Origin: Acidovorax defluvii
Lineage (GTDB): Bacteria > Pseudomonadota > Gammaproteobacteria > Burkholderiales > Burkholderiaceae_C
NCBI GenBank assembly: GCA_003268905.1
Contig: QLTU01000009.1
Coordinates: 62,001-126,000 of the forward strand
Reading direction: 5' to 3'
Length of the DNA: 64,000 nt
A program made the position numbers and the translations under genes. Shown piece by piece: positions 1 to 64,000 of the stretch. The stretch's first letter is position 1, and every line of letters starts with the position of its first letter. The notes under the pieces were generated by a model. The model was not told where the DNA came from. It ran no database searches and saw only the letters and a list, made by a program, of their open reading frames with translations.

Positions 1-1337
1 CCGGAAATATCGCAGAACATGCACACATAGTGCGTTGGCGCGCCGGCCGCGTCGCGCGCCACACTCAGCGACATGTGCTCGGGAAACACCTCACCGTTCT
101 TGCGCCGGTTCCAGATTTCACCCTGCCAGCGCCCGGTGCGCTTCACGGAATCCCACATCGCCTGGTAAAACGCCCGGTCGTGCCGTTCGGACTTGAACAC
201 GCGCGGCGTCTTGCCCAGCAGTTCTTCCTCGGTGTAGCCCAGCAACCGCGTGACCGAGGCATTGACCGAAAGGATGCGGTTGTTCGTGTCGGTCACGATC
301 ACGCCCTCGCTCATGTTCTCCATGACGGTGGCGGCCAGCCGCTGGCGCTCATCGATCTGGCGCTCGCGGGTCAGGTCGGTCAGGATGCCCGAAAAGCGCT
401 CAGGCTGCCCCGCATCGCTCAGGTGACGCACCCCGCGTGCCATGAACCAGCGGTAGTTGCCGTCAAAGCACTGCAACCGCAGCTTCTCGACGAACGGCTC
501 GCCCGAGGTCAGGGCGTATTGCAGGGCCAGCCGCACGCGCTCGCTGTCGTCGGGATGCAGGCGCTCGCGCATGCGGAAATCACGGGAGAAATCGTCGCCC
601 GTGTAATGCAGCATGCGCGCCACGGTGGGCGAATACACGGTCTGGTCCCGCACCAGGTCGTGGTCCCACATGCCGCTGCCGCTGCCCTCGACCGCCAGGC
701 GAAGGCGTGTCTCGCTGCGCTCAAGGGCGGTGCGCGCGGCCTGGATCTCGCCCATTTCTTGCAACACGCAGTCCAGGCGGGCCGGTTCGTCGCCCTCCTC
801 GGGCACGTAGGTCACGGTGTTGAGCATATGCACCACATGCCCGTCAGACGGCCGGGTGTAGTGCCGCGGCCCCAGGTGGTGGTCAATCTCGCCCGCCAGC
901 AGGCGTGCCAGCTGCTGCGTGGCCTGTTCCGGGTCGTCTGCCTGAACGATCTTGCGGATATTCTGGGCCTGCAATTCGGCCAGCTCCATGCCCAGCATTC
1001 GGCACAGGCAGCCATTGGCCCACAGAATGTGCCCATCCAGTGCCACGCGCGCCATGCCCACCGGCGCGTGGTGCACTATCTGCGCCAGCTCGCGCGCCAC
1101 CGCCGAGCGTTGCCGCTCCACCTTGCGCATGCGCGCCAGCAGCCAGCCGGCCAGGGCACTGGTGAAGAGCACATACGCCCAGCCCTTCCAGGTCTGAAAA
1201 TGCGCAATCTGCTCGGGCGTGCCAGCCCATTGGGCCAACAGCGCATCGCCCGCGAACACCCATGCAACGCCAAAGGCGAGGTACAGCGCCACTCCCCACC
1301 AGGGGGTGAGTTTCGCGACGAAACACGGGATGTACAT
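1..1337 (-). CDS. PAS-domain membrane sensor protein, 3' end cut by window edge
   Basis: The reading frame stays open to the window edge, so only the N-terminal 445 codons are present. The first 60 or so residues hold two hydrophobic stretches (WWGVALYLAFGVAWVF and AYVLFTSALAGWLLA). At least three PAS-type modules follow: around residues 75-170 (ILWANGCLCRMLGM), 190-300 (RWFMARGVRHLSDAG, a PAC-like tail) and from 315 on (VIVTDTNNRILSVNASVTRLLGYT, split here as a recognisable PAS start). An output domain (GGDEF, EAL or histidine kinase) would lie outside the window and cannot be named. The ATG at 1337 is the first in-frame start. The gene diverges from purU with about 50 bp between the two starts. 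Membrane sensing of small molecules or redox state is a family-level inference. Confidence 0.85.
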   Translation of the reverse strand, partial: MYIPCFVAKLTPWWGVALYLAFGVAWVFAGDALLAQWAGTPEQIAHFQTWKGWAYVLFTSALAGWLLARMRKVERQRSAVARELAQIVHHAPVGMARVALDGHILWANGCLCRMLGMELAELQAQNIRKIVQADDPEQATQQLARLLAGEIDHHLGPRHYTRPSDGHVVHMLNTVTYVPEEGDEPARLDCVLQEMGEIQAARTALERSETRLRLAVEGSGSGMWDHDLVRDQTVYSPTVARMLHYTGDDFSRDFRMRERLHPDDSERVRLALQYALTSGEPFVEKLRLQCFDGNYRWFMARGVRHLSDAGQPERFSGILTDLTRERQIDERQRLAATVMENMSEGVIVTDTNNRILSVNASVTRLLGYTEEELLGKTPRVFKSERHDRAFYQAMWDSVKRTGRWQGEIWNRRKNGEVFPEHMSLSVARDAAGAPTHYVCMFCDIS

Positions 1338-1388
1338 GAAGTTCCTTATTCCGACACCTGCGGGCCTTGCTGCGACAATCGCACAGCT

Positions 1389-2237
1389 ATGACCCACGCT
1401 TACATCCTTACTCTCTCGTGCCCCGACCGCCTGGGGCTGGTGCACGCCGTCTCTGGTTTTCTGCTGGAGCATGGCGGCAACATCGAAGAAGCCGCCCAAT
1501 ACAACGACAACGCCACGGGCCTGTTTTTCATGCGGGTGCAGTTTGCCTGCGACCAGCACGACCACGCCACCCTGAAGACCCGCCTGGCCACCTTTGCAGA
1601 GCCCCACCAGATGTGCTGGAGCCTGCATGCCACGGCCCAGCCCGTCAGAACCGTGCTCATGGTCAGCAAGGAAGGCCATTGCCTGAACGATCTGCTGTTT
1701 CGCTGGAAGAGCGGCCTGCTGCCCATCGACATCCGCGCCATCATCAGCAACCACCGCGACTTCTACCAACTGGCAGCCAGCTACAACGTGCCGTTCCACC
1801 ACATTCCCCTCACCGGCACCACCAAGGCGCAGGCCGAGGCCAAACAGTACGAGATTATCGAGGCCGAAGGGGCCGAACTGGTGGTGCTGGCTCGTTACAT
1901 GCAGATACTTTCACTTGATCTGTGTCAAAAACTAGCCGGACGGGCCATCAATATCCACCACAGCTTCTTGCCAAGCTTCAAAGGTGCCAAGCCGTATTAC
2001 CAGGCACATGACCGTGGCGTGAAACTCATCGGCGCCACAGCCCACTACGTCACCGCCGACCTCGACGAAGGCCCGATCATCGAGCAGGACGTGGCCCGCG
2101 CCGACCACACCGACACCGTGGAAGACCTCACCGCCCGCGGCCGAGACACCGAAAGCCAGGTGCTGGCGCGCGCCGTGAAGTGGCACAGCGAGCACCGCGT
2201 GCTGCTCAACGGCCACAAGACCGTGATCTTCCGCTAG
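1389..2237 (+). CDS. purU: Formyltetrahydrofolate deformylase
   Basis: The 282-residue protein hydrolyses 10-formyl-tetrahydrofolate to formate and tetrahydrofolate, balancing one-carbon pools and feeding formate to purine synthesis. The N-terminal part (residues 5-80, ILTLSCPDRLGLVHAVSGF) is an ACT domain. The C-terminal part is formyltransferase-like, with the catalytic motif INIHHSFLPSF (N188, H190) and HYVTADLDEGPIIEQD. Length and motif order match the PurU family. The ATG at 1389 starts directly at the ACT domain. Codons around 1898-1940 are AT-rich compared with the rest and may be a decayed copy of the dispersed AGCGCTT repeat, but this part aligns with normal PurU sequence, so I do not claim an insertion. 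Confidence 0.95.
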   Translation: MTHAYILTLSCPDRLGLVHAVSGFLLEHGGNIEEAAQYNDNATGLFFMRVQFACDQHDHATLKTRLATFAEPHQMCWSLHATAQPVRTVLMVSKEGHCLNDLLFRWKSGLLPIDIRAIISNHRDFYQLAASYNVPFHHIPLTGTTKAQAEAKQYEIIEAEGAELVVLARYMQILSLDLCQKLAGRAINIHHSFLPSFKGAKPYYQAHDRGVKLIGATAHYVTADLDEGPIIEQDVARADHTDTVEDLTARGRDTESQVLARAVKWHSEHRVLLNGHKTVIFR

Positions 2238-2250
2238 AGATATGGAACAC

Positions 2251-2400
2251 CCCCCTGAGTCGCTTCGCGCCTTCCCCCCGCTCTCGCGGCGCTGCGCGCC
2301 GCAGGCAGGGGGACGCCGCCAGTGCACGCCAGTGAAACGCCGCCTACGCGGCATGGCGGCCCTTGCGCGGCGGCCTTCGCTTGAGCCGGGCCTGTCTCAG
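2251..2400 (+). repeat. Dispersed 3'-end hairpin element, copy 1
   Basis: The element starts 13 bp after the purU stop with CCCCCTGAGTCGC, followed by CTTCCCCC...GGGGGACG arms that can fold into a stem, and a tail with GGCCCTTGCGCGGC. The same arrangement occurs at 3351, 21833 and, inverted, at 6766-6875. It fills the gap between purU and the LysR gene. No coding function is seen. Confidence 0.75.
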
Positions 2401-2436
2401 GCGCCACGGGCAGCACACATTCCAGGGGTTTGCTAA

Positions 2437-3342
2437 ATGGCCACGGCAGCACCGTCCTCTTTCCTCAGCAACGCGGCCAGGCGCATTCCGCCCATCCAGT
2501 GCCTGCTGACGTTTGAAGCCCTGGCCCGCCTGCGCAGTGTGACGCAGACGGCCGACGAGCTGTGCGTGACGCCAAGCGCCGTGAGCCACCGCGTCAAGCA
2601 GCTGGAGCAGATCCTGGGCGTGCGGCTGTTCGGCCGCGCCGATTTTTCGCTGACCACCGAGGGCAGCGCCTACCTGGCCCATGTGCGCGAGGGGCTGGGC
2701 GCGCTGCAGCGGTTTCCGGGCCAGGCAGCGGCGCCGGGGCGGCGGCGGCTCAAGCTGGCCGTCACGCCCACATTTGCGCGCACCATCCTCATCCCGCGCC
2801 TGCGCCAGTTCACCGAGGCCTACCCCGAGATCGACCTGGCCTTGCAGGTGTCCATTCCGCTGCTGGATGTGGTGGCCGAAGACGCCGACCTGATGGTGCG
2901 CTTTGGCGCGGGCCACTATGCCGACGTGGAGCACGTGGAACTGGCCCGCGACGTGGTCACGCCCCTGGCCTCGCCCGCCTTCGTGCGCGAGCACGGGCCG
3001 TTCGAGCGTCCCGAAGACCTGGAAGGCGTGCCCCTGTTGCGCAGCCCGCTGGAACCCTGGCGCACCTGGTTTGCCGCCACCGGCCTCGATTGGGCCGAGC
3101 CCAGCGAGGGCTCGCAGTTCAACGACATCGGCCTGATGTGCGACGGCGCCGCAGCCGGCATGGGCGTGGCGCTGGTACGCCTCAAGCTGGGCGCGCCCTG
3201 GCTCGAAAACGGCGCGCTGGTGCGCCTGTTTGCCACCGACACCGCCAGCCCGCACGCGCACTACCTGTGCTGGCGCACCGGCACCATGGACCGCTGGGAA
3301 TGCGCCGCGTTTGCCGAGTGGCTGCGCAAGACCATGGCGTAG
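2437..3342 (+). CDS. LysR-family transcriptional regulator (GcvA-like)
   Basis: A 301-residue regulator with an N-terminal winged helix-turn-helix (residues 20-80: FEALARLRSVTQTADELC, SAVSHRVKQLEQILG) and a C-terminal periplasmic-binding-like effector domain (residues 100-300). The spacing PSAVSHRVKQLE and the C-terminal pattern resemble GcvA-type LysR proteins. It lies between purU and glcD, all on the same strand, so one-carbon or glycolate metabolism is a possible target, but its ligand cannot be read from sequence. The ATG at 2437 precedes the HTH by a normal 20-residue arm. Confidence 0.9.
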   Translation: MATAAPSSFLSNAARRIPPIQCLLTFEALARLRSVTQTADELCVTPSAVSHRVKQLEQILGVRLFGRADFSLTTEGSAYLAHVREGLGALQRFPGQAAAPGRRRLKLAVTPTFARTILIPRLRQFTEAYPEIDLALQVSIPLLDVVAEDADLMVRFGAGHYADVEHVELARDVVTPLASPAFVREHGPFERPEDLEGVPLLRSPLEPWRTWFAATGLDWAEPSEGSQFNDIGLMCDGAAAGMGVALVRLKLGAPWLENGALVRLFATDTASPHAHYLCWRTGTMDRWECAAFAEWLRKTMA

Positions 3343-3490
3343 TAGAGGCATCCCCCTGAGTAGAGGCATCCCCCTGAGTCGCCTTTGGCGCCTTCCCCCT
3401 TCTCTCGGCTGCGCCGGGAAGGGGGACGCAGCCCTCGCTGCGGGGCGGCCCTTGCTCGGCTGCCCTCGCCCGAGCCGCGCCCTCCTCCAC
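3343..3490 (+). repeat. Dispersed 3'-end hairpin element, copy 2, with tandem-duplicated start
   Basis: It begins directly behind the LysR stop. The 18-bp unit TAGAGGCATCCCCCTGAG occurs twice in tandem (3343-3360 and 3361-3378). The hairpin arms CTTCCCCC...GGGGGACG and the GGCCCTTG tail follow. It is the same family as at 2251, 6766 and 21833. The duplication suggests slippage or re-insertion at the element edge. Confidence 0.75.
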
Positions 3491-3505
3491 CAAGTTCAGG
3501 CAAAA

Positions 3506-3552
3506 ATCAGCCCCAGCGCTTGTCCATCAAGCGCTAGAAGCTATCAATTAGT
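3506..3552 (+). repeat. AGCGCTT/AAGCGCT dispersed repeat, copy A
   Basis: A near-ideal copy: AGCGCTTG, five bases, CAAGCGCT (8-bp perfect arms), followed by AGAAGCTATCAATT. It lies between the LysR gene and glcD, about 80 bp before the glcD start. Confidence 0.8.
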
Positions 3553-3629
3553 GAGCATTTCGGTATTTTTCACAAACACCTGCAGAAAACCTCACACCCC
3601 GCCCGTCCCCATCCCCTACAGTGGCGACC

Positions 3630-5135
3630 ATGAACACCGACAGCATGTCCGTTGCCGCCCCTTCGCCTGCCGAGCGCTCTGCGCGCCAGGCTGAAGTCGT
3701 GCAGGCCCTCAGCCGCGTGGTGCCTCCGCACTCCCTGCTCTGGCACAGCGAAGACACCACGCCCTACGAATGCGATGGCCTCACCGCCTACCGGCAGCGC
3801 CCGCTGGTGGTGTGCCTGCCCGAAACCGAGACGCAAGTGCAGGCCGTGCTCAAGGTGTGCCACCAGCTCCAGGTGCCCGTGGTGGCGCGCGGCGCGGGCA
3901 CGGGCCTGTCGGGCGGCGCCATGCCGCACGCCATGGGCGTGACGATGTCGCTGGCCCGCTTCAACCGCATCCTCGACCTGAACCCCGAAAGCCGCACGGC
4001 CGTGGTGCAGTGCGGTGTGCGCAACCTGGCCATCAGCGAGGCGGCGGCGCCGTACAACCTTTACTACGCGCCGGATCCCAGCAGCCAGATCGCCTGCACC
4101 ATCGGCGGCAACGTGGCTGAAAACTCGGGCGGCGTGCACTGCCTCAAATACGGCCTCACGGTGCACAACGTGCTCAAGGTCAAGGGCTTCACGGTGGAAG
4201 GCGAGCCCGTCGAATTTGGCAGCGCGGCGCTCGACGCACCCGGCTACGACCTGCTGGCCGCCGTGATCGGCAGCGAGGGCATGCTGGCCGTCACCACCGA
4301 GGTCACCGTGCGCATCATCCCCAAGCCCATGCTGGCGCGCTGCATCATGGCCAGCTTTGACGACGTGCGCAAAGCGGGCGATGCCGTGGCCTCCGTCATT
4401 GCCGCCGGCATCATCCCCGCCGGGCTGGAGATGATGGACAAGCCCATGACGGCCGCCGTGGAAGACTTTGTGCACGCAGGCTACGACCTGACGGCCGAAG
4501 CCATCTTGCTGTGCGAAAGCGACGGCACCCCCGAAGAGGTGGAGGAAGAAATCGGCCGCATGAGCGAGGTGCTGCGCGCTGCGGGCGCCACCGCCATCTC
4601 GGTCAGCCGCGACGAGGCCGAGCGCCTGCGTTTCTGGAGCGGGCGCAAGAACGCCTTTCCCGCCAGCGGCCGCATCAGCCCCGACTACATGTGCATGGAC
4701 TCGACCATCCCGCGCAAGCGCCTAGCCGACATCCTGCTGGCCATTCAGGAGATGGAAAAGAAATACCAGCTGCGCTGCGCCAACGTGTTCCACGCGGGCG
4801 ACGGCAACCTGCACCCGCTGATTTTGTTTGATGCAAACGACGCCGACCAACTGCGCCGCTGCGAGCTGTTTGGCGCCGACATCCTGGAAACCAGCGTGGC
4901 CATGGGAGGCACGGTGACGGGCGAGCACGGCGTGGGGGTGGAAAAGCTCAACAGCATGTGCGTGCAGTTCAGCGCCGAAGAAAACGCGCAGATGTTTGGC
5001 CTGAAATACGCTTTCGACCCGGCTGGCCTGCTCAACCCCGGCAAGGTGATCCCCACGCTGAACCGGTGTGCGGAGTACGGGAAGATGCTGGTGCGGGGCG
5101 GGCAGATCAAGCACCCGGAGTTGCCGCGGTTTTGA
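3630..5135 (+). CDS. glcD: FAD-linked oxidase, glycolate oxidase subunit GlcD type
   Basis: A 501-residue flavoprotein of the GlcD/D-lactate dehydrogenase family. The FAD_binding_4 domain covers roughly residues 50-230 (VVARGAGTGLSGGAMP and IGGNVAENSGGVHCLKYG are the flavin-binding signatures). The C-terminal FAD-oxidase cap covers 260-480, with NVFHAGDGNLHP and GEHGVGVEK. It likely oxidises glycolate to glyoxylate and passes electrons to the respiratory chain. In the classical complex GlcD works with GlcE and GlcF, and neither is next to it here. The ATG at 3630 is preferred over the in-frame GTG at 3621. Malate synthase G (56846) and phosphoglycolate phosphatase (15533) in the same window could supply connected steps. 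Confidence 0.9.
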   Translation: MNTDSMSVAAPSPAERSARQAEVVQALSRVVPPHSLLWHSEDTTPYECDGLTAYRQRPLVVCLPETETQVQAVLKVCHQLQVPVVARGAGTGLSGGAMPHAMGVTMSLARFNRILDLNPESRTAVVQCGVRNLAISEAAAPYNLYYAPDPSSQIACTIGGNVAENSGGVHCLKYGLTVHNVLKVKGFTVEGEPVEFGSAALDAPGYDLLAAVIGSEGMLAVTTEVTVRIIPKPMLARCIMASFDDVRKAGDAVASVIAAGIIPAGLEMMDKPMTAAVEDFVHAGYDLTAEAILLCESDGTPEEVEEEIGRMSEVLRAAGATAISVSRDEAERLRFWSGRKNAFPASGRISPDYMCMDSTIPRKRLADILLAIQEMEKKYQLRCANVFHAGDGNLHPLILFDANDADQLRRCELFGADILETSVAMGGTVTGEHGVGVEKLNSMCVQFSAEENAQMFGLKYAFDPAGLLNPGKVIPTLNRCAEYGKMLVRGGQIKHPELPRF

Positions 5136-5149
5136 GGGCGGTGCGGGCT

Positions 5150-5218
5150 GAAAATTTGAGCCTATTTGGCTGCTGGCGCTTATACATAAAGCGCTAGTAG
5201 CTATTGTTTTTATAGCTT
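5150..5218 (+). repeat. AGCGCTT/AAGCGCT dispersed repeat, copy B
   Basis: It starts 15 bp after the glcD stop: GGCGCTTATACATAAAGCGC followed by TAGTAGCTATTGTTTTT. The last 14 bases (5198-5211) recur inverted at 5891-5904, at the far side of the palindrome-ended element, so this copy may form one of its edges. Confidence 0.75.
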
Positions 5219-5904
5219 GTAGTGTGCCTTTGCCGAGTGCGGGGGCCGGGTCTCGCCCCGGCGGGCGACTCACTTTCTTTTGCCTCGCCAAAAGAAAGTA
5301 AGCCAAGAAAAAGCGACCCTACAGGCTGCGTCCCTTCGCTTCGCTGCGGGCAACCTGCGGTGCTCAGTTTTGTCGGGGTCTCGCTAAACTCGCGCCGCTT
5401 CGCGTCACTCAAACAGACGCGAGCCCTCATCCGCCAAAACCTGCGCTCCTCGGCGCATCCTGAAGGGAACCCGCAAGCGGACATCCATACGGGCCGTCGC
5501 TTCGCTCGGCCCACACCGCCCGGGCGCAAGCCCCGCGCGATGCGCAGACTGGGCCGAGCGCAGCAATGGCCCGTGTGGCTGTTTGGCTGTCGGGCTGTTC
5601 GGCTGCCCACCCCCTTCTGGCTGCGCCTGCGGCGGGGCGTTTGCGGGGTGGCATGGGCGCCTTCGCGCGCATGCTTCGTGATCTGACTCGCCGTGGTTGT
5701 CCGAGCGCAGCGCGCCAGCGCAAAGCGAGTTCCACGGCGCACCCCGCAAACGCCCCGACGCAGGTTTGCCCCGCAGGGGTCGCAGATTGCAGGGTCGCCT
5801 TTCTTTTGGGTACTTTTCTTTGGCGAAGCAAAGAACAAGTACCTCGCCCGCCGGGGCGAGACCCGGCCCCCCGCCCTCAAAAAACACAGCAAAAACAATA
5901 GCTA
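5198..5904. repeat. 0.7 kb non-coding element with nested inverted ends
   Basis: This fills the 803-bp gap between glcD and ung. The outer ends TAGCTATTGTTTTT (5198-5211) and AAAAACAATAGCTA (5891-5904) are perfect inverted copies. Inside them, 5241-5268 and 5844-5871 are a perfect 28-bp inverted pair. The similarity continues imperfectly for another 50-80 bp inward on each side (an AAAGAAAGTA/GCGACCCT pattern on the left, mirrored on the right). The interior is GC-rich and carries overlapping open frames in several phases with no recognisable protein. It has the architecture of a MITE-like or structured-RNA repeat. No transposase and no clear target duplication are seen. Confidence 0.7.
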
Positions 5905-5938
5905 AAGCCGCAGACCCATCAACCAAAAAAACACGAAA

Positions 5939-6676
5939 TCAGCCCTCAACCTGCCCCTCCCGAAATCCCCGCGCCAATCCAAAATGCCCGCAGCCAATGA
6001 ACGGCACCGGCGGCCGCAGCGCCGACAGCGGCGAGGGATGGTTGGCACACAACACCAGGTGCCCCCGGTCCGCAGGAATGACGGCGCGCTTGCCCTGCGC
6101 ATGCGCCCCCCAGAGCATGAACACCACCGGACGCGGCCCTTCGGCCACATGGCGGATGACGGCATCGGTCAGCACCTCCCATCCCTTGCCCGCGTGGCTG
6201 GCGGGCTGGCCTTCTTCCACCGTGAGGGTCGTGTTGAGCAGCAGCACGCCGCTCGTCGCCCACTTCACCAGACTGCCGCCGGGCAGCGGAAACGCGGGCG
6301 GCGGCGTGCCCAGGTCGCGCTGCAGTTCCTTGAAGATGTTGCGCAGCGACGGAGGCAGCGCCACGCCGGGTGCCACCGAGAACGCCAGCCCCTCGGCCTG
6401 GCCCCGGCCGTGGTACGGGTCCTGCCCCAGGATGACCACGCGCACCTCGTCGGGCGGCGTGAGTTCCAGCGCGCGCAGCGGGCGCGGCGGAAAGATGACG
6501 GCCCCGGCCTCGAGCCGCGCCTGCAGGAAAGCCCGCAGCTTGCCGCCCACCGCTCCCTCAAAGAATGCCTGCACCAGCGGCTGCCAGCCCGGCGCCACGG
6601 GCCAGTCGGCGGGGTCAGCGCTTAGCAGTTGCGTCGGCGCCAGTGCGGCGTCGTTCAGTACAGAAAATTGAGTCAA
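5939..6676 (-). CDS. ung: Uracil-DNA glycosylase, family 1
   Basis: The 245-residue enzyme removes uracil from DNA to start base-excision repair. The water-activating motif GQDPYHGRGQAEGLAFSV lies near residues 84-101, and the minor-groove loop HPSPLSA lies near 213-219. Both are canonical for family-1 UDG. The start is a TTG at 6676. An in-frame TAA lies 18 bp upstream and no ATG is available. GGAGG sits 6 bases upstream of this TTG, inside a copy of the AGCGCTT dispersed repeat. The gene converges with glcD across the palindrome-ended element. Confidence 0.95.
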   Translation of the reverse strand: MTQFSVLNDAALAPTQLLSADPADWPVAPGWQPLVQAFFEGAVGGKLRAFLQARLEAGAVIFPPRPLRALELTPPDEVRVVILGQDPYHGRGQAEGLAFSVAPGVALPPSLRNIFKELQRDLGTPPPAFPLPGGSLVKWATSGVLLLNTTLTVEEGQPASHAGKGWEVLTDAVIRHVAEGPRPVVFMLWGAHAQGKRAVIPADRGHLVLCANHPSPLSALRPPVPFIGCGHFGLARGFREGQVEG

Positions 6677-6723
6677 ATCGGCCTCCAGCGCTTATTCAGC
6701 AAGCGCGAGCAGCTATAACTTTT
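6670..6723 (+). repeat. AGCGCTT/AAGCGCT dispersed repeat, copy C, carrying the ung ribosome binding site
   Basis: AGCGCTT, seven bases, AAGCGC, then GAGCAGCTATAACTTTTG. On the minus strand its edge reads GCGCTGGAGGCCGATTTG, so the GGAGG Shine-Dalgarno sequence of ung belongs to the repeat. Confidence 0.8.
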
Positions 6724-6765
6724 GCAGTCAATGGCGCCCCCCGTTCTGCAACACCCGCGATCCCC

Positions 6766-6875
6766 GGCACTGACGCAGCCCAGGCCAGCGGCCACCGTGC
6801 AAGTGCCGCCCCGCCGCACGGGTGGCGTCCCCATGCCCGCAGCGATGCGAGAGCGGGGGGAAGGCGACTCTGGGG
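6766..6875 (-). repeat. Dispersed 3'-end hairpin element, copy 3 (inverted)
   Basis: Read on the minus strand it begins 9 bp after the trpC stop (CCCAGAGTCGCCTTCCCCCC...) and ends with the GGCGGGGCGGC...GGCCTGGGC tail. Orientation and distance to the stop match the other copies relative to their genes. It could end the trp transcript. Confidence 0.65.
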
Positions 6876-6884
6876 AAGTTAACT

Positions 6885-7685
6885 TCAAGCAAACAGCTTG
6901 GCCAGCTCCAGCCCCGGCTCGGGGGCGCGCATGAAGGCCTCGCCCACCAGGAAGGCGTGCACACCGGCGTCGCGCATGGTTTTGACGTCGGCAGGCTTCA
7001 GGATGCCGGACTCGGTGACCAGCAGGCGATTCTTGGGAACGTCGGCGAGCATGCCCAGCGTGGTGTCCAGCGTGACCTCGAAGGTTCGCAGGTTGCGGTT
7101 GTTGATGCCGATCAGCGGCGTCTTGAGCTTGAGCGCCCGCTCCAGCTCGGCGCGGTCGTGCACCTCCACCAGCACGGCCATGTCCAGCCCGCGCGCGATG
7201 GCCTCGAAGTCTGCCATCTGGGCATCATCCAGGCAGGCGGCGATCAGCAAAATGGCGTCGGCACCCATGGCGCGGGCCTCGTACACCTGGTACGGGTCCA
7301 CGAGGAAGTCCTTGCGCAGCACAGGAAGCTGGCAGCTGGCGCGCGCCTGTTTGAGGTAGTCCACGCTGCCCTGAAAAAACTGCTTGTCGGTCAGCACCGA
7401 GAGGCAGGCCGCGCTCACCTTGCCGTCGCCGTCGGCGTAGCTTTGGGCAATGTCGGCGGGAATGAAGTCGGCGCGGATCACGCCCTTGCTCGGGCTGGCC
7501 TTCTTGATCTCGGCGATCACCGCTGCCTGGCCCTTGGCGATTTTTGCGCGCAACGCGCCTTCAAAGTCGCGCGTGAGCACGCGGCTCTCGGCGTCGGCGC
7601 GCATGGCGGCCAGGGGCAGGCGCTTTTGGGCGGCGGCGACTTCTTCGTGCTTGACGGCGACGATTTGGTTCAGGATGTCAGACAT
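6885..7685 (-). CDS. trpC: Indole-3-glycerol-phosphate synthase
   Basis: The 266-residue TIM-barrel enzyme converts carboxyphenylaminodeoxyribulose phosphate to indole-3-glycerol phosphate in tryptophan synthesis. IGPS signatures are [16 protein letters not shown] (residues 55-70, catalytic Lys), [26 protein letters not shown] (113-138, cited in part), [13 protein letters not shown] and VTESGI. It is the last gene of the trp cluster, 26 bp after a membrane protein gene, and is followed by a hairpin element. The length is normal for the family. Confidence 0.97.
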
Positions 7686-7711
7686 GGTTTAAGAGGGAAA
7701 TGGTGGAATGG

Positions 7712-8332
7712 TCAACGGGCATGGGGCACGTCTGAACCCGCGAGCAGTGGTGCGCCCGAGCGGCGGATCCGCAGGCGCTCTGCCAGCGTGTTCACGCAGC
7801 GGTCAAGAATGCGCAGGTTGCGCAGGTTGCGCTGAAACGGCCGGGAGGTCAGATGCACCAAGGTCAGTGCGGCCACCGGCCCCCGGCGAACATGCCGCAG
7901 TTCCAGCAAAAAGGATGCACCCGTTTCTCTGGTGGCGGCCGGGTAGCAACCCAGACTGTATTGGGCAGGGTCAATTTGAATGCGCTCGCGTTGGGCAAGA
8001 CCTACCGGTGTCAGGCTGCCCTGCTGAAAATCAACGATCCACCCCCGGCGCACCTGCTTGCTTCGCCATTGCAGATGCATCGCCAGCACGATCAACCCCG
8101 TGCAAAGGAGCGCCACAACCCAAAATGCGGGGCCTTCTTTCAGACCGGTCATCCACAACACGGATGCGCTGCAAAACAGACCCGACAGCGCAGTCGTCAG
8201 TATGACTTCGCGTCTGGAGGCGACCGACTCCAGGTTTTCGGGCAGCCATGCCCTTGGCTGCATGGCCAGCGTCCCGGCCCACACCGGCAGGGAGGTGGGC
8301 CTGATCGGAAGGCGGGGTGCTGGCGGTGTCAA
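7712..8332 (-). CDS. Two-helix membrane protein of unknown function in the trp operon
   Basis: I do not recognise the family. The protein has about 206 residues. The only start with a good Shine-Dalgarno sequence is a TTG at 8332 (AAGGAGG four bases upstream) that overlaps the stop of the preceding small gene as TTGA; an in-frame ATG lies at 8263 with no visible binding site. Two adjacent membrane segments (EVILTTALSGLFCSASVLWM and AFWVVALLCTGLIVLAMHL) are followed by a soluble beta-rich tail with many arginines (RNLRNLRILDRC, LAERLRIRRSG). The layout, a helical hairpin plus a small cytoplasmic domain, resembles DUF2244-like or PH-like membrane proteins, but this is only a shape comparison. 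Confidence 0.6.
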   Translation of the reverse strand: MTPPAPRLPIRPTSLPVWAGTLAMQPRAWLPENLESVASRREVILTTALSGLFCSASVLWMTGLKEGPAFWVVALLCTGLIVLAMHLQWRSKQVRRGWIVDFQQGSLTPVGLAQRERIQIDPAQYSLGCYPAATRETGASFLLELRHVRRGPVAALTLVHLTSRPFQRNLRNLRILDRCVNTLAERLRIRRSGAPLLAGSDVPHAR

Positions 8333-8487
8333 GGCTCCTCCTTCGGCGGCACGGGCTGATCGGCATCCACCGCCTGAGGCTCCGGCGTCTTGAGCACCCG
8401 CATAAAAACCCGGTGCATGACGAACCCGGCCACGACGAAAAGCGCCGAGACGCCCAATGCGATCCAGGTACCAGGGTCCTGCCACAT
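8329..8487 (-). CDS. Tiny Trp-rich membrane protein, second of a related pair
   Basis: It has 52 residues, starting MWQDPGTWIALGVSALFVVA and containing one membrane segment (residues 9-26) and an acidic, proline-rich tail. It is related to the 71-residue product of 8553-8768: both have an aromatic-x-x-PGTW core, then a hydrophobic helix ending near HR. Its stop overlaps the TTG start of the next gene, implying coupled translation. The function is unknown. The conserved Trp residues near the N terminus stand out for a gene inside a tryptophan operon. Confidence 0.55.
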   Translation of the reverse strand: MWQDPGTWIALGVSALFVVAGFVMHRVFMRVLKTPEPQAVDADQPVPPKEEP

Positions 8488-8502
8488 GGTGCGCGTCCGG
8501 GA

Positions 8503-8556
8503 TCAGGCCGTCGGCGCGGGGGTGCGCGCGACGATGCGCTTCAGAACATCGTTCAT
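8503..8556 (-). CDS. 17-codon ORF between the two small membrane proteins
   Basis: The ATG overlaps the stop of the 71-residue gene as ATGA, giving an expected coupled start. The product would be MNDVLKRIVARTPAPTA. It ends 15 bp before the next ATG. It may be a spacer that keeps ribosomes moving toward the next gene, a tiny protein, or chance. There is no independent ribosome binding site. Confidence 0.3.
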   Translation of the reverse strand: MNDVLKRIVARTPAPTA

Positions 8557-8768
8557 GGTGTCTGGTGGTCTTGCGGCCGTGGGGTGGCAGCCGAGGCGCC
8601 TGGCGCGGCGGGCTTTGACGATGACGGCTGTGGGGCGCTGGTCTCAGCCGGGGGGCGGCGCAGCGTGCGGTGCAGGGCCAGCGCAAACAGCACAAAACCG
8701 ACCACCATCACGGCCGTGATACCCAGCCAGACCCAGGTGCCGGGGTAGTTCCAGATAGATGTTTCCAT
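8553..8768 (-). CDS. Small Trp-rich membrane protein, first of a related pair
   Basis: It has 71 residues: an N-terminal SIWNYPGTWVWLG segment with three Trp in ten residues, one hydrophobic helix (residues 11-32), a short basic stretch (HRTLRRPP) and a Pro/Ala/Ser tail. The ATG overlaps the trpD stop as TAATG, and GGGAG lies about seven bases before it. Together with the homologous 52-residue gene this looks like a tandem duplication inside the operon. I do not recognise the family. Confidence 0.65.
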   Translation of the reverse strand: METSIWNYPGTWVWLGITAVMVVGFVLFALALHRTLRRPPAETSAPQPSSSKPAAPGASAATPRPQDHQTP

Positions 8769-9802
8769 TACAAGACTCCCAGTGAATGGGTGAGCGTTAC
8801 CAATTGATCGAGTTTGGCGAGTGCCGCGCCCGAGGTCAGGGCTGCGCGGGCGCGGGCCAGGCCGTCGGGGATGGAGCTGGCCACGCCAGCGGCATACAGC
8901 GCGGCACCGGCGTTGAGGCAGACGATGTCGCTGGCCGCGCCGGGCTTGCCATGGAGCACGTCGAGCATCATGGTGCGCGACTGCTCGGGGGTTTCCACGC
9001 GCAGCTGGCGGGTGCTGCTCATGGCCAGGCCGAAGTCTTCGGGGTGCACTTCGTATTCGCGGATGGCGCCGTCCTTGAGTTCACCCACCAGGGTGGAGGC
9101 ACCCAGGCTGATCTCGTCCAGGCCGTCGCGGCCATAGATCACCAGCGCGTGCTGCGCGCCCAGGCGCTGCAGGGCACGCACCTGGATACCCACCAGGTCT
9201 TCATGGAACACGCCCATGAGGATGTTGGGGGCGCCCGCGGGGTTGGTCAGCGGACCCAGGATGTTGAAGATGGTGCGCACGCCCAGCTCTTTGCGCACGG
9301 GCGCCACGTTCTTCATGGCGGGGTGGTGGTTGGGCGCGAACATGAAGCCGATGCCCGCCTCGGCAATGCACCGGGCAATGGCTTCGGGCGACAGGTTGAT
9401 GTGAATGCCCAGGGCTTCCATGGCATCGGCGCTGCCGCTTTTGCTGGACACGCTGCGCCCGCCATGCTTGCTGACCTTGCCGCCTGCGGCCGCGATCACA
9501 AAGGTGGCGCAGGTGGAGATGTTGAAGGTGTTGGCACCGTCGCCGCCAGTGCCAACAATGTCCACCATGTGCGTGGTGTCCTGCACATGCACCTTGGTGG
9601 AAAACTCACGCATCACCTGTGCGGCGGCGGTGATTTCGCCAATGGTTTCCTTCTTCACGCGCAGGCCCGTGACGATGGACGCCAGCATGACGGGCGAGAG
9701 CTCGCCTTGCATGATCATGCGCATCAGGTGCAGCATTTCATCATGAAAGATTTCGCGGTGCTCGATGGTGCGCTGCAGCGCTTCCTGGGGGGTGATGGAC
9801 AT
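8768..9802 (-). CDS. trpD: Anthranilate phosphoribosyltransferase
   Basis: The 344-residue enzyme transfers phosphoribose from PRPP to anthranilate. Family motifs are [16 protein letters not shown] (PRPP binding, near residue 81), [15 protein letters not shown], and [14 protein letters not shown]. The start at 9802 (MSITPQEAL) is preceded by AGGAAA at good spacing. An upstream ATG would add 28 residues that run into the neighbouring gene. It lies 20 bp after the HEPN-like gene and is coupled to the small membrane gene downstream. Confidence 0.97.
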
Positions 9803-9822
9803 GGGGTATTTCCTGATATTTG

Positions 9823-10332
9823 TCACAGTGAAAGCGAAGCAGCAATCAATCGGAATGTTTGGACCCGCACTTGGAGCCATTTGCATAACTCTGCCGCCAA
9901 TTGAGCGACTGCTTCTGGATCGAAATGAGTCACATTGGGCCCGTAGCGCAGCTCAGTTGGATAGCTTGAAAAGAACTTCCATTGAGTAGCTTCTACAAAA
10001 TATCCGAAGCTCAAGCAGCCCTCAGCATTGGTCACCGTAATGTCACGAATCGCAGTTGCGCGCCCTTGCCCAAGCGCATATTCAAACGAACAGCGCCCAA
10101 CAGCCGTTGAGAGCGCATGGAGGTTATGGCTCATGCGACGGATGTCCTTGCCCGCCATACCGGCCTGCTCTAGCGCAGCCTTCAAGGCAAGCTCAATCGA
10201 CAAATGCGCCAGGTACAGACAATTTCGTGCTCGCACTCCTTCGTCATCCAACTTCTTGCCAAGCCCATCCAGCGACAGCTGAGCAAGATCCGACGCTTGA
10301 GACAAGCTGTATTCAGCCATCGCGCAGTTCAC
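9823..10332 (-). CDS. HEPN-like protein inserted between trpG and trpD
   Basis: It has 165-169 residues. The helical pattern [21 protein letters not shown] followed by [14 protein letters not shown] is typical of HEPN domains, with a possible R-x5-H pair (RMSHNLH) where nuclease members carry R-x4-6-H. The start may be the GTG at 10332, overlapping the trpG stop as GTGA, or the ATG at 10320. Base composition is clearly lower in GC than in the flanking trp genes, suggesting a later acquisition. HEPN proteins often pair with nucleotidyltransferases as toxin-antitoxin modules, and no such partner is present here. A link to tryptophan synthesis is not implied by the family. Assignment from pattern only. 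Confidence 0.55.
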
Positions 10333-10904
10333 CCAAGAAAGTTCTTCAGCATGGCGTGGCCGTGCTCGGTAAGGATGCTCTCGGGATGGAACTGCACGCC
10401 TTCAATCGGCAACGTCTTGTGGCGCACACCCATGATCTCGCCGTCCTCGGTCCAGGCGGTGATTTCCAACACCTCGGGGCAGGTGGCGCGCTCGATGGCC
10501 AGCGAGTGGTAGCGGTTCACCGTGAACTTTTCTGGCAGCCCGGCAAACACGCCTTTTTGCGTGGTGGTGATGACGCTGGTCTTGCCGTGCATGAGCTGTT
10601 GGGCCCGCACGATGGTGCCGCCAAAGGCCGCGCCGATGGCCTGGTGGCCCAGGCACACGCCCAAAATTGGCAGCTTGCCGGCAAAGTGCTGAATGGCCGC
10701 CACCGAAATGCCCGCCTCGGCGGGCGAGCAGGGGCCGGGCGAGATCACGAGGCGATCGAGCTGCCCGGCGTTGAGCCGCGCCTGGATGTCGGCCACGGTG
10801 ATTTCGTCGTTGCGGAAAACCTCCACCTGGGCGCCGAGTTCGCCGAAATACTGGACGATGTTGTAGGTGAAGCTGTCGTAGTTGTCGACCATCAGGAGTT
10901 TCAT
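10329..10904 (-). CDS. trpG: Anthranilate synthase, glutamine amidotransferase component
   Basis: A 191-residue class-I glutamine amidotransferase: [20 protein letters not shown] start, oxyanion motif [14 protein letters not shown], nucleophile motif [15 protein letters not shown] (Cys near residue 79) and the His/Glu pair in [10 protein letters not shown]. It supplies ammonia to TrpE for anthranilate formation, and proteins of this type often also serve p-aminobenzoate synthesis. The start at 10904 lies four bases after the chorismate mutase stop. Confidence 0.95.
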
Positions 10905-10908
10905 GGCT

Positions 10909-11238
10909 TCAACCTTCCTGTGTGGCGGTCTGGCGCAGGCGCGCGAACTCGCGGTGCTCGTGGGCAATGTAGGCTTCCATCATGCTGCGGTAGATGGCCT
11001 CCATCACGTCGGGCTCGCCACCCTCGATCTGGGTGCGTGCACGCACGCGGTCCACGATGGCCTGGATGCGTTCTTCATCGCGCACCTGCGATGCATCCTG
11101 CTTGATGCGCGCGGCCTGGGTCATGTAGCCGCCGCGTGTGACCAGCAAGGGCACCAGCACGTCGTCCAGCGCATCAATGTGGCGACGCACATCGTCCATG
11201 GTTGTGCAATGCTGCACGTTGTTGATGGCCTGGGTCAT
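10909..11238 (-). CDS. Monofunctional chorismate mutase, AroQ class
   Basis: A 109-residue all-helical chorismate mutase ([51 protein letters not shown]), with the R and K/E residues expected for the AroQ active site. It converts chorismate to prephenate, the branch toward phenylalanine and tyrosine, yet it sits between trpE and trpG. Its ATG overlaps the trpE stop (ATGA), so it should be made with the anthranilate synthase that competes for the same substrate. In the related pyochelin-type enzymes (PchB) isochorismate is used instead, but no such pathway is seen here. Confidence 0.85.
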
Positions 11239-12734
11239 TCCAGCCCCTCCTCGACAAGTTCGGCGGCGCGCAGCAGGGCGCGGGCCTTGTGTTCGGTTTC
11301 CTTCCACTCCAGCTCGGGCACAGAGTCGGCCACCACACCCGCAGCGGCCTGCACATACAGGGTGCCGTCCTTGATGATGCCGGTGCGGATCGCGATGGCC
11401 ACGTCCATGTCACCCGCATAGCTCAGGTAACCGCAGGCACCGCCGTACACCCCGCGCTTGACGGGTTCGAGCTGGTCAATCAACTCCATGGCATGCACCT
11501 TGGGCGCGCCTGTGAGGGTGCCTGCCGGGAAGGCGGCCTTGAGCACGTCCATGCTGGTCATGCCCTCGTGCAGCAGTCCTTCGACATTGCTCACGATGTG
11601 CATCACGTGGCTGTAGCGTTCGACCACAAAGGCTTCGGTCACCTTGACGGTGCCCGTCTGGGCGATGCGCCCGATGTCGTTGCGCGCCAGATCGATCAGC
11701 ATCACATGCTCGGCACGCTCTTTCGGGTCGTTGATGAGTTCCACCTCGGCGGCCTTGTCCTTTTCGGGCGTGGCACCGCGCGGGCGTGTGCCAGCCAGTG
11801 GCCGGATGGTGACTTTGGTGCCCGCATCGGTGTGCTCCTGGCGCACCAGGATCTCGGGGCTGGCGCCCACCACATGGAAATCTCCAAAATTGTAGAAATA
11901 CATGTACGGCGAGGGATTCAGCGAGCGCAGCGCGCGGTACAGGCTCAGGGGGCTTTCCGTGTAGCGCTTGTGGATGCGCTGGCCCACCTGCACCTGCATG
12001 AAATCACCGGCGGCAATCAGCTCCTTGGCCCGGTCCACGGCCGCAAGATAGTCGGCCTTGGCAAAGCTGCGCTGTGCGGGGTGGTTTTCGGTGGCTTTGA
12101 CCACCGGGGCACTCACCGAGTATTTAAGCTGGTCCTTGAGATCGCGCAGCCGCTTTTTGGCCTTGCCATAGGCTTCGGGCTGGGCCGGATCGGCATAGAC
12201 GATCAGGTAAAGCTTGCCCGAGAGGTTGTCGATAACAGCCAGCTCTTCGCACTGCAGCAAAAGGATGTCGGGGGTTTCCAGCGCATCGGGCGGGCAGGTG
12301 GTTTCGAGCTTTTTTTCGATGTAGCGCACCGTGTCATAGCCAAAGTAACCCGCCAGGCCACCACAAAAGCGCGGCAGGCCCGGGCGCAGGGCCACCTTGA
12401 AGCGCTTTTGGTAGCTCTCGATGAAATCGAGCGGGTTGCCGCGCGCGGTTTCCACCACCTGGCCGTCAGTCACCACCTCGGTTTTGGCGTCTGCACCAAA
12501 ACCGCTGGCGCGCAACAAGGTTCGGGCGGGCAGACCAATAAAGCTATAACGGCCAAACCGCTCGCCGCCCACCACCGATTCCAGCAAGAAACTGTGCTTG
12601 CCGCCGTCTTTGCTGTGCGCAAGCTTCAGGTAAAGCGAGAGCGGGGTTTCAAGGTCCGCAAAGGCTTCCGCCATGAGCGGGATGCGGTTATAGCCTTCAC
12701 CGGCCAGGCTTTTGAATTCAAGTTCCGTGATCAC
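11235..12734 (-). CDS. trpE: Anthranilate synthase component I
   Basis: The 499-residue enzyme makes anthranilate from chorismate and ammonia. The N-terminal regulatory part carries the Trp-binding LLES motif (SFLLESVVGG) used for feedback inhibition. The catalytic half has VGASPEILVR, RPLAGTRPRG, HVMLIDLARNDIGR and AAFPAGTLTGAPKVHAMELI (in part). I choose the GTG at 12734 because GGGAG lies eight bases upstream and family members typically begin MITELEFKSLA. The in-frame ATG at 12785 would add 17 residues and has no binding site. The upstream region contains a Trp-codon leader peptide. Confidence 0.95.
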   Translation of the reverse strand: MITELEFKSLAGEGYNRIPLMAEAFADLETPLSLYLKLAHSKDGGKHSFLLESVVGGERFGRYSFIGLPARTLLRASGFGADAKTEVVTDGQVVETARGNPLDFIESYQKRFKVALRPGLPRFCGGLAGYFGYDTVRYIEKKLETTCPPDALETPDILLLQCEELAVIDNLSGKLYLIVYADPAQPEAYGKAKKRLRDLKDQLKYSVSAPVVKATENHPAQRSFAKADYLAAVDRAKELIAAGDFMQVQVGQRIHKRYTESPLSLYRALRSLNPSPYMYFYNFGDFHVVGASPEILVRQEHTDAGTKVTIRPLAGTRPRGATPEKDKAAEVELINDPKERAEHVMLIDLARNDIGRIAQTGTVKVTEAFVVERYSHVMHIVSNVEGLLHEGMTSMDVLKAAFPAGTLTGAPKVHAMELIDQLEPVKRGVYGGACGYLSYAGDMDVAIAIRTGIIKDGTLYVQAAAGVVADSVPELEWKETEHKARALLRAAELVEEGLE

Positions 12735-12784
12735 GGGGAGAGCTCCCAGCTGAGGCAGCGCGTTGTACAAAGCGCCGCTGTTCA

Positions 12785-12840
12785 TTCGACAGGCCCCGGC
12801 GGGGCCACGGGTGCACGCTGGGAAAGAGGCCCAGGTGCCA
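12785..12840 (-). promoter_or_regulatory. Candidate trp attenuator hairpins
   Basis: Between the leader peptide stop and trpE, two stems can form on the transcript: CTGGG/CCCAG (12818-12834, 7-base loop) and GGCCCC/GGGGCC (12792-12806, 3-base loop). No U-run follows either stem, so control could be translational or Rho-linked instead of a classic intrinsic attenuator. Confidence 0.45.
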
Positions 12841-12924
12841 TCAGGCGTTCAAAAAGACAGGCTTACGCCAGGGCCAGGCTCCCCGGTCGCTGCAACCTGT
12901 AATGAACACGTGGTGTATGAACAT
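12841..12924 (-). CDS. trpL: Candidate trp operon leader peptide
   Basis: A 27-residue ORF upstream of trpE containing the sequence GAWPWRKPVFLNA at its end, so two Trp codons (12874-12876 and 12868-12870) are separated by a single Pro codon. Position, length and paired Trp codons fit a leader peptide whose translation senses charged tRNA-Trp. The same frame is open further upstream, with a WW pair just after a start at 13044, so a 67-residue version cannot be excluded. A TACACT element seven bases before the ATG suggests transcription starting at or near the ATG. Confidence 0.55.
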   Translation of the reverse strand: MFIHHVFITGCSDRGAWPWRKPVFLNA

Positions 12925-12930
12925 GGGCAA

Positions 12931-12936
12931 AGTGTA
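12931..12936 (-). promoter_or_regulatory. Possible -10 box of the trp operon
   Basis: TACACT on the minus strand, six bases before the leader ATG. A convincing -35 box is not visible at 16-18 bp spacing. If it is used, the leader mRNA would be nearly leaderless. Confidence 0.35.
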
Positions 12937-13076
12937 GCAAATGCGCGCCTCCAGGCCGACGAAAACGCGCACAGCCCTTGCCAGGCCTGCCCCTGGGAAA
13001 ACCCCGATGCACGCCAGCGCCCACCAGCGCACAATTTGTTGCATTAAATGAATGGTCGTGCTTTTTCAGGATTTCT

Positions 13077-13676
13077 ATGCGCAAAACAATGCATGCCCTT
13101 TTACTCGCAGCCGGCCTGTGCTGGGGTGCTGCAGCCACGGCTGCCGTCGCCGTTGAGCTGGCTGGCGTCAAGGTGGAGGATTCCGTCACCGTCAGCGGCA
13201 CCAAGCTGCAACTCAACGGGGCTGGCATCCGTTACAAAGGCCCGTTCAAGGTGTACGTGGGCGACCTCTACACGACGCGCCGGGTGTCTTCGCTGGACGA
13301 TTTGATTGCCGCACCCGGTCCCAAGCGGCTGTCCATGACGTTTTTGCGTGACATCAACTCCGCAGAGTTCGGCAAGTTGCTGACGCGCGGAATGGAAGAC
13401 AACGTGAGCAAGCAGGAACTCTCCAAGATCATTCCCGGCATGATCAAAATGGGAGACATCTTTGCGGCCAACAAGTCGTTTGCGCCCGGCGATGTCTGCT
13501 CACTCGAATGGGACCCCGCCAAAGGACTGAGCGTCTACGCCAAGGGCAAGTTGCAGGCCGAGCCTTTCAAGGACCCTGCCTTTTATCGCGCCCTGATGTC
13601 CATCTGGTTTGGCAACACGCCGGCCGACTGGAAGCTCAAGGACGAACTGCTGGGCGTCAAGCCGCAGCCACAGTGA
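13077..13676 (+). CDS. Exported chalcone-isomerase-like protein
   Basis: A 199-residue protein with a signal peptide (KTMHALLLAAGLCWGAAATAAVA) followed by a chalcone_isomerase-type domain (AGVKVEDSVTVSGTKLQLNGAG, YKGPFKVYVGDLYTT, RLSMTFLRDINSAEFGKLL). Bacterial members of this fold are found as periplasmic proteins and mostly lack the plant catalytic residues, so lipid or fatty-acid binding is more likely than flavonoid chemistry. It diverges from the trp operon and is followed by a clear intrinsic terminator, so it is probably monocistronic. Confidence 0.85.
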   Translation: MRKTMHALLLAAGLCWGAAATAAVAVELAGVKVEDSVTVSGTKLQLNGAGIRYKGPFKVYVGDLYTTRRVSSLDDLIAAPGPKRLSMTFLRDINSAEFGKLLTRGMEDNVSKQELSKIIPGMIKMGDIFAANKSFAPGDVCSLEWDPAKGLSVYAKGKLQAEPFKDPAFYRALMSIWFGNTPADWKLKDELLGVKPQPQ

Positions 13677-13703
13677 CGCGCGCTTGTTGCGCCCTGGACT
13701 GAG

Positions 13704-13728
13704 CCTGCCCCCAAGGCAGGTTTTTTTT
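13704..13728 (+). terminator. Intrinsic terminator after the chalcone-isomerase-like gene
   Basis: Stem CCTGCC/GGCAGG with a five-base loop, followed directly by eight T. It lies 28 bp after the stop codon. Confidence 0.85.
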
Positions 13729-13852
13729 ACGCTTGGCCGCCCCGTTCGCCGGTCCGACAGGCTTAAAGGATTGCGCTAACAACCCGGCGACGCGCCCCGC
13801 ACCACCCAGCTCCTGAAGCATTTTTAGCCGCAACACCAACGCCTGGGCACGC

Positions 13853-15547
13853 TTGGTGGACCGCCCCCACCGCAGCCCCCTATCGCTCATCAAGGCCACC
13901 AGGAAACTCAGCAACCTTCCCGTCGGCCTGCGTCTGGGCCTTTCTTTCGGCGCCATTCTGGTCATCACGGCGCTCATTGCTGCCATGGGCATGTGGCGCA
14001 TTTCCAGCCTGCAGATGGCCAGCGAGAGGGTGGCCACCCAAGAGATTGAACAGCAGACGCTGGTGGAAGACTGGGCCTCGGACATCCGCCTGAACTGGGT
14101 GCGCACCGAGGCGTTCCTCAAGCCCGTCGACCCGGCCTACATGGAAAAGCTCACGGCCGACACGCAGGCGACTGCCAAGAAGACGCAGGAGAAAGTACGC
14201 CGCATCGAGGCCCTGGTGCAAAGCGACAAGGGCCGCAGCCAGCTGGCCGCCATCGCACAGGCCAGCAAGGCCTACGACGACAAGGTCGCCGAGATCCGCG
14301 AACTGCACCGTGGCGGCGAGCCCAATGTGCCGACCATGGTGGACAAGGACCTGCGTCCGCTGGCCGACCAGTACCTGAAGTCACTGGATGTGCTGCGGCG
14401 CACCATGGCCGCGCAGCTGGCCCAGGGCCAGCAGGAGGCGTCGTCCCTGGCAAAGGCCAGCCGGATGCTGCTGGGCATCGCGACGCTGGTGGCGGTGGCA
14501 CTGGGCGCGCTGCTCGCGTGGATGGTGACGCGCTCCATCGTTCAGCCGGTGCTGCGGGGCAAGCAGGCTGCAGAACGCATTGCCGACGGTGACCTGACCC
14601 ACCCGATTGCGGCGCAGGGCACCGACGAGGCCGCCCAATTGCTGCAGGCCCTGGCCGCCATGCAACAGCGGCTGGCCACCATCGTGGGCAATGTGCGCCT
14701 GGGGGCCGAAGGCGTGGCCGCGGCCAGCGCCGAGATCGCATCGGGCAACAACGACCTGTCGGCCCGCACCGAGCAGCAGGCGGGTGCGCTGGAGGAAACC
14801 GCCGCATCGATGGAGGAACTGGGTTCCACCGTGCGCCTGAACGCTGACAACGCCCGCACAGCCAACCAGCTGGCGATGACGGCATCCAGCGTGGCGGTTC
14901 AGGGAGGCGATGTGGTGGCCGAGGTGGTTGAAACCATGAAGGGCATCAACGCCAGCAGCAACAAGATTGCCGACATCATCAGCGTGATTGACGGCATTGC
15001 CTTCCAGACCAACATCCTGGCGCTCAACGCCGCGGTAGAAGCTGCCCGTGCGGGCGAGCAGGGCCGCGGCTTTGCCGTGGTGGCCAGCGAGGTGCGCAGC
15101 CTGGCCGGGCGCAGTGCCGAAGCGGCCAAGGAGATCAAGAGCCTGATCATGGCCAGCGTGGAGCGCGTGGAAAAGGGCACGCAACTGGTGGACAAGGCCG
15201 GCGTCACCATGAGCGAGGTGGTGGGCTCGATCCGCCGCGTGACGGACATCATGGGCGAGATCAGCGCCGCCAGTGGCGAGCAGAGCCAGGGGGTGGCGCA
15301 GGTGGCCGAGGCCATCACCCACATGGACCAGACCACGCAGCAGAACGCCTCGCTAGTGGAGGAAAGCGCAGCTGCGGCCGACAGCCTGAAATCGCAGGCC
15401 GCGCAGCTGGTGGAAGCCGTGGCGGTGTTCCGCCTGGCCCCAGGCAGCGATGCCAGTGCCGGCGCCAGCCCTTCACACCGCAGCACGACTTCGCCGGGCA
15501 ATGGCCGCAGCAGCGGCGCCGGTGCGCCTCGTCTACTGGCGCGGTAA
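13853..15547 (+). CDS. Methyl-accepting chemotaxis protein
   Basis: A 564-residue chemoreceptor: first membrane helix around residues 28-48 ([19 protein letters not shown]), a helical periplasmic sensor of about 150 residues (four-helix-bundle type), second membrane helix near 203-222 ([20 protein letters not shown]), HAMP, then the signalling domain. The hairpin tip sequence [20 protein letters not shown] is fully conserved, so it should signal through CheA/CheW. No ATG exists upstream of the first helix; the start is the TTG at 13853 or the GTG at 13856, neither with a clear binding site. The 3' end overlaps the convergent gph gene by 15 bp. The ligand is unknown. Confidence 0.93.
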
Positions 15548-16267
15548 CGTCACCAGCTCTGTCAACTCTGCCAACGAGTCGACGAATCCGTCGGCATCGA
15601 CCCCGCGCACCGGCGCGCCATGGTTGTATCCGTAGGTGACCAGTACCACGGGGCAGCCGGCGGCCCGCGCGGCCTGGGCGTCGTTGCTGGAATCGCCCAG
15701 CATCAGCGTGCGCGCAGGCGCCGTGCCCAGGGCCTCGCAGGTCTTGAGGAGCGGTAAAGGGTCGGGCTTCTTGCGCTCGAACGCGTCGCCGCCAAACACA
15801 TGGTCGAAATAAGTGCCGAGGCCCTTGGCCTTGAGCAGCGGTAGCGCAAAGGCAGTCGGCTTGTTGGTGAGGCACGCCAGGCGCAGGCCACGTTCCCGCA
15901 GCGCCTTAAGCCCCGCTTCGACTCCCGCGTACACCGCCGCAAACTCGCCATTGATCTGCAAATAGTGCCGCTGGTAGCTTGCCCAGGCCTGGGGGTAATG
16001 CGCTCCTGCTTCACTTTCAATAGCATTCAGCGCTTTACCATCAAGCGCTAGCACGTGTTTTAGCACTGAACGCAGCAGATGTTCGGAGCCTTTGCCCACC
16101 ATGTGCTCGATCTGCCCGGCGCCAATGGGCGGCAGGGCCAATTCGCGCAGCATGCGATTGATCGCCTCGTTGAAATCACCGAGGGTGTCCACCATGGTGC
16201 CGTCCAGGTCGACGATGACGGCATCCAGCCGGGCGGGGTTCAGGGGGATCAAATTCACGGCATGCAT
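15533..16267 (-). CDS. gph: Phosphoglycolate phosphatase
   Basis: A 244-residue HAD hydrolase. Motif I is [16 protein letters not shown], the Thr motif is CLTNKPT, the Lys motif is FERKKPDP and motif III is [17 protein letters not shown]. It dephosphorylates 2-phosphoglycolate, which arises from DNA 3'-end repair. Residues 69-86 ([18 protein letters not shown]) are encoded by a copy of the AGCGCTT dispersed repeat lying in the cap domain, and the frame is intact. The start at 16267 is 62 bp from a lux-box-like palindrome in the divergent promoter region. Confidence 0.92.
16010..16062. repeat. AGCGCTT/AAGCGCT dispersed repeat, copy D, inside gph
   Basis: AGCGCTT, seven bases, AAGCGCT, with AATAGC on one side. 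It is read through in frame within gph and encodes [11 protein letters not shown], nearly the same peptide as copy F in pncC. Confidence 0.8.
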
Positions 16268-16328
16268 CCATTGAGGGGCGGCAATCGGGCTGCGGGAATA
16301 TAGTGCACGACGTTCGGGGAATCTTCGC

Positions 16329-16346
16329 CCTGTCAGATCTGACAGG
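16329..16346. promoter_or_regulatory. Perfect 18-bp lux-box-like palindrome
   Basis: CCTGTCAGATCTGACAGG is its own reverse complement and matches the CTGnC...GnCAG architecture of lux/las/rhl boxes. It lies just upstream of the LuxR gene and 62 bp upstream of gph, so it could serve autoregulation, gph control, or both. Confidence 0.75.
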
Positions 16347-16354
16347 TGCGAGCC

Positions 16355-17113
16355 ATGCCGCAATCCGATGGAATACCCGCCATGCTCACGTTGCCTCGCT
16401 ATCTGCATTCCCTGGAACAGTTCCACACCGTGAGCACGCGGCAAGAGCTGACGCAGCTGCTGTCGACCATGAGCGACGCGCTGGGCTTTCACGCCATCGT
16501 GCAGGGGCTGCAAAGCTATTCGCGCCAGAGCGGCCTGCACGTAGATTCCATCTCCACCATCTCCGATGCCTGGCACGCACATTACATGCAGCAGGCGTAC
16601 TACCAGGTCGACCCGCGCGTAGACCACTGCGCGCGCGGCACCACGTCGCTGATGTGGAGCAGTGCCGAGCAGTACGAACACCCGCGCTCGACGCAGATGA
16701 TGCGTGATGCACACGACTTCGGCCTGCGAGCCGGCATCTACGCGCCCGCGCACAGCATGGACGGCCGCTTCAGCCTAGTCTGCACCAGCCTGCGTAACGT
16801 GCCGCAGACCGAGGCAGTGGACCTGGTGCGCCACGCCGCTCCGCTGCTACCTGCGCTGGCCGCGCACGCACATGAGGCACTGTTGCGCCTGTTGCCAGGC
16901 GGCCAGGAGGCGCCGGCACTTCTCACGCGGCGCGAACGCGAATGCCTGCAGTGGGCGGCCGTGGGCAAGACATCCTGGGAGATCGGGCTGGTGCTGCACA
17001 TTGCAGAACGCACGGTCAACTTTCACCTGAGCAACGCCATGACCAAGCTGGGCTCCCACAGCCGCCAGCACGCCATCGTCAAGGCCCTCATGCAGGGGTT
17101 GATCGGCCTGTAA
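16355..17113 (+). CDS. LuxR-type quorum-sensing regulator, apparent solo
   Basis: A 252-residue protein with an N-terminal autoinducer-binding domain (residues 20-165) and a C-terminal LuxR helix-turn-helix (residues 185-245, LTRRERECLQWAAVGKTSWE). All five signature residues of the acyl-homoserine-lactone pocket are present with TraR spacing: W73, Y77, D86, P87 and W101 (W-x3-Y-x8-DP-x14-W... as seen). The DNA-binding E, L and G are also spaced +4 and +6 as expected. No LuxI synthase is in the window. Starts at 16346 (GTG, overlapping the palindrome), 16355 and 16382 are possible. Sensing of exogenous or distant AHL is the natural inference. Confidence 0.9.
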   Translation: MPQSDGIPAMLTLPRYLHSLEQFHTVSTRQELTQLLSTMSDALGFHAIVQGLQSYSRQSGLHVDSISTISDAWHAHYMQQAYYQVDPRVDHCARGTTSLMWSSAEQYEHPRSTQMMRDAHDFGLRAGIYAPAHSMDGRFSLVCTSLRNVPQTEAVDLVRHAAPLLPALAAHAHEALLRLLPGGQEAPALLTRRERECLQWAAVGKTSWEIGLVLHIAERTVNFHLSNAMTKLGSHSRQHAIVKALMQGLIGL

Positions 17114-17203
17114 GAACAGGCAGTTCAACTGCTGGCGGGCTTGCGCTGCAATCTCTCTTCGCTTCATGCGCCGTGCATGGAGAGTTCCAACGGGAGATTC
17201 ATT

Positions 17204-18004
17204 ATGCGTTCTGCACCTGCTGCCTTCATCCAACCCCGACTATCGCTTGCCGCCTGCCTGGTCGGCGTGCTGCTGACCGCCTGCGGCGGCAGCGATGACC
17301 CGGTTGACGGCGCGACCCATGCCATTGGCGGCACGCTGACGGGCCTGGCGCCCAACACCGAGCTGGTCCTGACCAATAACGGCGGCGACACGCTGCGTCT
17401 GACCGCCAACGGCGTGTTCACGTTTGCAGCGCCTTCCAGCGGCTACCGCGTGGAGGTCAGCACCCAGCCTGCGGGCCAGTCGTGCACCGTCAGCAAGGGC
17501 AGCGGAACCGCGTCCGCCCCGGTGGCGGACGTCCAGGTCAACTGCGTCGCAGGCAACGGCGGCGGCGGGACCGGACCGGTGATCACCGCGGGCATTGCCG
17601 GGCTGGTAGGCGAGTGGCAGCAGAACAGCTGCGTAGCTGCCGGCAACGGCCAGTGGGCGCGCAACTACCTGCGCCCCGAGCGCATCAACGACACCACGAT
17701 CTCGCAGGTGCAGGGCCTGAAGCTTTTCAGCAACGCGCAATGCTCCGGCACGGGCTCCACGCTGGGTGGCACGGCCATTGGCCAAGTGGCGTTTTCGCGG
17801 TCTGAATCCAACGCCAGCATTGCCGCCAACTGGGGGACTTTCAGGCAGATCACGGGGCTGACGAGCCAAACCATCTGGGCCAAGCGCGGCGAGAACACGT
17901 TGTGCCTTCTCGGCGATGAAAACCCCTCGATCCTGCCCACCCTGGCGCGGGTGGCCGCAGCGCTTGACACGCTGCCGGCGTCTGCCTGCTACACGCGCCT
18001 TTGA
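17204..18004 (+). CDS. Putative lipoprotein of unknown function
   Basis: A 266-residue protein with a long signal peptide and lipobox LLTAC (Cys near residue 28), followed by GGSDDP, an acidic start. Residues 42-115 form a beta-rich module (GGTLTGLAPNTELVLTNNGG, QPAGQSCTVSKGSGT) of the kind found repeated in large surface proteins of related bacteria. The C-terminal half has four Cys that could pair (NSCVAAG, NAQCSGTG, TLCLLGD, SACYTRL). CGGGAG precedes the ATG at 17204 by eight bases. The function is unknown; the mature part should face the periplasm or outer surface. Confidence 0.7.
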   Translation: MRSAPAAFIQPRLSLAACLVGVLLTACGGSDDPVDGATHAIGGTLTGLAPNTELVLTNNGGDTLRLTANGVFTFAAPSSGYRVEVSTQPAGQSCTVSKGSGTASAPVADVQVNCVAGNGGGGTGPVITAGIAGLVGEWQQNSCVAAGNGQWARNYLRPERINDTTISQVQGLKLFSNAQCSGTGSTLGGTAIGQVAFSRSESNASIAANWGTFRQITGLTSQTIWAKRGENTLCLLGDENPSILPTLARVAAALDTLPASACYTRL

Positions 18005-18019
18005 ACGCCTTGCACCGTA

Positions 18020-19540
18020 TCAGCGCAAGCTCAGCGTCTGCCGCTTCCAGGCAGGGTCTTGCCAGCGCTGGAACAGGGGCAGCGCTGCCACATCGCCCGT
18101 CACGCGTTCGGTGGTTAAACCCTCCAGCCGCACCACCTCAAAACTCTTGCGGTAACGGCCCTGGCCCCGGGCTTCGCGGGCCACCAGCATTTGTTGGCCG
18201 CCGGGTACCCAGCCCGCCCATTCGGCCACGCCGATCTCGGGCGTGGTGGCGGCGGGCGGTAGCACATCGACCAGCCAGCCGCCTTCGGTTTTGCGCAGCA
18301 CCCACAGCTCGCGCCAACCTTCCATGGGTTGCACCGCCAGGGCCACGGCCGTGCCTTCGCGGTTGGTGCTGGCCGATGCGGTCCACACCACGCCGTAAGT
18401 GCAGCGGCGCAGCAGCGGGGCCTGGGCGCTGTGCTGCGCGTCCACCAGCAGCACGCAGGTTTCGCCAGGGGCGCCGGGTTCGGTCAGCAATATGGGGCGG
18501 TTGCCCGCAGTCGCCACCGGGGCCGCGGCAGGCACCAAGGCCCAGCGCACGGCGCTCACGCGCATGGCGGCGTGGTTGTAAGCAGACTGGTCTTCGTCGG
18601 GCAGCTCGGCTTTGCTCACGCCGCTGAGTTCCGTCAGGGCACGGGCAGCGGCAGCGGCCACCGCCGGGTCGCCCACATTCTTGCGCGCCTGCTGAAAAGC
18701 GGCAGCGCCCCACACGCTGGCGCGGCGCATTTGCACGCGGTTGCGCAGGTAGCCGGGCAGGCTGGCCACGTCCACGCGCTCCAGCACCTCGGCCTGCCAG
18801 GTGGTGACCTTGGCGCGCCCGTGCGCGGGCAGGTCGGGGTTGATGCATTCGGGGCGGGTCAGCGCCAGGGCGGCGCGGGCGAGCTGCTCGGCATCGGCCA
18901 CGGGCATGGCCAGCAGGCGGCGAAACGCCTCGCCCTCGTAGCAGACCTGCATGCGACCTTCCACCTCGTAGGTGGCAAAGCGCACGCCGTAGCCGTTGGC
19001 CACATCCAGGTGCGCCGACAGCGTGGCGCCTGACGCCTTGCCCGGCACGGCCACCGAAGCGCGGCGGGCCAGCCGGTCGGCAAAGCTGCCCAGCGCATCG
19101 AACGCCTGCGCGCCCTCTTCGACCGCCAGCGCTCTCGCAGGGGCCGCCTGAAGGTATGCGGCCGCAAGGCCGATGCCCAGCGCCTCGGCACCGGGCGTTT
19201 CCTGCACAAAGCGCATCACGGCCAGCAGCGCGGGTGCCTCGGCCTCGGTCAGGGCCACGCGGCGCACATCCGCTGCACGGATGAAACCGCCGCGCTCGCG
19301 CTTGTGGTCCCACACCTGCAGGTAGTCCAGGCGCTCGCCGCGCACCTCCAGCACCTCGCCCTGCCACAGGCTGGCCTGCTGCTGGGCGCCATCGCGCGGG
19401 GCTGCGCGCAGGCTGGCCTGGTCCTGCACGACGATGGCGCTGCCCAGGCTGGCCGCCGGAGGAAGGGGCGCTGCTTCGGCAGCTACCGTGAGGGCGGCGC
19501 TCGCCACAGCCAGCACCAGGGTTGCCACACTGGTGTTCAT
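18020..19540 (-). CDS. Exported protein with N-terminal SH3-like domain, unknown function
   Basis: About 506 residues. A signal peptide (ATLVLAVASAALTVAAEAAP) is followed by a bacterial SH3-like segment around residues 38-95 (VVQDQASLRAAPRDGAQQQ, GEVLEVRGERLDYLQVWD). The remaining 400 residues are not recognised and hold several Cys. GGAG lies eight bases before the ATG at 19540; the alternative GTG at 19546 overlaps the stop of the SPFH gene as GTGA. Co-translation with the SPFH protein suggests a joint role at the envelope. Confidence 0.7.
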   Translation of the reverse strand: MNTSVATLVLAVASAALTVAAEAAPLPPAASLGSAIVVQDQASLRAAPRDGAQQQASLWQGEVLEVRGERLDYLQVWDHKRERGGFIRAADVRRVALTEAEAPALLAVMRFVQETPGAEALGIGLAAAYLQAAPARALAVEEGAQAFDALGSFADRLARRASVAVPGKASGATLSAHLDVANGYGVRFATYEVEGRMQVCYEGEAFRRLLAMPVADAEQLARAALALTRPECINPDLPAHGRAKVTTWQAEVLERVDVASLPGYLRNRVQMRRASVWGAAAFQQARKNVGDPAVAAAAARALTELSGVSKAELPDEDQSAYNHAAMRVSAVRWALVPAAAPVATAGNRPILLTEPGAPGETCVLLVDAQHSAQAPLLRRCTYGVVWTASASTNREGTAVALAVQPMEGWRELWVLRKTEGGWLVDVLPPAATTPEIGVAEWAGWVPGGQQMLVAREARGQGRYRKSFEVVRLEGLTTERVTGDVAALPLFQRWQDPAWKRQTLSLR

Positions 19541-19542
19541 GT

Positions 19543-20901
19543 TCACTGCTCCGAGGTAGCGGCTGCAGCGCTGTCATCGGCCAGGGGCGCGGCTGGCGCA
19601 GAACCGGCAGGGGCGTTGCGGCTGCCGCCCAGCAGCGCGGCACCAATGAAGTCGCCATTGGTCGGCGGCGGCGCGATGATGACCTGGATCTTGTCCGAGA
19701 GCTTGTCGGCCAGCGTCTTCTGGATGAGCAGCGGGTGCCTGGTCACCAGGGCGCCTTCGCGCGCCATCTGCTCGGCGTTGACCTTGCCGATGCGGTCCAT
19801 GCGGTAGGCCTCGGCCTCGGCCAGCTTCTGGCGGGCGTCGGCCTCGCCGTTGGCTTCGATGCGGCGGGCCTGGGCATTGCCCTCGGCGGCCTTGATACGC
19901 GAAACCTTTTCCGCTTCGGCTTCGAGCTGGCGCTGCTTGATCTGGCGTTGCTTGAAGGGCAGCACGTGCTTCATGGCCTCTTCCTGCGCCTTCGCGGCAA
20001 TCACCTGCTCGCGGGCCGCGGCTTCGGCCGCCACTTCGCGGCGCACCTTGTCGGCGTTGGCGTCCAGCTCGGTTTCACGCACGCGCTTGTCTTTCAGCTC
20101 CAGCGTGTAGCGCATTTTTTCGGACGCCAGCTCTTCGGCCAGCAGGCTGTCCATGCCCCGGCGGTATTCGGCGGGCAAATCCACCTTGCCGATCTGGATG
20201 CTGCGCAGCGTGACGCCATCGGCCGCCAGGCGGGTACGCAGCTCGGTTTCGATGATCTGCGCAATCTCCGCACGCTTGGACGAGAAGATTTCACGCACGG
20301 TGTAGCGGGCAAACACCTTGTAGACCAGGCCTTGCACAGCGGGCTCGACGATGTCGGCGCCTACGTTGTCGGGCAGGTTGCCTGCTTTGACGGCGGGCGA
20401 GTTGGGGTCCAGGGCGTAGCGCACGCTCAGATCCAGCCCCAGCGACAAGCCCTCCACCGACTGCAGTGGCGCACTGCCGGTGGCCTGGCGCATGGCTTCG
20501 GGGCGGTAGCTCTGGTCACGCAGCGAGAACACGCGCACCGTGTGCAGGCCGGGCACCACCCACACGCTGCCGTCGCGCCACAGGCTCACCGCACCGGTGA
20601 ACTGGTTCAGACGCACACCCAGGTCGCCTTGCGCCAGGTGTTGCACGGGCGGATTGCGGTACACCATCAGGCCCGCTGCAGCCACCACGACACCAGCGGC
20701 CATCCAGCGCACGGTGCGGGCGGTGGGCAGCAAGTAGGCCCAGTTCAATGGGGCTATCGACATGGAGGCACTCGCGGGGGCTGAGGTTGGGGGGATGCCT
20801 TGCAGATCAGCGTCCAGCACCGGTTCCGTGCCCGCTTCAGGCAAGGGGGTGGAGCGACGGCCCTTCAGGGTCTGCACGATGCGGTTCCAGGTGGCTTTCA
20901 T
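19543..20901 (-). CDS. SPFH/band 7 domain membrane protein
   Basis: A 452-residue protein with one membrane helix near residues 65-82 (VRWMAAGVVVAAAGLMVY), a prohibitin-type SPFH domain (residues 88-290: ALDPNSPAVKAGNLPDNV, YTVREIFSSKRAEIAQIIE, GVTLRSIQIGKVDLPAEY) and a long charged coiled coil (290-400, rich in E, A, K and R). Members form membrane-bound oligomers that scaffold proteases or microdomains. There is no NfeD partner nearby; the partner here is the SH3-like exported protein. The C-terminal 40 residues are low-complexity Ala/Pro. Confidence 0.85.
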   Translation of the reverse strand: MKATWNRIVQTLKGRRSTPLPEAGTEPVLDADLQGIPPTSAPASASMSIAPLNWAYLLPTARTVRWMAAGVVVAAAGLMVYRNPPVQHLAQGDLGVRLNQFTGAVSLWRDGSVWVVPGLHTVRVFSLRDQSYRPEAMRQATGSAPLQSVEGLSLGLDLSVRYALDPNSPAVKAGNLPDNVGADIVEPAVQGLVYKVFARYTVREIFSSKRAEIAQIIETELRTRLAADGVTLRSIQIGKVDLPAEYRRGMDSLLAEELASEKMRYTLELKDKRVRETELDANADKVRREVAAEAAAREQVIAAKAQEEAMKHVLPFKQRQIKQRQLEAEAEKVSRIKAAEGNAQARRIEANGEADARQKLAEAEAYRMDRIGKVNAEQMAREGALVTRHPLLIQKTLADKLSDKIQVIIAPPPTNGDFIGAALLGGSRNAPAGSAPAAPLADDSAAAATSEQ

Positions 20902-21129
20902 GGTGTTTCTCTCTCAGGTGGTTTCGGTGTTGTTGTCGGTGTCTGAGCTACCAAAGTGGCTGACTCATTGAGAACCGATTGTTCGGATCCACCCCGGAAG
21001 CAACAATGCAGCGCAGCCCCCAATGCGCTCACACCGCCCGCACGAACCTTCCGGCCCCGGAAGAAAAACTCACACCGCCCAGCGCGGGCCGCCGGGATAA
21101 TCCACCCACCCCTTACTGCCCGCCTGCCC

Positions 21130-21828
21130 ATGACCCGCATTGCCGTGATCGAAGACGACCTGCCCACCAGCAACCAATTGGCCGGGTGGATACGCAGCGC
21201 CAAGAGCGGCATCGTCATCGACCAGTGGTTCACCCGCGACGAGGCCGAGGCCGCGCTGGCGCGCGAGCATTACGACGCGGTGGTGCTGGACATCGAACTG
21301 GGCCGCGAGCGCCATGCGGGCGTGGCCCTCATCAACGCCATTAACAAGCTGCGCCAGGGCGCGCCGGTGCTGGTGGTATCGGCCATGCCTGCGGCCATTT
21401 ACCGCAGCATCATGAAGGCGCTCGATGCGTGGGACTACCTGCAGAAAACCACGTTTGAAGAGGCCGATTTCATCGAGACCTTTCTCGACATCCTGCGCAC
21501 CACGCAGGCACAGGCCCCGGCCAGCGCAGCTCCCGCCCCCGTGGGCGACGCCCTGGTGCTCGACCCGCTGTGGCAGCGCACCCCCACCTGGCGCGGCGAG
21601 CGCATCAACCTGCCGCTGACGGCCCAGCGCATCCTGGCCACGCTGCACCAGCGCAGTGGCGAGGTGGTGTCTTACGACGAACTGTTCGAGGTGGTGAAAA
21701 GCGGCCGCAACCGCGACAACGTGCGCAAGCATGTGAGCACCATCCGTGAGGCGCTGCGCGAAGTCGATCCTGGGTTTGAAGGCATTGAAAACGTACCCAT
21801 GCGCGGTTTTCGCTGGACGGGAAAATGA
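21130..21828 (+). CDS. Two-component response regulator
   Basis: A 232-residue protein with an N-terminal receiver domain (IAVIEDDLPTSNQL, phosphoacceptor in AVVLDIELG near residue 55, VLVVSAMP, LQKTTFEEAD with the conserved Lys) and a C-terminal OmpR-like winged helix (residues 150-230: LPLTAQRILATLHQRSGEVVSYDELFEVV split here, RKHVSTIREAL). The receiver alpha4-beta5 region differs from standard OmpR. It diverges from the SPFH gene, and the sensor kinase follows after a dispersed hairpin element. Confidence 0.85.
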   Translation: MTRIAVIEDDLPTSNQLAGWIRSAKSGIVIDQWFTRDEAEAALAREHYDAVVLDIELGRERHAGVALINAINKLRQGAPVLVVSAMPAAIYRSIMKALDAWDYLQKTTFEEADFIETFLDILRTTQAQAPASAAPAPVGDALVLDPLWQRTPTWRGERINLPLTAQRILATLHQRSGEVVSYDELFEVVKSGRNRDNVRKHVSTIREALREVDPGFEGIENVPMRGFRWTGK

Positions 21829-21832
21829 GCCA

Positions 21833-21957
21833 TCCCCCTGAGCGGCTTCGCCGCTTCCCCCTTCTCTCGAATGTCTACGCCATTCGGGAAGGGGGACGCG
21901 GCCAGCGCGGCGGGGCGGCCCTTGCGCGGCTGCCCTGGCCTGGGCAGCGCCAGTTTC
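21833..21957 (+). repeat. Dispersed 3'-end hairpin element, copy 4
   Basis: It begins 4 bp after the response regulator stop (TCCCCCTGAGCGGCTTCGCC) and contains the best stem of the family: CTTCCCCCTTCTCTCGAAT pairing imperfectly with ATTCGGGAAGGGGG. It separates the response regulator from its kinase and may attenuate kinase expression. Confidence 0.75.
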
Positions 21958-21994
21958 AAAGGCAGTGGGCCAAGCCGCTCGATGGAATGCCGAC

Positions 21995-24208
21995 ATGAAG
22001 CGCCTATTGCATCCCACACTTGACATCTCCCGTCTGGAGATGCCCCGCCTGGGCCTGCCAGCTTTCCGCCTGCGCATTCTGGTGCGCAGTGTGTTTGTGC
22101 TGCTGGCCCTGGCCACGGTGGCGCTGAGCGTGGTGGTGCTCAAGGACGAAAAAGAGCGCGCCTGGCAGGCCTACCAGCACGGTTTTGTACGCAGCCAGGC
22201 CGAGGTCATGGCACGGCTGCGCCATCCGTCGGGCCAGCTGGCATTGCTCAACGCCAGCCACCTGGGCCAGGGCGTGACGCCGCTGGCGCCACTGCTGCTG
22301 CCCTACGCCGCCATCGACTTTGACGACCCGCAAAAATCGCAGCAGGCGGTGGAGATGGCGGGCTGTTCGGTGCAGTACCCCGACGGCGCCTCGGTCTGCG
22401 CAGCGATTGGCAACAACCCGTATGCGGGCGGCTTCATCTACCTGGTGGGCAGCTTTTATGCGGGTGAGCTGACGCCCCGCGAGCGCGGTGCGCTAGTGCC
22501 TGCCGAGGCGCACCGGGCGCGCATCAGTCTGGACATGCGCGGCACCACCTACCGCTGGATTGCTCCGTACGAAGCCATGCCCCCACAGGGCAGCGCGGCG
22601 GTGCGCGGGCGGCTCACGGGGTTTGTGGACAACGGCACGCCACAGCTCGATGTCCGCGCGCGGCCCGTGCGGGACTTTCGCGGCTGGCTGTGGCAAAACG
22701 GCCAGTGCCGCGATCTGCCGCCAAAGCCCACCACCCAAGCCTCCACTGGCACCTCTGCTGGTGCCCTCACTGGCGATGCTGCAGCGACAGACTGCGTGCG
22801 CCGCACCCACTACTCGATCCGCCTGCCCGTCGAGCTGTTCCGTGAGGCGCTGTTCCGCAAAGACGAGCGCCTGGTGTGGCCGCCGGAAGACCTGGGCCAA
22901 ATGCGTGTGCGGGTGGAGATGCTGGCGCCGGGCGAAGACGCCAGGCCGCTGTTTGACAGCAACGCGCCCGGCGCGCAGTTGGCCGCATCGCTGAACGACC
23001 TCTCGCGCAGCCTGCTGCCCGGCGAGCGCGTGCAGATTCGCAAAATGGGCAGCGACGAAGCCAGCGCCATCACCCTCAAGGGCATCGAGGTCCAGGCCGA
23101 GCCTTCCGCGCCCTGGCTGCTGCGCCTGATCCGCTGGCTGCCGCTGGAGGCCGCAGGCGTGGACCCAGCAGCCACGCCACCCGCCGCCCCCACGGCGCTG
23201 GACATTCTGGACACGCCCACCGGCAACTACGTGGTGAACTTCACCGGCCATCTGCGCGGCGTGGAGCAGGGCCTGGCCGCTGTGGCCACACGCCTGTCGT
23301 GGTACCTGGGTGCCATGCTGGCTGCGATTGCGCTGGCCTGGCTGGTGGTGGAGGTGGGCCTGATTCGCCGCGTGACGGCCCTCACCCGCCGCGCCGCCGC
23401 CGTGTCATACAACGTGCAGCCCGGCCACACCGGCCCCAGGCTGGGCGACCTGGATGTGTCAGACCTGCGCGGATCGGACGAGCTGGGCATTCTGGCCGGG
23501 GGCCTGGCCGACCTGCTGCAGCGCGTGAAGGACGACCTGCAGCGCGAGCAGCTGCGCGCCCAGCAAGAGCGCAACATGTGGCACGCCGTGGGGCACGAAA
23601 TCATGTCGCCCCTGCAATCGCTGATGGCGCTGAACGGCCCGCAAGACCCCGGCCACCGCTACGTGCAGCGCATGCAGCAGGCCATCCATGTGCTCTATGG
23701 CACGGCATCGCCCGCCGAGGCGCTGCAGGCTGCCGATGTGCCCGAGGGGCGGCTGGACCTGGATGCCTTCTTGCGCAACGTGGCAGACAACGCACACTTT
23801 GCGGGCATTCTGGATGTGGTGTATGCGCCAAGCACTGAGCAGCCTGGCCCGGTCATCGTGCGGGCCGACGAGTTTGCGCTGGAAGACGTGGTGACCCACA
23901 TCCTGCGCAACGCCGACCGCTACCGCCCTACAGGCAGCCCGATCAGGCTGACGCTCACCGCGTCAGAATCCACCGCCAGCGCCACGCTGCACAACCAGGG
24001 CTCGACCATTGCCGAAGACCTGCTGGAGCGGATTTTTGAACTGGGTGTGTCAGACCCCACCAGCCCCACCCCGTTGGGCGAGGGTGAGCACCGAGGCCAG
24101 GGCCTGTTTGTGGCCAAGACTTACATGGCCAAGATGGGCGGCACCATCAACGCCCGCAACACCGAGGGCGGCGTGGCGTTTGTACTCACGTTTCAACGTC
24201 TGGGGTAG
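21995..24208 (+). CDS. Sensor histidine kinase
   Basis: A 737-residue membrane kinase. The first helix is at residues 27-47 (LVRSVFVLLALATVALSVVVL), a large periplasmic domain of about 380 residues follows, and the second helix is near 435-455 (YLGAMLAAIALAWLVVEVGL). A HAMP-like linker, a DHp with the phosphoacceptor in AVGHEIMSPLQSL, and a HATPase domain (HILRNADRYRPTG, RIFELGVSD, GQGLFVAKTYMAKMGG) complete it. The ATG at 21995 is preferred over the GTG at 21965. It should pair with the response regulator at 21130. The periplasmic domain is not recognised and has a Cys pair (MAGCSVQYPDGASVC). Confidence 0.88.
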   Translation: MKRLLHPTLDISRLEMPRLGLPAFRLRILVRSVFVLLALATVALSVVVLKDEKERAWQAYQHGFVRSQAEVMARLRHPSGQLALLNASHLGQGVTPLAPLLLPYAAIDFDDPQKSQQAVEMAGCSVQYPDGASVCAAIGNNPYAGGFIYLVGSFYAGELTPRERGALVPAEAHRARISLDMRGTTYRWIAPYEAMPPQGSAAVRGRLTGFVDNGTPQLDVRARPVRDFRGWLWQNGQCRDLPPKPTTQASTGTSAGALTGDAAATDCVRRTHYSIRLPVELFREALFRKDERLVWPPEDLGQMRVRVEMLAPGEDARPLFDSNAPGAQLAASLNDLSRSLLPGERVQIRKMGSDEASAITLKGIEVQAEPSAPWLLRLIRWLPLEAAGVDPAATPPAAPTALDILDTPTGNYVVNFTGHLRGVEQGLAAVATRLSWYLGAMLAAIALAWLVVEVGLIRRVTALTRRAAAVSYNVQPGHTGPRLGDLDVSDLRGSDELGILAGGLADLLQRVKDDLQREQLRAQQERNMWHAVGHEIMSPLQSLMALNGPQDPGHRYVQRMQQAIHVLYGTASPAEALQAADVPEGRLDLDAFLRNVADNAHFAGILDVVYAPSTEQPGPVIVRADEFALEDVVTHILRNADRYRPTGSPIRLTLTASESTASATLHNQGSTIAEDLLERIFELGVSDPTSPTPLGEGEHRGQGLFVAKTYMAKMGGTINARNTEGGVAFVLTFQRLG

Positions 24209-24253
24209 CACCACCGCCGGTGGTGGGCCACCCAGCTCGGCGTCAAATAGCCA

Positions 24254-24937
24254 TCAAGCAGCCAACTGCACGCGCATGGCGTCGATCACGCCCTGGTAGT
24301 CGGGCTTGCCAAAAATTGCGCTGCCCGCCACAAAGGTGTCGGCGCCCGCGTCGGCCACGCGGCGGATGTTGTCGGTCTTGATGCCGCCGTCCACTTCCAG
24401 GCGAATGTCCTTGCCCGAGGCATCAATGCGCTTGCGCACGGCTTCGATCTTGCGCAGGGCCGAGTCAATGAAGCTCTGTCCGCCAAAACCGGGGTTCACG
24501 CTCATGATGAGGATGAGGTCGATGTCGTCGATCACCCAGTCCAGCACATCCAGCGGCTCGGCCGGGTTGAACACCAGGCCGGGCTTGACGCCCTTGCTGC
24601 GAATGGCCTGGATGCTGCGGTGCACATGGCCCGAGGCGTCGGGGTGAAAGCTGATGTAGTCGGCGCCCGCGTCGGCAAACGCGGCAGCCAGGGCGTCCAC
24701 GGGCTGGATCATCAGGTGCACATCAACGGGCACCGCCACGCCGGCAGCCGTTTTGGCATGCGGCTTGAGGGCCTGGCAGACCATGGGGCCAAAGGTGAGG
24801 TTGGGCACGTAATGGTTGTCCATCACGTCGAAGTGAATCCAGTCGGCACCGGCGGCAATGACGCTGCGCACTTCTTCGCCCAAGCGGGCGAAATCGGCTG
24901 AGAGGATCGAGGGGGCAATGCGAAAAGGTCGGCTCAT
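24254..24937 (-). CDS. rpe: Ribulose-phosphate 3-epimerase
   Basis: A 227-residue TIM-barrel metalloenzyme that interconverts ribulose-5-phosphate and xylulose-5-phosphate in the pentose phosphate and Calvin pathways. Signatures are [43 protein letters not shown] and EVDGGI, which contain the metal-binding His/Asp residues. The start at 24937 is only 29 bp from the divergent apaG start, so both promoters must overlap. Confidence 0.97.
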
Positions 24938-24966
24938 TGCCCGATTGTCGCAGTTACCATTCGCCC

Positions 24967-25374
24967 ATGCCCAAGTACCAGTTTGAAGTGGAAGTACAGC
25001 CAGAGTACCTGCCGGAGCAGTCCTCCCCGGACTCTGGCGTCTTCAGCTTTGCCTACACCATCACCATCACCAATGCAGGCGAAGCGCCCGCCCAGCTGAT
25101 CTCGCGCCACTGGATCATCAGTGACGCCAGGGGCCACACCGAAGAGGTCAAAGGCCTGGGTGTGGTGGGCCAGCAGCCTTTGCTCAAACCGGGCCAGTCG
25201 TTCCAGTACACCAGCGGTTGCGGTCTGCGCACCGCCAGTGGCACCATGCACGGCACGTTTTACTGCGTGGCAGAAGACGGCGAACCATTCAGCAGCCCGA
25301 TCCCCTTGTTCGTGCTGGAGGCGACCGTCCCCGGAACCTCGGGTCAGCCCATGAACGGAAGGGTGCTGCATTGA
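24967..25374 (+). CDS. apaG: ApaG protein (Co2+/Mg2+ efflux-associated)
   Basis: A 135-residue beta-sandwich protein. Conserved blocks are [22 protein letters not shown] (in part), [20 protein letters not shown] and GTMHGTFYC. The family is known genetically from the apaG locus and is linked to divalent cation phenotypes; the biochemical role is unsettled. The stop overlaps the TTG start of the next gene (TTGA). Confidence 0.93.
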
Positions 25375-27350
25375 AGCGGCCGACCCAGGATTTGGCGGGC
25401 CTGCTTGCGGCCCTGGACCCACACGCAGGACTTGGGCAGCGCCATGTATGGCTGATTGACCTGCTCGACTGGGTGCGTGGCACGCGCGATTCAGTACCGG
25501 GTTCCACGTCCCGGGTCCAACTGTTTCTGGAAGCGGTCGAGGCGCGCCCCGATGTGCAGCGGCAGCTGCAAACCTGGTGGGCCACCCTGGTGGAGTCGGT
25601 GGACATCACCACGCTGCTGGCTGATTTTGGCTTTGCCAAAGACACGGCACTGCTCAGCGAAGCCGCAGAGCGACTGCGCAACAAGCTGCTGCCGCACAGC
25701 CCCGAAACCATTGACGCATCGGAGCTCTTCGTTCTGGCCCTGCCCAGTGCTTTCGATGCAAAGTGGCTCGGCGCACTGGACGAAGCCACGCTGAACCGGC
25801 TGGTAGCCCTGCTGACGCCGCAAAGCCCTCAGGGCGCATCGCGCTGGCAGCACGCACTGCTGGACGCCATCACCTACTGCGCGGGGCAGATTCTCTCGAC
25901 CGGCTTTGCGCCGGGGTTGCGCCTGCGCATGAGTGAATCGGCCCGCGACGCACAGCCCTTTCATGCGCTGATCCGCGACGTGGAAAGCCTGCGGGTGGAA
26001 GTGCTGCATGCGCTGCGCACCCCCGACCGGCTGCAGGAGGCAGCCCGGCGACTGCGCGAGCGCCTGGAAGCCTGCCGTGCCGCCGCTGCCACCGTTTACA
26101 CGCACTTTGAAGACAACGGAATTTCCGTGGACCTGGTGTTTCGGCTGCGCCAGTTGCGTGCGCGCATCCTGCGGGTGCGCGAGTTGCTCGACTACCTGCT
26201 GTCCCCCCAGCCCGCCGTCACGGCGGCCCGCCTTCTGGCGCATCTGGTAGAGGTGGGGCAAGAGCGGCGCAGCCTGCGGGCGCTGCTGGCATCCAACTCG
26301 TCACTGCTGGCCGCCAAAGTGGCCGAGCGCAGCGCCGAGACGGGCGAACACTACATCACGCGCACGGCGGTCGAATACCGCTCCATGGTGAAGAAAGCCG
26401 CTGGCGGCGGCGCCGTGATGGCCTTCACCACGCTGGCCAAGTTTGCCCTTTACGCAATGGCGCTGTCGGCATTCTGGGGCGGCTTCTGGGCGGGGGCGAA
26501 CTATGCCTTGAGCTTTGTGCTGGTGCAGTTGCTGCACTTCACCGTAGCCACCAAACAGCCGGCCATGACCGCCCCCGCCATGGCGGCCAAGCTCAAGGAG
26601 CTGGCCTCGGGCGAGGCCATTGAGTCGTTTGTCGATGAAGTCACCCACCTGGTGCGCTCACAGGTTGCAGCCGTGCTGGGCAATGTGCTGGTGGTGTACC
26701 CCCTGGTTCTGGGCCTGGCGCTGCTGATTGCATGGGCCAAGGGCTCGCCCGCCATCAGCACGAAAGAAGCCGGCCATGTGCTGGAGTCGCTGCACCTCCT
26801 GGGGCCGTCGCTGCTGTTCGCAGCATTCACGGGCGTGCTGCTGTTTGCCTCCAGCATCATCGCGGGCTGGACCGAAAACTGGTTTGTGCTGCACCGGCTC
26901 GACTCGGCCGTGCGCTACAACCCGCGCATCACCGCCCGGCTGGGCAAGGAGCGCGCGGCGCGCTGGGCGCACTTTCTCCGCGAGAACCTGTCCGGCTTTG
27001 CCGCCAACATCTCGCTGGGCTTCATGCTCGGCCTGGTCCCGGCGTTTGCAGGGTTTTTCGGGTTGGGGCTGGACGTGCGCCATGTCACACTGTCTTCAGG
27101 GCAGTTGGGCGCGGCCACGGCTGCGCTGGGCTGGGACGTCATTCACCAGAGTGCGTTCTGGTGGGCTGTAGCCACCATTCCCCTGCTGGGCGCCCTCAAT
27201 GTCGGAGTAAGCTTTTACATGGCTTTCCGCCTGGCATTGCGAGCCCACAACGTGAGCGGTGTTGACCGCTCTCGCATCTATGCAGCAATGCGGCACCGCC
27301 TGCTCAAGGCGCCGTTGAGCTTTTTCGTGCCTGAACGCCAGGCCGCCTGA
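25371..27350 (+). CDS. COG4389-type integral membrane protein ('site-specific recombinase' by name only)
   Basis: About 659 residues. The N-terminal 330 residues are soluble and helical. The C-terminal half has six or so membrane helices (AFTTLAKFALYAMALSAFWG, VLGNVLVVYPLVLGLALLIAW cited in part, LLFAAFTGVLLFASSIIAGW, IPLLGALNVGVSFYMAFRLA). This is the family often labelled Gcr or site-specific recombinase, but no tyrosine- or serine-recombinase catalytic motif is visible and the fold is a membrane protein. The start is a TTG at 25371 with GGAAGGG nine bases upstream, overlapping the apaG stop. Confidence 0.8.
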   Translation: MKRPTQDLAGLLAALDPHAGLGQRHVWLIDLLDWVRGTRDSVPGSTSRVQLFLEAVEARPDVQRQLQTWWATLVESVDITTLLADFGFAKDTALLSEAAERLRNKLLPHSPETIDASELFVLALPSAFDAKWLGALDEATLNRLVALLTPQSPQGASRWQHALLDAITYCAGQILSTGFAPGLRLRMSESARDAQPFHALIRDVESLRVEVLHALRTPDRLQEAARRLRERLEACRAAAATVYTHFEDNGISVDLVFRLRQLRARILRVRELLDYLLSPQPAVTAARLLAHLVEVGQERRSLRALLASNSSLLAAKVAERSAETGEHYITRTAVEYRSMVKKAAGGGAVMAFTTLAKFALYAMALSAFWGGFWAGANYALSFVLVQLLHFTVATKQPAMTAPAMAAKLKELASGEAIESFVDEVTHLVRSQVAAVLGNVLVVYPLVLGLALLIAWAKGSPAISTKEAGHVLESLHLLGPSLLFAAFTGVLLFASSIIAGWTENWFVLHRLDSAVRYNPRITARLGKERAARWAHFLRENLSGFAANISLGFMLGLVPAFAGFFGLGLDVRHVTLSSGQLGAATAALGWDVIHQSAFWWAVATIPLLGALNVGVSFYMAFRLALRAHNVSGVDRSRIYAAMRHRLLKAPLSFFVPERQAA

Positions 27351-27518
27351 TTCAGGCACTTCTGGCCTGCGCAAACACGGGCGCCGCTGTCCTACAGGGC
27401 ACTGTCGTTTGCGCATGTAAATTCAGGTAACCGCCGGGAAGGACCGTGGCGCCAGCAGGCGCTGGCCTGTCTTTCTCGCCCACCGGGCGCTGCCCGTCTG
27501 ATGGAGAGGACCCATGAA

Positions 27519-28775
27519 ATGAACGAAATCCTGAGCTTCTGGGCGCAGTGGCTGCGCCCTTCGGCCGGGTTGCCTACGGTGCAATGGTCGCTGTTGCTGG
27601 CGGTAGCCGCCATCGCGGGTTATCTGTGCCAGCGCCACACAGGCCTGCCCAAAGTGGTGGGCTACTCCCTGGTGGGCACCGCTGCCGGTCTGGCAGGCTT
27701 CAGCGGGGCGGTGTGGCCGCTTCAGGGCATCGGGCTGTTTCTGCTGGAGCTGGGCATCTCCATCGTGCTGTTCGAGTGCGGCGGGCGCATTCCGCTGCGC
27801 TGGTTTCGCCACAACCCCATGGTGCTGGTGCAGAGCATGGCCGAATCGGCACTGACGTACTTTGCCGTCTATTGGGTGCTGGTGTGGCTGGACATGCCCG
27901 CGCATGTGGCTGGCCCGCTGGCCCTGGTGGCGCTGGCCGCATCGCCCGCCGTGCTGACGCGCGTGGTGGCCGACACCCGCGCGGCCGGCCCCGTCACCGA
28001 GCGCGCCATTGTGCTCGCCACCCTGTCCACCCTCTATGCGCTCACCCTGGGCAGCGCCCGTGCCGAGCAGATCAACCGCCAGAGCGTCACGTTGCTGGAC
28101 ACCATGTATCCCGTGGTGGTGGTGCTGGGCGTGTCGATCATCGTGGCGGCTGTGCTGTCGCTGGCGCTGCGCATGGCCTTGCGCTTCATGAGCCCGACCA
28201 GCGAAAACACCTCGATGCTGCTGCTGGCCCTGATCGCCGCTGCCACCGCCGTGGCAGCGCACATGGGTGGCTCCGCGCCGCTGGCGGCCCTGCTGGGCGG
28301 CATGCTGCTCAAGCAGCTCAACCCGCGCCCGTGGGCCTGGCCGCGCCAGCTGGGCAACGCCTCGTCGCTGCTCACCATGCTGATGTTCGTGCTGGTGTCC
28401 ACCGTGGCGGCGCAGGCCGACTGGAGCGGCCCCGTGGCCGGCGTGGTGCTGACACTGATCGCCGTGCGACTGGCCGCCAAGGCCGTGGGCGTAGGGCTGG
28501 GCAATGTGGGCAGCGGTGCCAGCTGGCGCCAGGCCCTGTGGGTGGGCTGCGCCATGACGCCCATGTCGTCCATCGCGTTGCTGATTGCCTCGCAGTTCGT
28601 GGTGGCATCCCCCTCCACGGGCCACCTGATTGCCCGCGTGGCGCTGCCCGCCATCTTGCTCATGGAAGTGCTGGGCGCCGTGATCGCCACGGTAGCCATC
28701 TACCGCGCGGGCGAGAGTTCCAAACCTTGGGCCCCGCTGTCGCGCGGCGGCAATGGAGACCGCAGTGAGTCTTGA
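27519..28775 (+). CDS. Kef/CPA2-type cation:proton antiporter, membrane domain only
   Basis: A 418-residue protein with about 12 membrane helices of the Na+/H+ exchanger fold ([55 protein letters not shown]). It lacks the RCK/TrkA_N cytoplasmic domain carried by KefB and KefC. GAGAGGA lies upstream of the ATG at 27519. The last 23 bp overlap the next gene, which encodes a glutamate-cysteine-ligase-like enzyme; enterobacterial Kef channels are gated by glutathione conjugates, so the pairing may be meaningful. Substrate ion unknown. Confidence 0.82.
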
Positions 28776-29886
28776 AGCCTTTACCCATTCCGAACCGCTG
28801 ACGCTGGGCGTGGAGCTGGAGCTGCAGCTGGTCAACACCCACGACTACGATCTGGCGCCCTACGCCGAAGACATGCTGCGCCTGATGCGCAAGGTGCCGC
28901 TGCCTGGCAGCGTGGTGCCCGAGATGACGAACAGCATGATCGAGATCTCCACCGGCATCTGCCATTCGGCCAGCGAGGTGCTGGGGCAGCTCAGCCCCAT
29001 TCGCGATGCGCTGGTCAAAAGCGCGGACAAGCTCAACATTGCCGTGGTGGGCGGCGGCACGCACCCGTTCCAGCAGTGGCACGAGCGGCGCATCTACGAC
29101 AAGCCACGCTTTCAGGAGCTGTCGCAGCTGTATGGCTACCTTTCCAAGCAGTTCACCATCTTTGGCCAGCATGTGCACATTGGCTGCCCCGATGCCGACG
29201 CCGCGCTCCTGATGCTGCACCGCATGTCGCGCTACATCCCGCATTTCATTGCGCTGTCGGCCTCCAGCCCCTACGTGCAGGGGCAGGACACGGCGTTCGA
29301 CTCGGCGCGGCTCAACTCGGTGTTCGCGTTTCCTCTGTCGGGCCGCGCGCCGTTTGCACTGACCTGGGACGATTTCACCACCTACTTCAACAAGATGACC
29401 CGCACCGGCGTGGTCAAGAGCATGAAGGACTTTTACTGGGACATCCGCCCCAAGCCCGAGTTCGGCACCATCGAGATCCGGGTGTTCGACACGCCACTGA
29501 CCATCGAGCGTGCCGCCGCGCTGGCCGGTTTCGTTCAGTCGCTGGGTGCGTGGTTTCTGGCCGACCAGCCTTTCATGCCTGAAGAAGACGACTACCTTGT
29601 GTACACCTACAACCGTTTCCAAGCGTGCCGATTTGGCATGGACGCGGTGTATGTAGACCCGGCCACGGGCGACCACATGCCGCTGCGCGACCATATCCGC
29701 ATGACCATGGACCACATCGCAGGACATGCCGCCCTGCAGGGTGCGTCCAACGCCATGCACATGCTGCGCACAGAAGCCGAAGCCGGACAGAACGACGCCC
29801 GCTGGCTGCGCGAGCGCCAGCGCGAAGAACAGCTGCTGGCTGAAGTCAGCCGCCAGGCCGCATTGCGTTTTCGAGGCACCAACTGA
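28753..29886 (+). CDS. YbdK-family carboxylate-amine ligase (GCS2-like)
   Basis: A 377-residue ATP-grasp-related ligase of the glutamate-cysteine ligase type 2 family. Signatures are [13 protein letters not shown] (nucleotide/Mg binding), [39 protein letters not shown] and [14 protein letters not shown]. coli YbdK has weak glutamate-cysteine ligase activity and its natural role is unclear, so the product here is uncertain. It starts inside the antiporter gene, which implies coupled expression. Confidence 0.88.
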
Positions 29887-29990
29887 CCCGCCCGATGCCA
29901 CTGTGCACAAGGTGCGGCGGCGGGTAACCGGCCAAGCCTGCGCCACCGCGCCGATGCCCGGATGCGCGACACACCGCACAATTCGTCCCC

Positions 29991-30974
29991 ATGGGTGAAT
30001 TCGACCTGATTGCACGCTACTTCACGCGGCCCGTGCGCCGCGCCGCCCTGGGCGTGGGCGACGACTGCGCGCTGCTCAAGCCCGCGCCGGGCATGCAGCT
30101 GGCCGTCTCCAGCGACATGCTGGTCGAGGGTCGGCATTTCTTTGCCGGCACCGACCCCGAGCGCCTGGGCCACAAGGCACTGGCCGTCAATTTGAGCGAC
30201 CTGGCGGCCTGCGGCGCGCGGCCGCTGGCGTTCACGCTGGCGCTGGCCTTGCCGCAGGTGGACGCAGCCTGGTTGGAGGGCTTCTCGCGCGGCCTGCTGC
30301 AGCTGGCCGACGCGCACGGCTGCGAGCTGGTGGGCGGCGACACCACGCAGGGTCCGCTCAACATCTGCATCACGGTGTTTGGCGAGGTGCCCACCGGCCA
30401 GGCGCTGCTGCGCAGTGGCGCGCAGCCCGGCGACGACATTTATGTAAGCGGCACGCTGGGCGAGGCGCGCCTGGCGCTGGACGCTTTGCAAGACCAGGCC
30501 GCCGCAGCCGCCCTGCCCGCCGAAACCCTCGCCGCTGCACGCCTGCGCCTGGAAGCGCCGACGCCGCGCGTGGCCTTGGGGCTGGCGCTGCGCGGCGTGG
30601 CCAGCAGCGCCCTGGATTTGAGCGACGGCCTGCTGGGCGACCTGGGCCATATCCTGCGCGCCTCGGGCGTGGGCGCCTGCATCGACACCTCAAAAACTAT
30701 TGATTTAATAGCTACTAGCGCCCTATCTATAAGCGTTACAGGCCAATTTGATGCGGATTACCTGCAGCAATGCACACTGGCCGGGGGCGACGACTATGAG
30801 CTGGCCTTCACCGCCGCGCCCGCACGCCGGGGCGCTGTGGCGGCGGCCGCGCAGGCCAGCGGCACCGCCGTGGCACGCATTGGCGTGGTGGAGGGCGCGC
30901 CGGGCCTGCGCCTGATCGACGCGCAGGGCCGGCCGGTGGCGCAGCGCTACGCCTCCTTCGACCACTTCGCCTGA
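29991..30974 (+). CDS. thiL: Thiamine-monophosphate kinase
   Basis: A 327-residue PurM-like kinase that phosphorylates thiamine monophosphate to the active cofactor. Motifs are GEFDLIARYF, GVGDDCALL, SSDMLVEGRHFF, NLSDLAACGARP, GGDTTQG and DLSDGLLGDLGHI. Residues 234-255 (SKTIDLIATSALSISVTGQF in part) are encoded by a copy of the dispersed AGCGCTT repeat and are AT-rich compared with the rest; the reading frame remains intact. The region lies beyond the core nucleotide site, so the enzyme is probably active. Confidence 0.95.
   Translation: MGEFDLIARYFTRPVRRAALGVGDDCALLKPAPGMQLAVSSDMLVEGRHFFAGTDPERLGHKALAVNLSDLAACGARPLAFTLALALPQVDAAWLEGFSRGLLQLADAHGCELVGGDTTQGPLNICITVFGEVPTGQALLRSGAQPGDDIYVSGTLGEARLALDALQDQAAAAALPAETLAAARLRLEAPTPRVALGLALRGVASSALDLSDGLLGDLGHILRASGVGACIDTSKTIDLIATSALSISVTGQFDADYLQQCTLAGGDDYELAFTAAPARRGAVAAAAQASGTAVARIGVVEGAPGLRLIDAQGRPVAQRYASFDHFA
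30690..30755. repeat. AGCGCTT/AAGCGCT dispersed repeat, copy E, inside thiL
   Basis: AATAGCTACTAGCGCCCTAT, then CTATAAGCGTTACAGGCCAATTTG. The arms are degenerate, but both flanks (AATAGCT, GGCCAATTTGA) match the family. It is in frame within thiL. Confidence 0.7.
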
Positions 30975-30993
30975 ACCGCTGGCTCGGCGCCTG

Positions 30994-31710
30994 TCAGGCG
31001 GCTGCGCCCGCGGCGATGCGCGCACGCGGATCCAGCAGCTCGCACAACAGCTCGACATGGCTGCTGCGCAGGCCCTCCAGCCCCATGGCGGGCTCGCGGC
31101 CCAGGATCATTTGCGCCAGTAGCGCGTGGGACAAGGGGGCCATCACCAGCCAGGGCTCGCGCACGATGACGCTTTCCGGCAGGCCATGGTGCGCGGCATG
31201 CGCGCGCAGCATGGCCGCGAGCTGGAGCACGCTGGGCTGCATCACGTTGCGCTCCCACAACCCCACCAGGTCTTGCACGCGGTCCCTCTCGGCCGCCAGC
31301 AGGCGCAGCGTGGCCACCGCGGCCGGCCGCTCCAGCAGCACCGCATACAGCCTGTCGACCACCCACTGCGCAAACGCCCGGGTGCCGGCCTCGATCGGCG
31401 GCGCAGGCATTTCCTGCCACTCGGGCGGCACCAGGGAGCGATTGAGCAAGGCCTGGAAGATCACGTCCTTGCCGGGAAAGTGCGCGTACAGCCCCCCCTT
31501 GGACAGGCCGCAGCGCCGCCCGATGCCGTCCATCGTGGCGGCGGCAAAGCCGCTTTCGGAAAACTCCACCAGGGCCGCGTCCAGGATCTGCGCCATGCGC
31601 AGCTGTGGCGCCAGGCGCCGGCGCGCCGGCGGGGCAGCAGCGGCGCAAGAAGGGGGGGTCGGTTCCGGCATGGCGGTTTGCATCATCGTGGCTTGCATGG
31701 TATCTTGCAT
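30994..31710 (-). CDS. TetR-family transcriptional regulator
   Basis: About 238 residues with an N-terminal TetR HTH (residues 38-85: RMAQILDAALVEFSESGFAA, MDGIGRRCGLSKGGLYAHF) and a C-terminal ligand domain of 150 residues. An in-frame ATG at 31749 exists, but translation from it would run through the operator-like palindrome at 31721-31734, so I prefer 31710. It diverges from the phaC operon and most likely represses it. The ligand is unknown; the neighbouring exporter and acyl-CoA enzymes suggest a hydrophobic or acyl compound. Confidence 0.88.
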   Translation of the reverse strand: MQDTMQATMMQTAMPEPTPPSCAAAAPPARRRLAPQLRMAQILDAALVEFSESGFAAATMDGIGRRCGLSKGGLYAHFPGKDVIFQALLNRSLVPPEWQEMPAPPIEAGTRAFAQWVVDRLYAVLLERPAAVATLRLLAAERDRVQDLVGLWERNVMQPSVLQLAAMLRAHAAHHGLPESVIVREPWLVMAPLSHALLAQMILGREPAMGLEGLRSSHVELLCELLDPRARIAAGAAA

Positions 31711-31720
31711 CAGGTTAATT

Positions 31721-31734
31721 ACCGACTGGTCGGT
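31721..31734. promoter_or_regulatory. TetR-like operator palindrome
   Basis: ACCGAC, TG, GTCGGT: perfect 6-bp arms, extended by AATT and TAATT on the outside. It lies between the tetR start and the phaC promoter. Confidence 0.7.
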
Positions 31735-31740
31735 TTTTAA

Positions 31741-31765
31741 TTGATGCATAACTGATGTGCATCAA
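31741..31765. promoter_or_regulatory. FNR-type box within a larger inverted repeat
   Basis: CTGATGTGCATCAA (31752-31765) differs from the FNR consensus TTGATnnnnATCAA at one base. It is centred at 31758.5, about 41 bp before the start predicted from a TAGAGT -10 box at 31787-31792, the classic class-II activator position. The same stretch also forms TTGATGCA, nine bases, TGCATCAA. Confidence 0.6.
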
Positions 31766-31786
31766 GCCGTGCCGGCGTGGTTCTCC

Positions 31787-31792
31787 TAGAGT
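31787..31792 (+). promoter_or_regulatory. Candidate -10 box of the phaC operon
   Basis: TAGAGT matches TATAAT at four positions and would start transcription near 31799. The -35 region overlaps the right half of the FNR box, as expected for an activated promoter. Confidence 0.45.
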
Positions 31793-31834
31793 TGCCAAGG
31801 AGTTCCCCGAACACCCTGCGAAAGGATTTGCTCC

Positions 31835-33580
31835 ATGCACAACACCCCTTTTTCCGCAACGGCGATGGCCGACCGCGTGGATCCGCCATTCCATGCCGCA
31901 TTGGCACGCCGGTTTGCCTCGCTCTCCCCCGCCGCAGGCCTGCTGGCCGCCAGCGACTGGGCGCTGCACCTGGCCGCGTCGCCCGGCAAATGCATGGATC
32001 TGGCCCGCCTGGCCATGCACCAGAGCGGCGAGCTGGCCGAATACGCTCGCGAACGCATGACCGCCGGCGCCGACCAGCAGGCGCGCCTTGGCGTGCAACC
32101 CGCCGTCGAGGACAGGCGCTTCAGGGCCCCCGAATGGCAGCAGTGGCCGTTCAACTACCTGCACCAGTCGTTCCTGTTCAAGCAGCAATGGTGGGCCGCC
32201 GCCACGCACGGCGTGCAGGGCGTGGAGAAACACCATGAAAACATGGTGGCCTTCGCCGCCCGCCAGTGGCTGGACATGTTCTCGCCCGGCAACCAGCTGG
32301 CCACCAACCCGGTGGTGCTGCAGCGCACGCTGCAGCAGGGCGGCGCCAACCTGCTGCGCGGCGCGCTGAATGCGGCCGATGACCTGCAGCGCCTGGCCGC
32401 GGACCAGGGCCCCGCGGGGGTTGAGGACTTCGTGGTCGGGCGCGACGTGGGCATCACGCCGGGCAAGGTGGTGCTGAAGAACCGCCTGATGGAGCTGATC
32501 CAGTACACGCCCACCACGGCGACCGTGCACCCCGAGCCGATCCTGATCGTGCCGGCCTGGATCATGAAGTACTACATCCTCGACCTGTCGCCGCACAACT
32601 CGCTCATCCGCTACCTGGTGGACCAGGGCTACACGGTGTTCTGCCTGTCCTGGAAGAACCCCGGCTACGAAGACCGCGACCTGGGCATGGACGACTACCT
32701 CGAACTGGGCTTTCATGCCGCGCTCGACGCCGTCACCACCATCGTCCCCGGGCAGAAGGTGCATGCCACCGGCTACTGCCTGGGCGGCACCATGCTGGCC
32801 ATTGCCGCCGCCGCCATGGCGCGCGATGGCGACGAGCGCCTGGCCTCGCTATCGACGTTCACGGCGCAGACCGACTTCTCCGAACCGGGCGAGCTGGGCC
32901 TGTTCGTCGACGAGAGCCAGCTCAGCCTGCTGGAGGCGCAAATGGCCCAGACCGGCTACCTCAAGGCCAGCCAGATGGCGGGCGCGTTCCAGATGCTGCG
33001 CTCCTACGACATGCTGTGGTCGCGCCTGGTCAACGAATACCTGCTGGGTGAGCGCGCCCCGATGAACGACCTCATGGCCTGGAACGCCGACGCCACGCGC
33101 ATGCCGGCCCGGATGCACTCGCAATACCTGCGCCGGCTGTTCCTGAACGACGACCTCAGCGAGGGCCGCTATCCCGTGGACGGCAAGCCCGTGTCGCTGA
33201 GCAACCTCACGCTGCCCATGTTCATGGTCGGCACGCTGACCGACCACGTCGCGCCCTGGCGCTCGGTCTTCAAGCTGCACCAGATGAGCCCGGCGGAAAT
33301 CACCTTCGCACTCACCAGCGGCGGGCACAACGCCGGCATCGTGAATCCGCCCGGCAACCCGCGCCGCCGCTACCAGTTGCTGACCCGCCCCGCGGGCGGC
33401 AGCTATGTGGCGCCCGACGAGTGGCTGGAGACGGCGCCCCAGACGCAAGGCTCCTGGTGGCCCGCCTGGCTGCAGTGGCTGCAGGCGCGCTCCGGCACCC
33501 CGGTCAAGCCGCCACGCATGGGCGCGGGCGCCTACCAGCCGGTGGGCGACGCGCCGGGCACCTATGTATTGGAGAAGTAA
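31835..33580 (+). CDS. phaC: Polyhydroxyalkanoate synthase (class I-like)
   Basis: A 581-residue alpha/beta-hydrolase enzyme that polymerises (R)-3-hydroxyacyl-CoA. The catalytic triad is visible: C315 in the lipase-like box HATGYCLGGTML, D470 in TLTDHVAPW and H498 in SGGHNAGIVNPPGN. The PhaC N-terminal domain occupies residues 70-240, ending near YTPTTATVHPEPILIVPAW. AAAGGA lies upstream of the ATG at 31835. As first gene of a nine-gene operon with a MaoC-phosphotransacylase fusion and acetate kinase, it probably acts in carbon storage under oxygen limitation instead of being the main housekeeping synthase. Confidence 0.93.
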   Translation: MHNTPFSATAMADRVDPPFHAALARRFASLSPAAGLLAASDWALHLAASPGKCMDLARLAMHQSGELAEYARERMTAGADQQARLGVQPAVEDRRFRAPEWQQWPFNYLHQSFLFKQQWWAAATHGVQGVEKHHENMVAFAARQWLDMFSPGNQLATNPVVLQRTLQQGGANLLRGALNAADDLQRLAADQGPAGVEDFVVGRDVGITPGKVVLKNRLMELIQYTPTTATVHPEPILIVPAWIMKYYILDLSPHNSLIRYLVDQGYTVFCLSWKNPGYEDRDLGMDDYLELGFHAALDAVTTIVPGQKVHATGYCLGGTMLAIAAAAMARDGDERLASLSTFTAQTDFSEPGELGLFVDESQLSLLEAQMAQTGYLKASQMAGAFQMLRSYDMLWSRLVNEYLLGERAPMNDLMAWNADATRMPARMHSQYLRRLFLNDDLSEGRYPVDGKPVSLSNLTLPMFMVGTLTDHVAPWRSVFKLHQMSPAEITFALTSGGHNAGIVNPPGNPRRRYQLLTRPAGGSYVAPDEWLETAPQTQGSWWPAWLQWLQARSGTPVKPPRMGAGAYQPVGDAPGTYVLEK

Positions 33581-33582
33581 GC

Positions 33583-34350
33583 ATGGTTTTTGATTTGCAC
33601 GGCAAAAAGGGGCTGGTCGTCGGCATTGCCAACGAGGACAGCATTGCCTGGGGCTGCGCGCGCGCCTTCCGCGCCGCTGGGGCCGAGCTGGCCGTCACCT
33701 GGCTGAACGAGAAGGCCCGCCCCTACGTCGAGCCGCTGGCAGAGCAGCTGCAGGCCCCCATCCAGCTGCCCCTGGACGTGGAGCAGGACGGGCAGATGGA
33801 AGCCGTCTTCGACGCCCTGGGCGCGCGCTGGGGGCGGCTGGACTTCTTGCTGCACTCGATTGCCTTTGCCCCCGCCGCCGACCTGCATGGCCGCGTGGCC
33901 GACAGCTCGCGCGAAGGGTTCGCGCGCGCCATGGACATCTCCTGCCACTCCTTCGCCCGCATGGCCCGGCTGGCGGAGCCGCTGATGCAGGAGGGCGGCA
34001 GCCTGCTGGCCATGAGCTATCTTGGCGCCGAGGAGGTCATCTCCAACTACGGCCTGATGGGCCCGGTGAAGGCCGCGCTGGAATCGAGCGTGCGCTACCT
34101 GGCCAGCGAGCTGGGCCCGCAAGGCATCCGCGTGAACGCCATATCGCCCGGGCCGCTGGCCACGCGCGCGGCCTCGGGCATACAGCACTTCGACCAGCTG
34201 CTGGCCGACGCCGCCCAACGCGCACCGCTGCGGCGCCTGGTGAGCATTGAAGACGTGGGCGCGCTGTGCACCTTCATGGCCAGCGATGCCTCCCGCTCGA
34301 TGACCGGCAGCACGCTGTATGTCGATGCAGGCTTTCACATTCTTGGCTGA
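33583..34350 (+). CDS. fabI: Enoyl-[acyl-carrier-protein] reductase, FabI type
   Basis: A 255-residue short-chain dehydrogenase of the divergent enoyl reductase class. It begins with the FabI-type cofactor motif GLVVGIANEDSIAWGCA, and the catalytic pair is Y156 and K163 (NYGLMGPVKAALESS), the same residue numbers as in E. coli FabI. LHSIAFAP and NAISPGPLATRAASGI are also typical. It starts two bases after the phaC stop. Operon location suggests a second, condition-specific reductase that uses enoyl thioesters as an electron sink. Confidence 0.9.
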   Translation: MVFDLHGKKGLVVGIANEDSIAWGCARAFRAAGAELAVTWLNEKARPYVEPLAEQLQAPIQLPLDVEQDGQMEAVFDALGARWGRLDFLLHSIAFAPAADLHGRVADSSREGFARAMDISCHSFARMARLAEPLMQEGGSLLAMSYLGAEEVISNYGLMGPVKAALESSVRYLASELGPQGIRVNAISPGPLATRAASGIQHFDQLLADAAQRAPLRRLVSIEDVGALCTFMASDASRSMTGSTLYVDAGFHILG

Positions 34351-34360
34351 AAGCAGTCCC

Positions 34361-35827
34361 ATGTCTCCCCGCCTCCACCCTCCTTTCGCGCCGCGCCGCC
34401 TGGCCCTTGCCCTGGCGGCAGCCGCGCTGGCGCTCGCGGGCTGCGCCTCCATGGCCCCGCCCCATGAGACCCCGGCGCTGCCCGTGCCGGCGCGCTATGC
34501 CGCGCCGGACACGGACGCGGCCGCGGTTGCCGCCGCAGGCACCGGCTGGCGCGATTACTTCAACGACCCGAGCCTGCAGGCACTGATCGAGCAGGCGCTG
34601 GCGCACAGCCGCGAGCTGCGCGCCACCGCGCTGCGCGTGGACGAGGCCCGCGCCCTGTATGGCATCCAGCGCGCCGATCTGCTGCCCACCGTGGGCGCGC
34701 AGGCCGGCATGGAGCGCACGCGCGTGCCCGGCGACCTGAACCTGACGGGCCAGCCCGTGGTGGGCAGCCAGTACCAGGCGGGCCTGGGCCTGGCCAGCTG
34801 GGAGCTCGACTTCTGGGGCCGCGTGCGCAGCCTGCGCGACGCGGCGCTGGAGAACTACCTGGCCAGCGACGCGGCGCGCCACGCCGTCACCGTGAGCCTG
34901 GTGGCCCAGGTGGCCAACAGCTACCTGGCGCTGCGCGAGCTCGATGAGCGCCTGGCGCTGGCCGAACAAAGCCGCGCCAGCCGCGAGGAGAGCCTGCGCA
35001 TCTCCACGCGCCGCGTGGAGGCCGGCTCCGACTCGCGCCTGCACCTGACCCAGATGCAGACACTGCTGACCCAGGCCCAGGCCCTGGTGGCGCAGCTGGA
35101 GCTGGCACGCGCCCAGCAGGCCCATGCGCTGGATCTGCTGGTGGGTGCGCCCGTGGCGCTGGCGCCGGCCGCCGGCCGCCTGGACGCGCAGCACATGCCG
35201 CGCCTGCGCGCCGGCCTGCCCTCGGATCTGCTGGCCCAGCGGCCCGACATCGTGGCCGCCGAGCACCAGCTGCGCGCGGCCAACGCGCAGATCGGCGCCG
35301 CGCGCGCGGCCTTCTTCCCGCGCATTGCGCTCACGGGCTCGCTGGGCAGCGCCAGCGCCGAGCTGGGTGGCCTGTTCGACGGCGGTAGCACGGCCTGGAC
35401 GTTCTCGCCCAGCCTCTCGCTGCCGATCTTCAACGGCGGGCGCCTGAAGAACAGCCTGGCCCTGGCCGAGGTGCGCCGCGACCTGGCCGTGGCGAACTAC
35501 GAGCAAACCGTGCAGCAGGCCTTCCGCGACGTCTCGGACGCGCTGGCCGGGCAGCAGTGGCTGGCACGCCAGCGCAGCATCGCCCAGCAGGCCCTGGCCG
35601 TGCAGACCGAACGCGCGCGCCTGTCCCAGCTGCGCTACGACCACGGCGCCGCCGCCTTCCTGGACGTGCTGGACGCGCAGCGCGACCTGCTCGTGGCCCA
35701 GCAGCAGGCGGTGCAGGTGCACCGTGCCCTGCTGTCCAGCCAGGTCAGCCTGTACGCCGCGCTGGGCGGCGGCGCCCTCGCGCCCGCCACCCCGCCTACC
35801 GAACCCCACAAGCCCGACACACCATGA
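34361..35827 (+). CDS. NodT/OprM-type outer-membrane efflux lipoprotein
   Basis: A 488-residue outer-membrane factor. A signal peptide with lipobox LAGC (Cys near 28) is followed by two repeated OEP domains (residues 60-250 and 280-465) with the expected helical patterns (ALIEQALAHSRELRATALRVDEAR in part, QRPDIVAAEHQLRAANAQIGAARA in part, FPRIALTGSLGS). It forms the TolC-like channel for the adaptor and ABC transporter encoded next. The stop overlaps the HlyD start (ATGA). Confidence 0.92.
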   Translation: MSPRLHPPFAPRRLALALAAAALALAGCASMAPPHETPALPVPARYAAPDTDAAAVAAAGTGWRDYFNDPSLQALIEQALAHSRELRATALRVDEARALYGIQRADLLPTVGAQAGMERTRVPGDLNLTGQPVVGSQYQAGLGLASWELDFWGRVRSLRDAALENYLASDAARHAVTVSLVAQVANSYLALRELDERLALAEQSRASREESLRISTRRVEAGSDSRLHLTQMQTLLTQAQALVAQLELARAQQAHALDLLVGAPVALAPAAGRLDAQHMPRLRAGLPSDLLAQRPDIVAAEHQLRAANAQIGAARAAFFPRIALTGSLGSASAELGGLFDGGSTAWTFSPSLSLPIFNGGRLKNSLALAEVRRDLAVANYEQTVQQAFRDVSDALAGQQWLARQRSIAQQALAVQTERARLSQLRYDHGAAAFLDVLDAQRDLLVAQQQAVQVHRALLSSQVSLYAALGGGALAPATPPTEPHKPDTP

Positions 35828-36897
35828 AATCCCCGCCCAAGAACCGTTTGATTCCTCTCGCCATCGTGGCCGCCGCACTGGCCGCCGGCATCTACGCCTG
35901 GACGCAGATGCGCGCCACCGGCCCGGGCGAGCACTTCGTCAGCGGCAATGGCCGCATCGAAGCCACCGAGGTGGACGTGGCTGCCAAGCTGGGCGGGCGC
36001 GTGCAGGACATCCTGGTGCAGGAAGGCGACTTCGTCAGCGCCGGCCAGCTGCTGGCGCACATGCAGCTCGACACGCTCGAAGCCGTGCATGCCGAAGCCA
36101 GCGCGCGCCAGCAGCAGTCCGTGGCCGCCCTGGCCAGCGCCCAGGCGCAGGTGGCGGTGCGCGAAAGCGACAAGCAGGCCGCCCAGGCCGTGGTGGCGCA
36201 GCGCCAAAGCGAGTTCGACGCCGCCCGGCGGCGCCTGGCGCGCTCGCAAACGCTGGTGAGCGAGGGCGCCGCATCCGACCAGGAGGTCGATGACGACCGC
36301 GCGCGCGAGCGCAGCAGCCAGGCGGCCGTGGCCGCCGCCCAGGCGCAGGTTCGTGCCGCGCAGGCAGCCATTGACGCCGCCCGCACCCAGGTCTCGGGCG
36401 CGCGCGCCACCGTCGCCGCCGCCGAGGCCACCGTGGCGCGCGCCAAGGCCGACATCGACGACAGCGCCCTCACCGCGCCGCGCGGTGGCCGCGTGCAGTA
36501 CCGCCTGGCGCAGCCCGGCGAGGTGCTGGGCGCGGGCGGCAAGGTGCTGAACCTGGTGGATCTGTCGGACGTCTATATGACCTTCTTCCTGCCCGAGACC
36601 GTGGCCGGCCGCGTGGCCCTGGGCAGCGATGTGCGCATCGTGCTCGATGCGGCGCCGCAGTATGCGATTCCGGCCAAGGTGAGCTTTGTCGCCAGCACCG
36701 CGCAGTTCACGCCCAAGACGGTGGAGACGCAGAGCGAGCGGCAGAAGCTGATGTTCCGCATCAGGGCGCAGATCGACCCGCAGCTGCTGCAAAAGCACCT
36801 GCGCCAGGTCAAGACCGGGCTGCCCGGCGTGGCCTGGGTCAAGCTGGACGCGCAAGAGCCCTGGCCCGCCAACCTCGACACGCGCCTGCCGGAGTGA
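35824..36897 (+). CDS. HlyD-family membrane-fusion adaptor (YhiI-like)
   Basis: A 357-residue adaptor: one N-terminal anchor helix (IPLAIVAAALAAGIYAW), a lipoyl/barrel-sandwich half (GRIEATEVDVAAKLGGRVQD in part), an unusually Ala/Gln/Arg-rich coiled coil of about 160 residues (residues 90-220), the second lipoyl half (ALTAPRGGRVQYRLAQPGE in part) and a beta-barrel domain. It should bridge the ABC pump and the outer-membrane channel. Confidence 0.9.
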   Translation: MKSPPKNRLIPLAIVAAALAAGIYAWTQMRATGPGEHFVSGNGRIEATEVDVAAKLGGRVQDILVQEGDFVSAGQLLAHMQLDTLEAVHAEASARQQQSVAALASAQAQVAVRESDKQAAQAVVAQRQSEFDAARRRLARSQTLVSEGAASDQEVDDDRARERSSQAAVAAAQAQVRAAQAAIDAARTQVSGARATVAAAEATVARAKADIDDSALTAPRGGRVQYRLAQPGEVLGAGGKVLNLVDLSDVYMTFFLPETVAGRVALGSDVRIVLDAAPQYAIPAKVSFVASTAQFTPKTVETQSERQKLMFRIRAQIDPQLLQKHLRQVKTGLPGVAWVKLDAQEPWPANLDTRLPE

Positions 36898-36903
36898 CGC
36901 CGC

Positions 36904-39645
36904 GTGGCCACTGAAACACTTGAACCCGTCGTGCGCCTGCAGGCCGTGGCGCTGCACTACGGCAAGACGCTGGCGCTGGACAGCGTGGATCTGGACATTC
37001 CGGCCGGCCGCATGGTCGGCCTGATCGGTCCCGACGGCGTGGGCAAGTCCAGCCTGCTGTCGCTGGTGGCCGGCGCGCGCGCCGTGCAGCAGGGCAGCGT
37101 GCATGCCCTGGGCGGCGACATGGCCAGCAAGCAGCACCGCAGCACGGTCTGCCCGCGCATCGCCTACATGCCGCAGGGCCTGGGCAAGAACCTGTACCCG
37201 ACGCTGTCGGTGGAGGAAAACCTGCAGTTCTTTGCGCGCCTGTTCGGGCACGACGCCGCCGAGCGGCGCCGCCGCATCGACGACCTCACGGGCAGCACCG
37301 GGATGACCCCTTTCCTGGGGCGTCCGGCGGGCAAGCTCTCGGGCGGCATGAAGCAGAAGCTGGGCCTGTGCTGCGCCCTGATCCACGACCCCGACCTGTT
37401 GATCCTGGACGAGCCCACAACCGGGGTCGATCCGCTGGCGCGCGCGCAGTTCTGGGATTTGATCAAGCGCATCCGCCAGGACCGCCCGCAGATGAGCGTG
37501 ATCGTCGCCACCGCCTACATGGACGAGGCGCAGGGCTTCGACTGGCTGGTGGTGATGGACGAGGGCCAGGTGCTGGCCACCGGCACGCCGGCCGAGCTGT
37601 TGGCGCGCACCGCGAGCAGCTCGCTCGAAGGCGCTTTCATCGCCCTGCTGCCCGAAGAGAAAAAACGCGGCTATGCGCCGGTGGAGATACCGCCGCTGCC
37701 GGACGGCGGTGCCGACGACATCGCCATCGAGGCCCAGGGCCTGACCATGCGTTTTGGCGACTTCACCGCCGTGGACAGTGTGAGCCTGCGCATACGGCGC
37801 GGCGAAATTTTCGGCTTTCTCGGCTCCAACGGCTGCGGCAAATCCACCACCATGAAGATGCTGACCGGCCTGCTGGAGGCCAGCGCCGGCCAGGCCTGGC
37901 TGTTCGGCCAGGAGGTGGACCCGAAGAACATCGCCACGCGCCAGCGCGTGGGCTACATGTCGCAGGCCTTCTCGCTCTACGGCGAGCTGACGGTGCGGCA
38001 AAACCTGGTGCTGCACGCGCGCCTGTTCCATGTGCCCGAGACCGAGGTGGAGCAGCGCGTGGCCGAGATGGTGCAGCGCTTCGACTTGGTAGGGGCGCTG
38101 GACAGCCTGCCCGAAAGCCTGCCGCTGGGCATGCGCCAGCGGCTGTCGCTGGCGGTGGCCATGGTGCACAAGCCGGACCTGCTCATCCTCGACGAGCCGA
38201 CCTCGGGCGTGGACCCGGTGGCGCGCGACAACTTCTGGCGCCTGCTGGTCGAGCTGTCGCGCCGCGACAAGGTCACGATCTTCATCTCCACCCACTTCAT
38301 GAACGAGGCCGAGCGCTGCGACCGCATGTCGATGATGCACGCCGGCAAGGTGCTCGACAGCGACGCGCCCGCCCGCCTGGTGGCCAAGCGCGGCGCCAGC
38401 AGCCTCGAAGAGGCCTTCATCGGCTACCTGGTGGAGGCCGGCGGCGGCGCCGCACCGGATGCAGCGCCCGCCGCCGCCGCACCGGCCGCAGCCCCGGTCA
38501 GCGCCGAGCATGCGAGGCCATCGGGCTTTTCGCTGCAGCGCCTGTGGAGCTACCTGTGGCGCGAGACGCTGGAGCTGCAGCGCGACCCGGTGCGCGCCAC
38601 GCTGGCCCTGGGCGGCTCGCTGATCCTGATGTTCATCATGGGCTTTGGCATCAGCATGGACGTGCAAGACCTGCGCTACGCGGTGCTGGACCGCGACCAG
38701 AGCACGCTGAGCCAGAACTACGCCCTGAACCTGGCGGGCTCGCGCTACTTTCTGGAGCAGCCGCCGATCGTCGATGACGCCGACATGGAGCGGCGCATGC
38801 GCAGCGGCGAACTGGCTCTGGCCATCGAGATTCCGCCCGGCTTCGGCCGCGACGCGACGCGCGGCCGCCCGGTGGAGGTGGGCGCCTGGATCGACGGCGC
38901 CATGCCCACCCGTGCCGAGACCGTGCGCGGCTATGTGCAGGGCATGCACCTGCAATGGCTCGGCGAGCAGGCGCGCGCCCGCGGCATGGCCACCGGCGCC
39001 ACGGTGGCCATGGAGACGCGCTTTCGCTACAACCCCGACGTCAAGAGCCTGCCGGCCATGGTGCCGGCCGTGATTCCGCTGTTGCTGATGATGCTGCCGG
39101 CGATGCTCACCGCGCTGGCGGTAGTGCGCGAGAAGGAGATGGGCTCGATCATCAACCTGTACGTCACGCCGGTGACGCGCACCGAGTTCCTGCTCGGCAA
39201 GCAGCTGCCCTACGTGGCGCTGGCGATGCTGAACTTCCTGCTGATGTGCCTGCTGGCCGTCACCGTCTTTGGCGTGCCCATGACCGGCAGCTTCTTCACG
39301 CTGGCGCTGGCGGCACTGATCTTCAGTTTCTCGGCCACCGGCATGGGGCTGCTGGCCTCGGCCGTGACGCGCAGCCAGATCGCCGCGATGTTCTTCGCCA
39401 TGATTGGCACGCTGATTCCGGCCACGCAGTTCGCCGGGCTGACGGATCCCGTAGATTCGCTACAGGGGGCGGGACGGTTCATCGGCGACATCTACCCCGC
39501 GACCTACATGTTCTCCATCAGCCGGGGCGTGTTCAGTAAGGCGCTTTATATGTCCGACCTGCATTCGCAGTTCTGGCCGTTGCTGCTCTCGGTGCCGGTG
39601 ATCATTGGCGTCGCCATCATTCTTCTGAAAAAGCAGGATCAGTGA
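36904..39645 (+). CDS. RbbA/YhiH-type ABC protein: two ATPase domains fused to an ABC-2 permease
   Basis: A 913-residue fusion. ATPase 1 (residues 10-240) has Walker [10 protein letters not shown], signature LSGGMKQKL and Walker [13 protein letters not shown]. ATPase 2 (280-500) has GSNGCGKST, a degenerate signature LGMRQRLSL and [12 protein letters not shown]. An Ala/Pro linker (505-530) leads to an ABC-2 permease with one helix near 570 and five or six between 715 and 910. The start is a GTG at 36904. HlyD-RbbA-ABC2 order matches the yhiI-rbbA-yhhJ set of E. coli. RbbA was described as ribosome-associated, but the fused permease argues for export. Confidence 0.92.
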
Positions 39646-40772
39646 TGCCGCGCCATCTTGCCAACATCTACCGCCTGGGCGTCAAGGAACTGTGGAGCCT
39701 GCTGCGCGACCCGGTCATGCTGGTGCTCATCGTCTATACCTTCACGGCCTCGGTCTATACCGCTGCCACGGCCATGCCCGAGACGCTGCACAACGCCGCC
39801 ATCGCGGTGGTGGACGAAGACGCCTCCAACCTCTCGGGGCGCATCATCTCGGCCTTCTATCCGCCGCAGTTCGGCACGCCGCAGCTGATCTCCCCCGAGG
39901 AGATGGACGCCGGCATGGACTCCGGCCGCTACACCTTCGTGCTGCGCATCCCCTCGGGCCTGCAGCGCGACGTGCTGAGTGGCCGCGCGGCCGCGCTGCA
40001 GCTGAACGTGGACGCCACACGCATGAGCCAGGCCTTCACGGGCAGCGGCTACGTGCAGCAGATCGTGCAGGGCGAGATCAACGAATTCACCCAACGCTAC
40101 CGCACCACCACCGTACTGCCGGTGGAGCTGTCGCTGCGCGCACGCTTCAACCCGGAACTGAACAAGACCTGGTTTGGCTCGCTGATGCAGATCATCAACA
40201 ACGTGACCATGCTGTCCATCATCCTGACCGGCGCGGCCCTGATCCGCGAGCGCGAGCATGGCACCATCGAGCACTTGCTGGTCATGCCCGTCACGCCCAC
40301 CGAGATCATGCTGGCCAAGGTCTGGTCCATGGGCGCGGTGGTGCTGCTGGCCGCCGCTCTGTCGCTGCAGTTCGTGGTGCGCGGCCTGCTGAAGGTGCCC
40401 ATCGACGGCTCGGTGCCGCTGTTCCTGGCGGGCTCGGCGCTGTGCCTGTTCGCCACCACCTCCATGGGCATCTACCTGGCGACGCTGGCGCGCAGCATGC
40501 CGCAGTTCGGCCTGCTGATGGTGCTCACGCTGCTGCCGCTGCAAATGCTGTCGGGCGGCATGACGCCGCGCGAGAGCATGCCCGAGCTGGTGCAGAACAT
40601 CATGCTGTTCGCCCCCACCACGCACTTCGTCCAGCTGGCCCAGGCCATCCTGTACCGCGGCGCTGGCCTCAGCGTGGTGTGGCCGCAGTTCCTGGCGCTG
40701 CTGGCCATTGGCTCCGTGCTGTTCGGCCTGTCGCTGGCGCGCTTTCGCAAGACCATCAGCCAGATGGCCTGA
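39645..40772 (+). CDS. ABC-2 type permease (YhhJ-like)
   Basis: A 375-residue permease with one N-terminal helix (DPVMLVLIVYTFTASVYTA), a 130-residue periplasmic loop and five C-terminal helices; the ABC-2 motif is seen in EREHGTIEHLLVMPVTPTEIM (in part). Its start overlaps the preceding stop as TGATG. It should form a heterodimeric membrane part with the fused permease of the RbbA-like protein. Confidence 0.92.
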   Translation: MPRHLANIYRLGVKELWSLLRDPVMLVLIVYTFTASVYTAATAMPETLHNAAIAVVDEDASNLSGRIISAFYPPQFGTPQLISPEEMDAGMDSGRYTFVLRIPSGLQRDVLSGRAAALQLNVDATRMSQAFTGSGYVQQIVQGEINEFTQRYRTTTVLPVELSLRARFNPELNKTWFGSLMQIINNVTMLSIILTGAALIREREHGTIEHLLVMPVTPTEIMLAKVWSMGAVVLLAAALSLQFVVRGLLKVPIDGSVPLFLAGSALCLFATTSMGIYLATLARSMPQFGLLMVLTLLPLQMLSGGMTPRESMPELVQNIMLFAPTTHFVQLAQAILYRGAGLSVVWPQFLALLAIGSVLFGLSLARFRKTISQMA

Positions 40773-40807
40773 TCCGTTCAATCCTGCCATTCACCCAGAG
40801 GAGCTCC

Positions 40808-42250
40808 ATGCCGGACATTGCCCCCCCAACCGCCCAGGCCGCGCCGCACGACGACCTCGCCACGGTGCGCAACCGCACCTTCGACGAGCTCGCCATCGGC
40901 GACAGCGCCACCATAGAGCGCACGCTCAGCACCGAGGACATCCAGCTGTTTGCCGTGCTCTCGGGCGACGTGAACCCGCAGCACCTGGACGCGGACTACG
41001 CCGCGTCCACGCGCTTTCACGGCGTCATCGCCCACGGCATGCTGGGCGGGGCGCTGATCTCGGCCGTGCTGGGCACGCGCCTGCCCGGCCCGGGCACCAT
41101 CTACCTGGGGCAAACGCTCAAGTTCCTGGCGCCCGTGCGCGTGGGCGACCGCCTGCGCATCAGCGTTACCGTGAGCGCGCGCAACGAGGCCAAGAAGCAC
41201 CTGACGCTGGCCTGCAGCTGCGTGAACCAGGACGGCACCGCCGTCATCAGCGGCGAGGCCGAGGTGGTGGCCCCGACCGAGCACATCGAGCGCCCACGCA
41301 CCACCCTGCCCGAGGTACGCATGAGCGTGGGCCAGGACGGCATGGAGCGCCTGCTCGAACATGTGCGCCCGCTGGGCCGGCTGCGCGTGGCCGTGGTCCA
41401 CCCCTGCGACGCGCTGAGCCTGGGCGGCGCCATGGACGCCTACGCCGCCGGCCTGATCGAGCCGGTGCTGGTGGCCCCGCGCGCACGCCTGCTGGCCGTG
41501 GCGCAGGAGGCCGGCCTGGATCTGGCCGGCATCGCCATCGAGGACGTGCCGCACAGCCACGCGGCGGCCGCGCGCGCCGTGGCGCTGGTGCTGGAGGGCC
41601 GGGTGCAGGCGCTGATGAAGGGCAGCCTGCACACCGACGAGCTGATGGCCGCGGTGGTGGCATCGCAGGGCGGGCTGCGCACCAAGCGGCGCGTGAGCCA
41701 CTGCTTCCTGATGCAGACGCCGGCCTACCCGCGCCCGTTCATCATCACCGACGCCGCCATCAACATTGCGCCCACGCTGGACGACAAGGCCGACATCGTG
41801 CGCAACGCCATCGACCTGGCGCACGCCATCGGCGTGGCCGAGCCGCGCGTGGCCATCCTGGCGGCGGTGGAGACCGTGACCGCCACCATGCCCGCCACGC
41901 TGGACGCAGCCGCGCTGTGCAAGATGGCCGACCGCGGGCAGATCACCGGCGGCCTGCTGGACGGGCCGCTGGCGTTTGACAACGCGGTGTCGATCGCCGC
42001 CGCGCGCACCAAGGGCATCGTCTCCGAGGTGGCGGGCCGCGCCGACATCCTGGTGGTGCCCGACCTGGAGAGCGGCAACATGCTGGCCAAGCAGCTCGAA
42101 TACCTGGGCGACGCCGCCAGCGCCGGCATCGTGCTCGGCGCGCGCGTGCCCATCGTGCTGACCAGCCGCGCCGACGCGCGCGACACCCGCCTGGCGTCCT
42201 GCGCCGTGGCCGTGCTGCTGGCGCACCACTACCAGGAGGCGCCGCTATGA
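40808..42250 (+). CDS. MaoC-like (R)-enoyl-CoA hydratase fused to phosphate acyltransferase
   Basis: A 480-residue bifunctional protein. Residues 20-150 are a MaoC hotdog domain with the (R)-hydratase motif FAVLSGDVNPQHLDADYA (catalytic D and H) and HGVIAHGML. Residues 175-475 are a phosphotransacetylase/phosphotransbutyrylase domain (VHPCDALSLGGAMDA, LMKGSLHTDELM, ITDAAINIAPTLDDK, DGPLAFDNAVS, VPDLESGNMLAKQLEY). The first domain can supply (R)-3-hydroxyacyl-CoA for PhaC; the second turns acyl-CoA into acyl phosphate for the kinase downstream. AGAGGA precedes the ATG at 40808. This domain fusion is known from related bacteria. Confidence 0.92.
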   Translation: MPDIAPPTAQAAPHDDLATVRNRTFDELAIGDSATIERTLSTEDIQLFAVLSGDVNPQHLDADYAASTRFHGVIAHGMLGGALISAVLGTRLPGPGTIYLGQTLKFLAPVRVGDRLRISVTVSARNEAKKHLTLACSCVNQDGTAVISGEAEVVAPTEHIERPRTTLPEVRMSVGQDGMERLLEHVRPLGRLRVAVVHPCDALSLGGAMDAYAAGLIEPVLVAPRARLLAVAQEAGLDLAGIAIEDVPHSHAAAARAVALVLEGRVQALMKGSLHTDELMAAVVASQGGLRTKRRVSHCFLMQTPAYPRPFIITDAAINIAPTLDDKADIVRNAIDLAHAIGVAEPRVAILAAVETVTATMPATLDAAALCKMADRGQITGGLLDGPLAFDNAVSIAAARTKGIVSEVAGRADILVVPDLESGNMLAKQLEYLGDAASAGIVLGARVPIVLTSRADARDTRLASCAVAVLLAHHYQEAPL

Positions 42251-43437
42251 GCGATCTAGTCCTAGTCCTGAACTGCGGCTCGTCCAGCATCAAGTTCGCG
42301 CTGTTCGACGCCGGCGTGCAGCCGCTGCCGCGCCAACCTTTGTGGAACGGCAAGGTCGAAGGCATCACCGGCCCCGCGCCCACCTTTGGCGAAACCGGCA
42401 CCGTGCCCGGCCCGGTGACGCTGGACAGCGCCCAGCCCTACCATGCCGCGCTGGTGCACATCCGCACGCGCGTTCTGGCCCGCCTGGGCAGCCACCGCAT
42501 CGCCGCCGTGGCGCACCGCGTGGTGCATGGCGGCGCCAAATACTTCGACCCGGTGCGCGTGGACGCCGCCGTGCTGGCCGACCTCAAGACCTACATCCCG
42601 CTGGCGCCCCTGCACCAGCCGTTCGCGCTGGAAGCCATCGAGACGCTGCTGGCCACCGCGCCCGGCCTGCCCCAGGTGGCCTGTTTTGACACGGCCTTCC
42701 ACCACACGCTGCCCGATGTCGAGAAAATGCTGCCCCTGCCCTACGACGCGTGGGAGCGCGGCCTGCGCCGCTATGGCTTTCATGGCCTGTCATACGAGTT
42801 CATGTCGGTCGCGCTGGCCGAGCGCCATGGCGATGCCGCGCGCGGCCGCACCATCGTGGCCCACCTGGGCAGCGGTGCCAGCCTGTGCGCCATGCAGGGC
42901 CTGCGCAGCGTGGCCACCACCATGGGATTTTCGGCGCTCGACGGGCTGATGATGGGCACGCGCTGCGGCGCGCTCGACCCCGGGGCCGTGCTGTACCTGA
43001 TGGAGATCGAAAAGCTCACGCTCGCACAGGTGGGCCATGTGCTGTATCACGAGTCGGGGCTGCTGGGCCTGTCGGGCGTGTCGTCCGACCCGCGCGTGCT
43101 GCTGCAGCAGGAAGCCGGCAACGAACGCGTGCAGGCCGCGCTGGCCCTGTATGTGCGGCGCATCGTGCGCGAGATCGGCGCCATGACCGCCGTGCTGGGA
43201 GGGCTGAACATGCTGGTCTTCACCGCCGGCATTGGCGAGCACAATGCCGCCATCCGCGAACGCATCTGCCGCGAACTGGCCTTCCTGGGCGTGGCGCTGG
43301 ATGCCGACGCCAACGCGCTGAACGCACCCGTCATTTCGCCCGCCGCCAGCCGCGTGCAGGTGGCTGTAGAGCCCACCAATGAAGAATGGATCGCCGCCTG
43401 GCGCACCCTGGCGCTGGTCGGCTTGCCCGGCCAATGA
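42247..43437 (+). CDS. ackA: Acetate kinase family enzyme
   Basis: A 396-residue kinase that makes ATP from acyl phosphate and ADP. Signatures are VLNCGSSSIKFALFD, VAHRVVHGG, CFDTAFHHTLP, HLGSGASLCAM, GFSALDGLMMGTRCGALDPG (in part) and FTAGIGEHN. The start overlaps the previous stop (ATGA). Because its partner is a phosphotransacylase fused to a hydratase, the true substrate may be a longer acyl phosphate such as butyryl phosphate. Confidence 0.93.
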   Translation: MSDLVLVLNCGSSSIKFALFDAGVQPLPRQPLWNGKVEGITGPAPTFGETGTVPGPVTLDSAQPYHAALVHIRTRVLARLGSHRIAAVAHRVVHGGAKYFDPVRVDAAVLADLKTYIPLAPLHQPFALEAIETLLATAPGLPQVACFDTAFHHTLPDVEKMLPLPYDAWERGLRRYGFHGLSYEFMSVALAERHGDAARGRTIVAHLGSGASLCAMQGLRSVATTMGFSALDGLMMGTRCGALDPGAVLYLMEIEKLTLAQVGHVLYHESGLLGLSGVSSDPRVLLQQEAGNERVQAALALYVRRIVREIGAMTAVLGGLNMLVFTAGIGEHNAAIRERICRELAFLGVALDADANALNAPVISPAASRVQVAVEPTNEEWIAAWRTLALVGLPGQ

Positions 43438-43469
43438 GTTCACCCTTTCACTTTCGCCAAGAGTTCCCC

Positions 43470-43955
43470 ATGTACGAAAAAATCCTGGTTCCCTTCGACG
43501 GCAGCCCGACCTCTGAACAAGCCCTGAAAGAAGCCGCCGGCCTGGCGCTGAAACTGGGGGCGCAGGTGCGCCTGCTGCACATCATCGACCCGCTGACGCA
43601 TGCGGTCGGTTTTGTGCGCCCCGAGGTCTACCGGAGCGACTTCCTTCCCGCCGCCATGAAGTGCGCCGAGACCATGTTGCGCACGGCCTGCGATCAGCTT
43701 ACCGCGCAAGGCATCCAGGCCGAAACCCGCCTGCTGGAAAACCTGGACGCCCAGGTGGCAACGCTCGTGATCGACGAAGCCCGGCAGTGGGGCGCCCGCC
43801 TGATCGTGCTGGGCACCCAGGGGCGGCGAGGCCTGGCGCGCATGTTCCTGGGCAGCGATGCCGAGCAGATTGCACGCACATCTCCGGTGCCGGTGCTGCT
43901 GGTGCGCCTGCCTGCGCACGCGCCCGCCGGCACACAGCCTGCGGCGTCCGCATAA
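43470..43955 (+). CDS. Universal stress protein, UspA family
   Basis: A 161-residue single Usp domain (MYEKILVPFDGSPTSEQALK) with the ATP-binding motif GTQGRRGLARMFLGSDAEQI, so it is probably of the ATP-binding class. It follows ackA by 32 bp and closes the operon. UspA proteins next to PHA and acetate kinase genes are a familiar combination in low-oxygen loci of Burkholderiales, which supports the predicted FNR control. Confidence 0.92.
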   Translation: MYEKILVPFDGSPTSEQALKEAAGLALKLGAQVRLLHIIDPLTHAVGFVRPEVYRSDFLPAAMKCAETMLRTACDQLTAQGIQAETRLLENLDAQVATLVIDEARQWGARLIVLGTQGRRGLARMFLGSDAEQIARTSPVPVLLVRLPAHAPAGTQPAASA

Positions 43956-44056
43956 GCGCGCCGCAGGCATAAGTGGGGGCCGTTGGGCCCGCCACCCGTG
44001 CGGAGGATGCGGCTGCTAGCATTCCCCTTCCTGATGCAACGCCCCAAGGTTCCCGC

Positions 44057-44638
44057 GTGATTCCCACCCCATCTGGCGCCCCCCGCGACACGGTCGATGT
44101 GACCGATGCCACGCCGCGCGCCCCCGGCACACCGCCACCGCCGCGTCGGCCCACTGCCGCTTTCATGCTGCAGCACCCGGCGCACTGCCTTGCACTGGGC
44201 TTTGGCGCGGGCCTGAGCCCCAAGGCGCCGGGCACCGTGGGCACCCTGTGGGCCTGGCTGGCGTTTCTGGTGCTGCAGCACTGGCTGGACCCGCAGCAAA
44301 TGGGCCTGCTGATCGGCGCGGGCACGGTGGTGGGCTGGTGGGCCTGCACCATCACCGCGCGGCACATGGGCGTGTCCGACCCCGGCAGCATCGTCTGGGA
44401 CGAGGTCGTGGCCTTCTGGCTGGTGCTGTGGCTGGCCATGCCCATGGGGTTGTGGGGCCAGGCCGTGGCGTTTGCCCTGTTTCGCTACTTTGATGCCGCC
44501 AAGCCCGGGCCCGTGGGCTGGGCCGACCAGCTGTTCAAGGGCTTTGGCTGGCGGGGCGGCTGGGGCATTTTGTTCGACGACTTTGTGGCGGCGTTTTGCA
44601 CACTGCTGGTCATTGCGGTGTGGAGGTTCTTCTGGTGA
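44057..44638 (+). CDS. pgpA: Phosphatidylglycerophosphatase A
   Basis: A 193-residue membrane enzyme that dephosphorylates phosphatidylglycerol phosphate. Motifs are LALGFGAGLSPKAPGTVGTL, GSIVWDEVVAFW, RYFDAAKPGPVGWADQ and GWGILFDDFVAA, which hold the conserved acidic residues. A proline-rich N-terminal extension of about 30 residues is unusual. The GTG at 44057 (AAGG upstream) is chosen; longer starts lack a binding site. Confidence 0.9.
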   Translation: MIPTPSGAPRDTVDVTDATPRAPGTPPPPRRPTAAFMLQHPAHCLALGFGAGLSPKAPGTVGTLWAWLAFLVLQHWLDPQQMGLLIGAGTVVGWWACTITARHMGVSDPGSIVWDEVVAFWLVLWLAMPMGLWGQAVAFALFRYFDAAKPGPVGWADQLFKGFGWRGGWGILFDDFVAAFCTLLVIAVWRFFW

Positions 44639-45159
44639 CCGCCCCATCACTATCAAAAGAAGAGCTGCTGGCGCTTGATGGTAAAGGGCTAGAGGCTATT
44701 TTGATTCAAATTTCTGCCCAACTGCTCACGCGCGGCTGGATGCTGGCCACCGCCGAAAGCTGCACTGGCGGCATGATCGCCGCCGCCTGCACCGACCTGG
44801 CAGGCTCCAGCCAGTGGTTCGAGCGCGGCTTCGTCACCTATTCCAACGCTGCCAAGACCGAGCTGCTGGGCGTGCCCGCCGCGCTGATTGCGCAGCACGG
44901 CGCCGTCAGCGAGCCCGTGGCACGCGCCATGGCAGAAGGCGCGGTGGCGCACGCGCACGCCCAGGTGGCCGTGGCCGTCACCGGTGTCGCTGGCCCCACG
45001 GGCGGCAGTGCCGACAAGCCCGTGGGCATGGTGTGGTTTGGCTGGTGCGTGGCCGGGCAAACGCACAGCCAGGTGCAGCACTTTGCGGGCGACCGCGCCG
45101 CCGTGCGCGCTGCCACGGTGCGCCATGCGCTGGCGCGGCTGCAGGCGCTGCTGGCGTAG
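44635..45159 (+). CDS. pncC: Nicotinamide-nucleotide amidohydrolase (CinA C-terminal family)
   Basis: A 174-residue single-domain CinA_C protein that deamidates nicotinamide mononucleotide in pyridine nucleotide recycling. Motifs are LATAESCTGGMIAAACTDLA, GFVTYSNAAKTELLGV, AVTGVAGPTGGSADKPVG and VWFGW. The GTG start overlaps the pgpA stop (GTGA). Residues 6-30 (KEELLALDGKGLEAILIQI) are encoded by a copy of the AGCGCTT repeat; a short helix there normally precedes the catalytic part, so the insertion sits at a tolerant place. Confidence 0.92.
   Translation: MTAPSLSKEELLALDGKGLEAILIQISAQLLTRGWMLATAESCTGGMIAAACTDLAGSSQWFERGFVTYSNAAKTELLGVPAALIAQHGAVSEPVARAMAEGAVAHAHAQVAVAVTGVAGPTGGSADKPVGMVWFGWCVAGQTHSQVQHFAGDRAAVRAATVRHALARLQALLA
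44652..44722. repeat. AGCGCTT/AAGCGCT dispersed repeat, copy F, inside pncC
   Basis: AGAGCTGCTGGCGCTTGATG, then GTAAAGGGCTAGAGGCTATTTTGATTC. It lies in frame at the N terminus of pncC and encodes LALDGKGLEAI, close to the peptide of copy D in gph. Confidence 0.75.
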
Positions 45160-45225
45160 CGGCCCGCGCGCCTTCCGTCAAAATTCAAGCCAAAACACCT
45201 GATTAGGTGCTTGCCTCAGATAGAC

Positions 45226-45297
45226 CCGTTCGCCCTGAGCCTGTCGAAGGGGTGCTGGCAAAGGGCGCCCTGGCTTCGACAGGCTCAGCCCGAACGG
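45226..45297. repeat. Inverted repeat with GAGCCTGTCGAAG core
   Basis: Left arm 45226-45249 and right arm 45274-45297 pair over 24 bp with one mismatch, around a 24-base loop. The motif CTGAGCCTGTCGAAG is, to my knowledge, a widespread intergenic repeat in GC-rich proteobacteria. It lies between the convergent pncC and the UPF0149 gene and could act as a bidirectional terminator. Confidence 0.8.
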
Positions 45298-45329
45298 ATT
45301 GGGGAGAGAGCCTGAGACATGTAAATATT

Positions 45330-45392
45330 CAGGCCAAATCAGCCTCCAGCCCTTGCCTGCAAAGCGCTAGAAGCTCCTTTTTCAGGAGCAGC
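45330..45392 (+). repeat. AGCGCTT/AAGCGCT dispersed repeat, copy G
   Basis: AAATCAGCCTCCAGCCCTTG, then CCTGCAAAGCGCTAGAAGCT. It directly abuts the 3' end of the UPF0149 gene. Confidence 0.75.
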
Positions 45393-45395
45393 CGT

Positions 45396-46241
45396 TTACG
45401 CGCCGTGGCACTTCTTGAACTTCTTGCCGCTGCCGCACCAGCAAGGCTCATTGCGACCAGGTTCGGCCAACTTGCGCACGGTTTCGATGCGCGGGCCCAG
45501 GCTTTTCCACAGCTGGCGCAGGTCGTACACGGCCCAGATGGCTTCGCCGAAGGCTTCCACGCGCACCTGGCTGGTGCTGGGTGGGCCGTCTTCGCTGAAC
45601 ATGCAGACCTCGGGCTTGCCGGTGTCGTCCTCGGTCAGGGCGACGATGCTGTCCAGGGCATCGTCAAGCCACTTGGCGGCTTCCTTGTCGCGTGGGGCGG
45701 CCCAGTCCTCGGGCCAGTTTTCCACGGCAAACATGAAGCCCAGTGCCCACACCTGGCCAAACGAGGGGATTTCCTGCCCGGCCATTTCGGCGCGCTGGTC
45801 TTCAGGCAAGCTGGCCACGGCGCCGCGCATGTCCATGGCTTCGGGCTGAAAGGTGCGGTCGTCGTCCAGCTTTTCGACCGGGGCGTCGAGCTGCGCCTCG
45901 ACCTCGTTCCAGCGCAGCATCCACAGCTCAATGAACCGCGCCTGCTGGGCGGCATCGGCAAACGCCGGCAGCAGCGGCAGCGGCTCGTCTTCGGCCAGAT
46001 CGATCGCTGCGCCATCGCCCAGCAGCATGGGCAGGTATTCCGATGGCGGGATGGGGCGGCGGCTGCAGATCAGCGCCGTGAGGAAACCATCGCAAAACTC
46101 CCACTGCGGAATCTCTTCGCCCCGCGTGCGCAGGTCGTCCAGCAGCGTGTCGATCTCGTCGAGTTCGTCGGGGCCCAGGGCCGGTGCGGCAGATGCGGAT
46201 GCGGCGGCGGCGTCCGAGGGTTCTTGGTGGGGGGTGTTCAT
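45396..46241 (-). CDS. UPF0149 family protein with C-terminal SEC-C zinc motif
   Basis: A 281-residue acidic protein. Residues 35-235 are a YgfB/YecA-like UPF0149 domain (LDEIDTLLDDLRTRGEEIP, EFCDGFLTALIC, WALGFMFAVENW). The last 20 residues form a SEC-C motif (EPCWCGSGKKFKKCHG) that binds zinc, as at the end of SecA. A role in protein quality control or secretion is only suggested by that motif. The N-terminal 30 residues are Ala/Ser-rich and disordered. Confidence 0.88.
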   Translation of the reverse strand: MNTPHQEPSDAAAASASAAPALGPDELDEIDTLLDDLRTRGEEIPQWEFCDGFLTALICSRRPIPPSEYLPMLLGDGAAIDLAEDEPLPLLPAFADAAQQARFIELWMLRWNEVEAQLDAPVEKLDDDRTFQPEAMDMRGAVASLPEDQRAEMAGQEIPSFGQVWALGFMFAVENWPEDWAAPRDKEAAKWLDDALDSIVALTEDDTGKPEVCMFSEDGPPSTSQVRVEAFGEAIWAVYDLRQLWKSLGPRIETVRKLAEPGRNEPCWCGSGKKFKKCHGA

Positions 46242-46334
46242 AGCGGGGCTCCAGTCAGCGGGGCCTTTGGGCTTGGATGCTGCCCGCGGCCCCTTGCAAA
46301 GGCGGTCAGTGTAGCCGCCCGCCAAGGCAAAAAG

Positions 46335-46886
46335 TCAAGCCGCCAGCACGGCCAAGGGCGTGGTGGCTGCACCCACCGGCGACACCCCGGCCCACCCATC
46401 TGCCTCAAAAACTATAGCTGTTGCCGCTTGCGCACCAAGGGCTAGCAGCCTTTTTTGCATGCAAAGAACCGCCTTGTCCTTGCTGAGCAGGATGGCGCGG
46501 TGGGCTACGGCCAGGTCGATGAAATGCTGGTCGTCGGCATCCTTGCACACGGCCGAAATGCGCGGCGCCACATCCACCCAGCGCACCTGGGCTTCATAGG
46601 ACTGCAGCAGCGCACCGGCGGTCAGCCCATAAAACGCCAGGCGCGGCACGATCTGCGGATAGGCCAGCACGCGCGCGAGTTCGTCGCGCATGGGTGGCGT
46701 GGCCACCCAGCACAGCCGCTGGGCGTCGAGCAGCGTGCGCACGGGCGCCATGGCCGCGTCGGCAAACACCAGCAGGTCGAGCACGATGTTGGTGTCCAGC
46801 ACCAGCGCGCGCGCGTTGGCACCGCCATCGCCGGGTGCGCCGCATTCGGGCAGCGCCAGCACATGGCGTGCAGGCCTAGCCGCCAT
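46335..46886 (-). CDS. PIN-domain protein, putative toxin-type nuclease
   Basis: A 183-residue PIN domain: ALVLDTNIVLDLLVFADA (first Asp), TPPMRDELARVLAYP (Glu), CKDADDQHFIDLAVAH (Asp cluster) and AILLSKDKAVL. It belongs to the family often annotated as a toxin component, but no antitoxin ORF adjoins it; it overlaps the methyltransferase gene instead. Residues 143-161 (LLALGAQAATAI) derive from a copy of the AGCGCTT repeat, near the C terminus. Confidence 0.82.
   Translation of the reverse strand: MAARPARHVLALPECGAPGDGGANARALVLDTNIVLDLLVFADAAMAPVRTLLDAQRLCWVATPPMRDELARVLAYPQIVPRLAFYGLTAGALLQSYEAQVRWVDVAPRISAVCKDADDQHFIDLAVAHRAILLSKDKAVLCMQKRLLALGAQAATAIVFEADGWAGVSPVGAATTPLAVLAA
46403..46458. 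repeat. AGCGCTT/AAGCGCT dispersed repeat, copy H, inside the PIN gene
   Basis: AAAACTATAGCTGTTGCCGC, then TTGCGCACCAAGGGCTAGCAG. In frame. The arms are degenerate while the AGCT flanks are kept. Confidence 0.7.
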
Positions 46887-48177
46887 GGGCCTTGGGCGCT
46901 GGCGCCGACGGGGCCGCACCATCACCACGCGGCGCGCGCACCGAGCCCTTGACCATGTCGAAGCGGAACAAGCGGCACTCGATGGGGCCGTTCCACATGG
47001 GCACGCGGCGCGATTCTTTCAGGCGCATCTTGCCGGGCAGCTTGAGGTCGGGGGTGAGCATCCAGGCCTGCCAGCCGGCGTAGTTCTTCTTCCAGTGCGC
47101 GGCCAGCTGGCTGAAGAACTCGCCACCATCGTCGGTGTGCGCTTCTTCGCGGCCCACGGCCAGGCCCTGGGCGCGGTCGGCGGCGCGCTCGCTGGCGTTG
47201 CGGCCCGCTGTGCCGGCAGCGGCAATGCGCTCGCCATAGGGTGGGTTGAGCAGCATCACGCCGGGCTGCTCGCAGGGCGGCATGCGCTGCAGGGCATCGC
47301 CGCCGCGCAGCTGCACGGCATCGGCCACGCCCGCGCGCTCGGCATTGCGCTGGGCAAAATCGACCATGCGGTGGGCTACATCGCTGCCAAATATGGGCAC
47401 AGCGCTTTTCTGTATTGCGCCTTCAGCTTCGTTTTTAATAGCAGTCCAAACATGCGCCTGGAACGGCAGCAGCTTCTCGAACGCAAAGCGGCGCAGCATG
47501 CCCGCCGGGATGCGGCAGGCGATCTGTGCGGCCTCGATGGCGATGGTGCCGCTGCCGCAGCAGGGGTCGTACAGCGGCTGGGGGTTGTCGCCCAGGGGGT
47601 CCCAGCCACTGGCGGCAATCATGGCGGCGGCGAGGGTTTCTTTCAGCGGGGCGTCGCCCTTGTCCTCGCGCCAGCCGCGCTTGAACAGCGGCTCGCCGCT
47701 GGTGTCGATGTAGATCGTGGCTTCGTCGGTGGTCAGGTGCAGGTGGATGCGCACATCGGGCCACTGCGTGTTCACGTCGGGGCGCACGCCGCTCTTGGCG
47801 CGAAAGCGATCGGCCACGGCATCCTTGACCTTGAGGCCCGCGAAATTGAGGCTTTGCAGCGGGCTGTGCTGGGCCGTCACCTCGACCTTGAAGGTCTGGC
47901 GCGTGGTGAACCAGATCTCCCAGGCCACGTCGCTGGCGGCGGCATACAGGTCGTTTTCAGAGCGGTAGGGGCGGTGTGCCAGCTGCACCAGCACGCGCTG
48001 GGCCAGGCGGCTGTGCAGGTTGAGCAGCAGCGCATCGCGCCACGAGGCGCGCAGCAGCACGCCGCCCCGCCCCGTGAGCAGGTCTTGCCCCGTGAGGCCG
48101 GTGATGGCGTGCACTTCGTCGGCCAGATAGCTCTCGACACCGGCGGCACACGGCAGGAAAAGTTGGAGTTGGTTCAT
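46876..48177 (-). CDS. THUMP-domain class I methyltransferase (RlmL/YcbY N-domain type)
   Basis: A 433-residue RNA methyltransferase. The THUMP domain covers residues 45-160 (LRASWRDALLLNLHSRLAQR), and the Rossmann methyltransferase follows with DPCCGSGTIAIEAAQIA (SAM site) and NPPYGER (catalytic). It likely makes m2G in 23S rRNA; the tRNA m2G6 relative Trm14 cannot be excluded. Residues 243-260 (NEAEGAIQKSAVPIFGSD) carry a copy of the AGCGCTT repeat between helices, with the frame intact. The C terminus is a low-complexity tail overlapping the PIN gene. Confidence 0.88.
   Translation of the reverse strand: MNQLQLFLPCAAGVESYLADEVHAITGLTGQDLLTGRGGVLLRASWRDALLLNLHSRLAQRVLVQLAHRPYRSENDLYAAASDVAWEIWFTTRQTFKVEVTAQHSPLQSLNFAGLKVKDAVADRFRAKSGVRPDVNTQWPDVRIHLHLTTDEATIYIDTSGEPLFKRGWREDKGDAPLKETLAAAMIAASGWDPLGDNPQPLYDPCCGSGTIAIEAAQIACRIPAGMLRRFAFEKLLPFQAHVWTAIKNEAEGAIQKSAVPIFGSDVAHRMVDFAQRNAERAGVADAVQLRGGDALQRMPPCEQPGVMLLNPPYGERIAAAGTAGRNASERAADRAQGLAVGREEAHTDDGGEFFSQLAAHWKKNYAGWQAWMLTPDLKLPGKMRLKESRRVPMWNGPIECRLFRFDMVKGSVRAPRGDGAAPSAPAPKAHGG
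47398..47450. repeat. AGCGCTT/AAGCGCT dispersed repeat, copy I, inside the THUMP methyltransferase gene
   Basis: CAGCGCTTTTCTGTATTGCG, then CCTTCAGCTTCGTTTTTAATAGC. AT-rich against a GC-rich gene, and in frame. Confidence 0.65.
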
Positions 48178-48200
48178 AGACAGGGGAAAAGGATACGCGC

Positions 48201-48650
48201 CTACGGCTGGGCGGCAGAAACAGGTGGGCGGCTGAGCAGCGCGCGGATGTGTGCGGGCAGCAGCGCCACCTTGCGATCGGACTTGTTGATGAAGACGATG
48301 CCGGTCTTGCCGCGTGCCACTTCGCGGCCCTGCGATTTTTCGGTCATGCGAAACACCAGGTCAAAGCCGTAGGGGTTGAAATCGGCGGGAGTCATCTCCA
48401 CACGCATGGTCTCGCCATGAAAGCCCTCGGACTTGTACTGCGCCACGATGTCGCCCACCACGATGGCCAGGCCACCCACATCCGCCTCGGGATAGCCCTG
48501 CGCCTGGAAAAAGCGCACGCGCGCCTCGGACACCAGGCTGAGCAGTTGGGCATTGTCCAGATGCCCGCCCTGGTTCACATGGCTGATGTAGATCTGCATC
48601 TCGGTCGAAAAGACAAAGTGGGCAGGAAGATCGAAAACGATGCGGGCCAT
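48201..48650 (-). CDS. Hotdog-fold acyl-CoA thioesterase (YbgC/4HBT-like)
   Basis: A 149-residue single hotdog domain. The pattern FDLPAHFVFSTEMQIYISHVNQGGHLDN (in part) places a conserved Asn/Gly-His region where YbgC-type enzymes keep their catalytic Asp. FNPYGFDLVFRMTEK and ARGKTGIVFIN complete the fold. Substrate unknown. Note that it has HVNQGGHLDN in place of the usual D-x-Y/F-GH sequence of the Asp-dependent class, so activity may differ. The start at 48650 follows the rpoN gene. Confidence 0.82.
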   Translation of the reverse strand: MARIVFDLPAHFVFSTEMQIYISHVNQGGHLDNAQLLSLVSEARVRFFQAQGYPEADVGGLAIVVGDIVAQYKSEGFHGETMRVEMTPADFNPYGFDLVFRMTEKSQGREVARGKTGIVFINKSDRKVALLPAHIRALLSRPPVSAAQP

Positions 48651-48739
48651 GGCGTGAGAGACAAATAAAAAACAGAACAAAGGGATGACAAACGGCAGCT
48701 GACAGACGCACAACCCACGCGCTCGGCGGGCAAAAACGT

Positions 48740-50337
<1,598 letters not shown>

Positions 50338-50338
<1 letters not shown>

Positions 50339-51120
50339 CACATGCGGAAATGTTCGCCCAGATAGACGCGCCGGACCTCGGCGTTGTCGACGATCTCGGA
50401 CGGCGTGCCCTGGGCCAGGACGCGGCCATCGCTGATGATGAAGGCGTGGTCGCAGATGCCCAGCGTCTCGCGCACGTTGTGGTCGGTGATCAGCACACCG
50501 ATGCCGCGCGCCTTCAAGAAGCCAATGATGCGCTGGATCTCGATCACGGCGATGGGGTCGATGCCGGCAAAGGGCTCATCGAGCAGGATAAAGCGGGGCT
50601 GGGTGGCCAGGGCACGGGCGATCTCGACCCGGCGGCGCTCACCACCCGACAAGGCCAGGGCCGGCGAGTCGCGCAAATGGTCCACGCGCAGCTCCTGCAG
50701 CAAAGACGTGAGGCGCTCTTCGATTTGCGCCCGGCCCAGCGGCTTGCCGTCATCGCCCCGCTGCAGCTCCAGCACGGCGCGCACGTTCTCTTCGACGTTG
50801 AGCTTGCGAAAAATCGACGCCTCTTGCGGCAGATAGGACAGCCCCAGGCGCGAACGCCGATGGATGGGCATGTCCGCCACCGAATGGCCATCGATGCGGA
50901 TATCACCGCCATCGCAGCGCACCAGGCCCACGATCATGTAGAACGAGGTGGTCTTGCCCGCGCCATTGGGCCCGAGCAAACCCACCACCTCGCCTTTTTG
51001 CACAACCAGCGACACATCCTTGACAACCTTGCGGCTGCCGTAGGATTTTTCGAGGTGCGAGACTTCCAGACGGCTGCCGGCCTGGGTGTCAGGGCCTCCC
51101 GCCACGGTTGCGGTACTCAC
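50338..51120 (-). CDS. lptB: LPS export ABC transporter ATP-binding protein
   Basis: A 260-residue ATPase. Walker A is [16 protein letters not shown], signature [15 protein letters not shown] and Walker [17 protein letters not shown], followed by the switch His in [10 protein letters not shown]. The FAGIDPIAV sequence is typical for LptB. It powers LptFG to extract lipopolysaccharide from the inner membrane. The GTG start overlaps the lptA stop (GTGA). A 15-residue N-terminal extension precedes the ABC core. Confidence 0.96.
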
Positions 51121-51767
51121 TTGCTTGCGCCGCCGAGGGAGTTGCTGGGACGCAGCACCGGCCCGCTTGCGGCATTGGCCGGAGCGGCGGCGCCGGAAGG
51201 CTGCTCTTTGGGTGACAGCACGGCACGCACCCGCCCGCCCGCAGCAGGCGCATCGCCCGCCCCGCTGGCGGCCGCCTTTTTCTGGCCATCCACCGTGAAA
51301 ACGTCGGTGAGGTTGTTGTACACAATGACGGCGCCCGAAAGCTCGTCGGTCACCACGGATTCGCGGTAGCGGCGCATCTCGGCGCGGGTGATGAAGCGCA
51401 CGTTGTCGGCCTTGCCGTCGTACTCGATGACTTCGCTCTCGCCTTCGATGAACTCGTCGGGTGCGCCCGCCACGGTGTCGCGCTTTTGCCGGAAGAATGC
51501 GCGCTTGCCAGGCTCGGCCGTCACAACGCCGTACTGGTAGCCGTCGGCATCCTGGCGCACATCCAGCCGCGCCCCGCGCAGCACGATGGAGCCCTTGGTC
51601 ATGACCACCCGGCCCGTGAAGACGCTGGTTTGCTTGAGTTCATCGTGGCGCAACGCATCGGCCTCGATGTTCATGGGTTTGTTGCGGTCGGCCTTTTCGG
51701 CCTGGCCCACGCCAGGGGCGCAGGCAAGGGCGGTCAGCAGCAGGATCGGGAGGAGGCTTTTTTTCAT
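51117..51767 (-). CDS. lptA: LPS transport periplasmic protein
   Basis: A 216-residue periplasmic protein: signal peptide ([22 protein letters not shown]) and OstA-like beta-jellyroll ([40 protein letters not shown]), ending with a low-complexity tail that is longer than in E. coli. It forms the LPS bridge across the periplasm. lptC, which usually precedes lptA, is not present; a terminator and dsbA lie upstream instead. Confidence 0.93.
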
Positions 51768-51818
51768 GAGGCACGAATCTTGCACTCATTGTAGCCATGC
51801 ACCGGTGCCATCGCCCAT

Positions 51819-51840
51819 AAAAAAGCCCGCTGGCGCGGGC
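51819..51840 (-). terminator. Intrinsic terminator of the argS-SPOR-dsbA transcript
   Basis: On the minus strand, stem GCCCGC/GCGGGC with a GCCA loop, followed by six T. It lies 23 bp after the dsbA stop and upstream of lptA. Confidence 0.85.
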
Positions 51841-51862
51841 TTCTCGGGAGCGGGTTGCGCAA

Positions 51863-52519
51863 TCAGCCCTTGCGTGCCACGCCCGCCAGATGCTCCACCA
51901 CCTGCAGCACGGTCTGCATGCTGCCAGCCATGGTGCCATCGGTATAGAACCGGCCGGCAACGCCCATCGACGGCACGCCTTCCACGCCGTAGCCCTCTTG
52001 CAGCGCCGTGGCACGACGCACCTGGCTGGCCACCGTGAAAGAGCTGTACATCTCCTTGAACTTGGCGATGTCCACCCCCTGCTGGGCCACCCAGGCGAAG
52101 ATTTCATCGTCCTTGGCCAGCTTTTGCTTTTCAACGTGGATGGCGCGGAATACCTTGCCATGCACGGTATCGAGCTTGCCCATGCCTTCCAGCGTGAAAT
52201 ACAGCTTTTGCTGTGGCACGAAGCTGGCATTGAACGCCACCGGGATGCGGCGGATGCTCAGATCCTTGGGAGCGGCCTTGATCCAGGACTCCAGCGCTGG
52301 CTCGAATGCGTTGCAGTGCGAGCAGCTGTACCAGAAGAACTCGATCACATCCACCTTGCCAGCAGGCGCATCGGGCGTCAGCGGCTTGGCGAGCCTGGTG
52401 TAATCCTTGCCCTCCTTGAACTGGCGCGCCTGTGCCATGGCCGGCGTGGCCAGCGGCAAAGTCAGGGCGGAAGCGGCAACCACCGAAGCGGTGGACAGGG
52501 AAAACTCGCGGCGTTTCAT
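51863..52519 (-). CDS. dsbA: Thiol:disulfide interchange protein, DsbA type with CSHC active site
   Basis: A 218-residue periplasmic thioredoxin-fold oxidase: Tat/Sec-like signal (RREFSLSTASVVAASALTL), active site FFWYSCSHCNAFEP (CSHC where E. coli DsbA has CPHC), helical insertion, and the cis-Pro loop GVEGVPSMGVAGRFY. The Ser-His dipeptide should shift the redox potential relative to CPHC. The gene follows the SPOR gene in the same direction. Confidence 0.9.
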   Translation of the reverse strand: MKRREFSLSTASVVAASALTLPLATPAMAQARQFKEGKDYTRLAKPLTPDAPAGKVDVIEFFWYSCSHCNAFEPALESWIKAAPKDLSIRRIPVAFNASFVPQQKLYFTLEGMGKLDTVHGKVFRAIHVEKQKLAKDDEIFAWVAQQGVDIAKFKEMYSSFTVASQVRRATALQEGYGVEGVPSMGVAGRFYTDGTMAGSMQTVLQVVEHLAGVARKG

Positions 52520-52604
52520 GACAGGGACACTCCTTGTTCGGGTCTGGGGGTGTGAGCACTCCCCCCATGAAAAAGTTCAGACAATGCTGATGGGCTTTGC
52601 TGCT

Positions 52605-53270
52605 TTAGCGCTGTACGCGCACCATCGCGGACTCTACGCCCGCGCCTTCCAGCTTTTCCTTGAGTTGCTCGGCGTCGTCGCGCTTGGAAAAAGGACCCAC
52701 GCGCACACGGTACACGGAGCGGCCATTCTGCTCACGCTCGCTCACGCGGGCTTCCCATCCCAGCATGGCCAGCTTGGCGCGCTGGGCATCGGCCCCCGCC
52801 TGGTTGGGGAACGCTCCGGCCTGCACGAAATAATCAAACGGATCCACCGCCGCCGACTTGGCCTTGGCCAGATCGCCCAGCGGGTCTGCCGAGGCGGCGG
52901 GTTTGGTGTCGACCTTTGCTGCGGGCTTGGCATCGGCCGTTGCGGGCTTGCTGGCGGGGGTCCGCGCAGCGGTGACCACGGCGGCTGGAGCCGTGCCGTT
53001 AGCGCCGTTAGCGCTGGCCGGGGCCGCCGGTGTGAGCACGCGCGCAGGGCTTTGTGTAGAGCCCTTGCCGGTGAGCAGCGAGTTCGGGTCCCAGTTCTTG
53101 TTTTTTTGCGCTTCAGCCGCGTCCTGGTCCACGCCCCGCACACCCCCCTTGTTGAGGAATGGCACGGGCACCTTGGTCACATACACGGCCACGACCAGTG
53201 CGGCACCCAGGCCCACAAGGACTCCGAAAATGAAGCCGATGATGGTGCCACCCGTCTGTTTTTTCTTCAT
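52605..53270 (-). CDS. SPOR-domain cell division-like membrane protein
   Basis: A 221-residue protein with one N-terminal membrane helix (IIGFIFGVLVGLGAALVVAVYV), a Pro/Ala-rich periplasmic linker (residues 45-140) and a C-terminal SPOR domain (YFVQAGAFPNQAGADAQRAK, YRVRVGPFSKRDDAEQLKEK) that binds denuded peptidoglycan at the septum. The layout is that of FtsN. It starts 12 bp after argS, an arrangement common in beta-proteobacteria. Confidence 0.9.
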   Translation of the reverse strand: MKKKQTGGTIIGFIFGVLVGLGAALVVAVYVTKVPVPFLNKGGVRGVDQDAAEAQKNKNWDPNSLLTGKGSTQSPARVLTPAAPASANGANGTAPAAVVTAARTPASKPATADAKPAAKVDTKPAASADPLGDLAKAKSAAVDPFDYFVQAGAFPNQAGADAQRAKLAMLGWEARVSEREQNGRSVYRVRVGPFSKRDDAEQLKEKLEGAGVESAMVRVQR

Positions 53271-53282
53271 GGTAGTAACTGC

Positions 53283-54992
53283 TTACATTCTGGCTGGAGC
53301 CGATACGCCCAGCACGGCCAGGCCATTGTGCAACACCTGCGCGGTGGCACCGACCAGTGCCAGGCGGGCCCTTTTTACTGCTTCGTCGTCCACCAGGATG
53401 CGCTCGGCGTCGTAGTAGCTGTGGTAGCTGGCGGCCAAATCACGCAAGTAGAAGGTGACGTCGTGCGGCGCCTCGCCCTCGGCAGCAGCGGTGAGCATGT
53501 CGGGGTATTTGGCGAGTTGCAACATCAGCGCCTGGGCCTGCGGCCCGTCCAGCGGAGACAGGTCCACCTCCTTGAGCGAGGCCACGTCGCCGCCGCCGGC
53601 CTCCTGCCAGGCCCGCAGCACCGAGCAGATGCGCGCATGCGCGTACTGCACGTAGTACACCGGGTTGTCGTTGTTCTGTGCAACGGCCAGATCCACATCG
53701 AAGGTGTACTCCGTGTCGGGCTTGCGGCTCAGCAGAAAGAAGCGCACGGCGTCCTTGCTGGTCCACTCGATCAGGTCGCGCAGCGTGACGTAGCTGCCCG
53801 CGCGTTTGCTGATCTTGACCTCTTCACCGCCCTTGACCACGCGCACCATGGTGTGCAGCACGTAGTCGGGGTAGCCCTGCGGAATGCCCACATCGGCCGC
53901 CTGCAGCCCGGCGCGCACGCGGGCGATGGTGCCGTGGTGGTCGGTGCCCTGGATGTTGACGACCTTCGTGAACCCGCGCTCCCACTTGGCGATGTGGTAA
54001 GCCACGTCGGGCACGAAGTAGGTGTAGGTGCCGTCGCCCTTGCGCATGACGCGGTCCTTGTCGTCGCCGTAGTCGGTGGACTTGAGCCACAGCGCGCCGT
54101 CCTGCTCGTAGGTCTTGCCGTTGGCCACGAGCTTGTTGACAGTGGCTTCGACGCGGCCGCTGGTGTACAGGCTGGATTCGAGGTAGTACTCGTCAAAGTG
54201 CAGATTGAAGGCTTGCAGGTCCTTGTCCTGCTCGTTGCGCAGGTAGGCCACGGCAAACTGGCGGATGTTGTCGTAGTCCTCCACGTCGCCGTTGGCGGTG
54301 AACTCACGGTCGTCGGCCTTGACGGTGGCCTTGGCCTTGAAGGCCTCGGCAATGTCGGCGATGTAGTCGCCGTTGTAGAAGTTCTTGGCCAGCGGGTTGT
54401 CGCTGTCGGTGGGCCAGCAGTCGTCGCCGGGTTTGAAGCCCTTGGCGCGCAGCTGGGTGCTGTGGGCCAGGGTCTGAATCTGCACGCCTGCGTCGTTGTA
54501 ATAGAACTCGCGGTGCACGCTCCAGCCCTGCGTGGCGAACAGGTTGCTGATGGCGTCACCAATGGCCGCCTGGCGGCCATGGCCGACGTGCAGCGGCCCG
54601 GTGGGGTTGGCAGAGACGAATTCGACCAGCACGCGCGCATTGCGCGGGCCCTGGAAACCGAAGCGCTCCCCGGCAGCCAGCACCTCGCGCACGATTTCCT
54701 GCTTGGCCGCTGGTTTCAGGCGAATGTTGATGAAGCCGGGGCCCGCGATGTCGATGTCGGCAACCCAGCGCTGGTAAACCGGCGTGGCAAGCAGCGCGGT
54801 GCGCAGGCCCTCTGCCACCTGGCGGGGATTGAGCTTGAGTGGCTTGGCCAGCTGCATGGCCGCGGTGCAGGCGAAGTCTCCATGGGAGGCCACCTTGGGC
54901 GATTCAAATGCGGCCTTGGCGCCCGCGCCGGGGGTGAGGGTTTCCAACTCGGCCGCGAGCGCGGCCAGCAGATCTTGTTTGACAGAGAGCAT
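53283..54992 (-). CDS. argS: Arginyl-tRNA synthetase
   Basis: A 569-residue class I synthetase. The HIGH motif is in [20 protein letters not shown], the KMSKS-like loop is in [19 protein letters not shown], and the anticodon-binding helical domain is at the C terminus ([20 protein letters not shown]). An N-terminal additional domain for D-loop recognition covers residues 1-90. Length and motif order are normal. Confidence 0.97.
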
Positions 54993-55140
54993 CGGGCGAT
55001 TTTACGGGGCAGGTGCCAGGCGGCTGCGCGGCCGAGGGCATTGAAGCGACAAACGCCAGCCCGCATGTGCCATCGGCGCGGCGGGCGGGGCCGTTCCGGG
55101 ACGCAATCGGGCAGAAAGCGCTACCCACTACGGGGCCTGC

Positions 55141-55587
55141 CTACCAGCCACGCGCCCAGAACAGGGCAATGACGGCAACCACGGGCAGGATGTGCGACTG
55201 CACCATGACCAGCCGGCGCACCTGCCCCACCTCGCGGGCCTGCGGCAGCGCGCCGGTGGCACGCAGCTGACTGCGCCAGCGCCGGAACGACAGCGTGGGC
55301 CAGATGGAAAGCAGCACCATCACCACGAACAGCGTGACCTTCACATGGAACAGGGGCTGCGAGACATACCAGGACATGCCCTTGATGCCCCACACCACGC
55401 GCGCCAGGCCCGTGAGCAGCAGCACGAGCGCCGTCACGTTGTAGATCACGTCCAGGCGCACCAGCCGCTCCACCACGGCGGCATTGAGCCATTCGATGCG
55501 GCACAGCGCCGCCTGGCTCGACATGAAGACCACCAGGGTCAGGATGGCCACCAGATGCAGGCTGGCCAATACGGCTTCGAGAGTCAT
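55141..55587 (-). CDS. DUF2214-like four-helix membrane protein
   Basis: A 148-residue membrane protein with helices at about residues 5-25 (LASLHLVAILTLVVFMSSQA), 48-66 (VIYNVTALVLLLTGLARVVW), 82-102 (VKVTLFVVMVLLSIWPTLSF) and 128-146. The layout and charged loops match DUF2214 proteins. The function is unknown. Confidence 0.75.
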   Translation of the reverse strand: MTLEAVLASLHLVAILTLVVFMSSQAALCRIEWLNAAVVERLVRLDVIYNVTALVLLLTGLARVVWGIKGMSWYVSQPLFHVKVTLFVVMVLLSIWPTLSFRRWRSQLRATGALPQAREVGQVRRLVMVQSHILPVVAVIALFWARGW

Positions 55588-55645
55588 TGCAGATCCTTGT
55601 GAATTGCGGCGGCAGGGAACGGTTCGCAACGCCCCGCGGTGCGGG

Positions 55646-56569
55646 TCATGCGGCGGTCCAGAAACCGGGTTGGCTGTAATTGTGCTTGAGGAAGTCAATC
55701 CACAGGCGCACCCGCAGCGGCATGTGCTTGCGCTGGGGGAACACCACGTAGATGCCGTTGGGCGGTGCGGCATATTCCTCCAGCACTTCCACCAGCCGGC
55801 CGGCGGCGATTTCCGCCTCCACCTCCCAGGTGCTGCGCCATGCCATGCCATAGCCCGCCAGGCACCAGTCGTGCAGCACCTGGCCGTCCGAGCAATCCAG
55901 CGGCCCGCCGGGCTTGAGGTGCACCACCTCGCTGCCACCGTCCGGGGCCGGCATGCGAAAGGCCCAGCCGCGCGTCTGCGAAGCTTCACTCGACAGCGTG
56001 AGGCAGTCATGGCCCGACAGCTCGCTGGGGTGGCGCGGTACCCCATGGCGTTGCAGGTAGGCGGGCGTGGCCACGCACAGGCGGCGGTTGTCGGCAATGC
56101 GCACGCTTACCAGCGACGAATCGGGCAGATCGCCCACGCGCACGGCGCAGTCAAAGCCCTCGCCGGCCAGGTCCACCACGCGGTCGCTGAGGTTGAGCGA
56201 GATCGTCACATCGGGGTGCGCCAGCCGAAAACGCGGCACCAGCGGCGCCACATGGCGGCGGCCAAACCCTGCGGGCGCGGTGATGCGCAAGTGCCCCGTG
56301 GCCTTGACGCCGCCTTCCGACACGCTGGCCTCGGCATTCGCCACGTCGGACAGCAGGCGCTGGCAGTCCTCCAGGAATGCACTGCCCTCGTGCGTGAGGC
56401 TGATGCGCCGCGTGGTGCGCACCAGCAGCTTCACGCCCAGGTGCTCTTCCAGGGCATCCAGCCGCCGCCCCATGATGGCGGGCGCCACGCCTTCGGCCTT
56501 GGCCGCAGCGGTGAGACTGCCGCGCGTGGCCACTGACACAAAGGATTCGAAGGCCTTGAGTTTGTCCAT
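55646..56569 (-). CDS. LysR-family transcriptional regulator
   Basis: A 307-residue LysR protein: HTH at residues 5-62 (FESFVSVATRGSLTAAAKAE, RRLDALEEHLGVKLLVRTTR) and an effector domain from 90 on (GHLRITAPAGFGRRHVAPLV, GFDCAVRVGDLPDS). It resembles the large CrgA/DsdC-like group of beta-proteobacteria. It diverges from malate synthase G, separated by 276 bp, and could regulate it. Confidence 0.9.
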   Translation of the reverse strand: MDKLKAFESFVSVATRGSLTAAAKAEGVAPAIMGRRLDALEEHLGVKLLVRTTRRISLTHEGSAFLEDCQRLLSDVANAEASVSEGGVKATGHLRITAPAGFGRRHVAPLVPRFRLAHPDVTISLNLSDRVVDLAGEGFDCAVRVGDLPDSSLVSVRIADNRRLCVATPAYLQRHGVPRHPSELSGHDCLTLSSEASQTRGWAFRMPAPDGGSEVVHLKPGGPLDCSDGQVLHDWCLAGYGMAWRSTWEVEAEIAAGRLVEVLEEYAAPPNGIYVVFPQRKHMPLRVRLWIDFLKHNYSQPGFWTAA

Positions 56570-56637
56570 GGGCGCAGATTATGGAGACAAACATGCGCAA
56601 GGCAGCGGGGCAGAGTCCCGCAGCAGAATATGAATAA

Positions 56638-56698
56638 AAATGGCATCTAGCCCATATATAAAAAGCGCTGATAGCTATTAAATATATAGCATGTTATT
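56638..56698 (+). repeat. AGCGCTT/AAGCGCT dispersed repeat, copy K
   Basis: AAATGGCATCTAGCCCATAT, then ATAAAAAGCGCTGATAGCTATT. It sits in the divergent region between the LysR gene and glcB; the remaining 150 bp up to glcB are AT-rich and probably hold the promoter. Confidence 0.7.
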
Positions 56699-56845
56699 GA
56701 ACCACTTTTGCTTAAAAGTCATTGGTTTCAAGATATTCAGGGGGTTTATGCCACCAAACAATTGCAATACAGTCTGTCCATGTCCCGCACCGGCGGTCCC
56801 GCTGGCTGGTTCTTCCTTCATTTTTCATTCGTTAGGCATCGCACC

Positions 56846-59053
56846 ATGACCGCACGCACCTCTGTTCACGGCCTGCAAGTGGCCACCTCCCTGTTCCGCT
56901 TCGTGGAAGACAAGGTCTTGCCCGGCACCGGCGTGCAGAGCAGCGCCTTCTGGAAGGGCTTTGACGCCATCGTGGCCGATCTCGCCCCCCGCAACATCGC
57001 CTTGCTGGCCGAGCGTGACCGCCTGCAGACCGAGCTGGATTCCTGGCACAAGGCCCACCCCGGCCCGATCACCGACATGGCGGCGTACCGCAAGTTTCTT
57101 GAAACCATCGGCTACCTGGTCCCCCAGCCCGTCGACGTGCAGGTCACCACGTCCAATGTGGACGACGAGCTCGCCGTCCAGGCGGGCCCCCAGCTGGTGG
57201 TGCCCATCCTGAATGCGCGCTATGCCCTGAACGCAGCCAACGCCCGCTGGGGCAGCCTGTACGACGCGCTGTACGGCACGGATGCCATCCCCGAGACCGA
57301 TGGCGCCGAAAAGGGCAAGGGCTACAACCCGGTGCGCGGCGCCAAGGTGATCGAGTTCGCCCGCAACGTGCTGGACCAGAGCACGCCGCTGGCAACCGGT
57401 TCGCACAAGGACGCCACCGGCTACCGCGTGGAAGCCGGCCAGCTGGTGGTGGCCCTGAAGAATGGCAGCACCTCGGGCCTGAAGAACCCCGCCCAGTTCA
57501 CCGGCTACCAGGGCAACGCCGCTGCGCCTTCGTCGGTGCTGCTGCAGCACAACGGCTTGCATCTTGATATCCAGATCGACCGCAGCACCCCCATCGGCCA
57601 GACCGATGCCGCTGGCGTGAGCGACCTGGTGCTGGAAGCCGCCCTGTCCACCATCCTCGACCTCGAAGACTCGGTGGCCGCCGTGGACGCCGAAGACAAG
57701 GTACTGGGTTACAGCAACTGGCTGGGCATCCTCCAGGGCACGCTGACCGAATCGTTCGACAAGGGCGGCAAGCAGCTCACGCGCGGCCTGAACCCCGACC
57801 GCGTCTATACCGCACCCAGCGGCGCGGGCGAAGTGCGCCTGCATGGCCGCTCGCTCATGTTCCTGCGCAACGTGGGCCACCTGATGACCAATCCGGCCAT
57901 CCTCTGGACGGACGCCCAGGGCCAGCAACGCGAGATCCCCGAAGGCATCATGGACGCCGTGGTCACCACGGCCATCGCCCTGCATGACCTGCAAGGCCAC
58001 GGCGCCAATGGCGTCCGCAACTCGCGCAAGGGCTCGGTCTACATCGTCAAGCCCAAGATGCACGGCCCCGCCGAAGTGGGCTTTGCCGCCGAGCTGTTTG
58101 GCCGCGTGGAAAAGCTGCTGGGCTTGCCTGACAGCACCGTCAAGCTGGGCATCATGGACGAAGAGCGCCGCACTTCCGTCAACCTCAAGGCCTGCATTGC
58201 TGCGGCATCGAGCCGCGTGGCCTTCATCAACACCGGCTTCCTCGACCGCACGGGCGACGAAATGCACACCGCCATGCACGCCGGCCCCATGATCCGCAAG
58301 GGCGACATGAAGAGCAGCGCCTGGATCCAGGCCTACGAAAAGAGCAACGTGCTGGTGGGCCTGTCGTGCGGCCTGCGCGGCAAGGCCCAGATTGGCAAGG
58401 GCATGTGGGCCATGCCAGACCTGATGGCCGAGATGCTCAAGCAGAAAATCGCCCACCCCAAGGCCGGAGCCAACACCGCCTGGGTGCCCAGCCCCACGGG
58501 TGCCACGCTGCACGCCCTGCACTACCACCAGGTCAAGGTGAGCGACATCCAGATCGAGCTGGAAAAGACCGACGCCAATGCCCTGCGCGATGACCTGCTG
58601 ACCGGCCTGCTGACCATTCCCGTCTCGGCCAACCCGAACTGGAGCGACGAGGAAATCCAGCAGGAGCTGGACAACAACGCCCAGGGCATTCTGGGCTACG
58701 TGGTGCGCTGGGTGGACCAGGGCGTGGGCTGCTCCAAGGTGCCCGATATCAACGACATCGGCCTGATGGAAGACCGCGCCACGCTGCGCATCAGCAGCCA
58801 GCACATGGCCAACTGGCTGCTGCATGGCGTGGTGAGCGAAGGCCGCGTGCGCGCCACCTTCGAGCGCATGGCCGCCAAGGTGGACCAGCAAAACAGCGGC
58901 GACCCGCTCTACCAGCGCATGCACGGCCGCTTTGCCGAATCCATGGCCTACCAGGCCGCCTGCGATCTGGTGTTCAAGGGCGTGGAGCAGCCCAGCGGTT
59001 ACACCGAACCCCTGCTGCACGCCTGGCGCCTGAAGCTCAAGGCGTCGGCGTGA
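56846..59053 (+). CDS. glcB: Malate synthase G
   Basis: A 735-residue TIM-barrel enzyme that condenses glyoxylate with acetyl-CoA to malate. Isoform G hallmarks are the length, the inserted alpha/beta domain (residues 135-265) and the motifs [22 protein letters not shown]-like [31 protein letters not shown] and [11 protein letters not shown], with the catalytic Asp in the C-terminal plug ([20 protein letters not shown] region). ATG 56846 is the first start consistent with family length. It links glycolate oxidation (GlcD) to central metabolism. Confidence 0.96.
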
Positions 59054-59054
59054 T

Positions 59055-59120
59055 CGATTGCTATTGAGTTAATAGCTCTCAGCGCTTTATGGACAAAGGC
59101 TGAAGGCTGTTTTGATGAAC
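59055..59120 (+). repeat. AGCGCTT/AAGCGCT dispersed repeat, copy L
   Basis: GAGTTAATAGCTCTCAGCGC, then TTTATGGACAAAGGCTGAAGGC. It starts directly after the glcB stop. Confidence 0.75.
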
Positions 59121-59148
59121 AACGGCACCTTCGGGTGCCGTTGTTCAT
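59115..59148. terminator. Bidirectional hairpin between glcB and the mnh operon
   Basis: A perfect 15-bp stem ATGAACAACGGCACC/GGTGCCGTTGTTCAT with a TTCG tetraloop. There is no T-run on either side, so termination would need help, but strength and position between convergent genes support that role. Confidence 0.65.
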
Positions 59149-59153
59149 GGCGC

Positions 59154-59495
59154 TCAGCCCTGGCGGCGCTCGGGCACCGCGTCGTAGGGCACGGGCGCGC
59201 GCGAAGCCAGCTTCAGGTGCAGCGCCGCCTGGGCCATGAGGTTGGCTGACACCGGCGCCGTGACGAACACAAATAGCGTGATCAGCAACTCGGCAATGCC
59301 GGGGCGGCCCTGGCTGAACGCCACCAGCATCGATGCAATCAGCACGCCGCCCACACCCAGCGTGGATGCCTTGGTGGGTGCATGCAGGCGCATGAAAAAG
59401 TCGGGCAGGCGGGCCAGGCCAATGGCGCCCACCAGCAGGAAGAAGGCCGCGATCACGATCAGCGCGGCGGCAGTCCATTCGATCAGAGGGTGCAT
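59154..59495 (-). CDS. mnhG: Monovalent cation/proton antiporter subunit G
   Basis: A 113-residue protein with three membrane helices (ALIVIAAFFLLVGAIGL, GVGGVLIASMLVAF, LITLFVFVTAPVSANLMAQA) and the MnhG/PhaG signature LPDFFMRLHAPTKASTLG. Last subunit gene of the antiporter operon, 21 bp after mnhF. Confidence 0.93.
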   Translation of the reverse strand: MHPLIEWTAAALIVIAAFFLLVGAIGLARLPDFFMRLHAPTKASTLGVGGVLIASMLVAFSQGRPGIAELLITLFVFVTAPVSANLMAQAALHLKLASRAPVPYDAVPERRQG

Positions 59496-59515
59496 GTTCA
59501 CTCCGGTTTCTAGGT

Positions 59516-59791
59516 TTATTCGACCACGTCGCCGCGGCTCAGGTAGCGCGCCAGCGCCACGGTGGAGGCAAAGCCCAGCATGGCCACCAGCAGGGCGGCC
59601 TCGAACAGCAGCGCGGTGTTCCAGCGAATGCCCAGCAGCACGATCAGCGCCACGGCATTCATGTAGAGCGTGTCCAGTGCCAGCAGGCGGTCGGTCATTT
59701 CGGGCCCGCGCAGCAGGCGCCAGGCACACAGCACCACGGCCACCGTCACGGCGGCCACGCCGATGTTCAATGCGATGTCGAGTGCGTTCAT
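59516..59791 (-). CDS. mnhF: Monovalent cation/proton antiporter subunit F
   Basis: A 91-residue protein with three membrane helices; the MnhF/PhaF signature RLLRGPEMTDRLLALDTLYM lies between helices 1 and 2. It overlaps mnhE by ATGA. Confidence 0.93.
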   Translation of the reverse strand: MNALDIALNIGVAAVTVAVVLCAWRLLRGPEMTDRLLALDTLYMNAVALIVLLGIRWNTALLFEAALLVAMLGFASTVALARYLSRGDVVE

Positions 59792-60363
59792 GCGGCCCTC
59801 CCGGTGGTGGCGCCAGCGCCGGGCGCTGCGGTGCGTGGCTGCTGGCGGAATATCTGGAGCAAAGGCGCTTCGTAGCGCGTCTTCATGTCGTCGATCATGG
59901 CCTGCGCGTCGTCGCAGGTCAGTGCATGCACCAGGATGAGATGGCGCTGCTCGTCCACCACGCACGACACCGTGCCGGGCGTGGTGGTGATGATGGTGGC
60001 AAACAAGGCATTCACGCGCGGGTGGTCGCAGGCCAGCGGCACGGGCAGCCACGCGGGCTGCATGCGCGGCAGGGGGCCCAGCACCAGCCGGGCCACGGTG
60101 ATGTTGGCCAGCACAATGTCCTTGAGCACCACGGCGGTCAGCCGCACGGCGCCCCCCCAGTGGATGCTGGAGTGTTCGCCCAGAAACGGGTGCAGCAGGC
60201 GCGGCACGATCAGGGCGATCAGCAACGCCGACAGCAGGTGCACAGGCGCCAGGCTGTGCGACAGCGCCAGCCAGCTGGCACCCAGCAGCAGGGACAGCAG
60301 CGGATGGCTGAGCCAGCCCGGCTTGCGCGCCGGATTGGCGGGGGGCGAGGTGCTGGGGTTCAT
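59788..60363 (-). CDS. mnhE: Monovalent cation/proton antiporter subunit E
   Basis: A 191-residue MnhE/PhaE protein: two or three N-terminal helices (LLSLLLGASWLALSHSLAPV, LLSALLIALIVPRLL), then a cytoplasmic part with TIITTTPGTVSCVVDEQRHL and LTCDDAQAMIDDMKTRYE. The stop overlaps the mnhF start and the ATG overlaps the mnhD stop, so translation is coupled along the operon. Confidence 0.92.
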   Translation of the reverse strand: MNPSTSPPANPARKPGWLSHPLLSLLLGASWLALSHSLAPVHLLSALLIALIVPRLLHPFLGEHSSIHWGGAVRLTAVVLKDIVLANITVARLVLGPLPRMQPAWLPVPLACDHPRVNALFATIITTTPGTVSCVVDEQRHLILVHALTCDDAQAMIDDMKTRYEAPLLQIFRQQPRTAAPGAGATTGRAA

Positions 60364-61994
60364 CGGGTCTCCTCGGTGGGGGCCGCGGCCGGTGTGCGTT
60401 GGCCGTCGTAGGGCCGGGTGGTGGGGGCGCCGGTAATGCCCAGCACGGCGCGGGCGTAGGCGGCCTGGTCGGCCAGTTGCGCTGTGGCGGCGTCGGTGTA
60501 GCGCTTCACGGGGGAGGCCAGCACCGCCATGGCCAGCGTGAGCGCCATGAACGCCCACACGGCAGACAACAGTTTGACGCTGGAGCCCGAGCCGGGGTTG
60601 CCCTGCCCTTCATCGGGCTGGATATGCCAGAACACGATGACCCCGGCGCGCGCCAGGCCCACGATGGTGAAGAAGCCCACGCTAAGCACCACCGCCCAGA
60701 CCCAGGCCTGGGCGGGCAGGCCCGACGAGCTCTCCAGAATCATCAGCTTGCCCAGAAAGCCCGGCAACGGCGGCAGCCCGGCGGCCGAGGCCGCGCCAAA
60801 AATCATCATCAAGCCCAGCAGCACCGGCTCGCGCACCGCCGCAGCAGGCCGCAGCTTGTCCAGTGCCTCACCGCGCTGGGCGGCCATCAGCTCGACCAGC
60901 AGGAACAGGCCCGCAATCACCACCGTGCTGTGCAGCGTGTAGTACAGCGAAGCCGACAGGGTTTCAGGGGAGTACAGCCCCACGCCCGCCAGAATGGTGC
61001 CCACCGACGACACGTTGAGGTAGGCCACCAGCCGGCCCATGCTGTCCGCGGCCAGCGCACCCAGCACGCCGAGCACGCTGGTGGTCAGGGCCAGCGGCAG
61101 CAGCCAGGCCTGGGCCGCAAAGGCGGCCTCACCGGCCTCGGCGCCAAAAATGCCCCAGTGCACGCGGATGATGCTGTACACGCCCACCTTGGTCATGATG
61201 GCGAACAGCGCGGCCACCGGTGCACTGGCCGACGCGTAGGTGCCCGGCAGCCAGAAGTACAGCGGCACCAGCGCCGCCTTCAGGCCAAACACCACCAAGA
61301 GCACCAGCGCCGCGGCCCGCGCCAGCACGGCGCTGTCGCCCGTGAGCTGGCCCACGCGCAGGGCCACGTCGGTCATGTTGAGCGTGCCGGTGACGGCGTA
61401 CACCAGCGCCAGCCCGATCAGGAACAGCCCCGAGGCCGCGAGGTTGAGTACCACATAGTGCACGCCCATGCGCAAGCGCTCGCGGCCCTGGCCGTGCACC
61501 AGCAGCACGTAAGAGGCGATCAGCAGCACCTCGAAGAACACGAACAGGTTGAACAGGTCACCCGTCAGGAAGGCGCCGCACAGGCCCATCAGCTGGAACT
61601 GGAACAGGGCATGAAAGTGGCGGCCCCGTGTGTCCCAGCCGCCGGTGGCATACCAGAGCACCGGCACCGCCACCAGGTAGGTCAGCAGCACCATAAGGGC
61701 CGACAGGCGGTCAAGCACCAGCACGATGCCAAACGGCGCGGGCCATTCACCCAGCTGGTACACCAGCAGCTCGCCGCCACTGGCGTGGCGCACCAGCTGA
61801 ACGGCCATGAACAGGCCAAGCAACACCGACGCCATGGACAGCCGTGCGCCCCAGCGCTGGCGGCTGTCCGCACCGGTGCCGCCGGAGCTGGCCGAATCAC
61901 CGATCAGCAACAGGCCCACGGCCGTGAACACCGGCAACAGCACCGACAGCACCGGGGCGTGCTGCAGCCAGAAAGCAGAGATCACATCCCACAT
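60360..61994 (-). CDS. mnhD: Monovalent cation/proton antiporter subunit D
   Basis: A 544-residue NuoN/NuoM-like subunit with about 14 membrane helices. The proton-channel residues are seen in FVFFEVLLIASYVLLVHGQG (Glu in helix 5) and FGLKAALVPLYFWLPGTYASASAPVAALF (in part; the conserved Lys and Pro). It belongs to the multi-subunit Mrp/Mnh/Pha antiporter that exchanges Na+ or K+ for H+ for pH and salt tolerance. Confidence 0.95.
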   Translation of the reverse strand: MWDVISAFWLQHAPVLSVLLPVFTAVGLLLIGDSASSGGTGADSRQRWGARLSMASVLLGLFMAVQLVRHASGGELLVYQLGEWPAPFGIVLVLDRLSALMVLLTYLVAVPVLWYATGGWDTRGRHFHALFQFQLMGLCGAFLTGDLFNLFVFFEVLLIASYVLLVHGQGRERLRMGVHYVVLNLAASGLFLIGLALVYAVTGTLNMTDVALRVGQLTGDSAVLARAAALVLLVVFGLKAALVPLYFWLPGTYASASAPVAALFAIMTKVGVYSIIRVHWGIFGAEAGEAAFAAQAWLLPLALTTSVLGVLGALAADSMGRLVAYLNVSSVGTILAGVGLYSPETLSASLYYTLHSTVVIAGLFLLVELMAAQRGEALDKLRPAAAVREPVLLGLMMIFGAASAAGLPPLPGFLGKLMILESSSGLPAQAWVWAVVLSVGFFTIVGLARAGVIVFWHIQPDEGQGNPGSGSSVKLLSAVWAFMALTLAMAVLASPVKRYTDAATAQLADQAAYARAVLGITGAPTTRPYDGQRTPAAAPTEETR

Positions 61995-62386
61995 CAGGCC
62001 TGACCTCCACTCTTGCCCGCAGGTGCCTGTGCGGCGCTGCGGTAACCCGGGGCGTGGCCGGGCTCGTGCCCGTCCACGTGGTCGCTGCCGCTCTCATGGC
62101 GGCTGCGCAGGGCCAGCTCGATCACAAAGCCGGTGGTGGCAAAGCCGATCACGATGGCGGTGAGCACCAGCGCCTGTGGCAAGGGGTCGGCCACGGGGCC
62201 ATCACCCACCAGGATGGGCTGGGCGTTGGACCACAGGCGCCCCATGGCAAAAATGAAAACGTTCACCGCATAGCCCAGCAGCGACAGGCCCAGCACCACG
62301 GGAAAGGTGCGCCCGCGCAGCATCAGGTAAATGGCGCAGGCCGTGACAAAGCCGATGCCGGTGGCCAGCAAAAATTCCATGCTCAT
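61994..62386 (-). CDS. mnhC: Monovalent cation/proton antiporter subunit C
   Basis: A 130-residue NuoK-like subunit with three helices (ATGIGFVTACAIYLMLRG, VVLGLSLLGYAVNVFIFAMG, DPLPQALVLTAIVIGFATTG) including the conserved DPLPQALVLTAIVI sequence. The C-terminal 30 residues are His/Gly-rich. The stop shares a base with the mnhD start. Confidence 0.93.
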   Translation of the reverse strand: MSMEFLLATGIGFVTACAIYLMLRGRTFPVVLGLSLLGYAVNVFIFAMGRLWSNAQPILVGDGPVADPLPQALVLTAIVIGFATTGFVIELALRSRHESGSDHVDGHEPGHAPGYRSAAQAPAGKSGGQA

Positions 62387-62441
62387 GTGGGTTCCTTGGT
62401 GTGTCGCACGGCGGGCGAGGGGTGACGGGGGCCTGCGGCGT

Positions 62442-64000
62442 TCATGCAGCAGGCTCCGGTGGCTGCGGGGCGGCGGGTTGCGGGCTCTCGCGGCTCACGG
62501 TGCCCAGCACCGAGATGGTCAGCAGCGTGGCGCCCACCACCACCAGGTAAACGCCCAGGTCAAACAGCGCAGCCGAAGCCAGGGGCAGCTCGCCCAGCAG
62601 GGGCACATGGGGGTGGCCATGGGCGCTGGTCAGGAAGGGGCGGCCGAACATGAACGCGCCCACGCCGGTGAGTCCGGCAATGCCCAGACCGGCACCAATC
62701 CATTTCACGAAGCGGCGCCCGCCCTGGCCGCGCAGCAGCAATTCGGCCTTGACCTGTCCCATCGACATGAACTGCAGCACCAGCGCCACGGCCGTGATCA
62801 GGCCGGCAATGAAGCCGCCGCCCGGCAGGTTGTGGCCGCGCATGAAGATGTAGAGCGTGAACACCAGCGCCACCGGCAACACCACCGCCGCTGCCACGCG
62901 CAGCAACAGGGGCTGCGCGGCAAAGGTCCAGCGGCGGCCATCGGTGTCGGCCGTGGAGCGGCGCGTGCGCATGCCTTCCATGAGCGCCAGCACGCCAATG
63001 GCGGCAATGCCCAGCACGGTGATCTCACCAAAGGTGTCGTAGCCCCGGAAGTCCACCAGGATCACGTTGACCACGTTGGTGCCGCCGCCCACCGGCATGG
63101 ACTTGTCCAGGAAGTACCAGGAAATGGAGTCGTGGTCGCGGGTGAGCAGCACCCAGGCCAGCCACGACATGCCCGCACCCCCGGCCAGCGCCAGTGCGCC
63201 GTCGCGCACGCGGCGCAGGCTGCCGGACTCGCGCGGTGAGTGCTGGGGCAGCAAGGCCAGTCCCATGAGCAGCAGCACGGTGGACACCACCTCCACCGAC
63301 AACTGGGTCAGCGCCAGGTCGGGTGCAGACAGGCTGACAAAGGTCAGCGACGTGACCAGCCCCACCACGCCCACCAGCACCACCGACTGGAACCGCTGGT
63401 GGTGCGTCGCCACCAGCGTCAATGTGGTGCCAGCCAGCAACAGCCAGATAGCAATGGCCAGCGGCGAAGCCGGCAACAGCTCACGCGGCCCGGTGCCCAT
63501 GGGGCTGCCGCTGCCCAGCACGGTCACCGCCACCACGGCAATGGCGGCGCCCAGCGTCCAGGCCAGGTAATGCTGCAGCGAGCCGCTTTCCAGCCGCTCC
63601 GAGATGCGCCCCGCCAGGCCAAACAGCCCGTCGATCAGGCGGTCGAAAATCTGGCGCCCGGTGGCACGGCCAAACCAGGCCTCGGACTCCATGCGGTGCA
63701 GCCGCTTGTTCGCCGCCAGCAGCAGGTACAGCCCCACGCCCGCCACCAGGGCCACGGCGCTCATGAGCAGCGGCAGGTTGAAGCCGTGCCAGATCGCCAG
63801 GTGGTACTCGGGCAGCGGCTTGCCGGCCAGGGCGGTGGCCGCCACGTCCACCAGCGGGCCGAAGGTGATGGCGGGCAGCAGGCCGACCGCGATGCACATC
63901 GCCACCAGCAGCATGGCGGGCAGCTTCATGCCCAGCGGGGGCTCGTGCGGGTGGGTGTTGGGCACATCGCCCAGCGGCCCGTTGAAATACGTGTCGTGCA
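62442..64000 (-). CDS. mnhA: Fused subunit A/B of the monovalent cation/proton antiporter, 5' end outside the window
   Basis: The frame is open to the window edge; 519 codons of the C-terminal part are present. It contains the C-terminal MnhA helices (LPAMLLVAMCIAVGLLPAI, SAPDLALTQLSVEVVSTVLL) followed by the MnhB-type domain (VNVILVDFRGYDTFGEITVL, RGHNLPGGGFIAGLITAVAL). The A-B fusion is typical of the PhaAB/MrpAB form in proteobacteria. The proton-pumping NuoL-like half should lie beyond the edge. Confidence 0.94.
   Translation of the reverse strand, partial: HDTYFNGPLGDVPNTHPHEPPLGMKLPAMLLVAMCIAVGLLPAITFGPLVDVAATALAGKPLPEYHLAIWHGFNLPLLMSAVALVAGVGLYLLLAANKRLHRMESEAWFGRATGRQIFDRLIDGLFGLAGRISERLESGSLQHYLAWTLGAAIAVVAVTVLGSGSPMGTGPRELLPASPLAIAIWLLLAGTTLTLVATHHQRFQSVVLVGVVGLVTSLTFVSLSAPDLALTQLSVEVVSTVLLLMGLALLPQHSPRESGSLRRVRDGALALAGGAGMSWLAWVLLTRDHDSISWYFLDKSMPVGGGTNVVNVILVDFRGYDTFGEITVLGIAAIGVLALMEGMRTRRSTADTDGRRWTFAAQPLLLRVAAAVVLPVALVFTLYIFMRGHNLPGGGFIAGLITAVALVLQFMSMGQVKAELLLRGQGGRRFVKWIGAGLGIAGLTGVGAFMFGRPFLTSAHGHPHVPLLGELPLASAALFDLGVYLVVVGATLLTISVLGTVSRESPQPAAPQPPEPAA

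Follow-up and report, generated by a model that had tools for sequence, protein, structure and literature searches.

A putative FNR-controlled operon of Acidovorax defluvii joins PHA synthase and acyl-phosphate genes to an RbbA-type exporter

Results

Gene content of the operon

The window (the whole 64-kb stretch of Acidovorax defluvii DNA that was analysed) contains nine plus-strand genes downstream of a divergent tetR gene, in the order phaC, fabI, NodT outer-membrane factor (OMF), YhiI-type adaptor, RbbA, YhhJ-type permease, MaoC-phosphotransacylase (PTA) fusion, ackA, and usp. The first-pass annotation had described nine same-strand genes with overlaps or short gaps, and all nine were confirmed. 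The spacings calculated from the coordinates were +2 bp (phaC/fabI), +10 (fabI/OMF), −4 (OMF/HlyD-type adaptor), +6 (adaptor/RbbA), +35 (permease/MaoC-PTA), −4 (PTA/ackA), and +32 (ackA/usp), and that between RbbA and the permease was −4, or −1 if the permease ATG is at 39645. The settled starts were 34361, 35824, 40808, and 43470 for the OMF, the adaptor, MaoC-PTA, and usp, respectively. The nine genes are predicted to form a single transcript. The scan of both strands returned 8 terminator-like sites, compared with 4.1 (sd 2.2) in shuffled sequence; those on the plus strand were all weak and comprised the promoter palindrome described below and, inside the operon, 39597–39615 and an overlapping pair at 42665–42679. 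The sole sigma-70-like promoter detected was on the minus strand. The operon is flanked by thiL and pgpA-cinA, which directly adjoin each other in 8 of 20 relatives.

The first gene (31835–33580, +) encodes a divergent class I-type PHA synthase, PhaC (PF07167, 191 bits), which contains PhaC_N and PHBC_N domains and scored 537 bits against the class I model TIGR01838, below its cut-off of 622.65; a second PhaC of the same genome (G000:C17) scored 712.7. The following FabI-type enoyl reductase (33583–34350, +) belongs to the PRK07533 subfamily (NF005717, 451.5 bits; cut-off, 337), unlike the housekeeping FabI of this genome, which fits NF005422, and its Y-x6-K motif aligns with that of solved FabI. 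The MaoC-PTA fusion (40808–42250, +; NF006045, 761 bits against a cut-off of 282) carries PF01575 and PF01515, that is, an R-specific hydratase and a phosphotransacylase, on a single chain. The closest solved structures to the MaoC domain were PhaJ-type hydratases (5cpg, (R)-specific enoyl-CoA hydratase, 138.9 bits), and that to the PTA domain was phosphate butyryltransferase (7vg9, 227.5 bits, compared with 60.6 bits for the phosphate acetyltransferase 7t88), although the PTA fell below the cut-off of the phosphate butyryltransferase model TIGR02706 (289 vs. 410.5 bits) and exceeded that of NF008852, which is named phosphate acetyltransferase (483 vs. 413). The kinase AckA (42247–43437, +) resembles acetate/propionate kinase (TIGR00016, 345.9 vs. 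293.4) and not butyrate kinase (TIGR02707, just 50.6). The last gene encodes a universal stress protein (43470–43955, +; PF00582, 105.8 bits) and accompanies few of the related operons. A second trio of ackA, MaoC-PTA, and fabI was found elsewhere in the same genome (C10); no FNR box was detected within 400 bp of its assumed start, and FNR control of this second trio was rejected.

The transport genes encode a NodT-family OMF (34361–35827, +; TIGR01845, 408.5 vs. 210), an HlyD-type periplasmic adaptor (35824–36897, +; PF13437), RbbA (36904–39645, +), and an ABC-2 permease (39642–40772, +; PF12698, 125.9 bits). The adaptor is assigned as YhiI-type from its 64% identity to a Pseudomonas veronii protein annotated yhiI, its NF002939 score (162.6 bits) being under the cut-off of 393, and the permease is 72% identical to a P. 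veronii protein annotated yhhJ. RbbA carries an ABC-2 permease and two nucleotide-binding domains on one chain (PF00005 twice and PF12698) and is the only copy in this genome above the NF033858 cut-off (1575 vs. 1050 bits). The best solved relatives of its second nucleotide-binding domain were ABCA phospholipid transporters, a likeness that is confined to this domain and does not imply a cargo.

Promoter region

The divergent TetR-family regulator (PF00440, 56.3 bits) occupies an ORF at 30994–31749 on the minus strand; its start is probably nearer 31710, because the longest ORF overruns a palindrome, ACCGACTGGTCGGT, at 31721–31734. This palindrome was found by the scan for terminator-like sites and is a probable TetR operator. 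Several related operons also adjoin a homologous divergent tetR gene, and the exact form ACCGAC(TG or CA)GTCGGT was present in 7 of the 13 tetR-adjoining rows among 28 hand-picked upstream regions (the window, L023, L166, L189, L193, L196, and L197) and absent from the other six (L020, L150, L161, L188, L190, and L192). An FNR/ANR-type box, CTGATgtgcATCAA, with one mismatch follows at 31752–31765 (+), one of three FNR-type sites with at most one mismatch in the whole window, and a −10-like hexamer, TAGAGT (TAnnnT; 31787–31792, +), lies 21 nt 3' of it. In an FNR class II promoter, the −10 hexamer stands about 22 nt downstream of the FNR box, and the window promoter has this arrangement as a sequence layout. 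TAnnnT occurred 21–23 nt past the FNR site in 18 of 28 upstream rows, a raw count from rows picked by hand, mostly for already showing an FNR site.

The first-pass annotation had inferred low-oxygen control, and the relatives support this: an FNR box with at most one mismatch was found upstream of 19 of 30 linked loci, where 19 scrambled half-sites gave 0.16 on average, and the remaining 11 had no upstream box at this threshold. These 30 loci exclude the window, near-copies of listed rows (L187, L191, and L194), L010 and L199 (one genome, both omitted), L024, L080, L084, and the edge-cut loci L030, L032, L036, L038, L039, L042, and L082. Among 24 exporters without the enzymes (excluding L163, a near-copy of L154, L170, L173, and the edge loci L108, L156, L157, L175, L176, and L179), seven also carried a box at the same threshold, and thus the FNR box accompanies the exporter in general too. 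The genome encodes an FNR homologue (L208) with an N-terminal cysteine cluster, and FNR and the TetR regulator would both act on the operon.

Recurrence and mobility

The same gene order, with variants, was found in Curvibacter, Xenophilus, Extensimonas, Ralstonia, Janthinobacterium, and Luteimonas, and reshuffled versions were found on Pseudomonas and sphingomonad plasmids, one copy being flanked by two IS6100. The PTA-ackA-fabI trio recurs on plasmids of Sinorhizobium, Sphingobium, Novosphingobium, and Pseudomonas. With copies on plasmids and at differing chromosomal sites, the operon is, by its sequence context, mobile.

In the family to which the window belongs, rbbA was present in 50 of 250 genomes. 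A PTA gene lay within 10 kb of rbbA in 19 of these 50, far above chance, and phaC and/or ackA lay nearby in a further three (hand count), so the exporter is not, as might have been the case, never linked to phaC or ackA. The other 28 had no adjoining phaC, PTA, or ackA, some of them at contig ends. This gene-order comparison, proposed in the first-pass annotation and drawing on the best 80 of 591 confirmed relatives, upheld the linkage and not a constant exporter block, which is instead a separable cassette, present, absent, or deleted with a permease stump left. Exporter-less operons retain the enzymes (L013, which has no fabI, and L026, which keeps it), and in L033/L202, a single genome retrieved in duplicate, all that is left of the exporter is the C-terminal 68 residues of the permease, between fabI and PTA; a constant block was rejected on these grounds. 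The exporter and fabI were each lost independently, leaving stumps. Because the exporter and the enzymes often occur apart, a shared substrate is not required.

Loci were labelled as linked when phaC, PTA, or ackA lay within 10 kb of rbbA (46 of 83 rows). On the rbbA tree, this label required 15 changes, and supported branches forced no fewer than 11 of these; a single origin of the linkage was not supported. The label was nevertheless clustered, as shuffled labels required 27.6 changes on average and none of 500 shuffles was as low; on plasmids and within several rbbA clades, moreover, the association has formed anew.

In five of eight annotated rbbA plasmid regions, which were a non-random choice, a phospholipase A gene lay no more than about 10 kb from the exporter; in G157 and G350, one directly followed the permease gene. 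A tblastn search returned no phospholipase match in the unannotated rbbA plasmid regions of Burkholderia stagnalis and Paraburkholderia caribensis. In the family, such a gene lay within 10 kb of rbbA in 2 of 50 genomes (hand count), not including that of the window, and a lipid cargo argued from this linkage alone was set aside as weak.

Discussion

The gene content and order, the promoter elements with their conservation, and the recurrent linkage are read directly from the sequences. Our preferred reading, to which we give a probability of about 45%, is that the operon is mobile, activated by FNR at low oxygen, and probably gated by TetR, and that it combines an enzyme branch point with a co-regulated tripartite ABC-2 exporter. 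The enzyme half would be a branch point for the (R)-3-hydroxyacyl-CoA formed as respiration slows. In one branch, PhaC would polymerise this compound; in the other, the MaoC domain would dehydrate it to enoyl-CoA, the FabI-type enzyme, assumed to act on CoA thioesters, would reduce the enoyl-CoA with NADH and thereby reoxidise NADH, the phosphotransbutyrylase-like domain would form the acyl phosphate, and the kinase would convert this to a short acid (butyrate, propionate, or acetate) and ATP. The reaction directions, the identity of the acid, and the exporter substrate are those that we infer from the enzyme families. The transport half (NodT, YhiI-type, RbbA, and YhhJ-type proteins) more likely exports a lipid-like or acyl compound of the envelope, at low flux, than bulk acid. 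A more far-reaching version, in which YhiI-RbbA-YhhJ with an OMF, and sometimes phospholipase A, forms a hypoxia cassette exporting a lipid or acyl compound and an undescribed (R)-3-hydroxyacyl-CoA-to-butyrate fermentation competes with PHB synthesis, seems to us quite unlikely.

The enzymes can also be read conventionally, with PTA and the kinase acting as Pta-AckA on acetyl-CoA for ATP, MaoC supplying PhaC with (R)-hydroxyacyl-CoA, and FabI making fatty acids for the hypoxic membrane. The acetate/propionate type of the kinase, the NF008852 assignment of the PTA, and the interpretation of Bradyrhizobium pta and ackA as an acetyl-phosphate ATP route, given by its authors (PMC10888616), favour this; however, the PTA domain is closest to a solved phosphate butyryltransferase, and both the fused MaoC domain and the closely packed pta-ackA-fabI trio point to one pathway, so that we regard it as doubtful. 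It is unlikely, too, that the operon is only a neighbourhood in which the genes of one stress regulon have gathered, the exporter and the enzymes having no shared chemistry. The repeated changes of the linked label and the independent losses with stumps are as expected from such gathering, but the 4-bp overlaps inside the operon, the clustering of the label, and the re-formed association in rbbA clades and on plasmids argue against it.

Two further explanations concern the exporter. As a general drug or solvent efflux pump, it would merely share the regulon, and TetR would sense a toxic compound. Efflux loci commonly pair tetR with NodT/HlyD pumps, and copies of the exporter occur on plasmids of sphingomonads and of P. 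veronii 1YdBTEX2, which degrades aromatic solvents. The repeated joining to the same PHA and acyl-phosphate genes in varied orders, however, exceeds the need of a generic pump; FNR boxes lie upstream, and RbbA shares about 67% identity with its counterparts in E. coli records, which suggests a conserved cargo. We therefore consider this explanation improbable. Least probable of all is the proposal of the first-pass annotation that the exporter secretes an acyl product made by the operon enzymes, be it a hydroxyacid, a fatty acid, or an oligomer, when respiration is limited. The linkage does recur in many arrangements, the exporter often lying between phaC/fabI and the MaoC fusion, but no result linked the exporter to an acid or hydroxyacid, L013 and L026 keep the enzymes without it, and exporters occur without the enzymes, as in the 28 rbbA genomes above. 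Among solved structures, moreover, it is phospholipid transporters that the ATPase domain matches best. ABC transporters spend about 2 ATP per cycle, so the gain of the acid pathway, 1 ATP per acid, would probably be cancelled.

RbbA is highly conserved, and we know of no cargo for it. In the preferred reading, the FNR-type promoter, the repeated acyl-metabolism partners, and the mobile copies direct a cargo search to low oxygen as the condition and to acyl or lipid compounds as the chemical class; since many species pair the exporter with the enzymes, the cargo has become testable. From the enzyme half, one would expect an outlet that yields ATP, consumes NADH, and is tied to the storage polymer in bacteria usually deemed respiratory.

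Our literature searches met no description of this operon. The nearest system for the exporter is E. coli yhiI-rbbA-yhhJ, which we take to form an operon; its RbbA is the about 67% identical relative, whereas here the genes adjoin that of a NodT OMF and belong to a PHA/acyl-phosphate operon with an FNR box upstream. The DUF3141-pta-ackA-fabI operon of Sinorhizobium meliloti has the same enzyme trio, and its DUF3141 protein also occurs in the Janthinobacterium version, but no phaC or exporter lies within the 27-kb stretch covered, and its phosphotransacylase, with an annotated length of about 318 aa, leaves no room for a MaoC domain. In the FixK2 regulon of Bradyrhizobium, phaC2 is activated by a CRP/FNR-type regulator, as predicted for phaC here, and pta and ackA are induced in a phaR mutant (PMC10888616). 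Unlike here, phaC2 (bll6073) and pta-ackA (blr3457-blr3458) lie at separate places, and the available part of the account does not mention an RbbA exporter (PMC10888616). The low-oxygen-activated lxa locus of Burkholderia cenocepacia is much larger, with 50 genes, and the likeness is drawn from its description and not from a gene list; it shares with the present operon universal stress proteins and low-oxygen induction, the latter predicted here from the promoter (PMC9733578, PMC3759415).

Gene content, linkage and order

Domain searches identified ten genes at the locus: a TetR regulator gene and, divergent from it, nine same-direction genes encoding PhaC, FabI, a NodT outer-membrane factor (OMF), a HlyD-type adaptor, RbbA, an ABC-2 permease, a MaoC-phosphotransacylase fusion (PTA), AckA and a universal stress protein. 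The gaps between these nine genes were ≤35 bp. The nine-gene unit proposed in the first-pass annotation holds at the sequence level. The adaptor and permease were named YhiI and YhhJ from 64 and 72% identity, respectively, to Pseudomonas veronii proteins so annotated.

Among 250 genomes of the window's family, RbbA was present in 50 (E ≤ 1e-180) and the MaoC-PTA protein, or its PTA part, in 76 (E ≤ 1e-120). RbbA and PTA lay within 10 kb of each other in 19 of the 50 RbbA genomes, as counted by hand from coordinates, including one (G372) with the PTA part alone; well below one such pair would be expected by chance, as estimated for a 20-kb interval in a genome of about 4 Mb. The 19 genomes cover 13 genus labels, and two of different genera (G381 and G391) carry near-identical copies, which may reflect recent transfer or contamination. 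In three further family genomes (G322, G291 and G310), the exporter neighbours phaC and/or ackA. In a wider sample of the order, RbbA was found in 19 of 150 genomes, three of them PTA-linked (the window's genome, G133 and G064); thus, the linkage is much rarer outside the family. Viewed from the enzyme side, RbbA (≥45% identity, >300 bits) occurred within the fetched stretch in 23 of the best 80 of 591 MaoC-PTA loci; with a looser score threshold, it was found in 21 of the 34 of these 80 loci whose PTA was ≥66% identical, versus 3 of the 46 below that value. One genus (g125; loci L180, L181 and L182) has a divergent RbbA clade (approximately 52% identity) whose linkage to phaC and PTA follows another gene order.

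Whether the exporter is a constant part of the unit or an insertion was a question raised in the first-pass annotation. It recurs in the complete order from phaC to ackA in seven genomes (loci L188, L190, L191, L193, L194, L196 and L197), including Curvibacter gracilis and Xenophilus aerolatus, yet it is not constant. Exporter and fabI are both missing from the phaC-PTA-ackA operon of Roseateles (L013), Ralstonia pickettii (L011) has phaC-PTA-ackA alone, and Janthinobacterium sp. CG3 (L026) has phaC-fabI-PTA-ackA without the exporter. Exporter-bearing Ralstonia (L012 and L014) and Extensimonas loci are missing fabI. In a Xylophilus MAG, permease residues 309–376 alone remain between fabI and PTA, and two loci (L166 and L195) retain short fabI remnants between phaC and OMF. 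These variants and remnants indicate that the exporter and fabI were each gained and lost separately. Four Janthinobacterium loci start, as far as visible, with fabI, the fetched stretch stopping about 0.5 kb upstream; a Luteimonas locus (L020) has a divergent tetR followed by fabI. The universal stress gene stands beside just a few related operons.

Chromosomal site and mobility

In the window, the operon splits thiL (29991–30974) from pgpA-cinA (43973–45159), which adjoin in 8 of 20 relatives examined; five of these eight (G372, G321, G275, G220 and G330) hold the operon elsewhere in the genome. In three of the 20 (G153, G289 and G172), ackA is directly upstream of pgpA, as in the window, and in nine neither arrangement was found within the 1.5-kb flank. 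Block insertion of the whole unit, at differing sites, is the simplest reading.

The exporter, phaC, phosphotransacylase and ackA also occur in new orders on plasmids of P. veronii, Sphingobium yanoikuyae, Novosphingobium resinovorum and Rhizorhabdus wittichii, three of which carry fabI and phbB as well. On S. yanoikuyae pF1 (L250, NZ_CP033227.1 347000–375000), two same-direction IS6100 copies flank a module of TetR, phaC, MaoC-PTA, ackA, fabI, phospholipase A, phbB and exporter genes. In a quick rbbA tree with many open forks, Lysobacteraceae and sphingomonad rows fall among betaproteobacterial ones, and the label for linkage to phaC, PTA or ackA needs 15 changes (at least 11 forced) but is nonetheless clustered. 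Binning errors may lie behind some rows, such as a Lysobacter MAG (L038) near-identical to G391.

Regulation

TAGAGT stands 21 nt downstream of an FNR-type box (CTGATgtgcATCAA, 31752–31765, one mismatch), which is the spacing of box and hexamer in FNR class II promoters. In 420 bp scanned upstream of 30 linked exporter loci, the window not among them, a box with ≤1 mismatch occurred in 19, whereas 19 scrambled half-sites averaged 0.16 (maximum 1); allowing two mismatches raised the count to 27, against a scrambled mean of 2.0 (maximum 4). Unlinked exporter loci had the box (≤1 mismatch) in 7 of 24, again against 0.16. Among 28 hand-chosen rows, a TAnnnT hexamer followed the box by 21–23 nt in 18, a count without a control, and an exact ACCGAC-NN-GTCGGT palindrome was present in 7 of the 13 with adjacent tetR. 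An FNR homologue (L208) is also encoded in the window's genome; it has an N-terminal cluster of cysteines and the motif E-x-x-S-R. On this sequence evidence, the low-oxygen control suggested by the first-pass annotation is a well-supported prediction.

Predicted acid product and exporter cargo

Phosphate butyryltransferase 7vg9 is the closest match of the phosphotransacylase domain (227 bits); the best-scoring protein with the name phosphate acetyltransferase reaches 61 bits. The MaoC domain is nearest to (R)-specific enoyl-CoA hydratases and retains the SGDxNPxHLD stretch. The operon FabI retains Y-x6-K and belongs to subfamily NF005717, the housekeeping FabI of the same genome belonging to another. 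These enzymes could convert (R)-3-hydroxybutyryl-CoA, alongside its polymerisation, to crotonyl-CoA, butyryl-CoA and, via butyryl phosphate, butyrate and ATP. Against this route, the kinase belongs with the acetate/propionate kinases, and the acid may instead be acetate or propionate. A second ackA/MaoC-PTA/fabI trio lies elsewhere in the window's genome (L207, G000:C10:113001-125181); no FNR box was found within 400 bp of its assumed fabI start. A DUF3141 protein recurs beside phosphotransacylase and ackA at L018:7694-9970 and L249:17013-19481 (both PF11339); it is also annotated in L257, and relatives of the L249 protein occur in L038, L186 and L189.

The proposal that the exporter secretes the operon's acyl product found no support, and bulk acid export is disfavoured by its energy cost. 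A lipid cargo is no more than hinted at. RbbA scored far above its curated cut-off, and among solved structures its second nucleotide-binding domain comes closest to ABCA phospholipid transporters; for the permease, the matches were no more than weak ones, to an ABCG23-like protein and to a transport permease. A phospholipase A gene lies within about 10 kb of the exporter in five of eight annotated plasmid regions chosen by rank or for also carrying PTA (S. yanoikuyae, Thauera, N. resinovorum, R. wittichii and Acinetobacter; three confirmed as PF02253), the P. veronii, Azospirillum brasilense and S. baderi regions having none within that distance. In the family, it was within 10 kb of RbbA in just 2 of 50 genomes. 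Phospholipase A lies near or adjoining the RbbA exporter at L168, L176, L248 and L254, directly downstream of the permease in the first two; PHA genes are absent nearby.

Comparison with known systems

The combined unit was not described in the accessible parts of PMC6127331, PMC10888616, PMC6788730, PMC12889130, PMC11742914, PMC9733578 and PMC3759415, and the search terms do not occur in the accessible part of PMC9104464. A search of titles and the opening lines of abstracts, in a collection with few subscription papers, likewise did not return it. The unit is useful mainly as a setting in which the orphan transporter RbbA can be tested. Overall, the unit is a new variant of the known low-oxygen PHA/acyl-phosphate clusters.
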